This document shows, one piece after another, positions 1 through 51,989 of a stretch of DNA of 51,989 bases (the first letter of the stretch is position 1; every line of letters starts with the position of its first letter). A program made the position numbers and the translations under genes. The stretch spans positions 1 to 51,989 of the forward strand of contig JACQEN010000017.1 of assembly GCA_016200585.1 (NCBI GenBank), written 5' to 3'. The DNA comes from Deltaproteobacteria bacterium (GTDB taxonomy: Bacteria; Desulfobacterota; Binatia; HRBIN30). Under the pieces are notes generated by a model. The model saw only the letters and a list, made by a program, of their open reading frames with translations. It did no database searches and was not told the DNA's origin.

Positions 1-1
1 C

Positions 2-349
2 TTCACCGGCGTCATCAGCCAACACCCGGAAGTGCGGCGGGTCATTCTCTATTTGATTTTTGCCAGCGACGGGCGACCCGAGCTGCGGGCGCGCTTGCAA
101 CAGCTCTATCGCAGCATGCGTCGCTTGTTTATGGAGGGTCTCAAGGACGTGGTTGCCGACCGGCAACAGCGACAGCAGTTGGCGACACTGGTGGTGGCCG
201 CACTCGACGGCATCTTCCTGCAATGGCTTGTCGATCCCGACGCCATCGATCTGAAGGCCTTGCACGAACAAGTGCAACGCTTGACGGTCCTGGTGACAAC
301 TTCGGTCCGATCGCTCGCTCGCAAGCCGCGACGCCGGACCCGAGGGTAA
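2..349 (+). CDS. TetR-family regulator, C-terminal part (5' end outside window)
   Basis: The reading frame is open from base 2, so this is the 3' end of a gene that begins upstream; the GTG at 32 given by the ORF track is probably internal. About 115 residues are visible. They resemble the ligand-binding C-terminal half of YsiA/AcrR-type TetR regulators: the segment DGIFLQWLVDPDAIDL matches the usual end of this fold (a helix followed by 'LDG..LQWL.DP'). The DNA-binding HTH is not in the window, so the call rests on the C-terminal pattern only. It ends one base before the UbiB-like gene, so the two are probably co-transcribed, and the regulator may control that gene or an upstream lipid gene. 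The basic tail (RKPRRRTRG) is ordinary. Confidence 0.7.
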   Translation, partial: FTGVISQHPEVRRVILYLIFASDGRPELRARLQQLYRSMRRLFMEGLKDVVADRQQRQQLATLVVAALDGIFLQWLVDPDAIDLKALHEQVQRLTVLVTTSVRSLARKPRRRTRG

Positions 350-350
350 G

Positions 351-1700
351 ATGGCCGCGGCCCAGGCCGGGAGCGAAGCAATGCAACGTGCGACTCCGCC
401 GGCACGCCGGGCTCGGCCATTGCAATCGCGACAGCGCTTCGTTCCGGTGGCGCGCATGGTGGCGCGAATTTACGCCGGGTACAAAGGCATCCAACTGCTT
501 GGCCGAGCGCTCGGCGAGGATCGCGTCGATTGGATGTACCATCGCCAGCACCGTATGGCGGCAGAAGCCATCTACGAGACGGCGACACAGCTGGAGGGCC
601 TGCTGATCAAGGCCTGTCAATTTCTTGGAACGCGAGCCGACATCCTACCGGACGAGTTCATCGAGGTATTGTCGCGTCTGCAGGACCGGGTTCCGGCGCG
701 CCCCTTCTCGGAGCTTGCTGCCCATGTCGAAGATCAATTGCGACGTCCGATCGCCGCTGTCTTCGCCGAGATCGACCCCCATCCCGTCGCTTCAGCGTCG
801 CTGGCCCAGGTACATCGCGCCGTCCTGCACAACGGTCAGGAAGTTGCGGTCAAAGTCCAATACCCGGAAATCGCCGCGCTCGTCGACGTCGATCTGCAGA
901 ATCTGGGCTTCTTGATCAATCTTCTGGCGCGCGTCGAGCACAGCTTCGACCTGCGCTTGGTGCTGCGCGAGATCAAGCGCTACGTGCCGCTCGAGCTTGA
1001 TTTTCAAAACGAGGCGCAGAACGCCGAACGGATCCGCGCCAACTTGCGCCACCGCGGCGACGTCGTCATCCCGCAGATCGTGCACGAGCTGACCACATCG
1101 AAGCTGCTGGTGATGGAGTATCTGCCCGGAATCCGCGTCACCGACGTCGATCGCCTCTCTGCCGCGGGCATCGATAAACACGCCGTGGCCCAAACGCTCA
1201 CGGAGATCTTCTGCCACCAGATCCTCGTCGACGGCTTCTTTCACGCCGATCCGCATCCGGGAAACATTTTGGTACGTCCCGGCCCACAGCTGGTGTTGCT
1301 CGACTTCGGTTTGGCGAAGGACTTCCCAGCTGGCTTTCGGCAAGGCGTCACCAAGCTGGCGGCAGCGATCCTGATGCAAGATCGCAGCACGATTGCGCAG
1401 GCGTTTCGCGATCTCGGCTTCCAAACCAAAAACCCCGACGTGGATACGTTGGTGGCGCTCGGCGATGCGTTTCTCGGTCAGGTGGTGCGCAGCGGCAAGG
1501 CGTACGCTGACGAAGCGCTGATCGAACAATTCAGCAAGGACTTGTCGCAGGCCTTGCGCGCCAACCCGCTGGTGGAGGCGCCGTCGGATATCCTTCTTGT
1601 GGTACGCGTCATGGGTCTGCTTTCCGGCATCGGCAAGCAGCTCGACTCACGCGTCGATCCGCTCGGGTTGATGCTGCCGTTCTTGCAGGCAGGCGGGTAG
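351..1700 (+). CDS. ABC1/UbiB (AarF/ADCK) family kinase-like protein
   Basis: A 449-residue atypical kinase-fold protein of the UbiB/COQ8 family, which in known members supports isoprenoid-quinone biosynthesis or lipid handling at the membrane. Visible family landmarks are the KxGQ-region helix at about residue 87 (here KACQ, with Cys for the usual Gly), the Ala-rich nucleotide loop (ASASLAQVH, about 148-156), the VAIK-like lysine (AVKV, about 166-169), the catalytic-type loop HADPHPGNIL and the metal-binding DFG (LLDFGLAK). The C-terminal hydrophobic helices seen in true UbiB are not evident, so it may be the soluble AarF-like type. Start ATG lies one base after the TetR stop, suggesting one operon. 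A long nested inverted repeat follows the stop. The general family is certain, the substrate unknown. Confidence 0.9.
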   Translation: MAAAQAGSEAMQRATPPARRARPLQSRQRFVPVARMVARIYAGYKGIQLLGRALGEDRVDWMYHRQHRMAAEAIYETATQLEGLLIKACQFLGTRADILPDEFIEVLSRLQDRVPARPFSELAAHVEDQLRRPIAAVFAEIDPHPVASASLAQVHRAVLHNGQEVAVKVQYPEIAALVDVDLQNLGFLINLLARVEHSFDLRLVLREIKRYVPLELDFQNEAQNAERIRANLRHRGDVVIPQIVHELTTSKLLVMEYLPGIRVTDVDRLSAAGIDKHAVAQTLTEIFCHQILVDGFFHADPHPGNILVRPGPQLVLLDFGLAKDFPAGFRQGVTKLAAAILMQDRSTIAQAFRDLGFQTKNPDVDTLVALGDAFLGQVVRSGKAYADEALIEQFSKDLSQALRANPLVEAPSDILLVVRVMGLLSGIGKQLDSRVDPLGLMLPFLQAGG

Positions 1701-1704
1701 TCGT

Positions 1705-1757
1705 CCGTTGTCTGTGATCTGTGGTCGGTAGTCAGGAGTCCTGACGACAGACAACGG
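1705..1757. terminator. Nested inverted repeat between convergent genes
   Basis: CCGTTGTCTGT (1705-1715) pairs perfectly with ACAGACAACGG (1747-1757), and inside the loop GTCAGGAGTCCTGAC (1731-1745) is itself a perfect 7-bp-arm palindrome. It sits between the convergent ends of the UbiB-like and DUF2333 genes. It could act as a bidirectional terminator, although no T-tract follows, or it may be one of the dispersed intergenic repeats of this genome. Confidence 0.55.
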
Positions 1758-1765
1758 GCGACCGC

Positions 1766-2695
1766 CTACTGCCCACCGCCGCGCTGCAGCTCTTCGCGAA
1801 TCGAGTACATCTTCTGCCGCGCTTCGTTGACGTAGGCATCGAGGTTGTGACGATGGTTGGCGAAGATGCCGTCGGGATTGCCGTTGAAGACGATGAGCGG
1901 CTTCAGCACCGCGGCTTTGCCGAGTGCCTCGGCAACCTCGTTGAGTAGATCTTGGATGACCTGGCGATCGCGGAATTCTTCTTGGTACTCGTGAGCGATG
2001 GCGCGCGTCAGATGATGAATCGCGTGCGCTACGCCTTGAGCGAAGTAGAAGTCGTCATCGGTTTCGAAGAAGCTGTCGGTGGTTCGGTACAAGCGCGCGT
2101 GCGCGTCGCCCAGCATGTCGCTCCACGACTGGAATAGGCGGATGAGCTCGATGTTGCGGCGGTTGATCGGGCGTGACTTCGGCGGGTTGGTTGCCAGGCC
2201 GTCGATGTAGGCTTGCAAGTGGCGCACGCCTTCGCGGAACTTGCTTTCGGCCGACGGCAGCCACAGCTTGTGCGCGTCGTTGCGAAAGTCGGTGTCGGCT
2301 TCCACGAGATTGGCATCGAACTCGTTGCTCGACACCTTGGTCAGGTGATCTTTGAGAACGCGCACACTTTCGCGCACGGCTTGCAGAATTCCGAGCTGTC
2401 GGTTGGAGTTGTTGTCGGCCCACAGTGTCGGACCCCAGAGAAACAGGTCGTTCGGTCGCCAGCCGGTGACGCTGTTGAGCTCATGCTCCATGAGAGCTTT
2501 CACCGTACTGGCATAGGCTTCACCGCCCACCAGCTTGGCGTCGGCCGGATACGCCTTGTCGACGTCGAAAGGCAGGACGTTGTGACGCTTCTGTCCGAAG
2601 TGCAGGACGATGGGGATGCCCGAGATGATCAGGACAACGAGAGCTACGATTGCCCTTAGAAAACTGCTGCCGCGCTGGTTGGAAGTAGATGCCAT
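1766..2695 (-). CDS. DUF2333 family membrane-anchored protein
   Basis: A 309-residue protein with one N-terminal membrane segment (about residues 14-31, FLRAIVALVVLIISGIPIVL) and a large, probably periplasmic, alpha-helical domain. The pattern 'GWRPNDLFLWGPTLWADN', the run ESVRVLKDHLTKV, the 'LWLPSAESKFREGVRHLQ' stretch and the later 'WSDMLGDAHARL' all match my memory of DUF2333 proteins of Gram-negative bacteria, whose function is unknown. Length agrees with that family (about 300-350 residues). The start is ATG at 2695, with an AGG about six bases upstream. It stands alone, divergent from the CSLREA gene. No catalytic motif is visible, so I assign no activity. Confidence 0.75.
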   Translation of the reverse strand: MASTSNQRGSSFLRAIVALVVLIISGIPIVLHFGQKRHNVLPFDVDKAYPADAKLVGGEAYASTVKALMEHELNSVTGWRPNDLFLWGPTLWADNNSNRQLGILQAVRESVRVLKDHLTKVSSNEFDANLVEADTDFRNDAHKLWLPSAESKFREGVRHLQAYIDGLATNPPKSRPINRRNIELIRLFQSWSDMLGDAHARLYRTTDSFFETDDDFYFAQGVAHAIHHLTRAIAHEYQEEFRDRQVIQDLLNEVAEALGKAAVLKPLIVFNGNPDGIFANHRHNLDAYVNEARQKMYSIREELQRGGGQ

Positions 2696-2843
2696 GCGAC
2701 CTGCCTACTCAACGCCGTCGCCGCCTGCAAGCAGCTGCGTGAGGGACGACCAGCGTCTCTTGCATCCGCGGGGCGAAGATCGTAGGAGCAATCGCGGCGA
2801 GGGGCTCATAGTCGCCACGTTCAATTCGTTCGGGAGGGGCAAC

Positions 2844-4211
2844 ATGAAATCTAGAAGAACGTTCTGTCTCGGCCGAGGTTCGCGCCGGGCGGCGCTGGCA
2901 TTGGGCGCGGCGCTGCTGAGTTGGGCTGGGCTCGCATCTACCGCAGGTGCGGCGACCTTTGCCGACAACAGCGGGAGCGATGTCTCCGACGCAATGCCAG
3001 GTGACGGTGTGTGCTCAACGATGGCGGGGGTATGCACGCTTCGCGCGGCTGTTGAAGAAGCCAACGCCTTGAGCGGCGCAGACGTGATCACGGTACCATC
3101 CGGCATGGTCCATATCAGTCAAGGTGAGATCGCCGTTGCAAGCAACGTCACCGTGAACGGCGCGGGATCGAGCAAGTCCATCGTCGATGCCGGTTACAGT
3201 AGCCGCATCTTCAACGTTACCGGAGCCGTGCTGAACATCTCCGGCCTGCGTCTGCAGCGTGGCATGGTCGTCGACGATTGCGGCGGCGCTCTCTACGTCG
3301 ACTCCACCTCGACGCTGGTTGTCAGCGATTCGGTGATTACGCACAGCCGCTGCAAAGCCGAAAGCGTAAGCGTGCAGGGCGCTGGGCTGTGCAACGACGG
3401 TCAAACCACGCTGACCAACGTACGCGTTCGGGGCAACCGTCTCTTCGGAGGCTACTACAACGATGGCGACGGCGGCGGTATCGAAAACAACGGTGATCTG
3501 TCGCTCAACCACACCGAGATAAGCCAAAACCGGATCACCGCCAGCGGCGGCGGTTGGGAACAAGGAGCTGGTCTGTCGAACTACGGCACGTTGAATATCA
3601 ATCATGTCGTGGTTGCCGGCAATCGAATCCGTGCCGGTGTCGGCCCCGCCGGTGACAGTAGTGTCGACGGTGCGGGGATTTACAATGAGGGAACGATCAC
3701 AGGTGGTGACCTGACACTGGAAGGAAACGTAGGCCTTGCCAAAGGCAGTACGTACGCACAAGGGGGCGGGTTGAGCTGCTTCGCATCCCTCTCCTCGGTC
3801 ACCCTCAGCGGAGTGACGGCGACCGGGAACCGGATCATTGCGAAAGGCGACGGTTGGGGGAACGGGGCCGGCATCCACCTCCTTGGTGGTACCGCTGTGC
3901 TGGACCACGTAACCGCGGTCGGCAATCAGGCCATGAGTCGCGGCTTTGCCTATGGCGGCGGCATCGATGTCGAAGATGGTACGCTGACGGTAACGTCGGG
4001 GTTCATCAGTCGGAACATCGCCAAGGGCCTGGCGCGGTCAACCGCCCCCTTCGGCGGAGGGGTTTCGATTGAGTCGGCACTCGAAGTGACTTTGACCGAC
4101 GTCGTGGTCAGCTACAACAAAGCGGTCGGGGACGGTGCTGCCGACGGCGGCATCTCTATCGGCGGTTTACTGACGCTGAACAACGTCGTGCAGGCCAACA
4201 ACACGCCTTGA
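2844..4211 (+). CDS. Secreted CSLREA-domain right-handed beta-helix protein
   Basis: A 455-residue exported protein. The ORF track starts at 2610, but that region overlaps the divergent DUF2333 gene; the ATG at 2844 follows a strong GGGAGGGG ribosome site and opens a signal peptide (basic n-region, then ALALGAALLSWAGLA, cleavage near TAGA-A). The mature start contains GDGVCSTMAGVCTLRAAVEE, the CSLREA-type motif that precedes parallel beta-helix domains in many environmental bacteria. Residues from about 130 on form repeated rungs of about 25-40 residues with 'GGGIENNG', 'GAGLSNYG' and 'GAGIYNEG' turns, as in Pmp-like/pectate-lyase-like surface proteins. No C-terminal sorting signal is seen and the chain ends abruptly after LLTLNNVVQANNTP, without the usual CDIGAYE ending that the gene at the right edge has. 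It probably is an extracellular adhesin or passenger; the ligand is unknown. Confidence 0.85.
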   Translation: MKSRRTFCLGRGSRRAALALGAALLSWAGLASTAGAATFADNSGSDVSDAMPGDGVCSTMAGVCTLRAAVEEANALSGADVITVPSGMVHISQGEIAVASNVTVNGAGSSKSIVDAGYSSRIFNVTGAVLNISGLRLQRGMVVDDCGGALYVDSTSTLVVSDSVITHSRCKAESVSVQGAGLCNDGQTTLTNVRVRGNRLFGGYYNDGDGGGIENNGDLSLNHTEISQNRITASGGGWEQGAGLSNYGTLNINHVVVAGNRIRAGVGPAGDSSVDGAGIYNEGTITGGDLTLEGNVGLAKGSTYAQGGGLSCFASLSSVTLSGVTATGNRIIAKGDGWGNGAGIHLLGGTAVLDHVTAVGNQAMSRGFAYGGGIDVEDGTLTVTSGFISRNIAKGLARSTAPFGGGVSIESALEVTLTDVVVSYNKAVGDGAADGGISIGGLLTLNNVVQANNTP

Positions 4212-4220
4212 ATGCGGTGC

Positions 4221-4263
4221 GCGGCGGAGGTTGCGAGATTCGTCGGACCGCAATCTCCGCCGC
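4221..4263. terminator. GC-rich hairpin between convergent genes
   Basis: GCGGCGGAGGTTGC (4221-4234) and GCAATCTCCGCCGC (4250-4263) pair at 13 of 14 positions around a 15-base loop. The hairpin lies just after the CSLREA gene and 21 bases before the 3' end of rarA on the other strand. There is no T-tract, so a terminator role is inferred from position only. Confidence 0.45.
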
Positions 4264-4283
4264 TGTACGGCGAGCAAGAATTG

Positions 4284-5633
4284 CTAGCGTGGCTCACGCC
4301 GCCAGCGATTGAGCCGCTCCTTGATGCTGCGTTCGTCGCCCTCTTCCGACGGCTGGTAGTAGCGTCGCTCCTTCAACGTGTCGGGCAGATGCTGCTGTTC
4401 GACGTGGTGTCCTTCGAAGTCATGGGCGTACTTGTAGCCGCTTCCGTACCCCAGGCCTTTCATCAGAGGCGTCGGCGCGTTGCGCAAGTGCAGCGGTACC
4501 GGTAGGGGACCGTGCTCCTTCACGTCGGCAGCGGCTGCAAGCATCGCTTTGTACGATGCATTCGACTTCGGCGCCGACGCCAGATAGGTCGCCGCCTGCG
4601 CCAGCGGGATGCGTCCCTCCGGCATGCCGACGAAATGCAAAGCGTCCTTGGCCGCGACCGCGACCTGCAAGGCGCGCGGGTCGGCGTTGCCGATGTCTTC
4701 GGCGGCGAAGATCACCATGCGGCGTACCACGAACAGCGGATCCTCACCCGCTTCCAGCATGCGCATCATCCAATACACTGCGGCGTCGGGATCGCTGCCG
4801 CGCATGCTTTTGATGAACGCCGAGATGATGTTGTAGTGCTCGTCGCCGCCCTTGTCGTAGAGCAGCGCGCGGTGTTGAGCGGCTTCTTCGACGAGGGGAA
4901 GGTCGATGGCGGTCACTTTGCGGACGGCTGCCAGGTCGGCAGCGCTCTCCAAGGCGTTGAGCCCGAGGCGCGCATCGCCGCGCGCGTAATCCGCCAGGAA
5001 CTGCAGTGCCTCCGGCGCGATGCTCAAGCCGTACTTACCGAGGCCGCGCTCGGGATCTTGTAGGGCACGTTCGAGAAGCTGGGTGATTGCTTCGAGCGGC
5101 AGCGGCTCGAACACCAGCACCGAGGTGCGCGATAGCAACGGCGAGATGACTTCGAACGACGGATTCTCCGTGGTGGCGCCAATCAATGTGACCGTGCCGT
5201 CTTCGACGTACGGCAGGAAGGCGTCTTGCTGCGCTTTATTGAATCGATGGATCTCGTCGACGAATAGAATCGTCTTGCGTCCATGCAGGCGCTGCTGCTC
5301 TTTGGCTTCCTCGATGATCTCGCGCAGCTCGCGCACACCCGACAAAACGGCGGAGAAGTGCACGAAGTTGGCCTGGGTGCGACCGGCTACCAGCAACGCC
5401 AGGGTTGTCTTGCCGCAGCCCGGAGGTCCCCACAGAATCAGGGAATGCAGGCGTTGACCTTCGATCATGTCGCGCAACAAGCGTCCGGGGCCGACCAAGT
5501 GCGCCTGGCCGACGAATTCTTCCAGCGTCTGCGGCCGCATGCGGTCGGCCAACGGCGCTTCGCGGCGTCGCGTTTGTTCGGCTTGGGCGGCGAACAGGTC
5601 GGATTCACCGCGAGCAGGCGAGCGTTTGGCCAT
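4284..5633 (-). CDS. rarA: Replication-associated recombination protein A (AAA+ ATPase)
   Basis: A 449-residue RarA/MgsA (Mgs1/WRNIP1) family ATPase that acts at stalled replication forks with SSB and RecA. The N-terminal DLFAAQ segment, RMRPQTLEEFVGQAHL box, Walker A GPPGCGKT (about 69-76), Walker B with FVDEIHRFN, sensor 1 GATTENPSFE and the 'SPLLSR' arginine region are all present in order. The C-terminal tetramerisation part includes KSMRGSDPDAAVYWMMRML and the family-typical GLGYGSGYKYAHDFEGH. Length is normal for the family. No clear ribosome site precedes ATG 5633, but the conserved N-terminus supports it. It is a single-gene unit between the CSLREA protein and an SDR. Confidence 0.97.
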   Translation of the reverse strand: MAKRSPARGESDLFAAQAEQTRRREAPLADRMRPQTLEEFVGQAHLVGPGRLLRDMIEGQRLHSLILWGPPGCGKTTLALLVAGRTQANFVHFSAVLSGVRELREIIEEAKEQQRLHGRKTILFVDEIHRFNKAQQDAFLPYVEDGTVTLIGATTENPSFEVISPLLSRTSVLVFEPLPLEAITQLLERALQDPERGLGKYGLSIAPEALQFLADYARGDARLGLNALESAADLAAVRKVTAIDLPLVEEAAQHRALLYDKGGDEHYNIISAFIKSMRGSDPDAAVYWMMRMLEAGEDPLFVVRRMVIFAAEDIGNADPRALQVAVAAKDALHFVGMPEGRIPLAQAATYLASAPKSNASYKAMLAAAADVKEHGPLPVPLHLRNAPTPLMKGLGYGSGYKYAHDFEGHHVEQQHLPDTLKERRYYQPSEEGDERSIKERLNRWRREPR

Positions 5634-5652
5634 GCGCCGAAGCTAGCACATT

Positions 5653-5735
5653 GAATTGCAGATTGGAGATTGGTGACTGTAGATTTGCCAGGCGAAAATC
5701 TGCAATCACCAATTCCCAATCGAAAATTCGGAAGC
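5653..5735. repeat. AT-rich dispersed repeat, copy A (with internal hairpin)
   Basis: This stretch between rarA and the SDR gene is much richer in A/T than its surroundings. It contains ATTGGTGACTGTAGATTT (5669-5686) facing AAATCTGCAATCACCAAT (5696-5713), which pair at 16 of 18 positions. Its start, TTGCAGATTGGAGATTG, recurs in inverted orientation at 6518-6550 on the other side of the SDR gene, so it belongs to a dispersed repeat family. Confidence 0.6.
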
Positions 5736-5747
5736 GAGGAGCACCGT

Positions 5748-6503
5748 ATGGACTGTTTCGACCTCACTGGGCGTGTCGCGCTTGTCACCGGCGCTAGCAA
5801 GGGTCTCGGGCGAGTCATCGCCACGGCGCTGGCAAAAGCGGGTGCCGACGTTGCGGTCGCCAGCCGCACGCAGGCCGATCTCGACGTCGTTGCGGCCGAG
5901 TTGCAAGCCAACGGACGTCGCTCCTTCGCGGTTGCCGCCGACGTCACGGACGAGTCGAGCATCGGCTCGATGGTTGAGCAGATTCTGGCTCGCTTCGGCC
6001 GCATCGACATCCTCGTCAACAACGCCGGTATCGGCGACACGCAGGCTGTGGTCGAGATGGATACGGCGCATTGGGACCGCGTCATGAACGTCAACCTGCG
6101 CGGACCCATGCTGTGCTGCAAACACGTCGGTCCGTACATGATCGCCCAGCGCTCCGGCAAAGTGATCAACGTCGGCTCGGTGATGGCGGCGCGCGTGGCG
6201 CGCTACATGACGCCGTACTGTTCGAGCAAGGCGGCCCTCGTGCAGTTCACGCGGACGCTGGCTCTCGAATGGATTCGGCATGGCATTCAAGTCAACGCGC
6301 TCTGTCCGGGTTACTTCCTGACCGATATGAACCAAGAATTCTTCTCGTCGCAGCGCGGTAAGCAATTCATCAAGGCTCTACCCATCGAACGACTGGGCGA
6401 ATCGCGCGAGCTCGAAGGTGCAGCCGTGTTTCTGGCATCGGAAGCGAGCAGCTACGTCACCGGCACGGCGCTGTACGTCGACGGCGGGCACGGGTTGGCC
6501 TGA
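5748..6503 (+). CDS. SDR-family oxidoreductase (gluconate 5-dehydrogenase/FabG-like)
   Basis: A 251-residue classical short-chain dehydrogenase. The ORF track start at 5670 lies in a repeat; ATG 5748 follows a GCGAGGA ribosome site and gives the normal N-terminus (MDCFDLTGRVALVTGASKG). Visible are the cofactor loop TGASKGLG (TGxxxGxG), the NNAG motif (about residue 90), the catalytic Ser in NVGSVMAA, the YxxxK (YCSSK) and the C-terminal YVTGTALYVDGGH. The loop ending in R after the second strand (SRT) suggests NADP(H). The substrate cannot be read from sequence; the closest recalled pattern is gluconate 5-dehydrogenase/3-oxoacyl reductase. The gene is bracketed by two inverted copies of an AT-rich dispersed repeat. 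Confidence 0.9.
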   Translation: MDCFDLTGRVALVTGASKGLGRVIATALAKAGADVAVASRTQADLDVVAAELQANGRRSFAVAADVTDESSIGSMVEQILARFGRIDILVNNAGIGDTQAVVEMDTAHWDRVMNVNLRGPMLCCKHVGPYMIAQRSGKVINVGSVMAARVARYMTPYCSSKAALVQFTRTLALEWIRHGIQVNALCPGYFLTDMNQEFFSSQRGKQFIKALPIERLGESRELEGAAVFLASEASSYVTGTALYVDGGHGLA

Positions 6504-6517
6504 GATTCCTGGCCGGC

Positions 6518-6550
6518 CAATCATCAATCTAAAATCTCCAATCCGCAATC
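6518..6550. repeat. AT-rich dispersed repeat, copy B (inverted relative to copy A)
   Basis: Its reverse complement reads GATTGCGGATTGGAGATTTT and onward, which matches the TTGCAGATTGGAGATTG start of copy A at 5653. The two copies face each other across the SDR gene. It ends 20 bases before the aceE start codon. Confidence 0.55.
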
Positions 6551-6570
6551 AGATCAGGTACAATAAGGGG

Positions 6571-9102
<2,532 letters not shown>

Positions 9103-9114
9103 GGGATTGTCCGG

Positions 9115-9693
9115 TCAATCGATCGGCTGCCAACTTTGAATGAGTGCCGCCGGTGGGTGACGAAAGACGAAGTAGTTGCCGCCGTTGTTGCCGGGCTGTT
9201 CTTGGTCGCGGCGGATCGGGATACCTTTGACGTGACACAGCAGTAGCGCGCCGACGGCGCCGTGCGCGATCACGGCAATCGGCGTGTCGCCGGTTGCAGA
9301 CTCGGCCAGGCCAACGACGGTCTTGACGATACGTGCCTGCGCATCGATGGCCCGTTCCCAACCGCGTACGCTTTCGGCCGGATGGGCAAAGAAGCGATCG
9401 GCCGTTTCCTGAAACTCGTTTGCTTCGAGATAGCCGGTCGACGTGCGATCGTTCTCGCCGAGCTCGGGCACGGTGGTAAACGGCAACCGGCAATGCTCGG
9501 CAAGGATCGAAGCGGCGTCGAAAGCCTTGCGCTCGGTGCTCGAGAAGATAGCGCCGATCTTGGCAACCCACGGTTGAAGCAGCATCGCTTGCGTGCGCGC
9601 CCGGCCGCGTTCGGAAAGCGGCCAGCGCGCTACCGGGATGCGCGGCTCAACAACGACATCGGCGTGGGTGATGAAGTAGATCAGGCGCGGCAT
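9115..9693 (-). CDS. Histidine phosphatase superfamily protein (RHG-variant)
   Basis: A 192-residue phosphoglycerate-mutase-like protein. The N-terminus MPRLIYFITHADVVVEP aligns with the LxLxRHGE catalytic start, but the Arg of RHG is Thr (THA). PLSERGRARTQ matches the following 'LTxxGxxQA' helix, FSSTERKAFDAASIL the second conserved Arg/Ser region (SS.ERK), and VIAHGAVGALLLCH carries the second catalytic His. I recall a subfamily with the same PVARWPLSERGRAR box, so this is probably a genuine branch rather than a damaged gene. It may dephosphorylate a small metabolite. It is convergent with aceE (12-base gap) and lies downstream of the aldo/keto reductase on the same strand. Confidence 0.8.
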   Translation of the reverse strand: MPRLIYFITHADVVVEPRIPVARWPLSERGRARTQAMLLQPWVAKIGAIFSSTERKAFDAASILAEHCRLPFTTVPELGENDRTSTGYLEANEFQETADRFFAHPAESVRGWERAIDAQARIVKTVVGLAESATGDTPIAVIAHGAVGALLLCHVKGIPIRRDQEQPGNNGGNYFVFRHPPAALIQSWQPID

Positions 9694-9732
9694 GGTGTTC
9701 GCCCGGACCGCTGCGGCTCACACCCCGTTGCT

Positions 9733-10614
9733 TCATCCCACCCCTTCCAACACGCCCGGTTCGAAGAGACGCTGCATCTCGAAACGCGCTACGTCAGCTT
9801 CCATCGCAGCGTTCGCCGGCACGCCGGCGGCCTGGTTGGCCGCTTCGAGCGTCGTGCGCAGCAGCGTCGCGTCACTCGAGGTGTTGAGAAAGATGCCCGG
9901 CCGTCCGAGGACAAAATGGACGCCGCGGCGGATTGCCTCGGGGTCGCGCAGCGGCTCGTACCAGCTGAAGCGGCGTTCGGTCGACTCACCCCAACGGCGG
10001 CGGGCAATCGATTTGATGGTCTGCACTGCGACTTGATTTTCGCGGCACGTCGTCATCAGACGTTCGAAGTCGGCGGCGTACTGCGGCAGGGTCAGCATCG
10101 TGTAGTTGAGCGGCAGCAGCACGCTGTCGCAAGCAAAGTGGGCAAGGCTGCGGATGTGCATGGCGGCGACGCGCGTGCCGTGGCCGGTAACGCCGATGAA
10201 GCGTACCAGGCCTTGTTGGCGCGCTTCGATCAGCGCTTCGAGGGCGCCGCCGGGGCCCATCGCGGTGCGCCACTCTTCGTCGTCGACGAGGTTGTGCAGC
10301 TGGATCAAGTCGACCTGGTCGACACCAAGGCGATCGAGCGAGCGGCGGATGCTGTCGCGGGCGCCGGCATAGGTGCGGTCGCCGGTCTTCGTTGCCAGAA
10401 AGAACTGCTTGCGGTGGCGCTTCATCCAAGGTCCGACGCGCAGCTCCGAATCCCCGTACGAGGCAGCCGTGTCGATGTGGTTGATGCCGAACTCGAAGAG
10501 CAGGTCGAGGATCGGATCCGCCTTCTCCTGCTTCATCGCACCCAGCGCGGCGGCGCCGAAGATGACGCGCGAGCTGTGGTGGCCGGTTCGCCCGAATGGA
10601 GCCTTGTCGATCAT
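9733..10614 (-). CDS. Aldo/keto reductase
   Basis: A 293-residue NADPH-dependent aldo/keto reductase of the (alpha/beta)8 barrel type. The catalytic tetrad is readable: Asp in [13 protein letters not shown] (with Tyr in SYG), Lys in ATKTGDR and His in [10 protein letters not shown]. The N-terminal [19 protein letters not shown] is the usual first strand. The start ATG 10614 has GAGGAGA seven bases upstream. The C-terminal region is shorter than in longer AKRs, as in bacterial AKR families that reduce small aldehydes. The substrate is not predictable. A 118-base spacer separates it from the end of the upstream sensor kinase gene, so linkage with that operon is uncertain. Confidence 0.92.
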
Positions 10615-10732
10615 GAGTCGTCTCCTCGACGCCGAGGTTGCTGTTGTACGGGTTCTTCCATTTGAGACAACGCCGCGCCGGGGGAATCAACCAGGAAATC
10701 GGCGTCAAACGCAAGCAGTGCGGCGGCGGCGA

Positions 10733-12562
10733 TCAGGCGGCCGAGCGTGCCGCGGTCTTGTTGGCGGAGATCCGCGTCGGCAGGCGGAGCGTGAAGATCG
10801 AGCCGACGCCGACTTGGCTAGCGACCTCGATCTCACCGTGCAGCAGGTTGGTCATGCGTTTGACGAGCGTCAGCCCGAGCCCGACGCCGTCGTGAACACG
10901 CGTCATCGATCCATCGACGCGGCGGAAGTCGTCAAAGATATGCGGCAGTGCCTCGGCCGGAATGCCAATGCCGGTGTCGGTCACGGTGAAGACCATCTGC
11001 GCCGGAGATTCGCAATGGGCAATGCCGACGCGGACGGTGCCGCTGTTGGTAAACTTCACCGCGTTGGTGAGCAGATTGGTGAGGATCTCTTCTAGCCGCA
11101 ACGGATCGGTTTCCATCGTCGGCAGAACCGTCGGGCAATCCCACTCGACTGTCACGCCTTTTCCTTCGCACAACCGTCTTCCCAGCGGTTCGAGGTGGTT
11201 GAGCAGGGCCGGGACGTGTACCGGGCTGACGTCGATCGGTAGGGTGCCGCGCTTGAGGCCCGACAAGGTCAGCAGGTCGGAAAGCATCTGGTACAGATGC
11301 TGCGATTGCCGGCGCACCGCGCTGAGGAACTGGCTGGCCTCCGAACCAAGTTGCACTTCATCGGCCAGCATATCGCTGTAACCGATGATGGCGTGCAACG
11401 GCGTGCGCATCTCGTGCGAGATGCCTGCAAGAAATTCCTCTTGCAACCGTATCAACTCTTCCCGTTCTTCGAGCCGGTGTTCCAAAGCGGCCCGCGAGCG
11501 GCCAAGCTCGACACGCATTTGCTCGAAGGTCTGCGCCAGGGTCGAGATCTCGTCGCGTTGGGAAGGGATCGGTACCGGATGCGACAGATCGCCGCCGGCC
11601 ATCGTTTCGGCGGCGTCGGTCAGGCTGCGAACGTCGGTGACGAAGCGGTTGACGGCTGGTGCGCCGACGGCGAGCGTGACGAGAAGCAATCCGATGCCGA
11701 AGACGAGGAGCTCGTTTTGCACCTGCGTCACCTGTTGCAGCGCCAGGCTGCGTGGTTGCCCGGCAACGACTCGCCACGGCACTTGCGCCAGCGACACCTC
11801 GGTCGTCACCCACGGGTCACCGTCCTGGGATTTGTCGTTTTCGGTGCGCGCCGGTTGAAGGATCTGCGGGTGCTTGTTTCCGCCGATCACGTGACCGTCC
11901 TGGTCGACGACCTCGATGAAACGTCCATCGGTGGTAGCAACGGCTCCGAGAATCTTGGTGAGCTCAGGCGACTGAAGATCGATGATGCCGCCGAGCGCGC
12001 CGTCGACTTCGCCGTCCGGATTGCGCACCGGAAATGCGACGACAACGTGCGGGCGGTCGAGCAAGATATCGGCGCCGAGTCCCGGCGTCACGATGCTTTC
12101 CTGCAGCTGCGGGAGGTTCTTGAGCGCCGGATGATTGCCCAGGCGCTCACCGGTCCACGGACGGCCAGGAGGTTCGGTCCACAGAACCTTGAAATTGCGA
12201 TCGACGAGAAACACGCCGCCGGTGAACACCGGCGACTTGAAGAACAGGTAGTGCAGTGAGGTCCAGGGTGGGATGCGTCCTTCTTCCGCTGACTCCTGCA
12301 TGCGCCGCAGCCCATAGGTCAGGCCGGGCAATTGGCTCACCAGAGCGAGGCGCTGGCGCCCGTTGTCGATGTAGGAATCGAGCTCGGCCGCAACCATATC
12401 GACCGTTTGTCGCAGCCGCTCGTGCGCTTGGTGGTTTTCGCGCCGCAGCAGCCAGTAGGTGAAGGTACCGTAGACGGCGACGAGGACGAGAGCATAGCCG
12501 GCGACCAACGCAATTCCCTTGGCGCGGATACTCCAGCGCGTTGAGGATCGGGACCTGGTCAT
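10733..12562 (-). CDS. Membrane sensor histidine kinase (Cache-like sensor, HAMP)
   Basis: A 609-residue kinase. TM1 is at about 14-38 and TM2 at about 285-303, enclosing a periplasmic domain of about 240 residues that looks like a double-Cache sensor (FLVDRNFKVLWTEPPG, FIEVVDQDGHVIGG). A HAMP linker follows (DAAETMAGGDLSHPVPI), then a coiled helix, HisKA with phospho-acceptor His383 in FLAGISHEMRTPLHAIIG, and the HATPase boxes NLLTNAVKFT, DTGIGIP and GVGLGLTLVKRM. No receiver is fused and no partner regulator is adjacent. The ORF track start at 12778 lies inside the upstream gene; ATG 12562 begins five bases after the cupredoxin-like stop, so they form one operon. Signal and target are unknown. 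Confidence 0.93.
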   Translation of the reverse strand: MTRSRSSTRWSIRAKGIALVAGYALVLVAVYGTFTYWLLRRENHQAHERLRQTVDMVAAELDSYIDNGRQRLALVSQLPGLTYGLRRMQESAEEGRIPPWTSLHYLFFKSPVFTGGVFLVDRNFKVLWTEPPGRPWTGERLGNHPALKNLPQLQESIVTPGLGADILLDRPHVVVAFPVRNPDGEVDGALGGIIDLQSPELTKILGAVATTDGRFIEVVDQDGHVIGGNKHPQILQPARTENDKSQDGDPWVTTEVSLAQVPWRVVAGQPRSLALQQVTQVQNELLVFGIGLLLVTLAVGAPAVNRFVTDVRSLTDAAETMAGGDLSHPVPIPSQRDEISTLAQTFEQMRVELGRSRAALEHRLEEREELIRLQEEFLAGISHEMRTPLHAIIGYSDMLADEVQLGSEASQFLSAVRRQSQHLYQMLSDLLTLSGLKRGTLPIDVSPVHVPALLNHLEPLGRRLCEGKGVTVEWDCPTVLPTMETDPLRLEEILTNLLTNAVKFTNSGTVRVGIAHCESPAQMVFTVTDTGIGIPAEALPHIFDDFRRVDGSMTRVHDGVGLGLTLVKRMTNLLHGEIEVASQVGVGSIFTLRLPTRISANKTAARSAA

Positions 12563-12567
12563 CGGTG

Positions 12568-13164
12568 CTATTTCTTTACCGGCAAGTCGAGCGCCAGATC
12601 GCCGTTTTCTGGAACCACGACCTCGCGCGCCGGCAAGAAACGGCCGTGCCACACCTTTGCCGTGTAGTTTCCCGGGGGAACCGACGAGATCTGGTAGCGG
12701 CCGTCGTTCGTCGAAAGCGCGAAGTAGGGATCGCGCAAAACGACGATGTGCGCTTCCATTTCCATATGGATGTTGCACAGCACCAGCACCTCGCCGGGCT
12801 CGTTGAAGGTGACGCTGCGCGTCGCCCCCGGGCCGTAGGCGCCGAGATCGAATTTCCCGGCGATGGCGGACGGTGAAAACACGTTGTGTTGGATGTCGTC
12901 GTTGTTGGTGAAGTCGACCGTCGTGCCGCGCACGATCGGCAACACTGCCGGCAGGAACTCGAGGTTGCGCTGGTCCATGACGATGTGTGAGGTCGGTACG
13001 ACCGGTCGCGTCGCGCCGCTGTTGCTTTCGAGGTAGACCACGATGTCACGGATGGGACGGCCGTCGATCGTGACCGTGCCGCTCACTGTGGCAGCACTCG
13101 CCGCGTGGGCAAATGCCAGGACGGCTAACGGCAGTATGCCGTCTGCAAGCAGTGGCAGCCGCAT
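12568..13164 (-). CDS. Secreted cupredoxin-like protein (methylamine-utilization-like)
   Basis: A 198-residue exported protein. Signal peptide: MRLPLLADGILPLAVLAFAHAASA. An N-terminal beta-sandwich segment (ATVSGTVTIDGRPIRDIVVYLE) resembles carboxypeptidase-regulatory domains. The central part has the plastocyanin-like metal pattern: His in DIQHNVFSP and Cys/His in VLCNIHMEMEAHIVV (C-x2-H-x-E-M). The end (GNYTAKVWHGRFLPAREVVV) again fits a regulatory sandwich. This architecture is often annotated 'methylamine utilization protein'. It probably binds copper in the periplasm. It is directly downstream (3 bases) of a truncated outer-membrane protein remnant and upstream of a sensor kinase, so it may have formed a metal-sensing or electron-transfer unit with them. 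Confidence 0.8.
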   Translation of the reverse strand: MRLPLLADGILPLAVLAFAHAASAATVSGTVTIDGRPIRDIVVYLESNSGATRPVVPTSHIVMDQRNLEFLPAVLPIVRGTTVDFTNNDDIQHNVFSPSAIAGKFDLGAYGPGATRSVTFNEPGEVLVLCNIHMEMEAHIVVLRDPYFALSTNDGRYQISSVPPGNYTAKVWHGRFLPAREVVVPENGDLALDLPVKK

Positions 13165-13167
13165 GCC

Positions 13168-13389
13168 TTACTCGAGAGCCTCTGCCAACAACGGCGGCGT
13201 CAGCGACCAGAAAGCCGTTGAAACGCGGAGAGTGGCCGTCAACCCATTGACCGTGGTTCTGCGCACCGCCTCATGATTCTCCGAGTAGGTCACCTCTGCA
13301 ACCACTTTCAGATTTTCCCGTATCAGATATTGGGACCCAGCGGTGGCTTCCCAGAGGCGGCGGCGAACATCCGTGGTGCCGCTGGGTGT
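13168..13389 (-). pseudogene. Remnant of an outer-membrane beta-barrel gene (C-terminal strands only)
   Basis: The ORF track has no sensible gene here, but the minus strand reads about 73 codons ending in TAA at 13168, three bases before the cupredoxin-like ATG. The translation contains SQYLIRENLKVVAEVTYSEN followed by a TTVNGLTATLRVSTAFW strand, the alternating pattern of the last strands of porin-like barrels. Upstream the frame runs into a TAG at 13390-13392, and beyond that lies the alpha/beta hydrolase gene on the other strand. I interpret it as the 3' remnant of a barrel gene that once headed this operon; the rest has been lost. A very small intact gene is possible but has no start or signal peptide. 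Confidence 0.55.
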
Positions 13390-13443
13390 CTAAATCACTG
13401 AAGCCCCTTCATTCCGATAAAATTTGGGCGCGATAGTCCAGGC

Positions 13444-14403
13444 TTGAAGGGCAGGGCGGAAGGTGGTTTGCGACAGGGAAGGGGAATTTGTTTGGTCCAT
13501 GATGAATTGCCATTCGGCGCTGGTCCCGTTTCGAGCTCGACGGATCCGGCGCTGCGTCGGATTCGACTGCGGGATGGGCGCATCCTTGCCTACGCCGAGT
13601 ATGGCGATCCGTATGGCTTGCCGGTGGTCTACTGTCACGGTGGTTTGGGCTCGCGGCTGGAGATTGCCTTTGCTGCGGACACCTGCCGGCGCAGCGGCGT
13701 ACGCCTCTTGGCAATCGATCGGCCAGGAATCGGCGCATCGGACCCCCAGCCCGGTCGTACCCTCGTCGGCTGGCCGTACGACGTTGCGCATCTCGCCGAT
13801 CGACTCGGGATCACACGCTGCGCCGTTTTGGGCTGGTCGGCGGGCGGGCCGTATGCCCTGGCTTGTGCTTCGCGCTTGGGAAGACGTGTCGCACGCGTAG
13901 CGATTGTCGGCGGTCTGGCACCGCTCGAGTTGCCGGCGACGGTCGCCGAGCTCGGCATGCGCGCCGAACGCTTGCTCTTGCGCCTGGCGATCGAGAATCC
14001 GGGCCGCGCGCGGATCTTGTTACGCATGGCTGGCTACCTGCCCCCCAGACTGCTGCGGGCGGTCCTGCTCTACGACCTCACCTCGCCTTCCGATCGCGCC
14101 GTCGTAACCGGATTGCCGGCGGAGAGCGCACTTGATGGCTTCTACGAAGCCATCCGCTGCGGCGTCGACGGTGCCGTCGACGACTATCGGGTTCTCGCCA
14201 GCTCTTGGGAGCTCGGCCTCGGTGACATCACGACCGAGGTGAACCTGTGGCACGGGCAAGAAGATAACCTGGTTCCGGTGTCGCATGCCGAACGACTGTC
14301 AGCGCACCTCCCAAACGCCCGTCTCATCGTCTTACCCGGCCGCGGGCACTTTCTATTGCACGTCGAGCTCGAGCACGTGTTGAGCACGCTGCGATATCGC
14401 TGA
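13444..14403 (+). CDS. Alpha/beta hydrolase fold protein
   Basis: An alpha/beta hydrolase of up to 319 residues. Fold landmarks are the oxyanion strand VVYCHGGLGSRLE, RPGIGASDPQ, the nucleophile elbow GWSAGGPYALA (Ser in G-x-S-x-G), the acid in WHGQEDNLVP and the His in PGRGHFLLH, giving a complete Ser-Asp-His triad. The start is unclear: TTG 13444 is the ORF limit, but TTG 13492 has GGGAAGGGG placed upstream and would give 303 residues; no ATG in frame fits. The N-terminal IRLRDGRILAYAEYGDPYG is typical for esterase/epoxide-hydrolase-like members. Function beyond a hydrolase cannot be given. The gene borders the barrel pseudogene, so an old rearrangement may have set its 5' end. Confidence 0.88.
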   Translation: MKGRAEGGLRQGRGICLVHDELPFGAGPVSSSTDPALRRIRLRDGRILAYAEYGDPYGLPVVYCHGGLGSRLEIAFAADTCRRSGVRLLAIDRPGIGASDPQPGRTLVGWPYDVAHLADRLGITRCAVLGWSAGGPYALACASRLGRRVARVAIVGGLAPLELPATVAELGMRAERLLLRLAIENPGRARILLRMAGYLPPRLLRAVLLYDLTSPSDRAVVTGLPAESALDGFYEAIRCGVDGAVDDYRVLASSWELGLGDITTEVNLWHGQEDNLVPVSHAERLSAHLPNARLIVLPGRGHFLLHVELEHVLSTLRYR

Positions 14404-14453
14404 GTGGGGGAAGACATGGGAAGCGGGAGATGGGAGACGGGGGGCGGGAATGA
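14404..14453 (+). repeat. Purine/G-rich tract with six G-runs
   Basis: Just after the hydrolase stop, the plus strand carries G-runs at 14406-14410, 14418-14420, 14425-14427, 14432-14434, 14439-14444 and 14446-14448 with short purine-rich spacers (GGGAGATGGGAGAC type). It could fold as a G-quadruplex in DNA or RNA. It may also be a member of the dispersed template-like repeats of this genome. Confidence 0.5.
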
Positions 14454-14481
14454 GACAGGTTGCCACTTGTGGTTACCTGTC
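14454..14481. terminator. Palindromic hairpin after the G-rich tract
   Basis: GACAGGT (14454-14460) pairs with ACCTGTC, and the inner CCAC pairs with GTGG across a TT loop, with short mismatched bulges. It directly follows the G-rich tract and precedes the DUF99 gene. It could terminate the hydrolase transcript; no T-run follows. Confidence 0.4.
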
Positions 14482-14528
14482 GCTTGCCGTTTTCGTCGGT
14501 CGTCCTCGGTGCCTCCCCGGTGAGTGGG

Positions 14529-15095
14529 ATGTCCCGTCGTCTATCGAACGTCGTTGGTTTCGACGACGCGCCGTTCGCGCGCTCACCCGCCGGCGCGGTG
14601 CAGATCGTCGGAGCGGTGTTTGCCGATCTGCGCTTCGATGGCGTCTTGATCGGGCAGGTGGAAAAAGACGGTGACGATGCCACCGACACAGTCGGGCGCC
14701 TGGTGAGCGAATCTCGCTTTGCCGAGCACGTGCAGGCGGTCTTGCTGCAAGGTATCGCCTTCGGTGGCTTCAATGTCGTCGACGTTGCCGCACTTCACGA
14801 GCGCCTCGACCTTCCGATCCTGGTGGTGGCGCGGCGCCAGCCCGACCTCGATGCGATCCGCAACGCCTTGCTGACGCGCGTCGTCAACGGCAAACAAAAG
14901 TGGAGGCGCATCGAAGCGGCGGGCCCGATGGAGCCGTTACGGGGCGTTTACGTCCAGCGTGCTGGTTTGACGCCGGCTCAAGCCGAAGCGTTGATCGATC
15001 GCTTTGCGCTGCACGGGCGCATACCGGAGCCGCTGCGCGTCGCGCATCTGATTGCCGGGGCGCTGAGCAAAGGCGCGAGTCGCGGACGAGTGTGA
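14529..15095 (+). CDS. DUF99 family protein
   Basis: A 188-residue protein of the DUF99 (UPF0215) family, recalled mostly from archaea and some bacteria and distantly related to endonuclease V-like folds; no activity is established to my knowledge. Conserved features seen: NVVGFDDAPF at the start, VGAVFADLRFDGVL, DGDDATDTV and LLQGIAFGGFNVVDVAALHE, followed by LPILVVARRQPDLDAI. Acidic residues in FDD and DGDD could bind metal. The ORF track begins at 14460, but that part has no family similarity and is crossed by a hairpin; ATG 14529 fits the family N-terminus, although its ribosome site is weak. It converges on the FGGY kinase gene with a two-base gap. Confidence 0.8.
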   Translation: MSRRLSNVVGFDDAPFARSPAGAVQIVGAVFADLRFDGVLIGQVEKDGDDATDTVGRLVSESRFAEHVQAVLLQGIAFGGFNVVDVAALHERLDLPILVVARRQPDLDAIRNALLTRVVNGKQKWRRIEAAGPMEPLRGVYVQRAGLTPAQAEALIDRFALHGRIPEPLRVAHLIAGALSKGASRGRV

Positions 15096-15097
15096 GG

Positions 15098-16684
15098 TCA
15101 CGATCCGCGCTGGTTCAAGCGCCGATAGATCGGCCGCAAGCGTTTGTAGAGCTCCATGAACTCGCGAAAGTGGGCATCGTAGATGCCGCGGTTGGCGGCG
15201 ATCGGTTGGTACTCGCGGGCGATCTGTATGCGACCGGAAATGTCTTCGACGCGAATCTCACCGAGAGCGGCGAAGGCCGCCAGCGCGGCGCCAACGCCGT
15301 TGGCGTAGCGTGAGTTGGCGACGGCACGGATCGGGCAGCCCAGAACGTCGGCCAGAATCTGGCACCAAACTTCGGAGAGAGCACCGCCGCCGATGAAGCT
15401 GAGGTGCTCGAAGCGCCGGCCAATGAATTTCTCGATCGGCGCCTTCAACCATCGGAGGTTGAACGCCACGCCTTCCATCACCGCGCGCGCGTAGTGAGCC
15501 CGCGTCGTGCGCGCCGATTGGTTGAAGAAGGCGCTACGCGTGTACGGATCGTCGGCGGGCACCAAAACCCCGTTGATCCATGGTGTGAAGATCAGCCCGT
15601 CGCAGCCCGGCGGAGCTTGCTGGGCCAGCTGATTGAGCACGGCGTACGGATCGGACAACTCGGCCACGCCGGGCGCGGTATCGGGAAAGAGAACGTTGTC
15701 CTTGAGGAACTCCAGACAGCGACCCGCCATGCCCTGCTCAGCCACCAGCGAGTAGCGGCCGGGCAATGCGGCCGGCATCGTCGACAGCATGTGCAGCACG
15801 TCGGTCTTCTTTCTTGGCAGATGACAGCTCATCCACGCCGATGTGCCGATATAGAAATAGCCCTGGTAGTCGGCGACGGTGCCGGCGCCAACGGTTGCGG
15901 CCGGGCCATCGCAAACGCCGGCAAGGACGCGCGTCGACGGCAACAGCCCGAGCTCGGAAGCCACCTCGGCGCGCAGCGTTCCGACGACTGCGTCGACCGG
16001 CAGCAGATCCGGCAGCTGGCGCCGCTCGAGGCCGGCCAGGTTCAAAAGTCCGCTGTCGTAGTCGATGCGATTCGGATCGCGGTTATCGGTGAGCCAATAC
16101 GGGAACATCGTACCGTACGACGCCACCATCCGACCGCTGAAGCGGAAATTCAAGTAGTCCATCGGTTCGAGGAATTTGTGCGTTCGCCGGTAGACGTCGG
16201 GGCGTTCGTTCTTGAGGAAGAGAATGTGTCCCAAGCCGTCGACGCCCAGACGTGCCGGACAACCCCCGGTCAGCTTGACGTAGCGCCACAGCTTGAAAAC
16301 GTCGTACCCGGCGACCCTGAGCGTGCCGTTCATCAGCCGGCGGTTGTACGGTCCGCCGCGCGTGTCCATCCACGAAATGGCATTGTGAAGCGGCGTGCCG
16401 TCGGCATCGACCGGCACAGTAACCGACCACTGGCCGGTGCACTTCACCGCGAGAATGCTTTGTGCCGGAACCGCCGCGGCAGCGACGGTCGCCTTCGCCG
16501 CCGCGGTGACCGCGCTCCACCATTCGCGAGGATCCTGTTCGACTCCGCCACCCGGCAACATCTGGGTGTGCAGGTGCTCGATGGCGGAGGCAACGACTCT
16601 ACCGTGTTGCGACACCAGCGCCACCTTGGCGCTGCCCGAGCCCATGTCGACGACAAGGACGTGCTTGTCGGCGGATTGGGTCAT
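15098..16684 (-). CDS. FGGY-family carbohydrate kinase (xylulokinase-like)
   Basis: A 528-residue sugar kinase that should phosphorylate a pentose, polyol or related sugar with ATP. N-terminal phosphate loop VVDMGSGSAKVALV, the KCTGQW strand, substrate-region NAISWMDTRGGPYNRR and the C-terminal FGGY signature region (FNLRWLKAPIEKF, then LSFIGGGALSEVWCQILAD with the adenosine-binding glycines) are in the expected order. Length fits xylulokinase-type members (about 490-530). ATG 16684 was chosen because residues upstream in the ORF track have no similarity. No sugar transporter or isomerase is near, so the substrate is open. It lies downstream of an acyl-CoA dehydrogenase on the same strand with an 89-base gap. 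Confidence 0.9.
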   Translation of the reverse strand: MTQSADKHVLVVDMGSGSAKVALVSQHGRVVASAIEHLHTQMLPGGGVEQDPREWWSAVTAAAKATVAAAAVPAQSILAVKCTGQWSVTVPVDADGTPLHNAISWMDTRGGPYNRRLMNGTLRVAGYDVFKLWRYVKLTGGCPARLGVDGLGHILFLKNERPDVYRRTHKFLEPMDYLNFRFSGRMVASYGTMFPYWLTDNRDPNRIDYDSGLLNLAGLERRQLPDLLPVDAVVGTLRAEVASELGLLPSTRVLAGVCDGPAATVGAGTVADYQGYFYIGTSAWMSCHLPRKKTDVLHMLSTMPAALPGRYSLVAEQGMAGRCLEFLKDNVLFPDTAPGVAELSDPYAVLNQLAQQAPPGCDGLIFTPWINGVLVPADDPYTRSAFFNQSARTTRAHYARAVMEGVAFNLRWLKAPIEKFIGRRFEHLSFIGGGALSEVWCQILADVLGCPIRAVANSRYANGVGAALAAFAALGEIRVEDISGRIQIAREYQPIAANRGIYDAHFREFMELYKRLRPIYRRLNQRGS

Positions 16685-16773
16685 GGAGCGAAACCCGGAC
16701 GATTCATGAGCAGCCGAAGCAAGAGCGCCAAGCGTGCGCCCGATCCCGCCGCACGTGGCAATGAGCAATCACC

Positions 16774-17973
16774 TCAGTCGTGTTCTCTCAATTCGAGTTT
16801 GCCGATCTGGTTGCGATGGACTTCGTCGGGTCCGTCGGCCAGCCGCAGCGTGCGGGTTCCCGCCCAAGCGTACGCCAGGCCGAAGTCGTCGCAGACGCCG
16901 GCTCCACCATGCGCCTGGATCGCCCAGTCGATGATTTTCAGCGCCATGTTGGGAGCGGCGACCTTGATCATGGCGATCTCCTTGCGCGCCACCTTGTTGC
17001 CCACCGTGTCCATCATGTACGCCGCTTTCAACACCAACAGCCTGGCTTGTTCGATGGCGATGCGAGCTTCGGCGACGCGCTCGAGGGTGACGGTTTGTTC
17101 GGCGATCGGTTTGCCGAACGCCACGCGACTCTTGACGCGTTTGCACATCGCATCGAGGGAGCGTTCGGCGACACCGATCACGCGCATGCAGTGATGGATG
17201 CGCCCGGGGCCGAGCCGGCCTTGCGCAATCTCGAAGCCGCGGCCTTCGCCGAGAAGCAGGTTCGAAGCCGGCACGCGAACGTCCTCGAAGAGCACCTCGC
17301 CATGACCGTGCGGTGCATCGTCGTAGCCGAATACCGGTAGGTGCCGTAGGACTTTGATCCCCGGTGTGTCGCACGGTACGAGGATTTGCGACTGTTGCTC
17401 GTGGCGCGCCGCGTTGGGATCGGTCTTGCCCATGACGATGAGGATCTTGCAGTGCGGATGCAAGATGCCGGAGGTCCACCACTTGCGTCCATTGATGACG
17501 TACTGATCGCCGTCGCGGCGAATGCTGCACTGGATGTTGGTGGCATCGGAGGAAGCGACTTCGGGTTCGGTCATCGCGAAGGCCGAGCGGATCTCGCCGG
17601 CCAGCAGTGGCTTCAGCCATTGTTCCTGATGGGCGGACGTGCCGTAGCGGTCGATGACTTCCATATTGCCGGTATCCGGGGCGGCGCAGTTGAAGGCCTC
17701 CGGAGCGATGTGCGAGCGCCCCATGATTTCGCACAAGGGTGCGTACTCGAGATTGGTCAGACCCGCACCGTGTTTACTTTCCGGTAGGAACAGGTTCCAC
17801 AGGCCGGCGCTGCGCGCCCTGGCTTTGAGCGTTTCGATGATCGGCGGTTGTTGCCAACGGCTGGCCGCAACCTGCTCGGCATAGAGTTTTTCGTTTGGAT
17901 AGATGTGCTCGTCCATGAACGCTTGCACGCGCTGCTGAAGGTCTTGCACTTTCTTGGAGTATGCGAAGTCCAT
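16774..17973 (-). CDS. Acyl-CoA dehydrogenase (ACAD10/11-like)
   Basis: A 399-residue flavin-dependent dehydrogenase introducing the alpha,beta double bond in an acyl-CoA. Landmarks: [15 protein letters not shown] at the start (typical of the ACAD10/11-like bacterial group), [16 protein letters not shown] and [20 protein letters not shown] (FAD-binding middle domain), [29 protein letters not shown] and the C-terminal [20 protein letters not shown] plus [18 protein letters not shown]. The position where short-chain enzymes have the catalytic Glu reads ADGPDEV, as in the ACAD11-like group. ATG 17973 has AAAGGAGC upstream. It is divergent from the GLG1-repeat gene. Chain-length preference is unknown. 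Confidence 0.93.
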
Positions 17974-18160
17974 GTTGCTGGATGCTCCTTTCTGGAATCG
18001 TGAAACCGGTCGACCTATTCATGCTGCGTCGCTTGCGTCAAGCGCGCATCGATCTCGCGAATCAGGCTCGCTTGCGGCCGCCTCTTTAGGCTATGTTGCG
18101 GCGGCGATGGCGCTCTTGTGCGAGCGCTGCTGGTGCAACCGGGAATCAAGAGGAGGAGCG

Positions 18161-18529
18161 ATGAGCCTGAAGCGAGCGATGCGGTTCATGATGTTTGGTG
18201 CGGTGCTTTGTGCAGCAACTGTCGCCACGGCGCAACCGCGCCCGTGCGCCGGTGACATCGGAAAATTCTGCAAGGATGTTCCGTCCGGCAGTGGCAAAGT
18301 GCGCGACTGTTTGGCGCAACACATCAAGGAGCTGTCTTCCGCCTGTCGCGCGCGCGTCGAGCGACGAACGGCTGCCGCCGAGAAACGCAACCTGTGTGCC
18401 GCCGACGTCGAGAAGTTCTGCAAAGACGTGCAGCGCGGTGCCGGGCGGGTTCGCCGCTGCCTGAAGCAACACGTCGCTGACCTTTCGGACGCTTGCAAGA
18501 ATCAATTGTCCCAGGGCAAGCAACCATAG
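18161..18529 (+). CDS. Small secreted protein with two GLG1-type cysteine-rich repeats
   Basis: A 122-residue exported protein. The ATG at 18161 follows AGGAGGAG and opens a signal peptide (MSLKRAMRFMMFGAVLCAATVATAQ). The mature part is two similar repeats of about 40 residues, each with C-x3-D-x2-KFCKDV, then C-L-x-QH and a final C (CAGDIGKFCKDV and CAADVEKFCKDV). This is the Cys-rich GLG1 repeat known from eukaryotic Golgi glycoprotein 1 and also found in proteobacterial secreted proteins of unknown role. Four Cys per repeat suggests two disulfides each. The ORF track start at 17954 overlaps the acyl-CoA dehydrogenase start. It is convergent with the glyoxalase gene. Confidence 0.85.
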   Translation: MSLKRAMRFMMFGAVLCAATVATAQPRPCAGDIGKFCKDVPSGSGKVRDCLAQHIKELSSACRARVERRTAAAEKRNLCAADVEKFCKDVQRGAGRVRRCLKQHVADLSDACKNQLSQGKQP

Positions 18530-18535
18530 GGTCTC

Positions 18536-18955
18536 TCACCACGCGCCGGTGTTCGGCATCGATTTCCACGGCTCACTCGGAGGCAAGGCGTCGCCTTTCT
18601 GCAACAACTCGATGGAGATTTTGTCGGGGGAACGGACGAAGGCCATGCGCCCGTCGCGCGGCGGTCGATGGATGACCACGCCTTTGTCCATCAAGCGCTG
18701 GCAGACGGCGTAGATATCGTCGACCTCGTAGGCGACGTGGCCGAAGTTGCGGCCACCGCCGTAGGTTTCCGGATCCCAATTGTAGGTTAGCTCGACCTGT
18801 GCGTCGTCATTGCCCGGCGCAGCCAGAAAGACCAACGTGAAACGCCCGGCCGGCACCTCATGCCGTCGCATTTCTCTGAGCCCCAGCTTGTTGCAGTAGA
18901 AATCGAGCGACTGCTCGAGGTCGGTGACGCGCACCATCGTGTGCAAGTATCTCAT
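18536..18955 (-). CDS. Glyoxalase I / lactoylglutathione lyase-like protein
   Basis: A 139-residue vicinal-oxygen-chelate protein close to GloA, which isomerises the methylglyoxal-glutathione hemithioacetal. All four usual metal ligands are visible: His in [10 protein letters not shown], Glu in AQVELTYNW, His in [10 protein letters not shown] and Glu in [21 protein letters not shown] and [11 protein letters not shown] are also GloA-like. The start is ATG 18955 with an AAAGGA site nine bases upstream; the ORF track's longer form overlaps the divergent gene's leader. Length matches E. coli GloA (135). A helical tail ([15 protein letters not shown]) is common in this branch. Confidence 0.93.
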
Positions 18956-18976
18956 TGGGGTCCTTTCTTGTGATGG

Positions 18977-18994
18977 CAGTCGACAGTCGAGAGT
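18977..18994. repeat. Dispersed AGTCGAC repeat, two units
   Basis: CAGTCGACAGTCGAGAGT lies in the divergent spacer between the glyoxalase and the 19099 gene. The same string occurs after the TPR gene (51647-51663), and a four-unit pure form occurs at 49242-49269. Confidence 0.6.
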
Positions 18995-19098
18995 ATCGTA
19001 CACGGTCGGTGCAATACTCCAAATCCCCCGACTCGATTTCACGTAGCCACCCCCCGTACCGGCGTGATATTCGACGCAGTCCGAAGGAGAAGGAACCG

Positions 19099-19656
19099 AT
19101 GACCCGGCGGATCGACTTGATGGAAGACTTCGTGCACGTCTTCGATCACGAGCAGATGGTGGCGTTCTTCGAAATCCAATGCCCACGCGCCGATGCCGAG
19201 CCGCTACGGGGGCTGTGCCGCGTATCCAAACCCAAGACCCAGGCGACGATGCGTTACTTGTCGCTGTCGTTCATGATCGACACCGCCGACGATGCAGCGC
19301 GTGTTGCGGCCGACGCTTGCCTCGGGCGCCTCGAAGGCGAGGCGATGACGGCGGTGGTGTCGATGATCACGAGCGTGATGTCGATGCCGGTGAGCGCCAC
19401 GACTGCCGAAAACTACGTACGGCAGATGGACGTCATGCTCGACGAGCACGTCGACCCTGGCCGCTTCTTCATCGAGCAACGGCTCGTGCCGGCGTTGCGG
19501 CAGTTGGCGCAAATCCAGACCGGTGAAATCGTCTGGTGGGGCGAGTTGGCGGAAGACCGCCCGCTGGAGCCGGCGGTGACGGCGAGCGGCGCCGACAGCG
19601 AAGGGCTGGGCGCACGCCTACGCCGCTACCTCGGCGGGCATTGTGCTCAAAGGTAA
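19099..19656 (+). CDS. Conserved hypothetical protein
   Basis: A 185-residue soluble protein that I do not recognise. ATG 19099 follows AAGGAGAAGGA and avoids the repeat-containing leader of the ORF track's version. The middle is Ala/Met-rich and helical ([16 protein letters not shown]), preceded by [25 protein letters not shown] and followed by [21 protein letters not shown]. There is no signal peptide or membrane span. It is divergent from the glyoxalase gene and overlaps the 3' end of the convergent SDR gene by ten bases. No function is proposed. Confidence 0.7.
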
Positions 19657-20396
19657 CCGCCGCCGTTTGGACTGATGACTTGGCCGGTGATGAATCCGGC
19701 GTCGTCGGAGACCAGATAGGCGCAAGCGGCCGCGATGTCGTCGGGTTGGCCGACGCGCCGTACCGGGACGCGCTGGCCGATCTGCCGGATGAAGTCGTCG
19801 GCCATGCCTGAGCCGCGAACCATCGGCGTGTCGATGAGTCCGGGGGCAATGGCGTTGACCGTGACGCCCGCCGGCCCAAGCTCCTGCGCCAACGCCTTCG
19901 TCAGAGCGATGATGCCGCCTTTGGCGGCCGCGTAGTGTGCCAGTCCGGCTCCGCCGCCGTTCAGCCCCGCTACCGAAGCGACGTTGACGATGCGACCGCG
20001 GCCGGCGGCAATCATGTCGGGAGCAACCTCTCGACAGCACAGAAACACTCCGCGTACGTGTACGGCCAGCATGCGGTCGAACGTCGCGTCGTCCATCTGC
20101 AGAAACGGCACGAAGGTGCAGATACCGGCCGAGCAAACCAGAATGTCGAGCACACCGAATTCGCGCCGCACTTGATGGACACCGTCGCGCACGGCGGCGG
20201 AATCGCTGACGTCTACCTTTGCCGTGACACTGCGGCGTCCGCAGCTCTCGACCTCGTGCGCGACGGTTTGCAGGCCATCCTCATTCACATCAAAGAGCGC
20301 CACGTCGGCTCCGGCGCGCGCCAGCCGCAACGCGATGCCGCGGCCGATGCCCGAGGCGCCGCCGGTGACGATCGCGTGCTTGCCGGCGAGGTCCAT
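19647..20396 (-). CDS. SDR-family oxidoreductase (FabG/3-hydroxybutyrate-dehydrogenase-like)
   Basis: A 249-residue classical short-chain dehydrogenase with TGGASGIG cofactor loop, VDVSDS acidic turn, CSAG (in place of NNAG, about residue 85), catalytic Ser in NVASVAGL, YAAAK (YxxxK) and the substrate-side PGLIDTPMV. FDVNEDGL with Asp after the second strand suggests NAD(H). ATG 20396 shares one base with the stop of the upstream small ORF (TGATG), so the two are translationally coupled. The ending [12 protein letters not shown] is standard. The substrate is unknown. Confidence 0.92.
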   Translation of the reverse strand: MDLAGKHAIVTGGASGIGRGIALRLARAGADVALFDVNEDGLQTVAHEVESCGRRSVTAKVDVSDSAAVRDGVHQVRREFGVLDILVCSAGICTFVPFLQMDDATFDRMLAVHVRGVFLCCREVAPDMIAAGRGRIVNVASVAGLNGGGAGLAHYAAAKGGIIALTKALAQELGPAGVTVNAIAPGLIDTPMVRGSGMADDFIRQIGQRVPVRRVGQPDDIAAACAYLVSDDAGFITGQVISPNGGGYL

Positions 20397-20635
20397 CAGT
20401 GCAACAGGATGTGGCCGCTGAGGCCGCCTTCGATCTTCTGACTCAGACGTTCCCAGCCGCGCACGACGCGGATGGCTTCTTCGCGGTTCGACAAGCCGGT
20501 GGCGACGCAAACACCGGTGTTGGCGTCGACCACTTCCCAGCTCACCTCGCCGCTGTGTCGCAGCCGCACTTCACGCATCCGGTAGTTTGCCGAAGCTTCT
20601 TCGTCACTGAGGATTTCGCGGCCGATCATGTCCAT
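20396..20635 (-). CDS. Small hypothetical protein coupled to the SDR
   Basis: A 79-residue protein (86 if the upstream GTG at 20656 is used). ATG 20635 is preferred because GAGGCAG stands just upstream. The sequence is a compact alpha/beta type: YRMREVRLRHSGEVSWEVVD, then TGVCVATGLSNREEAIRVVRGWERL. The strand-strand-helix pattern resembles small ligand or DUF2188-like folds, but I cannot name a family. Its stop overlaps the SDR start by one base, so co-translation is very likely and the two may work on the same substrate. Confidence 0.65.
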   Translation of the reverse strand: MDMIGREILSDEEASANYRMREVRLRHSGEVSWEVVDANTGVCVATGLSNREEAIRVVRGWERLSQKIEGGLSGHILLH

Positions 20636-20832
20636 ACGCTGCCTCGATGCCGGCACTGTGCCGGCTCGCTACAGGTGCAAGCTATCACGAGTTGCGGCGC
20701 TTGGTCGATTGAGGATGGAGGTGGAGGCTGCCTGAGTTGGTTGTTGCGAAGAGGGGACAACGCGGCAACGAAAATCCGCATGACAAGGCGATCTTCAGGG
20801 CGTAGTCTGATTCGCCAGGAGGAAACGATCAC

Positions 20833-21171
20833 ATGCGACGGAGAGCTTTTGGATTCCTCATGGCCCTGACCCTCGGTTGCGCGGCGCCTTTGTGGGCGGC
20901 CCAGCAGAACCCACAGGTCGAGGTTGGCCCGCCGCAGCCTGGTCACGACGTCAGCATTGCCGTTGCCGCGGCGATGTTCAACGTCTTTTACGTACCGGCT
21001 AGACTCGCCGTTACCGCCGTGATGGCCGGGGTTGGCGGTACGACGGCTTGGTTCAACGGCGGTGACTACACCACCGCGAACGCGCTGTGGGACGCCACCG
21101 ACGGTCAGGCCTTCATCACCCCGAACATCTTGGAAGGCAAAGAGCGATTGCGCTTCGGGCAAGGGCGCTGA
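20833..21171 (+). CDS. Small exported hypothetical protein
   Basis: A 112-residue protein with a signal peptide (MRRRAFGFLMALTLGCAAPLWAA) and a mature hydrophobic, Ala/Val-rich segment at about 41-75 (VSIAVAAAMFNVFYVPARLA, then VMAGVGGTTAWFNGG) that could insert in a membrane. AGGAGGAAA precedes the ATG at good distance, supporting a real gene. The Cys in LGCA at residue 16 might make a lipobox (LTLGC), so a lipoprotein is an alternative. The tail is polar. I do not recognise the family. It converges on the thiolase gene. Confidence 0.65.
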   Translation: MRRRAFGFLMALTLGCAAPLWAAQQNPQVEVGPPQPGHDVSIAVAAAMFNVFYVPARLAVTAVMAGVGGTTAWFNGGDYTTANALWDATDGQAFITPNILEGKERLRFGQGR

Positions 21172-21185
21172 CTCCGGCCGGCCCG

Positions 21186-21210
21186 ACCGCCAAAATCGGA
21201 AAATGGCGGT
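21186..21210. terminator. Hairpin between convergent genes
   Basis: ACCGCCA (21186-21192) pairs with TGGCGGT (21204-21210) around an A-rich loop. It lies between the stops of the 20833 gene and the thiolase gene. There is no T-tract after it. Confidence 0.4.
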
Positions 21211-21216
21211 TCCAGC

Positions 21217-22380
21217 CTACAGGCGCTCGATGATCGTCCCAGTGCCGAGCCCGCCGCCGCAGCACATGGCGATCAGCGCGTAACGCCGCTGCGTACGTTC
21301 GAGCTCGTGCAGTGCGGTGGTGATCAATCGGGCACCCGTGCAGCCCGTTGGGTGACCGAGAGCAATGGCGCCGCCGTTGGGGTTGACGCGTTCCGGATTG
21401 GGATGGCAGGCCTTCATCCACGCCAGCACCACCGAGGCGAACGCTTCGTTGACCTCGAACTCGTCGATGTCATCGATCTTGAGAGCGGATTGTTGCAGGA
21501 CCTTTTCGGTGGCTGGGATCGGTCCCTTCAGCATCGTCACCGGATCGACGCCGACCAACGTGGTTGCCACGATGCGTCCGCGCGCTTTCAGTCCCAAGCG
21601 TTGTGCCGCCGCGGGTGACGCCAGCAAGACCGCCGAAGCGCCGTCCGAGACCTGTGAAGCGGTGCCCGCGGTATGGATGCCGTCGGGTTCGACGGGATTC
21701 AAGGCCGCAAGCTTTTCGAGCGAGGTGGCGCGCAGGCCTTCGTCTCTGGCGACGATGCGCTTCTCGCCGGTCGGCTGCCCGGCTTCGTCGAGCACGGGTG
21801 CTTCGATGGGGATGATTTCGCGCGTAAATCGACCCTCGTTCCACGCCTGATTGGCCAACGTCTGACTGCGCAGGCCAAAGCGATCGGTGTCGTCGCGGCT
21901 GATGCCGAATTCCTTCGAGATCAACTCGGCGCCCTTGAACTGCGATGCCAGCGCGTAATGTTGGCGATAGCTCTTCGACAAAGGCGAGCCGCCCTTCGAG
22001 TTCGAACCAAGCGGCACGCGCGTCATCATTTCCACGCCGCAGGCCAGAGCGACTTCCTCGATGCCCGAACCGATCAAGCCGGCCGCCAAGGTGGTGGCCT
22101 GCTGACTCGAGCCGCACTGGCTGTCAACCGTGGTCGACGCCACCTCCATCGGTAGCCCCTGCGCCAACCAGGCGCAGCGGGCGATGTTGAACGACTGTTC
22201 GGCAACCTGCGACACGCAACCGCCGACGACTTGCCCGACATCCCTGGGGTCGATGCCCGAACGGTCGACCGCGGCGCGTTGCACGGCGCCGAGAAGATCT
22301 GCCGGATGCACGCCACTGAACCCGCCTTTGCGCCGCCCGATGGCGCTACGAACCGCTTCGATGATCAAAACTTCTTGCAT
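21217..22380 (-). CDS. Thiolase (acetyl-CoA acyltransferase)
   Basis: A 387-residue thiolase that cleaves 3-oxoacyl-CoA or condenses acyl-CoAs. The acylated nucleophile is Cys89 in VDSQCGSSQQA, the His is in GGAIALGHPTGCTGARL, and the second Cys is in AMCCGGGLGTGTIIE. The middle has SDGASAVLLAS and VNEAFASVVLAW, both thiolase signatures. ATG 22380 follows GGAGGAAGTG; the GTG three bases earlier is less likely. Length is normal. It has the typical FadI/FadA-like layout found in degradation of fatty acids or steroids. It is transcribed downstream of the HAD gene but separated by a 122-base spacer with a dispersed repeat. Confidence 0.93.
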   Translation of the reverse strand: MQEVLIIEAVRSAIGRRKGGFSGVHPADLLGAVQRAAVDRSGIDPRDVGQVVGGCVSQVAEQSFNIARCAWLAQGLPMEVASTTVDSQCGSSQQATTLAAGLIGSGIEEVALACGVEMMTRVPLGSNSKGGSPLSKSYRQHYALASQFKGAELISKEFGISRDDTDRFGLRSQTLANQAWNEGRFTREIIPIEAPVLDEAGQPTGEKRIVARDEGLRATSLEKLAALNPVEPDGIHTAGTASQVSDGASAVLLASPAAAQRLGLKARGRIVATTLVGVDPVTMLKGPIPATEKVLQQSALKIDDIDEFEVNEAFASVVLAWMKACHPNPERVNPNGGAIALGHPTGCTGARLITTALHELERTQRRYALIAMCCGGGLGTGTIIERL

Positions 22381-22435
22381 CACTTCCTCCAGCGTTTGTC
22401 TGTCTCGGAATGGACTTGCCCGCAGCGAACCAAAC

Positions 22436-22492
22436 AGCCTTCTTCCCCGTGATTCTCTGAGCCTCCGTGTCTCCGTGGTGAGTCATTTCCGT
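22436..22492. repeat. Dispersed repeat of the 'HGDTEAQR' type
   Basis: The spacer contains GATTCTCTGAGCCTCCGTGT and CTCCGTGGTGAG, read on the minus strand as THHGDTEAQR. This string is familiar as the translation of a dispersed intergenic repeat that appears in many unrelated environmental bacteria and is often miscalled as a protein. It is not part of either neighbouring gene. Confidence 0.6.
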
Positions 22493-22502
22493 CTGACTGG
22501 GG

Positions 22503-23234
22503 CTAATCGTTTGTTCTCGCGATCGGCGCTTTGCTCGGCAGTTGCGCCAGCAGATCGACGAGCGACCGCAGCCGTAAGCAGTCGGCATCGGTGTAGTGAT
22601 CGAGCGGGTCGAGCAAAACGGGATGGAGTCCGGCCGCGCGCGCGCCGCGAACGTCGATTTCGTAGATGTCGCCGATGTAGACGCTCTCCACGGGGCTGCT
22701 GCCACAGCCGGCGAGCGCAATTTCGAAGATTCTCGGCTTGGGTTTTTCGACACCGACGACGTGCGAGTCGACGATGACGGCAAAGGAGTCGGCGATGCCG
22801 CTTGTTGCCAGCGACTGGGCGACGCGGCCGTCGGAGTTCGACACGACGCCGAGCTTGAAGCCGCGGTCGCGCAACTCGGAGAGCACTCTCGGGGTCTCGG
22901 GATGCATGACCCTCCAAAGCATCCGCTGCGCGTTTTCGGCGTGCAGATCTTCGACGACACGTGCGGCTGCTTCTGCAGGTACGGAAAGCGTATCCATGAT
23001 GGTTTCAAAGTATCCGCGCTGGCGCGTCGTATCGTTACCGCCGTTGTTGCCGTGAAAGAGCGCGTCGATGGCGCGCTTCGCCGCCAGCTCCGCGGTCATC
23101 ACATCGCCCACCCCTACTTTGTGGCTGCGCTCGCAGATGCGTGCGGCGATGAAGGCGTGATCCAGATGCTGTAGTGTGTTGCCAACATCGAACAGGACCG
23201 TCGTGACCTCTTTGGGGAGCGAATGATTTTTCAC
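22503..23234 (-). CDS. HAD-family hydrolase
   Basis: A 243-residue haloacid-dehalogenase-type phosphatase. Motif I is LFDVGNTL (nucleophile Asp; the usual second Asp is Asn), motif II is the Ser/Asn in VVSNSDG, motif III the Lys in EKPKPRIFE, and motif IV the acidic YIGDIYEIDVRGARAAG. The cap is helical (subclass I). The motif I DVGNT form, in which the +2 Asp is not Asp, occurs in some HAD branches with altered activity. Start is GTG 23234 with a weak ribosome site. It is divergent from an SDR. It probably dephosphorylates a small metabolite such as phosphoglycolate, but this is not provable here. Confidence 0.88.
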   Translation of the reverse strand: MKNHSLPKEVTTVLFDVGNTLQHLDHAFIAARICERSHKVGVGDVMTAELAAKRAIDALFHGNNGGNDTTRQRGYFETIMDTLSVPAEAAARVVEDLHAENAQRMLWRVMHPETPRVLSELRDRGFKLGVVSNSDGRVAQSLATSGIADSFAVIVDSHVVGVEKPKPRIFEIALAGCGSSPVESVYIGDIYEIDVRGARAAGLHPVLLDPLDHYTDADCLRLRSLVDLLAQLPSKAPIARTND

Positions 23235-23349
23235 GCCGACAAGAATCTACGCTTGCCGTTGGCAAGTCAAAGGTGGTCTTGCCGCGATCCGCTAGGCAGC
23301 CGTTTGCCCGCGTGATAGGCCGGGCGCAATCCATAAGGGAGGCTCTGCG

Positions 23350-24117
23350 GTGAAAGATTTGTTTTCCATTCAAGGCAAGGTCGCTCTCGTCACCGGTGGC
23401 TCGCGAGGCATCGGTTTGATGATCGCCCGCGGCTACGTCGAGAACGGCGCCAAAGTCTACATCTCGTCGCGCAAGCAGGAGGTCTGCGACAAAGTTGCGG
23501 CCGAGCTGTCGCAGCATGGTGCCTGCATTTCCTTGCCTGCCGATCTGGCAAGCGAAGCGGAGTGCAACCGACTCGCCGCCGCGGTCGCGGCGCGTGAGCC
23601 GGCGTTGCACATTCTCGTCAACAATGCCGGCGCCAACTGGGGTGCGCCGATTGCAGAGTATCCCGATTCGGCTTGGGACAAAGTGCTGGCGCTCAACCTC
23701 AAGAGCGTCTTTCACCTGACGCGGGCTCTGCTGCCGCAACTCGAGAAGGCCGCGAAGCCAGGTGATCCGGCGCGCGTCATCAATATCGGGTCGATCGACG
23801 GCCTCAAGCCGCCGTTGCTCGAAACCTATGCCTACTCGGCGAGCAAGGCGGCCGTACACCACATGACGCGGGTACTGGCGATACAGCTTGCGAGTCGCGG
23901 AATCGCGGTGAACGCGGTGGCCCCGGGCCCGTTCGAGAGCAAGATGATGGCTGAGACCCTCGATCGGTTCCGCGATGCCATCATCGGCTCGTGCCCGCTT
24001 GGGCGTATCGGCGAGCCGGAAGACATGGCTGGCGTGGCGATTTATCTGGCGTCGAGGGCCGGGGCCTATGTGACCGGTACGGTGATCCCGGTGGATGGCG
24101 GAATTTCGACGAGATGA
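23350..24117 (+). CDS. SDR-family oxidoreductase (RhlG-like)
   Basis: A 255-residue short-chain dehydrogenase. TGGSRGIG loop, SSRKQE after strand 2 (Arg-Lys suggests NADPH), NNAGANWGAPI, the catalytic Ser in NIGSIDGL, YSASK (YxxxK) and the tail YVTGTVIPVDGG are present. The combination NNAGANWGAPI plus IGSIDGLKPP recalls the RhlG-like beta-ketoacyl reductase group. GTG 23350 has GGGAGG upstream. A short hairpin after the stop (24137-24152) may end transcription. The lipid or small-molecule substrate is open. Confidence 0.92.
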   Translation: MKDLFSIQGKVALVTGGSRGIGLMIARGYVENGAKVYISSRKQEVCDKVAAELSQHGACISLPADLASEAECNRLAAAVAAREPALHILVNNAGANWGAPIAEYPDSAWDKVLALNLKSVFHLTRALLPQLEKAAKPGDPARVINIGSIDGLKPPLLETYAYSASKAAVHHMTRVLAIQLASRGIAVNAVAPGPFESKMMAETLDRFRDAIIGSCPLGRIGEPEDMAGVAIYLASRAGAYVTGTVIPVDGGISTR

Positions 24118-24136
24118 CGGGATTCGGCAATCGAAT

Positions 24137-24162
24137 GCCTCTTCCGAGAGGCGGCTCCTTTT
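24137..24162 (+). terminator. Possible weak terminator after the SDR gene
   Basis: GCCTCT-TCCG-AGAGGC forms a perfect 6-bp stem with a four-base loop, followed by GGCTCCTTTTC. The short T-run makes it a weak candidate for an intrinsic terminator. Confidence 0.35.
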
Positions 24163-24272
24163 CGAACTGGTCGCCGACGTAGTCGCCGCGCCAGGCGATT
24201 TCCTGCTGTTGCGAAGGGTTCGGCCCATCTTTCGGCCGCATTCAACCGATGGTCCTCTTGTCCAAATAGGGC

Positions 24273-26534
24273 ATGGAGGATGCTACGCCTGTCCGCCCGA
24301 GCCGCGACCGTATCAACGAGCGGCGGATCCGATACCTCCTTCTGCTTTGCTTCGGAATTCTGGCACTCGCGATTGGTATCGCCGGCCGGACCTCCTACGA
24401 AAGGTTCCAGGAGCGCTACAGGTTTGGGGTTGTCCGAATCGATCGAACTGAGGTCCAGGCGCCGGCGCAAGAAAAGCGTCGGGGAACGATCGTAGTCAGC
24501 AGCGCGCTTATCTTTTGCGCGGCTGCGGGCCTCGGTTTGTTTTGGTGGTTACGCCGGTCACGTCGCGACTCGGCGATCGACATCGACGAGCTGCGGCAGA
24601 CGCATGAGCGTTTGAAGGAAAATGAAGCGCGACTGCGGCTCGCCGTTGCCGCCGCCAACATCGGCCTGTTTGACGTCGATCTTCGCACCGGCACCGTGCA
24701 GTACTCGGCGGAATGGAAACGCCAAGTCGGCTACGGCGACGACGAGATTTCGACTTCGTTCGGCGAATGGCAGAGTCGCGTCCATCCGGAAGACTTCGAG
24801 CGCTGTCAACAGGCGGCACAGAAGGCGATGTCGGAAGGCACCAACGAATATGACCTCGAGTTTCGCTTCCGCCACAAGAATGGAGCCTACTTGTGGATCA
24901 TGAGTCACGCTTCGGTGCAGCGCGATGTCGACGGCGTGCCGATTCGCCTTCTCGGCTCGCACATCGACATGACGCAGACGAAGCTTGCCCAGCTTGAGCT
25001 GTTGTCGCGTAACGCCGCGCTCGAAGCTGCGGCCAACGCCGTCGTGATTACAGATCGCGCCGGCGTCATTCAATGGGCCAATCGTGCCTTCACGACGCTG
25101 ACTGGGTACACTCTCGACGAAGCCGTCGGCAAGAATCCCCGTGAGCTCGTGAGATCGGGGCAACACTCGCGGGAATTCTACAAAGATCTTTGGGATACCG
25201 TCCTCAGCGGACGCGTCTGGTCGAACGAAATGATCAATCGCCGCAAGGATGGCAGCCTTTACTGTGAGGATCTGACCATTACGCCGTTGTGCGACGAGAA
25301 CGGCGTCGTCTCCCAGTTCATCGCCGTCAAGCAGGACATCACCGACCGCAAGCAGGCCGAAGAGGCGAGGGCGCACCTCGAAGCCCAGCTCAATCTGGCG
25401 CAAAAGATGGAAGCTCTCGGAACCCTGGCGGGTGGCATTGCGCACGACTTCAACAATATCCTGGGTGCGATCATCGGCAACGTTGTGCTGGCCGAACAGG
25501 ACATCGGCGCCGGCCACGCGGCGATGGAGAGTCTGGAGGAAATTTTCAAAGCCAGCTGTCGCGCCAAGGAGCTCGTGCAGCGCATCCTCACCTTCAGTCG
25601 CCCTCAGGTCCCGCAGCGCAGCGTCATTTCGCTACGTCCCGTGGTCCAGGAAGCCTTGGCACTCCTGCGCGCGACGTTGCCAGCGGGTGTCGAGCTGTCA
25701 ACCACCTTCGATTCCGAAACGCCCAACGTGCTCGCCGACCCTACCCAGATTCATCAGGTGTTGATGAATCTTTGCACCAATTCGTGGCGGGCAATGCAGG
25801 GTGAGCAGGGACGAATCGAGATCCGGCTCGAAGGCGTAACCGTCGACGGTGAAAGCGCCCGTGGCGCTTTGCCCGGACAGTACGTGCGATTGTCGGTGAC
25901 GGACAACGGCGTCGGGATGGATGCAGCGACGGTGAAACGGATCTTTGAGCCGTTCTTCACCACCAAACCGGTGGGCGAAGGTACGGGTCTCGGATTGTCG
26001 GTGGTCCACGGTATCGTCAAAGCTCACGGTGGGTGGATTCGCGTCAGCAGCCGGTCGAGTATCGGGACAACCTTCGACCTGTATTTCCCCGCCGCTCGCG
26101 GCAAGGAGGAAGTTGCGGCGCCGGAGAGCCGCAAGGTGGAAGCCAGCGCGAATGGTGCCGGCTTGCATGTGTTGTACGTCGACGACGAGGAGGCGCTGGT
26201 GACATTGACCACGCGCTTGCTCGAGCGCCGCGGTTACAAGGTCAGCGGATTTACCGACGCCAGCGAGGCGTTGGCTGCCGTCCGCTTGAATCCCGCTGCC
26301 TTCGATTTGGCGGTGACGGATTTCAACATGCCGGGAATGTCGGGGCTGGATCTGTCGCGTGAGTTGATGCGCTTGCGGCCCGACCTGCCGGTGGCCGTGA
26401 CATCGGGATACATCACGGAGGAGCTCAGGGCGGCAGCCTTGGGTTCCGGCGTGCGTGTATTGCTTCACAAACCTGACACCGTGAACGAGCTTTGCTCTGC
26501 GGTTCAACACCTGGCCGACGGGCTCAAGCCGTGA
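24273..26534 (+). CDS. Hybrid sensor histidine kinase with two PAS domains and a receiver
   Basis: A 753-residue kinase. TM helices at about 22-38 and 72-93 enclose a very short periplasmic loop of about 35 residues, so the input is probably intracellular through two PAS domains (about 118-240 with PAC-like IRLLGSHIDMTQ; about 245-362 with VITDRAGVIQWANRAFT and PAC). HisKA-type His391 is in GGIAHDFNNILGAI, followed by ATPase boxes NLCTNSWRAM, DNGVGMD, FEPFFTTKPVGEGTGLGLS. A C-terminal receiver (YVDDEEALV ... phosphoacceptor Asp in AVTDFNMPG) completes a hybrid kinase. The catalytic core is the NtrB/PAS 'HDFNN' class. It is followed at 22 bases by a single-domain receiver, probably its partner. 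Confidence 0.94.
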   Translation: MEDATPVRPSRDRINERRIRYLLLLCFGILALAIGIAGRTSYERFQERYRFGVVRIDRTEVQAPAQEKRRGTIVVSSALIFCAAAGLGLFWWLRRSRRDSAIDIDELRQTHERLKENEARLRLAVAAANIGLFDVDLRTGTVQYSAEWKRQVGYGDDEISTSFGEWQSRVHPEDFERCQQAAQKAMSEGTNEYDLEFRFRHKNGAYLWIMSHASVQRDVDGVPIRLLGSHIDMTQTKLAQLELLSRNAALEAAANAVVITDRAGVIQWANRAFTTLTGYTLDEAVGKNPRELVRSGQHSREFYKDLWDTVLSGRVWSNEMINRRKDGSLYCEDLTITPLCDENGVVSQFIAVKQDITDRKQAEEARAHLEAQLNLAQKMEALGTLAGGIAHDFNNILGAIIGNVVLAEQDIGAGHAAMESLEEIFKASCRAKELVQRILTFSRPQVPQRSVISLRPVVQEALALLRATLPAGVELSTTFDSETPNVLADPTQIHQVLMNLCTNSWRAMQGEQGRIEIRLEGVTVDGESARGALPGQYVRLSVTDNGVGMDAATVKRIFEPFFTTKPVGEGTGLGLSVVHGIVKAHGGWIRVSSRSSIGTTFDLYFPAARGKEEVAAPESRKVEASANGAGLHVLYVDDEEALVTLTTRLLERRGYKVSGFTDASEALAAVRLNPAAFDLAVTDFNMPGMSGLDLSRELMRLRPDLPVAVTSGYITEELRAAALGSGVRVLLHKPDTVNELCSAVQHLADGLKP

Positions 26535-26556
26535 CTACGAACTGGAGATGAACCCT

Positions 26557-26922
26557 ATGGCCAAGATTCTCTTAGTGGATGACGACGCTGCTTTTCGCAG
26601 TATGCTGCGGCGCACCTTGCAACGGCTAGGACACGAGGTTGTGGAGGCGGAGGACGGCGAAGAAGCGTTGCGCACGCTCCGGAAGCTCGCTGTCGATCTG
26701 GTGATTACGGATATCATCATGCCGAACGTCGAGGGCATCGAAACGATTCGCGCCCTGCGACGCGACTACCCCGGTCTCAAGATCATCGCCATGTCGGGCG
26801 GCGGTCGCGTCGTGCGTAGCGACTATCTCGAAATTGCCGAAGCCTTCGGAGCCGCCTGCGTTCTGAGAAAGCCATTCCCCAACGAACAGCTGTGCGCGGC
26901 GATCGACGCGGCTTTGGCGTAG
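26557..26922 (+). CDS. Single-domain response regulator (CheY-like)
   Basis: A 121-residue receiver without an output domain. Acidic pocket in ILLVDDDAAF, phosphoacceptor Asp in LVITDIIMPN (about residue 52), Ser in IAMSGGG and Lys in VLRKPFPN. ATG 26557 is preferred over 26548 because GGAG lies nine bases before it. Being directly downstream of the hybrid kinase, it most likely receives phosphate from that kinase, either in parallel with the fused receiver or through a phosphotransfer protein encoded elsewhere. Output must be through protein contact. Confidence 0.9.
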   Translation: MAKILLVDDDAAFRSMLRRTLQRLGHEVVEAEDGEEALRTLRKLAVDLVITDIIMPNVEGIETIRALRRDYPGLKIIAMSGGGRVVRSDYLEIAEAFGAACVLRKPFPNEQLCAAIDAALA

Positions 26923-26943
26923 CACGTCGGGATCGACCGGGGC

Positions 26944-28131
26944 TTAATCCACCGACACCGGCATTTCTTCGATGCCGACAATGAAGTTCGACGGTCGCAA
27001 CGGCGGCGGTTCGTCGTGTACGAGCCGCAGTCGCGGTAGGCGCCGGGCGATTTCTTCGAACATCATGCGGAGCTCCAGCCGCGCCAAGCTGGCGCCGAGA
27101 CAGAAATGCGCACCGTAGCCTCCGAAGGCGAGGTGCTCGTTGGGCTGGCGTTCGATATCGAAGCGAAACGGATCGGCGAAGACGTCCTCGTCGCGGTTTG
27201 CCGACGGGTAAAGCAACAGCACCTTGTCGCCCTCGCGAATCGTCTGCCCGTGCAGCTCGACGTCGCGCGTGGCCGTGCGCGCCATGTTCTGAATAGGTGT
27301 GACCCAACGCAGCATCTCTTCGACCGCGGTCGGAACGCGCGCCGGATCGGCGGCCAGCTTGTGCATCTGATCGGGATGCAGCAGCAGCTGGTACATGCCG
27401 CCACTGATGACATGCCGCGTCGTTTCGTCGCCGCCGACGAGGATCAGCAGCGATTCGTGCAGCAGGGCGTCGTCACTGAGAGTGTCGCCATCGATGTTGG
27501 CGTGTACGAGGACGCTCATCAGATCGTCGCGCGGCTGGGCGCGACGGTCGGCGACGACCTTGCGGTGGTAGGCGCCGTACTCCTCGAAGGCGCGTTGCGC
27601 CGCCATGATGTATTCCATCGGCGCCGTCATCGTGGCACCGAGGATCAAGTCGTCCGACCAACGTAGCAGGTCGTCGCGATCCTGCGGCTCGACCCCGAGC
27701 ATGTCGCCGATCATGATCATCGGCAGCGGCGCGGCGATGTCGCGCACGAAGTCGAAACGGCCCTTGGCGGCAGCCCGCTCGATGAGGTCAACGCAGATCT
27801 CGCGCACTTTCGGCTCGTGGGCGCGTACGCGATTGGCCGTGAATCCCTTGTTGACCAGGGCGCGGCGCCGCTTGTGATCCGGGTCGTCGAGGTTGATCAT
27901 CGACGGCATCGGCGGCGAATCCGGGCGCATGCCGTGACGGTTGCAAAAGGTCTCCGAGTCTTTGGAGATCTGCATGACGTCGTCGTAGCGCGTGACGCCC
28001 CACACACTGCCCTTTTCGTCCCAGTACAGCGGCGCGTGCCGCCGCATCCAGGCGAAGTGCTTGTGCGGATCGGTGGAGTAGAAGTCGCCGTCGGCAAGGC
28101 GGATGTCGGCGTCGATCGGATGGTTGGCCAT
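26944..28131 (-). CDS. Cytochrome P450, CYP142-like
   Basis: A 395-residue soluble bacterial P450. The heme Cys344 lies in FGGYGAHFCLGASLARLE, ExxR is E272-R275 (EEMLRW), and the I-helix oxygen motif is VGGDETTRH (about 232-240). By memory of mycobacterial CYP142 (steroid C26/27-monooxygenase), several stretches match closely: MINLDDPDHKRRRALVNKGF, AAPLPMIMIGDMLGV, LLRWSDDLI, ESLLILVGGDETTRHVISGG and RPSNFIVGIEEMPV. I therefore infer terminal hydroxylation of a sterol or branched side chain, or another bulky lipid. It is divergent from an acyl-CoA dehydrogenase operon, with two palindromic operators between. No ferredoxin is adjacent. Confidence 0.92.
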   Translation of the reverse strand: MANHPIDADIRLADGDFYSTDPHKHFAWMRRHAPLYWDEKGSVWGVTRYDDVMQISKDSETFCNRHGMRPDSPPMPSMINLDDPDHKRRRALVNKGFTANRVRAHEPKVREICVDLIERAAAKGRFDFVRDIAAPLPMIMIGDMLGVEPQDRDDLLRWSDDLILGATMTAPMEYIMAAQRAFEEYGAYHRKVVADRRAQPRDDLMSVLVHANIDGDTLSDDALLHESLLILVGGDETTRHVISGGMYQLLLHPDQMHKLAADPARVPTAVEEMLRWVTPIQNMARTATRDVELHGQTIREGDKVLLLYPSANRDEDVFADPFRFDIERQPNEHLAFGGYGAHFCLGASLARLELRMMFEEIARRLPRLRLVHDEPPPLRPSNFIVGIEEMPVSVD

Positions 28132-28207
28132 GCGCCGCTTTCTTACGACGGCGGCCGCATTGGCGCCAGAGGTGCGGCCGCAGCATTTTGTCGGACCAGG
28201 GGAAATC

Positions 28208-28221
28208 TGACGCCAGCGTCA
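28208..28221. promoter_or_regulatory. Palindromic operator 1 (TGACGCCAGCGTCA)
   Basis: A perfect 6-bp inverted repeat with a 2-bp spacer, followed by TATTT. A near copy with the same layout is 54 bases away, on the other side of the promoter. It is a likely site for the TetR regulator encoded at the end of this cluster. Confidence 0.6.
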
Positions 28222-28229
28222 TATTTTTC

Positions 28230-28258
28230 TTGACCTAGGCTGATGTGGCGAGTAGGAA
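28230..28258 (+). promoter_or_regulatory. Sigma70-like promoter of the acyl-CoA dehydrogenase operon
   Basis: TTGACC (28230-28235), a 17-base spacer, then TAGGAA (28253-28258). The -35 matches consensus at 5 of 6 positions; the -10 is poor. It lies between the two palindromes, so a bound regulator could block it. Confidence 0.4.
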
Positions 28259-28261
28259 ATA

Positions 28262-28275
28262 TGACACACGCGTCA
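28262..28275. promoter_or_regulatory. Palindromic operator 2 (TGACACACGCGTCA)
   Basis: The same half-sites as operator 1 with one mismatch, preceded by AAATA and therefore in inverted orientation; with flanks, 16 of 19 bases of the two sites agree. It lies just after the predicted -10, where repressor binding would block transcription. Confidence 0.6.
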
Positions 28276-28295
28276 CATTTGAAAGGGAGGTCACC

Positions 28296-29507
28296 ATGGG
28301 ATTGGCGGAAATCGACGTTGACCTGGGCGAAGAGGAACGATCGATCCAGTCGGCGGTCCACAAGTTTGCGGCCGAAGTCATGCGCCCCGCCGGACGCCAC
28401 CTCGACCGCCTCGCCAACCCTGGCGACGTCATTGCCCGCAACTCTGTGCTGTGGGACGTGTTCGAGAAGTATCGCGGCCTCGGGCTGGAAGCCGTCAACG
28501 CCGATCCCGCTCTGGTCGGCACGACCAAGCTGGCGAGGATCCACGCTTTGGTCCAGGAGGAGCTCGGTTGGGGCGATGCCGGCTTGGCGATCAGTCTCGC
28601 CGTCGCCGGCTTTCCCGGAATGTTCGCGCGACTCGTTGGCCGTCCCGAGCTCATCGAACGCTTTGCCGCTCCGGGCAATCGTGAGATCGGCTGTTGGGCG
28701 ATCACCGAGCCCAATCACGGCAGCGACGTGCTCGGCTTCAATCAATCGTTTTTCGCCGACGCCAAGATCCACGCCGATTGCATCGCCACCAAGGATGGTG
28801 ACGACTACATCATCCGCGGTCAGAAGGCGGCTTGGGTTTCAAACGGCAGCATGGCCACGGTCGCGACCTTGTTCTGTACGCTCGATCCGTCCCATGGTCT
28901 GCGCGACGGCGGCGTTGCCCTGGTACCGCTCGACCTGCCGGGCGTCTCGCGCGGCGCGCCGCTCGACAAGCTCGGCCAACGCGCCCTCAACCAGGGTGAG
29001 ATCTTTTTTGACGACGTGCGCATTCCTTCCAACTACATGATCGTCGGAGCCGAGGCGTACCAGATGGTCGTCGAGATGGTGCTGACCATGGCGAACGCCC
29101 ACATGGGCGTCACGTTCGTCGGCTTGGCGCGCGCCGCTCTCGAACATTCGCTGGCGTACGCACAGGAGCGCATCCAAGGCGGACAGCCGATCGCCCGTCA
29201 CCAGGCGGTCAAGATGAAACTCTTTCGCATGTTCCAGCAAACCGAAGCGGCGCGTTCGCTGGCGCGCCGCGTCTTCGTGTACAACGCCACGCAGCAACCG
29301 CAGCTGCTCGAGTACTCGATTGCGTCCAAGACCTTCTGTACGCAGGCCGCGTTCGACGTCGCGCACACGGCGGTGCAGGTCTTCGGCGGCAACGGCCTGA
29401 GCCGCGAATATCCGGTCGAAAAGCTGCTGCGCGACGCGCGTGCTTCGCTCATCGAAGACGGCTGCAACGACATGCTGTCGCTGGTCGCCGCCGACAAGCT
29501 CTGCTGA
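28296..29507 (+). CDS. Acyl-CoA dehydrogenase
   Basis: A 403-residue acyl-CoA dehydrogenase and the first gene of the plus-strand catabolic operon. Landmarks: GCWAITEPNHGSDVLG (flavin/substrate region), GQKAAWVSNGS, FFDDVRIPSNYMI, FVGLARAALEHSLAYAQERIQ and VFGGNGLSREYPVEKLLRDAR. Where most family members read Q-I-Y-E-G-T, this one reads LIEDGCND, so the catalytic Glu is replaced by Asp or shifted by one residue. ATG 28296 follows AAAGGGAGG; the ORF track's earlier start overlaps operator 2. The substrate is probably the product of the P450 pathway after CoA activation. Confidence 0.93.
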   Translation: MGLAEIDVDLGEEERSIQSAVHKFAAEVMRPAGRHLDRLANPGDVIARNSVLWDVFEKYRGLGLEAVNADPALVGTTKLARIHALVQEELGWGDAGLAISLAVAGFPGMFARLVGRPELIERFAAPGNREIGCWAITEPNHGSDVLGFNQSFFADAKIHADCIATKDGDDYIIRGQKAAWVSNGSMATVATLFCTLDPSHGLRDGGVALVPLDLPGVSRGAPLDKLGQRALNQGEIFFDDVRIPSNYMIVGAEAYQMVVEMVLTMANAHMGVTFVGLARAALEHSLAYAQERIQGGQPIARHQAVKMKLFRMFQQTEAARSLARRVFVYNATQQPQLLEYSIASKTFCTQAAFDVAHTAVQVFGGNGLSREYPVEKLLRDARASLIEDGCNDMLSLVAADKLC

Positions 29508-29567
29508 TGCACAGCGACACGTATCGTGCCGCGATTCCCCATCGCGTTTGAAAGGAGAGGCTTGCAA

Positions 29568-30356
29568 ATGGAGTTGAGAGAAGTCATCGGCCGCCGCCGT
29601 TCGATCCGTTTCCTTTTGCCCTACAAGCCGGTGGAGCCCGAAAAGATTCAACGCATGCTCGAGGCGGCGCGCATTGCCTCGCACTGGGGCAACGTACAAA
29701 GCTTGCGCGCCCTGGTGGCCTTCCGCGACAGCGCGCCGAAGGAGACCCTCGACGCTCTGCAGGCGCCGATCGCCGGCTATCAGATCCGCCTGGCCCCGGT
29801 GGTCATCGTCTGGTACGTCGAGACCGCCGCCGTCGACGACCAGTCGAATCGCCTGCGCGAGCTTCTCAAGGCCGGCGCACTGGGCTTCGGCAAGGACAAG
29901 GAGCAAGCCCTCGAGACGCAACTCATTCCGATCTTCGAAGGCATTCGCGAGTCGCTCAAACAGCCCGGCCTCAACGAGATCGATTGCGGCCAGGGAATTG
30001 CCCAAGCGACTCTCGTTGCCTTCGAACAAGGTTTGGGGACCTGCTGTCTCGGCACGCCCTACGGCGAACAAATTCGAGTCGGTCTCGGCCTCCCGGAGAC
30101 CTGTCGCATCTTGTTGCTGCAGACGGTCGGCTATCCCGCCGAGAGTCCAGAGGCCGGCGGCCAGCGCCCGCGCTTGCCGTTCGACAAGATCTTTCAGATG
30201 AACCGCTACGACACACCGTTCCCGCGATCGCCGGCGGTCGTCGAGGAGCTCAAGGCGGACAAGATGCTGCAAGACCCGGCGCCGCTGCCCTGGCGTGAGG
30301 CCGAGCTCGAATACCTCAAAAACGCCCTCGGCATTAGGGGGCACGGGTTACTCTGA
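29568..30356 (+). CDS. Nitroreductase-family flavoprotein
   Basis: A 262-residue protein of the FMN-dependent nitroreductase fold. The N-terminus MELREVIGRRRSIRFLLPYKPVEPEKIQRMLEAA is the family pattern (RRSIR and the following P..I..ML.AA helix), with the middle IDCGQGIAQATLVAFEQGLGTCCLGTPYG typical of the dimer/FMN-binding part (GLGTCCLG). AAAGGAGAGG precedes ATG 29568. Its position in an acyl-CoA catabolic operon suggests reduction of an enoyl or quinone-like intermediate rather than a nitro compound. A C-terminal extension of about 60 residues (FDKIFQMNRYDTPFPR onward) is not usual for the family. Confidence 0.88.
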   Translation: MELREVIGRRRSIRFLLPYKPVEPEKIQRMLEAARIASHWGNVQSLRALVAFRDSAPKETLDALQAPIAGYQIRLAPVVIVWYVETAAVDDQSNRLRELLKAGALGFGKDKEQALETQLIPIFEGIRESLKQPGLNEIDCGQGIAQATLVAFEQGLGTCCLGTPYGEQIRVGLGLPETCRILLLQTVGYPAESPEAGGQRPRLPFDKIFQMNRYDTPFPRSPAVVEELKADKMLQDPAPLPWREAELEYLKNALGIRGHGLL

Positions 30357-30395
30357 TTCCTAACGTAGACGCAACGAAGCGAGGAGAACATCCAA

Positions 30396-31628
30396 ATGCG
30401 ACAAAATGCGCTCATCGCCGGCGTGGGCATGACCCACTTCGGCAAACACCTGGAGATCGGCTTCAAGGCTATCGGCGCGGAAGCGGTGCAACGCGCTGTG
30501 GAAGATGCGGGCATCCGCCTGCAGGACATCGAGGTCGCCTACGTCGGCAATGCGGCGGCCGGGTTGGTCACCGGCCAGGAGTGCATTCGCGGACAGGTGA
30601 TTCTACGCTCGCTCGGAGTGGGTAAGATCCCGGTGGTCAACGTCGAGAACGCCTGCGCCAGCGGTTCGACCGCATTTCATCAGGCGGCGGCGATGGTCAC
30701 CGCCGGCGCCAACGACATCGTGCTCGCGCTTGGCGTCGAGAAGCTCTACAGCGAGGATCGCAAGAAGAGCTTCTCGGCGTTTTCCGGTGCGGTCGACGTC
30801 GAGTTCATGCAGGCCATCATGGAAAGCTTGCAAAAGAGTGCTGCCGCCAGCGGTGGCAGCGCCGGTGCGGCGGGAGCCGGTGAGAAGCGGTCGATGTTCA
30901 TGGACATCTATGCCGCCGTCGCGCGTGCTCACATGCAACGCTACGGCACGACGGTGGAGCAGTTTGCCATGGTGTCGGCGAAAAACTCGTTCCACGGCAG
31001 CCTCAACCCACGGGCGCAATTTCGTGAGGCACTCACCGTTGAACAAGTTCTCGCCGCACCGATGATCGCCGAGCCGCTGACACGGCCGATGTGCTCACCG
31101 ATCGGCGACGGCGCTGCTGCCGCCATCTTGGTGAGCCCGGCCAAGGCGCGCCAGCTCGGTATCAACAAACCGGTTCGCGTCGTCTCGACCGTCCTCGTCT
31201 CCGGTTGGGATCACGCTCCCGACGAAGACGGCGCCGGCGAAGTGAGCTCGCGACAAGCCTACGAGGAAGCCGGCGTCGGGCCGAGTGACATCCACGTCGT
31301 AGAGCTGCACGACGCGTCGGCACCCGGTGAAATTCTGGCATACGAATATCTCGGGCTCTGTCCCAAGGGTGGAGGCGGACGCCTGGTGCAGGACGGCGTT
31401 ACCAAGCTGGGCGGCCGTCAACCGGTGAACACCTCCGGCGGGTTGCTGCGCAAGGGTCACCCGGTCGGCGCCACCGGTGTGGCACAGATCGTCGAGCTCA
31501 CGGAACAATTGCAAGAACGTTCCGGATCTCGCCAGGTACAGGGCGCGAAGCTGGGCCTGGCGCAGAACGGCGGCGGCAACATCGGCATCGACGTTGCCGC
31601 AATGTGCGTTTCCATTCTTCAGGCCTGA
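30396..31628 (+). CDS. SCP2-type thiolase / lipid-transfer-protein-like acyltransferase
   Basis: A 410-residue thiolase of the SCPx/Ltp branch. The nucleophile is Cys87 in VENACASGSTAFH, the second catalytic region is LLRKGHPVGATGVAQIVEL (His), and the end AQNGGGNIGIDVAAMCV lacks the CxG Cys at the usual place, as in lipid-transfer thiolases. A low-complexity Gly/Ala/Ser insert (AAASGGSAGAAGAG) interrupts the loop domain at about residues 148-165. In sterol catabolism such proteins cleave the side chain (Ltp group), which agrees with the P450 and the dehydrogenase nearby. The gene follows the nitroreductase by 40 bases; a GAGGAG site precedes the ATG. Confidence 0.9.
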   Translation: MRQNALIAGVGMTHFGKHLEIGFKAIGAEAVQRAVEDAGIRLQDIEVAYVGNAAAGLVTGQECIRGQVILRSLGVGKIPVVNVENACASGSTAFHQAAAMVTAGANDIVLALGVEKLYSEDRKKSFSAFSGAVDVEFMQAIMESLQKSAAASGGSAGAAGAGEKRSMFMDIYAAVARAHMQRYGTTVEQFAMVSAKNSFHGSLNPRAQFREALTVEQVLAAPMIAEPLTRPMCSPIGDGAAAAILVSPAKARQLGINKPVRVVSTVLVSGWDHAPDEDGAGEVSSRQAYEEAGVGPSDIHVVELHDASAPGEILAYEYLGLCPKGGGGRLVQDGVTKLGGRQPVNTSGGLLRKGHPVGATGVAQIVELTEQLQERSGSRQVQGAKLGLAQNGGGNIGIDVAAMCVSILQA

Positions 31629-31673
31629 CGGCGCGGGCAAAATGCTTCGAACTGATTGCAACGCACTGCAGGA

Positions 31674-31717
31674 CCTCACCCCTTGTTCCCCTCTCCGACT
31701 GTGCGGCGAGGGGCCGG
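31674..31717. repeat. Dispersed pyrimidine-rich repeat with hairpin
   Basis: CCTCACCCCTTGTTCCCCTCTCCG... contains CCCCTCTCCG (31688-31697) paired 9 of 10 with CGGCGAGGGG (31704-31713). This string is familiar as an intergenic repeat in several environmental Proteobacteria and related phyla. It lies in the 132-base gap inside the operon, before the acyl-CoA synthetase. Confidence 0.55.
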
Positions 31718-31760
31718 AAACCTGCGCTACCAATCCGGTGAATCAAGCATGAGGCAGACC

Positions 31761-33383
31761 ATGCGCCAGCCGAGCCCGATGATTCTGGCCGATCTGATTC
31801 GCGACAAGGCCACGAGCCGGCCGGATTTCAAGGTTCTGACGTTCGAGCATCTAACGTTGGATGACGAGGCCACGCCCGACGAGGTGCGTACCTACGCCGA
31901 CCTCTCCGCCAACGCCGATCGTATCGCCGCGGCGCTGATCGCTTACGGCATGCGGCGCGGCGACCGCTTCGGCCTGATGATGCGCAATCATCCCGAGTAC
32001 GTCGAAACCATGATTGCCGCTTCGATCACGGGGTGTGTCATGGTGCCGCTCGATCCACGCACGCGCGGCGAGAAGCTTGCCTTCATGCTGCGCAATGCCA
32101 GCTGCCGCGGCATCGTTTGCGCCGACTATTGCCTCGGCTACGTCGTGCCGGTGCGCCAGCAATGCCCGGATCTGCGTTGGACGCTGGCTCTCGAGACGGG
32201 CGAGGGCGTGCCGACAGAGACCGTTGCTTCGACGCCGGCGACCGATTCATTGCGCGCCGTGTTGGCGCGCCCTGCGGCGGCGATGGACATCCGCTTGGAG
32301 TCGGGGGCCGACCCGCTGCAGATCGTCTACACGTCGGGGACCACCGGCGACCCCAAAGGCGTGGTCTTTCCCAACGAGCGCTTCGGCGCCATGGCGATGC
32401 TGGGCGTGCTGGCCGGCTACCAATCCGGAGACCGTCCGTACACCGGTCTATCGTTGACGCACGGCAACGCCCAAGCGGTGACTCTCGCGCCCTCGTTGAT
32501 GATGGAGCTGGGCGCGGTGTTCAGCCGCAAGTTTACCAAGTCGCGTTTGTGGGACGTATGTCGGCGTCACGGCTGCACCGTGTTCTCGCTCCTCGGCGGC
32601 ATGGCCACGGCGATCTACAGCGAGCCGCGGCGTCCGAACGATGCCGACAACCCGGTGCGCTTCGTCACCAGCGCCGGAATGCCGGCCGGCATCTGGGAGG
32701 CCTTCGAGAAGCGTTTCGATGTGCGCATCCTCGAATGGTACGCAGCGGTGGAAGGCGGAATGGCGATGAAGCCGATTGGCGAGGGGCCGATCGGTTCTTT
32801 CGGCAAACCGGTTGTGGGCATGGAAATGAAAATCCTCGACGACAACGACCACGAATGCCCGCCCGGAGTCATGGGCGAGGTCTGTTCGCGCCCGTTCGGC
32901 GCCAAGGCCAGCGTCGAGTACTACGGCAACGAGAAGGCTTCGGCCGAAAAGACGCGCGGCGGGTGGCTGCGTAGCGGCGACATCGGACACACCGACGAGA
33001 ACGGTTGGTTCTTCTTCGACTTCCGCAAGGGCGGTGGGATTCGTCACAACGGCGATTTCATCAATCCGGGTTTCGTCGAAAAGGCCATCGCCGAAGATCC
33101 TGCCGTCAGCGACGTGTTCGTCTACGGCGTACCTGCAGCCTCGGGGGCGCCGGGAGAAAAGGATGTCGTGGCGGCGGTGGTGCCGGTCGATCGGACCGGG
33201 TTCAAGCCCGCGGCATTGTTCGCTGCGTGCCGCAAATCGCTGGAGCCGAACTTCGTCCCTTCGTACATCCAAGTTGTCGACGAGATTCCGAAAACCGCCT
33301 CCGAGAAGCCGCAGGAGCGCTTTCTCTACGAAGCCTTTGCTCCCGATGCTGCGGGTGTGTTCCGAGACACGGGTGCTGCATGA
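31761..33383 (+). CDS. Acyl-CoA synthetase (AMP-forming)
   Basis: A 540-residue ANL-family ligase that activates a carboxylic acid to its acyl-CoA through an acyl-adenylate. The P-loop-like YTSGTTGDPKGVVF, the A5-type region EWYAAVEGGMAM, the A7 motif WLRSGDIGHTDENGWFFF, the hinge FRKGGGIRHNGDFINPGFVE and the A10 Lys in PKTASEKPQERF are present. ATG 31761 is preferred over 31749 because GAGGCAG stands directly before it; the ORF track's start is in a repeat. The last codon overlaps the TetR start. The likely substrate is the acid made after P450 oxidation. Confidence 0.92.
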   Translation: MRQPSPMILADLIRDKATSRPDFKVLTFEHLTLDDEATPDEVRTYADLSANADRIAAALIAYGMRRGDRFGLMMRNHPEYVETMIAASITGCVMVPLDPRTRGEKLAFMLRNASCRGIVCADYCLGYVVPVRQQCPDLRWTLALETGEGVPTETVASTPATDSLRAVLARPAAAMDIRLESGADPLQIVYTSGTTGDPKGVVFPNERFGAMAMLGVLAGYQSGDRPYTGLSLTHGNAQAVTLAPSLMMELGAVFSRKFTKSRLWDVCRRHGCTVFSLLGGMATAIYSEPRRPNDADNPVRFVTSAGMPAGIWEAFEKRFDVRILEWYAAVEGGMAMKPIGEGPIGSFGKPVVGMEMKILDDNDHECPPGVMGEVCSRPFGAKASVEYYGNEKASAEKTRGGWLRSGDIGHTDENGWFFFDFRKGGGIRHNGDFINPGFVEKAIAEDPAVSDVFVYGVPAASGAPGEKDVVAAVVPVDRTGFKPAALFAACRKSLEPNFVPSYIQVVDEIPKTASEKPQERFLYEAFAPDAAGVFRDTGAA

Positions 33384-34123
33384 GATCCTCGCGTCGCGGA
33401 TCGAGGCCGAGCAAGCGGCGGGTTCGCGCACGGCGCAAGAGCCCCGACCGCCGGAGCGTCTCCTTGCTCGCGTACAGCGAAGGTGGCGTTCCGGGAAAGC
33501 CGGCGGAGCCGCTGCGCAAGCGCGAGCGTAACGCGCTACGCAATCGCAACGCCATCCTGTCGGCAGCCCGCGAGGTCTTCAGCGAGCTCGGGTACGGCGC
33601 TGCCACCATTCGCGACATCATCCGGCGCACTCAGTTGGCGGCCGGAACGTTCTACAACTATTTCCCCGACAAGGAATCGGTCCTGCAGGCGATCATGGAA
33701 GAGTTCACGCAGCGCATGCGAGCTCGGGTCCACGCGACACGGATGGAGGCGCGCACGACGGAAGAGCTGCTGCGATCGTCGTTCCTGACCTGCTTCCGTC
33801 TCTATGCCGAAGAGCAGACGCTCGTCGAGATGATGGCGCGCAACGCCGGCGAGATGACCTTGCTGGGGGCCGGCGCCATCCTCGAGCCAGCGGTTGAAGA
33901 GCTGATCGCCGATTTGCGCGCCAAAGAAAAGGAAGGTGTACTGCCGCCGATCGACATCGAACGATTGGCGCGGGCGGCGGTGGCTTTGGCTGCAGAGCTG
34001 GGAGTGCACATGCTCGATCGCAAGCCGTTCGACATCGAAGGGACGACCGAGTTCGTTACGCAGCTCATGCTCGGCGGCATGGAGCGCTTGACGGGCAAGT
34101 CGCTGGCGGATGACAACGGTTGA
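33380..34123 (+). CDS. TetR-family transcriptional regulator
   Basis: A 247-residue regulator. After a long basic N-terminal tail of about 55 residues, the HTH domain reads AILSAAREVFSELGYGAATI then RDIIRRTQLAAGTFYNYFPDKESVL, an unmistakable TetR DNA-binding unit. The C-terminal helices (LRSSFLTCFRLYAEEQTLVEM, AILEPAVEELIADLRAKEKEGVLP, IERLARAAVALAAELGVHML) form the ligand domain. ATG 33380 overlaps the synthetase stop (ATGA), so it is translated with the operon. It is the best candidate to bind the palindromes at 28208 and 28262 and to be released by an acyl-CoA. The tail may mean the real start is further inside. Confidence 0.9.
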   Translation: MRSSRRGSRPSKRRVRARRKSPDRRSVSLLAYSEGGVPGKPAEPLRKRERNALRNRNAILSAAREVFSELGYGAATIRDIIRRTQLAAGTFYNYFPDKESVLQAIMEEFTQRMRARVHATRMEARTTEELLRSSFLTCFRLYAEEQTLVEMMARNAGEMTLLGAGAILEPAVEELIADLRAKEKEGVLPPIDIERLARAAVALAAELGVHMLDRKPFDIEGTTEFVTQLMLGGMERLTGKSLADDNG

Positions 34124-34165
34124 ACCAGATTCAAGCTCACGGTGACAATGAAACGACCACAGTGA

Positions 34166-34242
34166 ATCCCCCTGCGGTCCCCCTTTGGAAAAGGGGGACG
34201 GACATTATCCCCCCCTTTTTCAAAGGGGGGCTAGGGGGGATT
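34166..34242. repeat. C/G-run palindromic dispersed repeat
   Basis: AATCCCCC ... GGGGGGATT ends enclose two hairpins, CCCCCTTTGG-AAAAGGGGG and CCCCCCCTTTTT-CAAAGGGGGG. The minus-strand lnt gene stops inside it: the element supplies the codons for the last residues (IQNPP) and the TAG. A related element lies inside lnt at 35277-35312. Similar elements are familiar from many environmental genomes. Confidence 0.7.
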
Positions 34243-35925
34243 CTGGATGCAGGCGTTGCCGACTTTCTGAACAAACTTTCGACTCTGGCCTCTAACCCGG
34301 ACCAGCCCGGCCACCGCCAACACGAACGCCGCCGGCGGAAACCAATCGCCCCAGGCCAGTAACAAGGTCTGCCGATGGTCTGCCGGAGCGACACTGGCGA
34401 TCAAAGCGGTGCGCTCGCCGACATCCGCCAGCGCGGCGATGTCACCGGTCGCATCGATGATTGCGGAGATTCCCGTGTTGGTGGCGCGCACCTGGGGTCG
34501 CCGTGTTTCCAGCGTGCGGAACGCCGAGACGACCAGATGCAAGCGCGGGCCGCCGCCGGACGCGAACCAGGAGTCGTTGGAGATCGTCACGATCATCTCG
34601 GCCCCGTGGCGCACAGCGTCGATAGTCAGGCGCGGATCGACGGCGTCGTAGCAGATCAACGGCGCAACCTTGAGCGTGCGACCTTCGTTGAGCCGCAGCA
34701 CCACGACGTCGGGAGCGGCACCGGGTTTCCATGTCCCCAACCACGGTAGCCGGCGGCGCACCGGTTCGATATCGAGCCACGCCGGTACGCGTTCGGTGAG
34801 CGGGAATAGCGATGCCTTGCGATAGGTTTCGAACGACAGCTGGCGGTTGTCGTCGCGCTGCAGGAAGAATGCGGCGTTGAACTCGCGTTCGTTCTCGACG
34901 TCGTAGGCGCCGAAGATCAGCGGCAGGTTGTGATCGGCGGCAAAGGCAGCGATCTCGCGGTCGAAGGCCGCACCGTCCTCGCTTTTCGGTGAACCGAAGG
35001 TCGTAGGATAGACGGTTTCGGGCCAGACGGCGAAATCAACGGCAGTGCGTTCCAGCGCCGCTGCCGTCAGTTTGAAGTGCGCGTCGAGAATCGTGCGCAC
35101 GGCGTCGAAGGTGCCGAGCTGCGCCGCCAGTCGTTCGTAGCGGCTGATGTCGGCTTGGATGAGTGCCGCTGTTACCGGCTTCGCGTCCACCCCGTTGGTG
35201 AGCTGGGCGATACGAACCGCCCCGTAGATCGAGAGGACGGCAATGATTGAGGCAGGGATGATGAGCGGTGGTAAGAACCTCCTCCTTGCCAAGGAGGGGG
35301 TCAGGGGGTGGTCGCCACGCCGAAGCCGCATGAGCGCTTCGAGCACGCACTCGTTGGCCACGATCAAAACAAATGTCAGCCCGTGTGCTCCGACCAGGTC
35401 GGCGGCTTGGCGCAGCAGACGCGAGGCAAAGAATCCATGACCGATCGTGTCGCCGAACAGCTTGGGCCAGAGCCATTCGCACCCGACGTAGACGCAAGCC
35501 CCGATGACGATCTTCGGCCTCCACGACGGTGCGCTGCAGCGCCCAATCCACCAGCGCAACAGCGCGAACATCCAAAGCTGCGGTTGCAGCAGCGGGGCCA
35601 GCAGCAGGACGATGCCGACGCAGAGAACCAGCGACGCGCCGGTGTAGTTCTGGATGGCGACGGCGAACCAACTGAAAACCGCGAGGGTGAATGCCTCGCA
35701 CATGAGAACGCCGGCGATTAGGGCAGCGCGCCACGACGGAGCTCGGTCGAGAGTCCATAGCCACGGCACGAAACCGATCCACCCCAAAGCGAACCACGGC
35801 CACTCGACGCGCGCGTAGAAGCGGAACGCGATGGCGCTTGCGAAGATGGCGGTGCAGGTCAGCAGGAATTGGATTCCCGAGCCGCGGCGGGGTGACGCAG
35901 AGCGACTGGATTCCAATGTCCGCAC
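34231..35925 (-). CDS. lnt: Apolipoprotein N-acyltransferase
   Basis: A 564-residue membrane enzyme that N-acylates the diacylglyceryl Cys of lipoproteins in the inner membrane. The N-terminal half carries about six hydrophobic helices (FLLTCTAIFASAIAFRFYA, WFALGWIGFVPWLWTL and others); the nitrilase-like periplasmic domain contains the triad: Glu in FAVWPETVYP, Lys in YRKASLFPLTERVP and Cys in PLICYDAVDP. NDSWF and RATNTGISAIID are also Lnt signatures. Length exceeds the E. coli protein (512). Two dispersed repeats are involved: one is embedded in-frame (DHPLTPSLARRRFLPPL, about 205-222), and one forms the C-terminal tail. The catalytic domain is intact, so it should function. Confidence 0.95.
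   Translation of the reverse strand: MRTLESSRSASPRRGSGIQFLLTCTAIFASAIAFRFYARVEWPWFALGWIGFVPWLWTLDRAPSWRAALIAGVLMCEAFTLAVFSWFAVAIQNYTGASLVLCVGIVLLLAPLLQPQLWMFALLRWWIGRCSAPSWRPKIVIGACVYVGCEWLWPKLFGDTIGHGFFASRLLRQAADLVGAHGLTFVLIVANECVLEALMRLRRGDHPLTPSLARRRFLPPLIIPASIIAVLSIYGAVRIAQLTNGVDAKPVTAALIQADISRYERLAAQLGTFDAVRTILDAHFKLTAAALERTAVDFAVWPETVYPTTFGSPKSEDGAAFDREIAAFAADHNLPLIFGAYDVENEREFNAAFFLQRDDNRQLSFETYRKASLFPLTERVPAWLDIEPVRRRLPWLGTWKPGAAPDVVVLRLNEGRTLKVAPLICYDAVDPRLTIDAVRHGAEMIVTISNDSWFASGGGPRLHLVVSAFRTLETRRPQVRATNTGISAIIDATGDIAALADVGERTALIASVAPADHRQTLLLAWGDWFPPAAFVLAVAGLVRVRGQSRKFVQKVGNACIQNPP
35277..35312. repeat. Dispersed repeat embedded in the lnt coding sequence
   Basis: ACCTCCTCCTTGCCAAGGAG and the following GGGGTCAGGGGGTGGT form a hairpin-containing element (CCTCCTTG against CAAGGAGG) of the same style as 34166-34242. 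Translated in the lnt frame it gives DHPLTPSLARRRFLPPL, in a loop before a membrane helix. The frame is kept. Confidence 0.6.
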
Positions 35926-35994
35926 CTCTTCGATCGAGCTCGTTCACGTTGGCGCGGAAGCTCTACGTGTTCCGCGCTCGCGTGTGCGATTCGT

Positions 35995-36429
35995 CTAGTC
36001 GACAGGCTCGAGAACCACTACCGGTATGCGCCGCTGCGTGCGGCTCTGATACTCTGCATAGTCTGCCTGACGGCGTACGACTTCTTTCCATAGGCGCTCG
36101 CGTTCCGGACCTTCGGCCTCGCGGGCGCGGACCGTGATGGTGGAGCTGCCGATGACGGCTTGCGCTTGCGGGTTGGCTTGCAAGTTGAGCCACCAAGCCG
36201 GATGGCGCGGCTCTCCGAGGTAGGAGGCGATGACGACGAAATTCTTGCCGTCCGGCACGTACATCAGTGCCTTGGTGCGCTCGTCGCCGCTGCGCCGCCC
36301 GCGCGTCGTCAGCAACAGCACCGGCAGGTTCATGAGCTTGCCGCCGATGCGCCCGCCGCTCCAGCGATAGAGAGCAGGGTGGACCTTCCAGAACAGTTGA
36401 ACCAGGGCGTTCTTCTTGGCTGCAGCCAT
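35995..36429 (-). CDS. Ddn-like deazaflavin (F420)-dependent nitroreductase family protein
   Basis: A 144-residue protein of the split-barrel Ddn/DUF385 family; characterised mycobacterial members use reduced F420. The N-terminal amphipathic stretch KKNALVQLFWKVHPALYRWSG, the LLLTTRGRRSGDERTKALMYVPDG core, and PAWWLNLQANPQAQAVIG match that family (the conserved GRRSG.xR and P.WxxNLxANP). ERERLWKEVVRRQADYAEYQ is the standard C-terminal helix. Length is typical (about 130-150). If it does use F420, the organism must make the cofactor. It follows the glycan operon on the same strand but is separated by 122 bases with two hairpins, so it is probably a separate unit. Confidence 0.88.
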   Translation of the reverse strand: MAAAKKNALVQLFWKVHPALYRWSGGRIGGKLMNLPVLLLTTRGRRSGDERTKALMYVPDGKNFVVIASYLGEPRHPAWWLNLQANPQAQAVIGSSTITVRAREAEGPERERLWKEVVRRQADYAEYQSRTQRRIPVVVLEPVD

Positions 36430-36433
36430 AGGC

Positions 36434-36466
36434 CCCGGTTACACCGGGTTGCCTGGGATTGGCAAC
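36434..36466 (-). terminator. Tandem hairpins after the glycan operon
   Basis: CCCGGT-TAC-ACCGGG (36434-36448) and GTTGCC-TGGGATT-GGCAAC (36448-36466) are two adjacent perfect stems in the 122-base spacer between the fusion gene's stop and the Ddn-like gene. No T-run follows, so terminator function is inferred from position. Confidence 0.4.
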
Positions 36467-36551
36467 TCGCCAAGGGGATTGCGATGGGCGGCCTTGGCTG
36501 CAGATGTAATTCGGAGGATCATCGATGGCGAATCGTCCATCCCATCCGGCC

Positions 36552-39500
36552 CTATTCCAAGTAGCCCAATGCTCGCATTCGTTCTTTCACGCCTTCGTCT
36601 TCCACCGGTACGCGCTTGGCGTCGCTGGGTCGCGACGGCAATGTTGCCTGCCAGTGCTCGACTGCAGACAGAAGTCGGGTGACGACGTCGGGGTGATCCG
36701 CGGCGACATCGTTGTGCTCTCCAGGGTCGGCATCGAGGTCGAAGAGCTGTCGCCGAGCAACGGCATCCGCGGAGCTGATCAATTTCCATTTTCCGTCATG
36801 AACACTTCGCAGATTCGGTCGCGGCGGATGGAGCTCGGAGTAGACCGGACGTTCGCCTTGTGACGGTTCACCGCGCAGCAGGGGAACCAAACTGCGACCC
36901 TGACCGCTGCTGCCGGCATTGAGCCGCGCCAATTGTGACAGCGTCGGATAGACGTCGACGAGGTTGACGGCGGCGTCGACGCGTTTGCCGCGTGCCAGTG
37001 CCGCCGGCCAACGCACGATCAGGGGAATGTGGACGAGCTCCTCGTACAGCGTATGGGCGTGGCCCCAGCTGCCGTGATCGCCGAGCTCTTCACCGTGATC
37101 GGCGGTGACGATCAGCAGCACGTTGTCGTCAAGCAGTCCGATTTCTTCCCCCAGCTGGCGAAAGTGATCGTCGAAAAAACTGGTATCGGCGAGATACAAG
37201 GCGCGCCCGTGGCTCCGCGTGGCGGGATCGGGGTGAGCCAACCTGCGACGTAGCTCGGCAACCGGCGCCGCGACGGGAAACTGCCTGCGCCAGCGATCGT
37301 AATCGGGCGCGTAGCGGCTCAGCCAAGGTTGTCGGGGCTCGTAGGGATCGTGTGGATCGAAGTAGTGGATCCACAGGAAGACCGGCCGTTGCTTCCAGGC
37401 GGTTTTCCAGTCGCTGCCGAAGGTGCTTTCGAGCTGCGCTTCGACCTCGCGATTTACCGCGGGCGCGGGCTTGAAGTCCGGCGCGCTGTAGTGATCGAAG
37501 CCCTGCGCGAAGCCGAGTGCGGCGGCCAGGTGCAAGTTCGACGGCACGCCGATCGTCGTATAACCGGCGGCTTGGAAGGTCTCGGCGAGTGTGGTCAGCG
37601 AGTCGGCGAGCACATCCTGGTTGACGATCTGACCTTCACGAGCGACGCCTGTAACGATGCCGTGTACACTCGGCATGAGGCCGGTGAACAACGAAGCCAT
37701 CGAAGGCGCCGTCCACGAGCTCGGCGCGTAGGCGTGATCGAAGCGTATCCCGTCTGCCGCCAGCTGCTGCACGAACGGCGTCGAGGGCAGCTCCGAGGCA
37801 CTGTCCGACACGGCGTCGGCGCGCAGCGTATCGACGGTGACCAACACCACGGAGGATGGAGTGGGCCAATCGGCATGCGTCTGCTTGTTCAGTGGCGGCG
37901 CGAGTCGCGAACGTAAGGCGGCCAGGCGTTGCCGCGCCTGTTGGCTGGCGTCGCCGTCGGGCGCAAGCTTGAGAATGGCTTCGAACTGCGCCGCAGCGGC
38001 GGCAGGCTGCCCGCTTTCTTCGAGCAGCTCGCCGTAGTTGCTGCGCGCGTTGATGTACTCGGGTCGGCTTTCGACGGCTCGCCGCATCAGCTCCAGAGCG
38101 GCGGTCGTTTCACCCTGGTTGTTGCGCAGAAGTGCAAGGTTGTTGAGCAGACGTGCGTCGCTCGGATAGATGCTCAGCATCGCTTCGTAGATCGCCGCAG
38201 CCTGAGCCGCGTCGCCTTGGTCCATCTCGAAGGCGGCATAGGCGCTGGCGATGCGCAGATCATTCGGCCGATCGGCAATGGCGCGCTGGTACTGTTGCTT
38301 CGCCGGCTCGACGTCGCCGCGGTCACGAAAGATTTCAGCGGCGTTGAAGTAGATGTCGGCGTAGCCGCTTGCGTCGTTCAACAGAGGCTGCAAGAGCTTC
38401 AGAGCGTCATCGGCGCGTCCGGTGATGCGATAGAGATAGGCCAGGTTGTTCAGCGCTGCGGCACGCCCGGAGCGGGCCTCGTGGGTGATGCGTTCTTGCA
38501 GCTCGATGGCGGCTTCGGGATGACCATTGACGACGTGCCATAGTGCTTGCGACGACAGCACGGAGTAGTTTTTCGGGTCGAGCGCTGCGGCGCGTTCGAT
38601 GGCTTGCGAAGCCTCGTGCAGATTCTTCTTTCCCAGATGGTACGTGGCAAGATTGCCCCATAGCAGGGTTGCCGTCGGGCTTTGCTTGAGCGTCGTCGTG
38701 AGGAATGTCAGCTCGTCGCTCCATTGGCGATTGCGCCGGACGCTCACCAGCAGTGCCGTCAGAACGACGGCGGCAAAAACTCCGGCGGCGGCGAAGCGCA
38801 GGCTTTTCTGGCTGGTCATTCTTGACCATCCTGCGACTGCGACCAGACCGATCAGCGCCACGAACGGGAACGACGGGAAGTAGCAAAAGCGCTCGGCCAT
38901 GACGTTTCCCATATCCGCCGGAGCGGCCAGGCGAGTGAAATTGGCAATCGGGGCGAACGCTGAAATCAACAAGAGCGTGGCGAGCCAAACCCGTCGATCC
39001 CGCCGCCCGGCCGACATGACCAGGGCGGCGAGGCCGCCGAGAAACGCGACGCCGAGCCAAAGCCGCGGGTCGAGCGCGCCGGTGACGTAGGGATTCTGTA
39101 CGTAGGCGCTGAGAGCGATCGGCGCTGCCAGCCATGCAAGGTAACGCAGTAGCAGCGCCGGAAGGCTCAGCGTGACCATCGTCAGCGAATAGCCGGGCAG
39201 GGTTCCCGGAAGCGGCACATGGATGACCCACAATCGCCAGATCCCGTAGAGGGCGACCAGTGCGATGTGCGGCGCGAGACGTACGGCGACCGCTTTCCCA
39301 TCGCGCGTTCCGCTGTACCAGTGAACGGCAGCCAACCAAGCCAGCGCGACCACGCCCATCTCCTTTGCCAGGAGCGCCGCCGCAAACGCCAGCAGACCGC
39401 ACCAGCGCCGCCATCGTGCTTCGAATCCGGATCGCCGGCTGGCAGAAAGATCGAGCGCGACGGCGACGACCGCAAACAGAAACGCCAGCAAATCGGTGCG

Positions 39501-39962
39501 ACCGGCAATCCACGCCACGTTTTCCGTGTGGATCGGATGCACGGCGAACAGCAAGCCGGCGACGGCGGCGGCAACCAGCGACCAGCCCAACTGCAGGAGC
39601 AGCGACACCGCCAGCACACTGCAAGCGCCGTGCAGGAGCACGTTGGTGAGGTGATAGCCGAACGGTCGCAGGCGCCAGAGGCTGTAGTCGATGAGATACG
39701 ACACCGTGGTCAGCGGGCGATAGTAGCCGTACGGCAAATCGTCTTCGTTGCGATCGAAGAAGTCGTGCGTGAAGATTTCGCCCAGCGCGCTCCACGACTT
39801 GATGGCGCGGTCGTCGACGATGAGCTTGCGATCGTCCCACACGAAACCGTTGGTCAAGCTGTTGGCGTAGGTCGCCAAGCTCGCCGCCAACACGGCGGCA
39901 AGCAGCACGCGTCGGTGGAGGTGTGGCATGCGTCGTTGCCCGCTGTGAAGTTGGTGATCCAT
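36552..39962 (-). CDS. Fusion: TMTC-like GT-C glycosyltransferase, TPR repeats, sulfatase-fold domain
   Basis: A 1136-residue three-part membrane protein in one open frame. Residues about 15-410 carry roughly ten hydrophobic helices of a GT-C enzyme of TMTC/PMT type: the first-loop acidic pair in NGFVWDDRKLIVDD (D43/D44), YYRPLTTVSYLIDY and HPIHTENVAWIAGRTDLLA. Residues about 425-685 are about seven TPR units (AAALNNLAYLYRITGRADDA and similar). Residues about 700-1136 are an alkaline-phosphatase/sulfatase-superfamily domain: VVLVTVDTLRAD, WTAPSMASLFTG with Thr751 at the nucleophile site, WIHYFDPHDPY and TADHGEELGDHG with Asp955/His956 metal ligands, ending in the family-typical ERMRALGYLE. 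ATG 39962 follows the upstream stop by two bases. Its role is inferred: surface glycan or protein modification with chain-end editing. Confidence 0.88.
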   Translation of the reverse strand: MDHQLHSGQRRMPHLHRRVLLAAVLAASLATYANSLTNGFVWDDRKLIVDDRAIKSWSALGEIFTHDFFDRNEDDLPYGYYRPLTTVSYLIDYSLWRLRPFGYHLTNVLLHGACSVLAVSLLLQLGWSLVAAAVAGLLFAVHPIHTENVAWIAGRTDLLAFLFAVVAVALDLSASRRSGFEARWRRWCGLLAFAAALLAKEMGVVALAWLAAVHWYSGTRDGKAVAVRLAPHIALVALYGIWRLWVIHVPLPGTLPGYSLTMVTLSLPALLLRYLAWLAAPIALSAYVQNPYVTGALDPRLWLGVAFLGGLAALVMSAGRRDRRVWLATLLLISAFAPIANFTRLAAPADMGNVMAERFCYFPSFPFVALIGLVAVAGWSRMTSQKSLRFAAAGVFAAVVLTALLVSVRRNRQWSDELTFLTTTLKQSPTATLLWGNLATYHLGKKNLHEASQAIERAAALDPKNYSVLSSQALWHVVNGHPEAAIELQERITHEARSGRAAALNNLAYLYRITGRADDALKLLQPLLNDASGYADIYFNAAEIFRDRGDVEPAKQQYQRAIADRPNDLRIASAYAAFEMDQGDAAQAAAIYEAMLSIYPSDARLLNNLALLRNNQGETTAALELMRRAVESRPEYINARSNYGELLEESGQPAAAAAQFEAILKLAPDGDASQQARQRLAALRSRLAPPLNKQTHADWPTPSSVVLVTVDTLRADAVSDSASELPSTPFVQQLAADGIRFDHAYAPSSWTAPSMASLFTGLMPSVHGIVTGVAREGQIVNQDVLADSLTTLAETFQAAGYTTIGVPSNLHLAAALGFAQGFDHYSAPDFKPAPAVNREVEAQLESTFGSDWKTAWKQRPVFLWIHYFDPHDPYEPRQPWLSRYAPDYDRWRRQFPVAAPVAELRRRLAHPDPATRSHGRALYLADTSFFDDHFRQLGEEIGLLDDNVLLIVTADHGEELGDHGSWGHAHTLYEELVHIPLIVRWPAALARGKRVDAAVNLVDVYPTLSQLARLNAGSSGQGRSLVPLLRGEPSQGERPVYSELHPPRPNLRSVHDGKWKLISSADAVARRQLFDLDADPGEHNDVAADHPDVVTRLLSAVEHWQATLPSRPSDAKRVPVEDEGVKERMRALGYLE

Positions 39963-39964
39963 GT

Positions 39965-41362
39965 TCAGTCGCCGTAGCCGAGTTGGCGCAATCGCTCTTG
40001 CGCTTCGGGCGGCAGTTCGACGTTGTCGAGAGGTGGTGGGGCCGGCAGAGCCGCTGTCTGCTGCATCAGGGCCGTATCCAGGAGTGTGACGACTTGGGGA
40101 CGGTCGGTCACGCGATTTGTTCGCTCGTGCGGATCCTGCTGCAGGTCGAAGAGCTGGGTCGACTTTCCGGGGCCGTGAATCAACTTCCACTCGTTTTGGC
40201 GGATCGCCGTCCATTCCGAGTGTCCCCGCGTCAGGTGGAAAAACTGTGTCTGCGGCGCGCTGCTGCTGCCCTCCATCAGTGCGACGAGGCTTCGCCCTTG
40301 GGATGCGGTGGGGACTGGTAACCCGAGGAGCGCCATGAGCGTCGGATAGACGTCAAGCAAGTTTACCGGTGTGTCGACGCGGGAAGGTTTCAACACCCGT
40401 GGCCAGCGGATCAACAGGGGGACGCGGAGGAGCTCTTCGTACAAGGAATTCGCGTGTCCGAACCGCCGATGCTCCGCGAACTCCTCTCCATGGTCGGCGG
40501 TGAGAATCAGAAGTACGTTGTCGCGATCCAGTTGCAGTCTTTCGTTGAGGGCTCGCAACTGATCATCGAGAAAGCGCACTTCCGATTCGTACGTGCAGCG
40601 CAGCCGCTGCGTGAAGGGCGCCGTCTCGTCTTGAATTTGACCGATCAGCTCGGAGCCTTCGACCTGCACAAGATCCTCTTCGTTAATCAAAGCTCGCTTG
40701 GCGCACTCTCCGATCCAGGGCTGGTGCGGCGTGTACGGGACGTGCGGATCCATGTAGTGAATCCACAAGAATGGATGTGCCTTGGTCTCGTCGAGAACCG
40801 GGTTCTTGAAAGCCTTGCGGAGCTGCGCATAGAGGACGTCATTGACCGACTCGGCCGACGTCACTTTGGTGTTGGCGTAATGATCGAAGCCCTGCGCGAA
40901 GCCGAGCTCCCGCGCCAGATGTGGGTTGCTCGGCAGGCCGATGGTGACGTAACCGGCTTGCTTCAAGCTCTCGGCCAAGGTTGTGAACGACGATGACAGC
41001 ACAGGCTGACGGCGTACCGCGAGGTCGCGAATCACGCCGTGCGACTGCGGCGCGAGCGATGTGAACAGCGAAGCCATCGCCGGTACCGTCCATGAGCTCG
41101 GCGAATAGGCATTGCGAAACACGACGGCCTGCTGCGCCAGCTGCGCCAGGAAAGGCGTCTTGTCGGACCCGTCTTTCTCCAGTGACAGCGCGTCGGCGCG
41201 CAATGTGTCGATCGTGATCAGCACAACAATCGGACGTTCGTTGCGCCGTGGGTCGTGGCGTCGGAGCATGACGATGGCAAAGATCGCCCCGACCACAAGG
41301 GCGAGCAGGATCGCCGTCAGGCGCAACGTTTGCGGGCGTCGGCGGTTGGCCAAGAGAGTCAT
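39965..41362 (-). CDS. Membrane-anchored sulfatase/alkaline-phosphatase superfamily protein
   Basis: A 465-residue protein with an N-terminal anchor (about 13-32, LRLTAILLALVVGAIFAIVM) and a periplasmic sulfatase-fold domain: VVLITIDTLRADAL, SPSSWTVPAMASLFTSLAP, FLWIHYMDPHVPY, LILTADHGEEFAEH, and the C-terminal LFDLQQDPHERTN and RLRQLGYGD. It is about 40-50% like the C-terminal third of the downstream fusion by eye, so they are duplicates. Thr92 occupies the place of the formylglycine Cys/Ser (C-x-P-S-R), as in Thr-nucleophile phosphotransferases such as EptA or LtaS; sulfatase activity is therefore doubtful. ATG 41362 overlaps the upstream SGNH-like stop (ATGA). Confidence 0.88.
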   Translation of the reverse strand: MTLLANRRRPQTLRLTAILLALVVGAIFAIVMLRRHDPRRNERPIVVLITIDTLRADALSLEKDGSDKTPFLAQLAQQAVVFRNAYSPSSWTVPAMASLFTSLAPQSHGVIRDLAVRRQPVLSSSFTTLAESLKQAGYVTIGLPSNPHLARELGFAQGFDHYANTKVTSAESVNDVLYAQLRKAFKNPVLDETKAHPFLWIHYMDPHVPYTPHQPWIGECAKRALINEEDLVQVEGSELIGQIQDETAPFTQRLRCTYESEVRFLDDQLRALNERLQLDRDNVLLILTADHGEEFAEHRRFGHANSLYEELLRVPLLIRWPRVLKPSRVDTPVNLLDVYPTLMALLGLPVPTASQGRSLVALMEGSSSAPQTQFFHLTRGHSEWTAIRQNEWKLIHGPGKSTQLFDLQQDPHERTNRVTDRPQVVTLLDTALMQQTAALPAPPPLDNVELPPEAQERLRQLGYGD

Positions 41363-42453
41363 TCTGGTTTCCGAGCCCAGCCGCGGGTTACCAGGTCGTC
41401 TGCCAGCGCAGGCGCCGCGAGACCGTGGCCGACCTCCGACCAGTGTCCCCAGCGGAACAACGTCTTCGCGACCGATGGATCGGCTGCCCTGTCGGCAAAA
41501 AGCGGGCGCAGCGAGACGCAGGCGATGTTGTGTGCCTCGCAATACTTCGAGAAGAAGGCCTCACCCCAGGTCGGCCCGCGGCGTCTGGGGTTGTGCACTT
41601 CGCGTGGTACGGGGAGATAGACGAACAACGGCCGCGCACCGTTGCTTTGAATCGTGCGCACGATCTCGTCGAGAATCGCCGACGTCAGTTGGCGCACGTA
41701 CGTTTGCTGCGGTCGAGCTCCCTGGGACAGGCGTTCGCGGAAGATCTCGTAGGCATCGACGGTCTTGAGCCGGTAGACCTCAGCGTGCAGGACTTCCTCC
41801 GGCGTCGGCACGGGGACGTTGCGGAGCTCGAGCGCGCCGTTGAGCAAATCGAAGTACGGCTTGGCGAAATCGCGGAAAGCGAGCAGGTTGCGCGACATGT
41901 CGGCGGCTACGAAGCCGAGAATCACGACGTCGGGGTGATACTTTATGACGTCGCTCTGAAGGTAGAGGAGCATTTGATCGTGGCCGTAGCCGTGGACGCC
42001 GAAGTTCAGCACCTCGGCGTCGGCGAGTTGCCGGCCGAGCAGCGCCGCATAGGTCTGATCGTCTGATACCTGATCGCCGAACGTAAACGAGTCGCCGATT
42101 GTTGCGATACGCAGCCGTCCCGGAGTCTTCTCGTATTCGAACTCGTGCATGCCACGCAGACCGCGCGAGTTGGTGCTCAGCCAGCGGTTTCCGAAAGCGC
42201 GCGAGCGCGGTACGGCGGGACGCACGGCCCAGCCGCGTCGTGGGTCGTGAACGTCGAAGCGGTAGGCTGTGACTTCTTGACCGCGATGCCGATTGACCCA
42301 CAGCAGGCGCATCGCATCGCTGCCGCCGCCTCGCACATACCTCTTGAGAAACGTCGGCGATGAGAAGGCAATGCGCAGCGATCCTTCCAAGCTGAGGAAG
42401 ACGATGGCGAGGAAAGCCAGGAGTTTGAGATTGCGCCTGCCCTGGCTCGTCAT
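41359..42453 (-). CDS. Membrane-anchored SGNH-hydrolase-like protein
   Basis: A 364-residue protein with an N-terminal hydrophobic anchor (about 10-27, LKLLAFLAIVFLSLEGSLRI) and an SGNH/GDSL domain. Block I is IATIGDSFTFGDQV (nucleophile Ser), block II LNFGVHGYGHDQML (Gly), block III near ILGFVAADMSRN (Asn), and block V GHWSEVGHGLAAPAL (His with preceding Trp/Ser rather than Asp). The N-terminal GWAVRPAVP and STNSRGLRG pieces are common in glycan-acetylation or cell-surface SGNH proteins. It could acetylate or deacetylate the glycan made by its neighbours. Both ends overlap neighbours by four bases, so it is translated with them. Confidence 0.85.
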   Translation of the reverse strand: MTSQGRRNLKLLAFLAIVFLSLEGSLRIAFSSPTFLKRYVRGGGSDAMRLLWVNRHRGQEVTAYRFDVHDPRRGWAVRPAVPRSRAFGNRWLSTNSRGLRGMHEFEYEKTPGRLRIATIGDSFTFGDQVSDDQTYAALLGRQLADAEVLNFGVHGYGHDQMLLYLQSDVIKYHPDVVILGFVAADMSRNLLAFRDFAKPYFDLLNGALELRNVPVPTPEEVLHAEVYRLKTVDAYEIFRERLSQGARPQQTYVRQLTSAILDEIVRTIQSNGARPLFVYLPVPREVHNPRRRGPTWGEAFFSKYCEAHNIACVSLRPLFADRAADPSVAKTLFRWGHWSEVGHGLAAPALADDLVTRGWARKPE

Positions 42454-44207
42454 CGTTCGTCGCCCCTTACCGCGGTGTCGAGCTCGACTACGGCCAATTC
42501 GAATCGAGTCCCACCCCCCGGTAGCGGCTCATCCGTAGCGAGCAAGACCTTTCCGGGAAGATTTTCCGGGTCGGGCAGGCGGCCACGTCGGGCTGTGAGG
42601 ATGCACCACACGGGCGGCCGGAGCTGCCTTGCACGCGCCAGGGCCGCGCGCGGGCCTTGGCGGACGAAGGTTGCGTTCAGTCCGTCGATGTTGCCGAAGT
42701 AGTAGCGCGTCATCATATCGAATCGGGGTTGCGGCGTGTTGACCACCAGCGTTCCTTGCCGGCTGCCTTTGGCTTCTTTCAGAACCTCGCGGGCGCGTAC
42801 ATAGGCGTTGGCGTAGTCGGCCAATGCCAACGGTCGGGCCGCACTGAGCAAGCTTGCACACCCGAGCGCGATCAACACCGGAGCGACGGTGAACAACCGG
42901 GTGCGCAGAAACCGCGCGCCCTGTCCGTCGGTCTGTTGCGAGCTCGATGCACGGCGAAACCACCAGGCCGTGAGCACTGCGGCAGAGCACGCGACCAGCA
43001 AGGTCGCCAGCCGCCCGAAGGTCGTAAGCGCCAACTGCGGCCGGGTGATACTCCACAACGCAAATGGATGAAGCAGCGGACGCTGTTGCCAGATGAGCGC
43101 CGCAGCGAGCGCGATGACTGCGGTCGTCAGACGCCAAGTCGCGGCCCAACGTGGTCGTTCGTCGCGATCGAGCAGGAGACGCGAAGCGCTAACCGCCAAG
43201 AACGGAAACAATGGAATCAGGTACCATTGATTGGCGCGGCGCAAGCCGAGACACAGGGCCAAGGCGAGGACGCCGACCCAGACGAGCACGACGACGCTGC
43301 CGAGGTCGCGTCGGCGCATCGCCTTGCGCGCGTCTTCCAGCAGCCCGCCGATTGCGAGGATGGTCCACGGCGAAAAGCCCGCCAGCAAAGTCGTGAAATA
43401 CAAACTGGCGGCCGATTGCACCGAATGTGAGCCGGCCTTGAACGGGCGATGCAGTACCTCGACGCCGATGTATTGTGTCCAGAAGCGGCGCCCGTGCAGC
43501 GCGGCCATCGGCAGCACCCACCCCAGGTTCAGCGCCGCAAAAACCACGACGCACGCGAGCAGCTGTTTCTTCGCCGGCCGCTTTGCGCGGGGCACCGCCA
43601 GGAGTGAAATCGAAAACACAACGGCGGGGATGATGCCCGCCAGGTTCTTCGCGTTCGACGCCATGGCCGCGGTTGCGGCACACCACGCCCAACCACGTTG
43701 CGTGCGCACCGCACGCACGAACAGCAGCGTTGCGACGACGAAGCAGAGCACCATCAAGCTGTCGAATTCGCCGGTACGAGCGCCGTGGGTGTAGAGGAAC
43801 GGGTATGTGGTGGTCAGAACAAATCCGGCGAGGGCACCGACAGCGACGCCGCCGAGCGACTCGCCGAGCAGGTAGGTGGCCAGAACCGCTGCTACGGCGA
43901 ACGAGGCAGCCCAGACGCGCGTCGCGAAGTCGGTGACGCCGAAAACCCGGTACGCGACGACGGTCAGCCACAGCGGCAGCGCCTGTTTCGAGAAGAACGG
44001 GCCGCCGAACGCCGTCGGGTGCCACCAAGCGCTGCTGCGATACATCTCGAGCGCCGCTTGCGCCTGCCAGGCTTCGTCGAGCTCGTGCACGCCGTTGCGG
44101 CCCAGCCCGTAGAAACACAGAGTTGCGGCCAGCAGCCCGAGCGCCGCGAGTACCAGCCAGCGCCGCCGAGCCGGCGGCGGCGAGGGTAGAAGATTGGGTT
44201 CACTCAT
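42450..44207 (-). CDS. GT-C/PMT-like glycosyltransferase (ArnT/GT39/GT83 type), copy 2
   Basis: A 585-residue polytopic membrane protein with about eleven hydrophobic segments. The first periplasmic loop holds GVHELDEAWQAQAALEM, the acidic catalytic-type pair of GT-C enzymes that use polyprenyl-phosphate sugars, then FGGPFFSKQALPLWL, the usual second motif (F..KP/QALPLWL). GVTDFATRVWAASFAVAAVLATYLLG is also family-like. A C-terminal soluble domain of about 130 residues (residues about 440-585) is present. It is paralogous to the gene upstream (shared LCFYGLGxNGVHExDEAW). Its start overlaps the upstream stop by eight bases and its stop overlaps the SGNH-like start. Confidence 0.9.
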   Translation of the reverse strand: MSEPNLLPSPPPARRRWLVLAALGLLAATLCFYGLGRNGVHELDEAWQAQAALEMYRSSAWWHPTAFGGPFFSKQALPLWLTVVAYRVFGVTDFATRVWAASFAVAAVLATYLLGESLGGVAVGALAGFVLTTTYPFLYTHGARTGEFDSLMVLCFVVATLLFVRAVRTQRGWAWCAATAAMASNAKNLAGIIPAVVFSISLLAVPRAKRPAKKQLLACVVVFAALNLGWVLPMAALHGRRFWTQYIGVEVLHRPFKAGSHSVQSAASLYFTTLLAGFSPWTILAIGGLLEDARKAMRRRDLGSVVVLVWVGVLALALCLGLRRANQWYLIPLFPFLAVSASRLLLDRDERPRWAATWRLTTAVIALAAALIWQQRPLLHPFALWSITRPQLALTTFGRLATLLVACSAAVLTAWWFRRASSSQQTDGQGARFLRTRLFTVAPVLIALGCASLLSAARPLALADYANAYVRAREVLKEAKGSRQGTLVVNTPQPRFDMMTRYYFGNIDGLNATFVRQGPRAALARARQLRPPVWCILTARRGRLPDPENLPGKVLLATDEPLPGGGTRFELAVVELDTAVRGDER

Positions 44208-45924
44208 CTTTGCGTCCCAACGGCGACGGCTCGATTATCTGCACGACCATCACGTGGTACGCCTCGCCGGGCGTCCCGGTCTCCGCGCCTGCGAAGATCA
44301 CTCGACCGGGATACTCGGCCGGCAATGCGGCGATCGGTCGGCGCGACACCAATACGGCAAAAGCCGGGAGAGGCAGGTGGCGGGCTCGTTCGAGCACCGC
44401 ATCCGGTTGCGACCAGTGATATTCGACGCGTGCCGGCGGCAGCCCGGCCATGTAGTAGCGAGTCAGACGATCAGGCCCGGCGCGCGCCAGGTCGACGGCC
44501 AAATGCGCGGTTTGCCCGGGTGCCGCTTGTAGTATGGCATCGACGGCGCGCACATAGACGTTCGTGTAGGTTGTCGAACCCAGCGGCCGCAGCACACTCA
44601 TCGTGGCGCTGGCGGTAAGAACGAGCAGGCACAACCACGTCAGGCGGCGCGCTGCCCTTCTCAAGATCCACCAGCCGGCGAGCAGAGTTGCGGTCAGGGC
44701 GGCGGCTGAGCTGCCGCTGTTCCAGGTGAGCCGTAGCGGGCGGTCTTGGCTCCACAGCGCAAACGGATGTGCCTCCGGTTGCAGCTGCAGCAGCAGCGCC
44801 GCGCCGATCAGCGCAACGCTGGCTGCGGTTCGCCAATGTCTCAGCCAGGATGGTCGCTCCGACTCGTCGACCAAGAAGGTGGCTCCAATGACGGTTAGGA
44901 ACGGAAAGAGCGGGATCACGTACCAGACGAGTGCCTGGCGTAAGACGGTACACAAAAGCAAGCTCAACACCCCGATCCACACCAGCAGCACCATGCTGCC
45001 GGCATCGCGCTGGCGAGCGCGGTAGGCCGCATCGGGCAAGGCGGCGATGCCCAGAAAAAACCAGGGGAAGAAACCTCCCGCCAGATTCCGGGAATACACG
45101 GCAACAATCGACGAGACGATCTGTCCATGGCCGAGACCCGGCCGGCCCAGCACCTGGTGTCCGAGAAAATTTGCCAGAAAGGGTCTGCCGTGAACGACGA
45201 CCATCGGCACCAGCCAGGCGAGGTGAATGGCGGCAAATACTGTTCCCAGGCGTAGCCACTGCCGACCCGTCGGGCGATGTGGTGATTTGGAAATCAGTAA
45301 TGTGATGATGAAAACGAAGACCGGAGCCGACGCTGCGAAGTTCTTGGCATACGACGCGAGCGCGGTTGCGACGCTCCATAGTACCCAGCCGCGGTTGGTT
45401 TCCAGCGCGCGTAGAAAGAGCGCCGTCGACAGAGTGAATGAAAAAACCATCAAGCTGTCGAATTGCACCGTGCGCGCGCAGTGGCGGAAGACGAACATGT
45501 AGCTGGTGGCGAGGGCAAGACCGGCAACAAATCCGGCGCGTCGCCCGCCAATCCGTGTACCCAGCGCACTGGTCGCAAGCACCGCTGCGACCGCAAAGAA
45601 GGCCGCCCAGAAACGTGCGGCAAACACAGTTGGTCCAAGGAGTCGGTACCCCGACGCAATGAGCCACAAGAACGGTGCAGGCTTTTCGAAGTATGGGTTG
45701 CCGAATTGCGTTAGCCGCCACCAGTGGCCGTCGCGATAGAGCTCGGCGACCGCCTCGGCGTGCCAGGCTTCGTCCTGTTCGTGCACGCCGTTCGAGCCCA
45801 GGCCGTAGAAGCACAGGAAACCTGACAGTAGCAGCAAGACGACCGGGCCTGCCCAAGTAGGAAGGCGGTTCAACCACACTCTACTGCCGGAATAGTCCTT
45901 CCGGTGAACCCAGCCCGTCGACAT
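44200..45924 (-). CDS. GT-C/PMT-like glycosyltransferase, copy 1
   Basis: A 574-residue membrane protein, first of the operon, built like its downstream paralog: GFLCFYGLGSNGVHEQDEAW and AEAVAELY, then GNPYFEKPAPFLWLIA (FEKP, the classic ArnT/PMT_2 second motif), TVQFDSLMVFSFTLSTALF, and about eleven helices. The donor would be a polyprenyl-phosphate-linked sugar and the acceptor a lipid, glycan or protein. ATG 45924 is preferred over GTG 45933 because of a GGTGGGG site before it; both are weak. The C-terminal part ends in MVVQIIEPSPLGRKDE. Divergent with the Thr-Pro repeat protein, with a 158-base intergenic region between. Confidence 0.9.
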   Translation of the reverse strand: MSTGWVHRKDYSGSRVWLNRLPTWAGPVVLLLLSGFLCFYGLGSNGVHEQDEAWHAEAVAELYRDGHWWRLTQFGNPYFEKPAPFLWLIASGYRLLGPTVFAARFWAAFFAVAAVLATSALGTRIGGRRAGFVAGLALATSYMFVFRHCARTVQFDSLMVFSFTLSTALFLRALETNRGWVLWSVATALASYAKNFAASAPVFVFIITLLISKSPHRPTGRQWLRLGTVFAAIHLAWLVPMVVVHGRPFLANFLGHQVLGRPGLGHGQIVSSIVAVYSRNLAGGFFPWFFLGIAALPDAAYRARQRDAGSMVLLVWIGVLSLLLCTVLRQALVWYVIPLFPFLTVIGATFLVDESERPSWLRHWRTAASVALIGAALLLQLQPEAHPFALWSQDRPLRLTWNSGSSAAALTATLLAGWWILRRAARRLTWLCLLVLTASATMSVLRPLGSTTYTNVYVRAVDAILQAAPGQTAHLAVDLARAGPDRLTRYYMAGLPPARVEYHWSQPDAVLERARHLPLPAFAVLVSRRPIAALPAEYPGRVIFAGAETGTPGEAYHVMVVQIIEPSPLGRKDE

Positions 45925-46011
45925 CGGCCCCACCGGCTTGTCATACCCTCAAAGGTTGAGAAAATCGAAGTCGTGAGTCGGGTCTCGGGGCATTGCAGGC
46001 AGAGTTTGCAT

Positions 46012-46040
46012 TTGACGAGGTCCCCTTAGCGGTGTAAAGA
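46012..46040 (+). promoter_or_regulatory. Candidate sigma70-like promoter of the Thr-Pro repeat protein
   Basis: TTGACG (46012-46017), a 17-base spacer, then TAAAGA (46035-46040). The start codon is 43 bases further on. The -35 is good, the -10 weak. Confidence 0.4.
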
Positions 46041-46082
46041 CGCAGGCGCTCTGGGCTTTGCGGAGCCAGGCCGGGGGGCCAA

Positions 46083-46676
46083 ATGATGATGTCGCGGGGA
46101 CGATACCGTCGAGGGGTGGAAGCGGCTGCGTTGTGCAGTCTGGTTGCCCTTTGCATGCTTTCAGCAACCGCTGCTGTAGCGCAGATCTCGGACGGCCAGA
46201 AAAAGGCGAGCTCCAAGCTGGTGTTCGACAAGTTCGACGACTCAGGCGACGCGCCGGTCGGTTGGACCGCATATTTCAACCTTACCGTCGCCAGCCAGAC
46301 GCCGACTGAAACCCCCACCCAAACCCCAACGGAAACCCCGACCCAAACGCCAACGAACACTCCAACTCAGACTCCAACCAGTACACCGACGCAGACACCG
46401 ACGATCACGCCGAGCGGAACGCCGACGCGGACGCCTTCGGTAACACCCAGCACAACACCGACGCTTGCCCCGAACGAAAACACCGGCGGCGACCAGTTCT
46501 GCCACGATATGTTCGACAACGACGGCGACGGCTTGATCGATTGCGCCGATCCCGACTGCGCCCGCGTGGCTCCGTGCGGTGCGCCGGCACCGACCGCGTC
46601 GCCGGCTGGTTTGATCTTGCTGGTGATCGTTCTCGGCGGACTCGCCGGGCTGCGCCTCAATTGGCGGCGACCTTAG
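46083..46676 (+). CDS. Exported Thr-Pro repeat protein with C-terminal membrane anchor
   Basis: A 197-residue surface-type protein. Signal peptide from MMMSRGRYRR to about residue 34 (ATAAVAQ); a short domain (about 35-71); a stiff low-complexity spacer of about 57 residues (about 73-130) made of TPTQ/TPTE/TPTN/TPTS units; a Cys pair around DNDGDGLIDCADPDC (about 145-159), resembling Ca-binding 'DNDxDGxxDC' loops; and a C-terminal PTASPAGLILLVIVLGGLAG helix followed by RLNWRRP, a tripartite anchor like PEP-CTERM/IPTL-type sorting signals. A GGGGGG site precedes the ATG triplet. It is transcribed divergently from the GT-C operon, so its Thr-rich spacer is a plausible O-glycosylation target. 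That link is inference. Confidence 0.8.
   Translation: MMMSRGRYRRGVEAAALCSLVALCMLSATAAVAQISDGQKKASSKLVFDKFDDSGDAPVGWTAYFNLTVASQTPTETPTQTPTETPTQTPTNTPTQTPTSTPTQTPTITPSGTPTRTPSVTPSTTPTLAPNENTGGDQFCHDMFDNDGDGLIDCADPDCARVAPCGAPAPTASPAGLILLVIVLGGLAGLRLNWRRP
46299..46472 (+). repeat. Coding tandem repeat (about 12-base units, Thr-Pro spacer)
   Basis: Units of ACNCCNACNCAN/GAN type recur in tandem and are translated as TPTQ/TPTE/TPTN. The units diverge at third positions, so this is an old, protein-selected repeat rather than a recent slippage tract. Confidence 0.8.
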
Positions 46677-47026
46677 CGGTTCCGGATCGCCTTTCGCCGA
46701 AGTCGAAGCCGCGGAGCGGCGGTCGCTCTGCGTCATACGACCGTTGAGCTGACCGCAGCGACCGAACGCCAGGCTGATGCACCGTTCGCGTTGCGATCCG
46801 AGCCTTTGCCGCGTCTGCAAATTGACTCATCTCGGAGCAGTCGATAGAGGCTCATGGGCCGTGCTGTACCGCGTTTCAGATCCAGAGCGTTCAACCGACT
46901 CCGACGTATCCACCGATCCCCTCCCGCCATGCTGAAACGATCGCTATTGCTCTCTACGATCATGACAAAACATCTGTGTACCGGGCCAACACCCGCCGGT
47001 GGCAGCGACGATCAGGAGGTCTACCC
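46677..47026. other. 350-base non-coding gap before the ExbB operon
   Basis: I see no convincing gene here; the short ORFs lack ribosome sites. A TTGACT (46822-46827) with TAGAGG 17 bases later is a possible weak promoter. The last bases contain the AGGAGGT site of the exbB-like GTG start. Confidence 0.35.
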
Positions 47027-47668
47027 GTGGAAGGCTTGAGTATTCTCGACATGATCCAGTCAGGCTGGATCGCCACTTACCCGTTGATCCTGTTTTCGCT
47101 GGCGACACTGACGATCATCTTTGAACGGGCCTGGTCGCTACGCGGCATTGTGCCCGAGAGCTTGGCTCTGGCTGAGTCGATTCGCCCGCCGATCGAAAAG
47201 GGCGACTTCGCCGGCGCGTTGCAAGCGACCCAGGCGAAGGCGGAAACCCCGGCGGGTCGGATCTTCGGCGACGTTCTGGCGCGCCACAAGTCGGATTCGA
47301 TGGAATACCTATCGGATCTGACGGAAGACAAACGCTTCGAGGAAGTCGAAGCCCTGAAGGGCCCGCTGTGGATTCTCGGCACCGTCTCCAGCTCGGCGCC
47401 GTTCATCGGCTTGTTCGGCACCGTCGTCGGCATCATCAAGGCCTTTCACAACATGGCTCTCATGGGCAGCGGCGGCTTCTCGGTGGTCGCGGCCGGAATC
47501 TCGGAAGCGCTCATCGCCACCGCACTGGGTCTCGGCGTCGCCATTCTCGCCGTTATCTTCTATAATTTTTTTGAAACGCGGATCGAACGAATCGAAGCGG
47601 CGCTGACGATTGCTTCGAATCGTGTCCTCGACTCGATTCACGTCGGGAGACAAACCAATGGCGTTTAG
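47027..47668 (+). CDS. ExbB/TolQ/MotA-family proton channel protein
   Basis: A 213-residue inner-membrane protein, a stator-type proton channel subunit. Three membrane helices: about 17-38 (ATYPLILFSLATLTIIFERA), about 119-142 (SSAPFIGLFGTVVGIIKAF) and about 160-182 (ISEALIATALGLGVAILAVIF). The sequence APFIGLFGTVVGIIKAF and GISEALIATALGLGVAI are the ExbB/TolQ signatures. GTG 47027 is chosen because AGGAGGT precedes it by seven bases. The exbD-like gene overlaps its end by 11 bases. Together they should convert the proton gradient to work on the following VWA protein. Confidence 0.93.
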   Translation: MEGLSILDMIQSGWIATYPLILFSLATLTIIFERAWSLRGIVPESLALAESIRPPIEKGDFAGALQATQAKAETPAGRIFGDVLARHKSDSMEYLSDLTEDKRFEEVEALKGPLWILGTVSSSAPFIGLFGTVVGIIKAFHNMALMGSGGFSVVAAGISEALIATALGLGVAILAVIFYNFFETRIERIEAALTIASNRVLDSIHVGRQTNGV

Positions 47669-48074
47669 CTCCCGGCATCGCGGCCATAAGGGCATCGTTG
47701 CCGAAATCAACATCACGCCGCTGACCGACATCTTCCTGGTGTTGCTGATCATCTTCATGGTCACCAGTGCCGCGATGGTCGAGTCGGGTGCCAAGATCAG
47801 CTTGCCGCAGGTCGACAGCACCGCCTCGCAGCCGCGCGAGATCACCATCACGGTCACTCCCAACAACGACATCTTCGTCAACAGCCAAATGACGCCGTAC
47901 GAAGAACTGGAAAACGCACTACGCGGGCTGGTGAGTGCGCGGCCCGATATCCCCGTCGTTCTCGAAGGTGATCGTGAAGTTCTGTTCGGGCAGGCGGTAA
48001 AGATCCTGTCAATCGCGCAGAAGGCCGGCGCGACACAGATCGCCATCGCCGCCGAACGCCGTCAATCTCAGTAG
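47658..48074 (+). CDS. ExbD/TolR-family protein
   Basis: A 138-residue single-pass protein. The start GIVAEINITPLTDIFLVLLIIFMV contains the TolR/ExbD proton-conducting Asp in the helix (PLTDIFLVLLIIFM), followed by the periplasmic domain (REITITVTPNNDIFVNSQMTPYEEL, then VLEGDREVLFGQAVKILSIAQKAG). ATG 47658 starts inside the exbB-like end. It is typical in length. It forms the stator with the exbB-like product and lies 7 bases before the VWA gene, which takes the place a tonB or tolA gene often has. Confidence 0.94.
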   Translation: MAFSSRHRGHKGIVAEINITPLTDIFLVLLIIFMVTSAAMVESGAKISLPQVDSTASQPREITITVTPNNDIFVNSQMTPYEELENALRGLVSARPDIPVVLEGDREVLFGQAVKILSIAQKAGATQIAIAAERRQSQ

Positions 48075-48081
48075 CCTTCCT

Positions 48082-49236
48082 ATGGCGCAGGCCTCTCCGC
48101 CACCTGAGCGTTTTGATCCGTGGGCGCCCAATCCGGGCCGTACGGTGCGCTGGCTCGCTTTGTCGACGGTCTTTCATGCTGGGTTGCTGTTCTTGTTTGC
48201 GACCGTGACGCTTACGGTGATCAAGAAGATCGAGGAGATCAAGGTAAAGATCGACGATACCGTGCCGGGTGAAGAGACGCTTGAAGACGGAGCGCCGTCG
48301 CTGCGCGACCTTGCCGGCGCCTTGAAAATGGAAAAGACGATACCGCAGCGGGCGGTGCCGAGCGGACCCGCAATCCAGGGCGTGCGCGCACCGGAGCTAC
48401 CGCGCATCGGCGGTTTCGGGCCGAAGCTCGGCGAAGGGCCGGTGGTCGACGTCGCCAGCGCCCTGTCTCTCGGTGCCGGCGGCTCCGGCGCGGGCGGGAT
48501 CGGCAGCCTGGCGGGGAGCGGCAACTTCGGCGACTACGTCTGCGGTCTGCGCAAGGTCGGCCTCGATGTGGCGTTGGTGATCGATACCACCGACAGCATG
48601 CAGTTCGTCATCGACGACGTGCGCGCCAAGCTGCAAGACCTCATCGGCACGCTGCAACGCATGGTGCCGACGACGCGCGTCGGTATCGTCGTCTATCGCG
48701 ATAAGGGTGACGACTACGTCGTCAAGTGGAGCGATCTCAGCTTCAGCACGCAAAAGCTCACCGAATTCCTGTCGCACATCAGCGCCGACGGCGGCGGTGA
48801 TTGGGAAGAAGCGGTGAAAGAAGCGCTCGACGCCGCCGTGCACGAGCTCAAGTGGCGCAAGAACTCGAAGAAGGTGATCATCCTGGTCGGCGGCTCGCCG
48901 CCGCACCCGTGGGAGATGGATGACGTGATGGACATCGCCCGCAACTTCCGCAAACAGGGCGGTTACATCAGTGCCATCGACGTGACCGTGCGGCAGCATG
49001 AGATGTTCGACAAGACGATGTGGCGCTCTCTGCACGGGTCGCAGCCGTACCAGCCGGCGCCGATGCCCGAGTTCTATAAGGAGGTCTCCAAAGTTTACGG
49101 CGAAATCGCCAAGAACGGCGACGGCGAGCTGCTACAGCTTGGAGAAAACAAAACCCTGGTGCGCGAGATCTTCGAGCTCACCTTCGGCTCGCGCTGGAAG
49201 ACCGAGCTGGCGAAGTACATGAAGGAGCTGTCGTGA
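48082..49236 (+). CDS. TonB-like anchored protein with a von Willebrand A domain
   Basis: A 384-residue protein. N-terminal single anchor at about 24-46 (WLALSTVFHAGLLFLFATVT), a His in the helix (VFHAGLL) as in TonB/TolA-type anchors that contact ExbB/ExbD, then a Pro/Gly-rich linker (about 60-150, SLGAGGSGAGGIGSLAGSG), and a VWA domain (about 160-384) with MIDAS D168-T-T-D-S172 (ALVIDTTDSMQFVIDD), VGIVVYRDKGDDYV, and SPPHPWEMDDVMDIARNFR. Where TonB has an outer-membrane-binding C-terminal domain, this has a metal-dependent adhesion/contact domain. Its stop overlaps the TPR gene's GTG by four bases. Confidence 0.88.
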   Translation: MAQASPPPERFDPWAPNPGRTVRWLALSTVFHAGLLFLFATVTLTVIKKIEEIKVKIDDTVPGEETLEDGAPSLRDLAGALKMEKTIPQRAVPSGPAIQGVRAPELPRIGGFGPKLGEGPVVDVASALSLGAGGSGAGGIGSLAGSGNFGDYVCGLRKVGLDVALVIDTTDSMQFVIDDVRAKLQDLIGTLQRMVPTTRVGIVVYRDKGDDYVVKWSDLSFSTQKLTEFLSHISADGGGDWEEAVKEALDAAVHELKWRKNSKKVIILVGGSPPHPWEMDDVMDIARNFRKQGGYISAIDVTVRQHEMFDKTMWRSLHGSQPYQPAPMPEFYKEVSKVYGEIAKNGDGELLQLGENKTLVREIFELTFGSRWKTELAKYMKELS

Positions 49237-51641
49237 CAGGAAGTCGACAGTCGACAGTCGACAGTCGACAGCTCCCCTCTCGCTATTTCGTGACTCTTGC
49301 CATCGTCGCAATCGTGTGGCTTGGTCCGGCCGCGCTGGCGCAAACCGCCGGCGACATTCGCAACGGCGCGCGGCAGATCGCGGCGCGCATCCAATCGAGC
49401 CAAGCAGCGGGCAGCTTCGACGAAGCGGCGCAAAAGCGTGGCATCGAGGAGCTCGGTCACCTCGGCCTGCAGTTCATCGAGCTGTGCGACAAGGCGGCCA
49501 ATAGCGGTGCGGAAAGTCGCGAACGTGAATCGCTGCTTGGCGCCTACGAAGCCGTCAGCGACCCGCTCGAAGACATTTACGAGAAGAGCGCCGGCGATCT
49601 CGAACGCAAGGCGAAGAAGATCATGGAAGACGACGGCGACCTCGAAGCGTTGTACGAAACCCCAGCCTACAAGCAGGGGCAGATCGTCGGACTTCAAGCC
49701 CTCTATTACTTGAACTGGCTGCGCTACTACGGTGCGCGCCTGCACGATGGCACGGCGCGCAAAGCGTTGTTGGAGAAAGCCGAAAAGGGCTTCGGCGAGC
49801 TGACCACCGGTGAGAAGCGCGGTGAGCTGCAGATCGAAAGCATGCTCGGTCGCGGCCTGTGCTCGCTCGAGCTCGGCGACCTCGACGCCGCTGCCGCCGA
49901 TCTGAAAGCGGTTGCGGCCGATGCGCACGTCACCGAGGAGCGACGCTCGAAGGCGCGCCTGGCTTTGCTCGATGGTTACGTGCGCAACGGCAACGTGCAA
50001 GGCGCTTTGAAGGTATCCGATGAGCTGCTCGGGCAGGGGTCGCACTCCGAAGACAACCTCATTCGTTATTTTCGCATTCGCGCGCTGCTCGACGGTGCGA
50101 AGAAGTCGTCGGGGTCGGAAGCGGAGAAATATCGCTCGCAGGCCCTGGCACTGATGGACCAGCTGCGCAAAGCCGGCGGCGGCTGGGAGGAAAAAGTCGC
50201 CGCCCTGCTCGCCGCCTCGGTCGACAAGCCGGAGCAGTGGGCCAACGACGCCAACAATCCGTTCGCTCGCTGGGAGCTGGCGAAGATGTTGGTACAGAAG
50301 AACGATTACAAGCAGGCGACGCCGCTGCTCGAAGAGTTCGTCAACAGCAAGGATGCGGCGCTGGGCCGCTTCAAGGACGAAGCGCAGTACTTTCTCGGGC
50401 TGGCAAGATTCCAGGAAGGAAAGCTGGAAGAAGCGGCGCAACGTTTCGACGCGTCGCTGCAAACCGATAAGCCGACGTACGGCGCCGACGCCGCGTACCT
50501 GCTGTTCAAGACGCGCGAGGCGCTGGCGGCAAAGAATCCCGAAGCCGCCAAGTCGCCGGAGTACGAAAAGGCCGTCGAGCAATACGTCGCGCACTGTCCC
50601 GACCACAAGTTTGCCTACGAAGGCTGGTTCCGTCTCGGCGAGCTGCGTCACGCGCAGAAGCGCTTCGGCGATGCGATCGACGCCTATGCGAAGGTGAAGG
50701 GTGACGCGGCGTTCGACTTGCGTGCCGAGTTCGGTACCGTCCAAAGTCGCTTCGAGATACTTCAGGCCGATCCGAAACAGCTGGACGTCTTGCGCGCACC
50801 GATCGGGGCCGGTCTGCAACGCTTCGAGGAGAAAGCCGCCGAGCTGGAGAAGCGCAAGGGCGCGACCGATCAGGTGCCGATGGCACAGATGCGCTCCAAG
50901 GTCGCGATCATGGAAGCCGTCTTCGACGGCTTGCAAACGCAGCCGTCGCCGCAGAAGGTCGCCGACCTGCTCGCCGGCTTTGAAAAGAAGTATCCCGAGC
51001 AAAAGGACCTCTTGCCGCAGGCCGTGCGCTTGCGAACTGTCGCCTACCAGAGCCTCGGTCGTTTCAATGATGCTGCGGCCGACGCCAAAGCCTACGGAGC
51101 GCTGTTGGTGCAGACGTACGGGCCCAAGGAGATCGAGGATCTCGCCGTCGCCTTCGTCCGTGAAGGCGCGAAGCGTAACGGCAAGGGCGATCCCAACGCC
51201 AACCAGGCAGCGCAGCAAGTGGCGCTGGCGTTGTACGAGCAATTGCCGGCGGACGGCGACGGCAAGAACAAGAAGCAGCTGACCTTGGCACGTCTGTACG
51301 AGAACACCGGCGAGCTGCCGAAAGCCGAGCAGCTGTACCACGAAGCGCTGGGCGACAAGGGTGATTCATTGCCGGCGTTGCGTGGCCTGGCGCGCATCAC
51401 CGAGTCGGAAAACAAACTGCCCGACGCTCTCGGCTACTGGCAACAACTTGCCAAAGCGTCGCGTCCCGGCGATGCGCCGTGGTACGAAGGCCAATATCAA
51501 GTCGCCCGCCTGACCAACGCGCTCGGCAAGCAGCACGAGTCCTGCGAGCAACTCGAAAAACTCAAACCGGCCATGCCGGGCCTCAGCGACGTCGACCTGC
51601 GCGGCAAGCTGGATGAGCTCTACAAGCAGGTCTGCCGGTGA
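49233..51641 (+). CDS. Large exported TPR-repeat protein
   Basis: An 802-residue protein of TPR-like helical pairs over nearly its whole length (for example PAYKQGQIVGLQALYYLNWL, GLCSLELGDLDAAAADLKAV, YFLGLARFQEGKLEEAAQRF, GWFRLGELRHAQKRFGDAID). A hydrophobic signal-like segment (about 20-36, VTLAIVAIVWLGPAALAQ) suggests export; the periplasm is likely. The start GTG 49233 overlaps the VWA stop (GTGA). Between this start and the signal peptide lie four AGTCGAC heptamers (STVDSRQ-type residues), so a later GTG at 49290 could be the true start (783 residues). It probably is the scaffold or sensor partner of the VWA/ExbBD complex. The antisense 748-residue ORF is a shadow. Confidence 0.9.
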   Translation: MTGSRQSTVDSRQLPSRYFVTLAIVAIVWLGPAALAQTAGDIRNGARQIAARIQSSQAAGSFDEAAQKRGIEELGHLGLQFIELCDKAANSGAESRERESLLGAYEAVSDPLEDIYEKSAGDLERKAKKIMEDDGDLEALYETPAYKQGQIVGLQALYYLNWLRYYGARLHDGTARKALLEKAEKGFGELTTGEKRGELQIESMLGRGLCSLELGDLDAAAADLKAVAADAHVTEERRSKARLALLDGYVRNGNVQGALKVSDELLGQGSHSEDNLIRYFRIRALLDGAKKSSGSEAEKYRSQALALMDQLRKAGGGWEEKVAALLAASVDKPEQWANDANNPFARWELAKMLVQKNDYKQATPLLEEFVNSKDAALGRFKDEAQYFLGLARFQEGKLEEAAQRFDASLQTDKPTYGADAAYLLFKTREALAAKNPEAAKSPEYEKAVEQYVAHCPDHKFAYEGWFRLGELRHAQKRFGDAIDAYAKVKGDAAFDLRAEFGTVQSRFEILQADPKQLDVLRAPIGAGLQRFEEKAAELEKRKGATDQVPMAQMRSKVAIMEAVFDGLQTQPSPQKVADLLAGFEKKYPEQKDLLPQAVRLRTVAYQSLGRFNDAAADAKAYGALLVQTYGPKEIEDLAVAFVREGAKRNGKGDPNANQAAQQVALALYEQLPADGDGKNKKQLTLARLYENTGELPKAEQLYHEALGDKGDSLPALRGLARITESENKLPDALGYWQQLAKASRPGDAPWYEGQYQVARLTNALGKQHESCEQLEKLKPAMPGLSDVDLRGKLDELYKQVCR
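49242..49269. repeat. Four tandem AGTCGAC heptamers at the 5' end of the TPR gene
   Basis: AGTCGAC repeats four times without interruption directly after the GTG start. Seven is not a multiple of three, so gain or loss of one unit shifts the frame between this start and the signal peptide. The same unit appears at 18977 and 51647 as a dispersed repeat. Confidence 0.75.
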
Positions 51642-51646
51642 GAAGA

Positions 51647-51663
51647 AGTCGACAGTCGAGAGT
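51647..51663. repeat. Dispersed AGTCGAC repeat after the TPR gene
   Basis: AGTCGACAGTCGAGAGT, six bases after the TPR stop, is identical to the copy at 18978-18994. The rest of the spacer to 51764 is GC-rich with partial inverted repeats and holds no gene that I can support. Confidence 0.6.
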
Positions 51664-51764
51664 TGTTTAGCTCGCACCCTACGTTGGGACGAGCAGCGAG
51701 CACCGGCGGACTTGAGGGTCCGGAGCGACCCAAGCGGGAGCGAGGCACCGCACCGACGCCGGCC

Positions 51765-51989
51765 CTACGGCGATTCATAGGCGCCGATGTCGCAGGTGGT
51801 GTCGCTGCCGTTGATTCGCAGGTGCCCGCGTTGATCGAGGTTGTTGACCGAGGAGCCCTGGCAGATGCTGGTGTCGCCGTTGTTGACCGCCGGGCTGGCG
51901 GCTTGGCACGACGCGCGCGGCATGCCTGGGCCTGTGCACAGTCCCATGGTTTTGGTCGCGCCGCCGTTGCTGGCCAGATGCAACAGCCC
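51765..51989 (-). CDS. C-terminal end of a beta-helix/CSLREA-type surface protein (5' end outside window)
   Basis: The frame is open to the window edge, so this is the 3' end of a longer minus-strand gene; the visible 74 residues include the edge codons. Its ending RINGSDTTCDIGAYESP and the preceding SPAVNNGDTSICQGSSVNNLDQRG are the usual closing segment ('SPAIDxG...DQRG...CDIGAYE') of CSLREA/choice-of-anchor beta-helix proteins. Its relative at 2844-4211 lacks this ending. The TTG at 51983 in the ORF track is not a start. Confidence 0.8.
   Translation of the reverse strand, partial: GLLHLASNGGATKTMGLCTGPGMPRASCQAASPAVNNGDTSICQGSSVNNLDQRGHLRINGSDTTCDIGAYESP

Follow-up and report, generated by a model that had tools for sequence, protein, structure and literature searches.

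A TMTC-like glycosyltransferase fused to a threonine-type sulfatase-fold enzyme in a five-gene operon, and its counterpart gene pairs in other bacteria

The window analyzed here, a 51,989-nucleotide stretch of DNA from a Deltaproteobacteria bacterium, encodes in a single polypeptide a TMTC-like GT-C/TPR protein and a Thr-type sulfatase-fold enzyme, which relatives encode as adjacent genes. This pair is the conserved unit, and the five-gene cluster that contains the fusion has so far been found only in one genome. The module is conserved, the fusion and its junction can be traced, a Thr occupies the active-site position, and the cluster holds paralogs. We give about even weight to the reading that these proteins make up a periplasmic module: a TMTC-like GT-C that depends on lipid-linked sugars and a Thr-type enzyme of the alkaline phosphatase superfamily would share an envelope glycan or glycoprotein target, with the window carrying a fused and expanded form.

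Organization of the operon and the fusion protein

Five back-to-back genes occupy positions 36552–45924 of the minus strand, joined, exactly as the original prediction had it, by 8-, 4- and 4-nt overlaps and then a 2-nt gap. The operon's first gene, GT-C1 (44200..45924), encodes a PMT_2/ArnT-like polytopic glycosyltransferase of 574–577 aa and is overlapped for 8 nt by its paralog GT-C2 (42450..44207). A membrane-anchored SGNH-like protein (41359..42453; Lipase_GDSL_2) and SULF, a Thr-type sulfatase-fold enzyme with an N-terminal TM anchor (39965..41362; PF00884 and SGSH_C), follow with 4-nt overlaps. After the 2-nt gap, a gene at 36552..39962 encodes the 1136-aa fusion protein, which comprises a TMTC-like GT-C membrane domain (residues 1–430; 38673..39962), a TPR domain matching Pfam TPR families (about residues 426–695; 37878..38687), and a Thr-type sulfatase-fold domain (residues 702–1136; 36555..37859; PF00884). 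By hydropathy count, GT-C1, GT-C2 and the fusion have many TM segments, while the SGNH-like protein and stand-alone SULF have one each, at the N-terminus. The GT-C1 start codon is ATG, with an alternative GTG at 45933.

GT-C1 and GT-C2 had been called paralogs, which their 43% identity bears out. Both score above the PMT_2 cut-off (40.8 bits for GT-C1 against 26.1), and GT-C2 is the sole other strong match to GT-C1 within its own genome. The only PDB relative of GT-C1 is ArnT (5ezm, E 7e-8), with which the DE motif after TM1 aligns. In the SGNH-like protein, the conserved blocks of SGNH hydrolases (Ser, Gly, Asn and His plus Asp) are incomplete: a motif alignment with 40 relatives shows Ser, Gly and His retained, the oxyanion Asn replaced by Ala and the catalytic Asp by Trp. 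With its active site damaged in this way, the protein is probably accessory.

Both halves of the fusion match one Acidobacteriota gene pair (locus L109), at 42% and 51% identity. The sulfatase domain aligns to residues 27–461 of the L109 sulfatase, so that the junction drops the partner's signal peptide, which makes a true fusion more credible than a sequencing error; an assembly or frameshift artefact was rejected on this loss and on the open reading frame of the fusion. In trees, both halves of the fusion group with this one Acidobacteriota module, the GT-C domain being sister to the L109 TMTC (support 99). Asp43 and Asp44, which form the DD motif of the first outer GT-C loop, are invariant in 14 aligned sequences. 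The structure model contains helical repeats in the TPR domain (pLDDT about 70–90), whereas its TMTC part is of low confidence. TMTCs belong to the ArnT/PMT clan and act as O-mannosyltransferases; full-length homologues with both the glycosyltransferase and TPR parts are present in uncharacterized prokaryotes (PMC7801869). As a statement of kinship, the TMTC label given earlier to the fusion holds, since the protein is collinearly homologous to a TMTC_DUF1736-positive protein of its own genome (39% over 152 aa, E 2e-23). The Pfam signature itself is absent: a search of that genome for TMTC_DUF1736 (PF08409) at E<=10 returned two tandem genes on C30 only and did not match the fusion.

A recurrent gene pair in a cluster known from one genome

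The closest relatives of the window's sulfatase-fold domains directly adjoin a TMTC-like GT-C/TPR gene, often with a 4–8 nt overlap. Nine relatives of the sulfatase domain adjoin or lie close to a TMTC-like gene, in both gene orders, and the taxa bearing the pair are Acidobacteriota, Myxococcota/Deltaproteobacteria, Planctomycetota, Lentisphaerota, Schekmanbacteria and unassigned MAGs. The 4-nt overlap persists in two further Acidobacteriota pairs orthologous to that of L109, whose sulfatases are 76% and 68% identical. An adjacent same-strand protein with at least 7 TMs is present at 15 of 80 sulfatase loci, compared with 16 of 416 control genes (Fisher p 1.3e-5). The two window domains, which are 44% identical to each other, form one clade with the TMTC-adjacent relatives (support 100/97). 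Derivation of SULF from a PMT_2/sulfatase module was also considered and rejected, as the tree places SULF in the TMTC-adjacent and not the PMT_2-adjacent clade. Sulfatases of this type are patchily distributed, in 4 of 80 genomes of one order (that of locus L110) and 5 of 37 of another (that of L109), and a TMTC gene is not always alongside. No acceptor gene is conserved beside the pair. In Acidobacteriota, paralogous Thr-type sulfatases adjoin PMT_2 GT-Cs, which makes the combination of a GT-C and a Thr-type enzyme a recurrent theme.

The rest of the cluster has a far narrower distribution. No orthologs of the GT-C pair, the SGNH-like protein or the fusion were found in the order (15 genomes), where the best match to the SGNH-like protein was 37% over partial length. 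Across a 395-genome sample of the phylum, no further copy of the fusion was detected, and matches to GT-C1 at E<=1e-25 outside its own genome were confined to three genomes, at 33–34%. A motif scan of 85,462 GTDB genomes for the GT-C pair gave 133 pattern matches and no relative, which is weak evidence of absence because the two 8-residue patterns used are strict. All five genes are missing from the Lnt neighbourhoods of 6 related genomes. A conserved insertion site between Lnt and its neighbours was rejected, as synteny is not shared, and a mis-binned contig is unsupported, the adjacent Lnt being 40–59% identical to Lnt in ten members of the order.

The original prediction read the five proteins as a fixed complex that builds and edits a surface glycan. 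The gene-neighbourhood comparison proposed beforehand as a check showed that the genes occur separately in relatives, so that the fixed five-protein complex falls away; what stands is a set of periplasm-facing enzymes that plausibly both build an envelope glycan and edit it. It is also possible, though rather unlikely in our estimate, that five envelope genes were joined by chance in one lineage, sharing hardly any functional tie except co-expression, and that only the TMTC/sulfatase pair cooperates. The confinement of the five-gene set to one genome would fit such an assembly, as would the lack of a conserved partner for GT-C1/GT-C2 and the SGNH-like protein, but all five genes are tightly coupled, and the pairing of a Thr-type enzyme with a GT-C recurs in Acidobacteriota, there with PMT_2 GT-Cs.

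Active site of the sulfatase-fold domains

The predicted nucleophiles are Thr92 of SULF (codon 41087..41089, minus strand), in SSWT-V-P-A-M where sulfatases have C/S-x-P-x-R, and Thr751 of the fusion (37710–37712, minus strand). The window domains thus read T-V-P-A-M and T-A-P-S-M, and the formylglycine motif C/S-x-P-x-R is missing from both. A Thr stands where the nucleophile would be and a Met replaces the motif Arg, so there is no formylglycine, and, judged from sequence, neither window "sulfatase" belongs to the formylglycine sulfatases. Thr92, Asp290, His291, His202, Asp205, His207 and His303 are invariant across 35 sequences, and Asp52 is conserved in at least 90% of them. In MCR-1, the zinc ligands are Glu246, Thr285, Asp465 and His466, with Thr285 as the nucleophile (PMC5175174). 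Comparison of residues with MCR-1 indicates a putative correspondence, with the EptA/LtaS-type metal-ligand pattern of Thr plus Asp/Glu, Asp and His present. The invariance of the Thr in the 35 relatives points to phosphoryl-transfer chemistry for the Thr-type domains.

It is very improbable that the locus holds a genuine sulfatase for sulfated-glycan breakdown, or a dead pseudo-sulfatase. The family names PF00884 and SGSH_C suggest a sulfatase, and the top PDB matches of the SULF model (pLDDT 90) are S1 sulfatases, but the motif is missing, the invariant Thr and retained metal ligands argue against a dead enzyme, and zero glycoside hydrolases occur among the genes examined.

The fold bears on another alternative. 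The sulfatase-fold domain has the S1 fold with its C-terminal subdomain, and in both overall fold and sequence the Thr domain resembles EptA/LtaS less than it does S1 sulfatases and phosphonate monoester hydrolases; hydrolysis may therefore be likelier than transfer. The Thr-type domains might accordingly serve editing or turnover, hydrolysing phosphate-linked groups or dephosphorylating a carrier in glycoprotein maturation with no phospho-addition. The nearest folds are hydrolases (choline sulfatase and phosphonate monoester hydrolase), the SGSH_C domain is present, and YejM, itself of the Thr type, acts as an Mg-dependent phosphatase (PMC7576196). Sequence alone cannot separate hydrolysis from transfer, however, and linkage to glycosyltransferases suits both; we regard a purely hydrolytic role as unlikely.

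A comparably low probability attaches to modification of lipid or lipid A, in which ArnT-like GT-Cs and Thr-type enzymes would put a sugar and a phospho-group on an outer-membrane lipid, with the TPR and SGNH parts as adaptors. ArnT is the sole PDB relative of GT-C1, the Thr and ligand pattern matches MCR-1/EptA, and many relatives have TM- or lipobox-like N-termini. Against this, the GT-Cs reach 41 and 50 bits with the NCBIfam ArnT equivalog model, whose cut-off is 567; the sulfatase-fold domains themselves lack a multi-TM domain (SULF has its single N-terminal TM), and they and their relatives score far below the cut-offs of curated EptA/YejM and MCR models; and the TMTC/TPR partner is of the protein-glycosylating kind.

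Proposed function and comparison with known systems

In the periplasmic module that we favor, the GT-C domain of the fusion would take an undecaprenyl-phosphate-linked sugar at the outer face of the inner membrane and pass it to an envelope acceptor (a secreted protein, glycolipid or polymer) held by the periplasmic TPR arm. The tethered Thr-type enzyme could then add or remove a phosphate-linked group on the same acceptor molecule, and SULF and the two ArnT-like GT-Cs may further extend or decorate the same product. Weighing against this reading are the hydrolase-like fold of the Thr domain, the missing Pfam TMTC signature, the patchy distribution of the module and the lack of a conserved acceptor gene. 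In eukaryotic GPI assembly, GT-C mannosyltransferases and Thr-type ethanolamine-phosphate transferases alternate and work together. By analogy, and only tentatively, we suggest that many bacteria could share a system, so far undescribed, whose TMTC-like glycosyltransferase and Thr-type enzyme of the alkaline phosphatase superfamily together equip envelope proteins or lipids with a phospho-modified glycan; the window would then contain this system in fused and expanded form.

Prokaryotic TMTC homologues, whose function has hitherto not been known, thereby gain a concrete partner, which is encoded next to them in a conserved manner and in one case naturally fused, together with a testable biochemical prediction of phosphoryl chemistry on the TMTC product. 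Genes of this group annotated as sulfatases beside glycosyltransferases are probably not sulfatases.

As originally stated, no named system with this set of enzymes appears in the literature searched, and each component resembles a known family in part. The fusion shares with TMTC1–4 (CAZy GT105) and their prokaryotic homologues a polytopic GT-C domain, the first-outer-loop DD motif and, towards the C-terminus, a TPR arm at the outer face, but differs in its lack of a TMTC_DUF1736 match and in its C-terminal Thr-type sulfatase-fold domain, which is not reported for TMTCs in the literature searched. GT-C1 and GT-C2 are like the ArnT/PMT_2 lipid-sugar-dependent transferases in fold family and DE motif, yet fall below the ArnT model cut-off, and their nearest relatives in the phylum sample are about 34% identical or less. 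With S1 sulfatases and phosphonate monoester hydrolases (PF00884, SGSH_C), the window domains have the whole fold and C-terminal subdomain in common, while differing from S1 sulfatases in the Thr at the nucleophile position and the Met replacing the motif Arg. With EptA/MCR-1, LtaS and YejM, they share the Thr nucleophile and the Asp/Glu and Asp-His metal ligands, although they are distant in sequence and carry no multi-TM domain of their own.

Five-gene cluster and its occurrence in related genomes

Five minus-strand genes at 36552-45924 follow one another, the first three junctions overlapping by 8, 4, and 4 nt and the fourth leaving a gap of 2 nt, as the original prediction stated. Pfam assigns PMT_2 to both GT-C1 (44200-45924) and GT-C2 (42450-44207), Lipase_GDSL_2 to the SGNH-like protein (41359-42453), Sulfatase and SGSH_C to the anchored enzyme SULF (39965-41362), and TPR, Sulfatase, and SGSH_C to the fusion (36552-39962). 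The cluster contains paralogs, with GT-C1 and GT-C2 sharing 43% sequence identity and the sulfatase domains of SULF and the fusion sharing 44%. ArnT is the sole PDB relative of GT-C1. The SGNH-like protein has lost two catalytic residues. Genes for an F420H2-dependent quinone reductase family protein and Lnt lie downstream on the same strand. Upstream and divergent, 46083-46676 (+) encodes a secreted protein that has a stretch rich in Thr and Pro (TPTQTPTETPT...), an acidic disulfide repeat, and, at its C-terminus, a TM segment with an Arg tail; this protein is a possible glycosylation acceptor. At 46976-49236 (+), adjoining MotA/TolQ/ExbB-, ExbD-, and VWA-domain genes, then a TPR protein gene, form an energised envelope cluster whose unusual third gene is the VWA gene.

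The proposal of a fixed five-gene complex, against which separate occurrence of the genes in relatives was to count, is not supported for the set as a whole, which turned up in none of the other genomes compared. Among 15 genomes of the order, one of them the window's own, neither the SGNH gene nor the GT-C pair (best match 33%) nor the fusion has an ortholog elsewhere. In a 395-genome phylum sample the fusion was absent and GT-C relatives were limited to 33–34% matches in three genomes, and a strict motif scan of GTDB returned no relatives of the GT-C pair. All five genes were also missing from the Lnt neighbourhoods of six relatives. The window's genome assembly (5.6 Mb, 369 contigs) is 85% complete, and the contig belongs to the organism since Lnt is 40–59% identical across ten order members. 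In two genomes of the same order, multiple genes for SGNH-like and sulfatase-fold proteins are clustered (G003:C103, loci L071 and L072; G014:C135, locus L078).

TMTC-like/sulfatase-fold gene pairs and the origin of the fusion

Within the cluster, it is the TMTC/sulfatase pair that is conserved. With the sulfatase domains as queries, GTDB yielded 80 loci, the nearest being L109 (Acidobacteriota, 50%), L110 (46%), and L111 (43%); the sulfatases of L115 and L107 are identical. A TMTC-like GT-C/TPR gene directly adjoins the sulfatase gene, frequently overlapping it by 4–8 nt, and lies upstream in L109, L111, and L119 and downstream in L110, L112, L114 (Brocadia), L121, and L128; in L118 the two are ~2.5 kb apart. 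Because both orders occur, the link is more than one inherited arrangement. A same-strand neighbour with at least 7 TM segments accompanies 15 of the 80 sulfatase loci versus 16 of 416 control genes (Fisher p = 1.3e-5), and 9 of the top-scoring 20. The L109 pair has orthologs in G504 and G510 (sulfatases 76% and 68% identical), which keep the 4-nt overlap. The pair-type sulfatase is patchy, present in 4/80 and 5/37 genomes of two orders. Paralogous sulfatases of the same Acidobacteriota adjoin PMT_2 GT-Cs instead, and the wider theme is thus a GT-C with a Thr-type enzyme, bearing Thr in place of the formylglycine Cys/Ser. In a sister kind of module, PMT_2-type GT-Cs flank a Thr-type sulfatase in Acidobacteriota loci L212 and L213, with a 4-nt overlap between the same-strand neighbour and the sulfatase in L213.

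The fusion itself is present in the window, and no second fusion of this kind was found. Both window sulfatase domains group with L109, L110, and L111 in one clade (support 98; second tree, 100/97), in which the L109 group is sister to the fusion domain (95/89); in the TMTC tree, the L109 TMTC is sister to the fusion's membrane part (99). The fusion is 42% identical to the L109 TMTC over residues 11-656 of 678 and 51% identical to the L109 sulfatase over residues 27-461, and an 18-residue linker stands where the TMTC tail and sulfatase signal peptide would be. By these alignments, the junction looks like a real fusion of an operon ordered TMTC-then-sulfatase. The layout also agrees with a periplasmic position of the TPR arm before the fusion, matching published TMTC topology (PMC6801728).

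The GT-C DD motif is kept in 14/14 TMTC-like sequences. The TMTC-like domain of the fusion aligns collinearly with a protein of the window's own genome that carries the Pfam TMTC_DUF1736 signature (E 2e-23), although a search of that genome did not detect the signature in the fusion itself. The same genome carries two overlapping TMTC genes with no sulfatase nearby (L232, G000:C30, 3605-7179), the first bearing the true signature, and in another genome of the phylum a 15-kb stretch carries six TMTC-like genes, all on the same strand (L200, G327:C265, 2162-16910).

Threonine at the nucleophile site

In direct alignment with solved sulfatases and with relatives, Thr occupies the nucleophile site of both sulfatase domains, which carry T-V-P-A-M or T-A-P-S-M instead of the formylglycine motif C/S-x-P-x-R. 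Across 35 sequences from many phyla, Thr92, Asp290, His291, His202, Asp205, His207, and His303 (SULF numbering) are invariant. In MCR-1, the conserved zinc ligands are Glu246, Thr285, Asp465, and His466, with Thr285 as the nucleophile (PMC5175174), and Thr is common to LtaS, EptA, and YejM (PMC7576196). For the predicted sulfatase fold (pLDDT 90), the closest matches are S1 sulfatases, and phosphonate monoester hydrolases match as well. Together, the invariant Thr, the metal-ligand pattern, and the fold make either phosphoryl transfer or hydrolysis the most likely chemistry.

Proposed activity and comparison with known systems

Prokaryotic TMTC homologues have been recorded without function (PMC7801869), and neither a TMTC/sulfatase pair nor such a fusion is described in the literature searched, which excluded subscription papers and preprints. 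Each family is already known, but their pairing and fusion appear to be new. We propose that the TPR arm would hold an envelope acceptor onto which the TMTC-like domain transfers a sugar taken from a polyprenyl-phosphate donor. The tethered Thr-type domain may add or remove a phospho-group on the glycosylated product, and the scheme could be extended by SULF together with the two ArnT-like GT-Cs. In GPI assembly, ethanolamine-phosphate transferases alternate with GT-C mannosyltransferases, and we regard this pathway as the closest working analogy to the TMTC-like/Thr-type module, without claiming membership in it.
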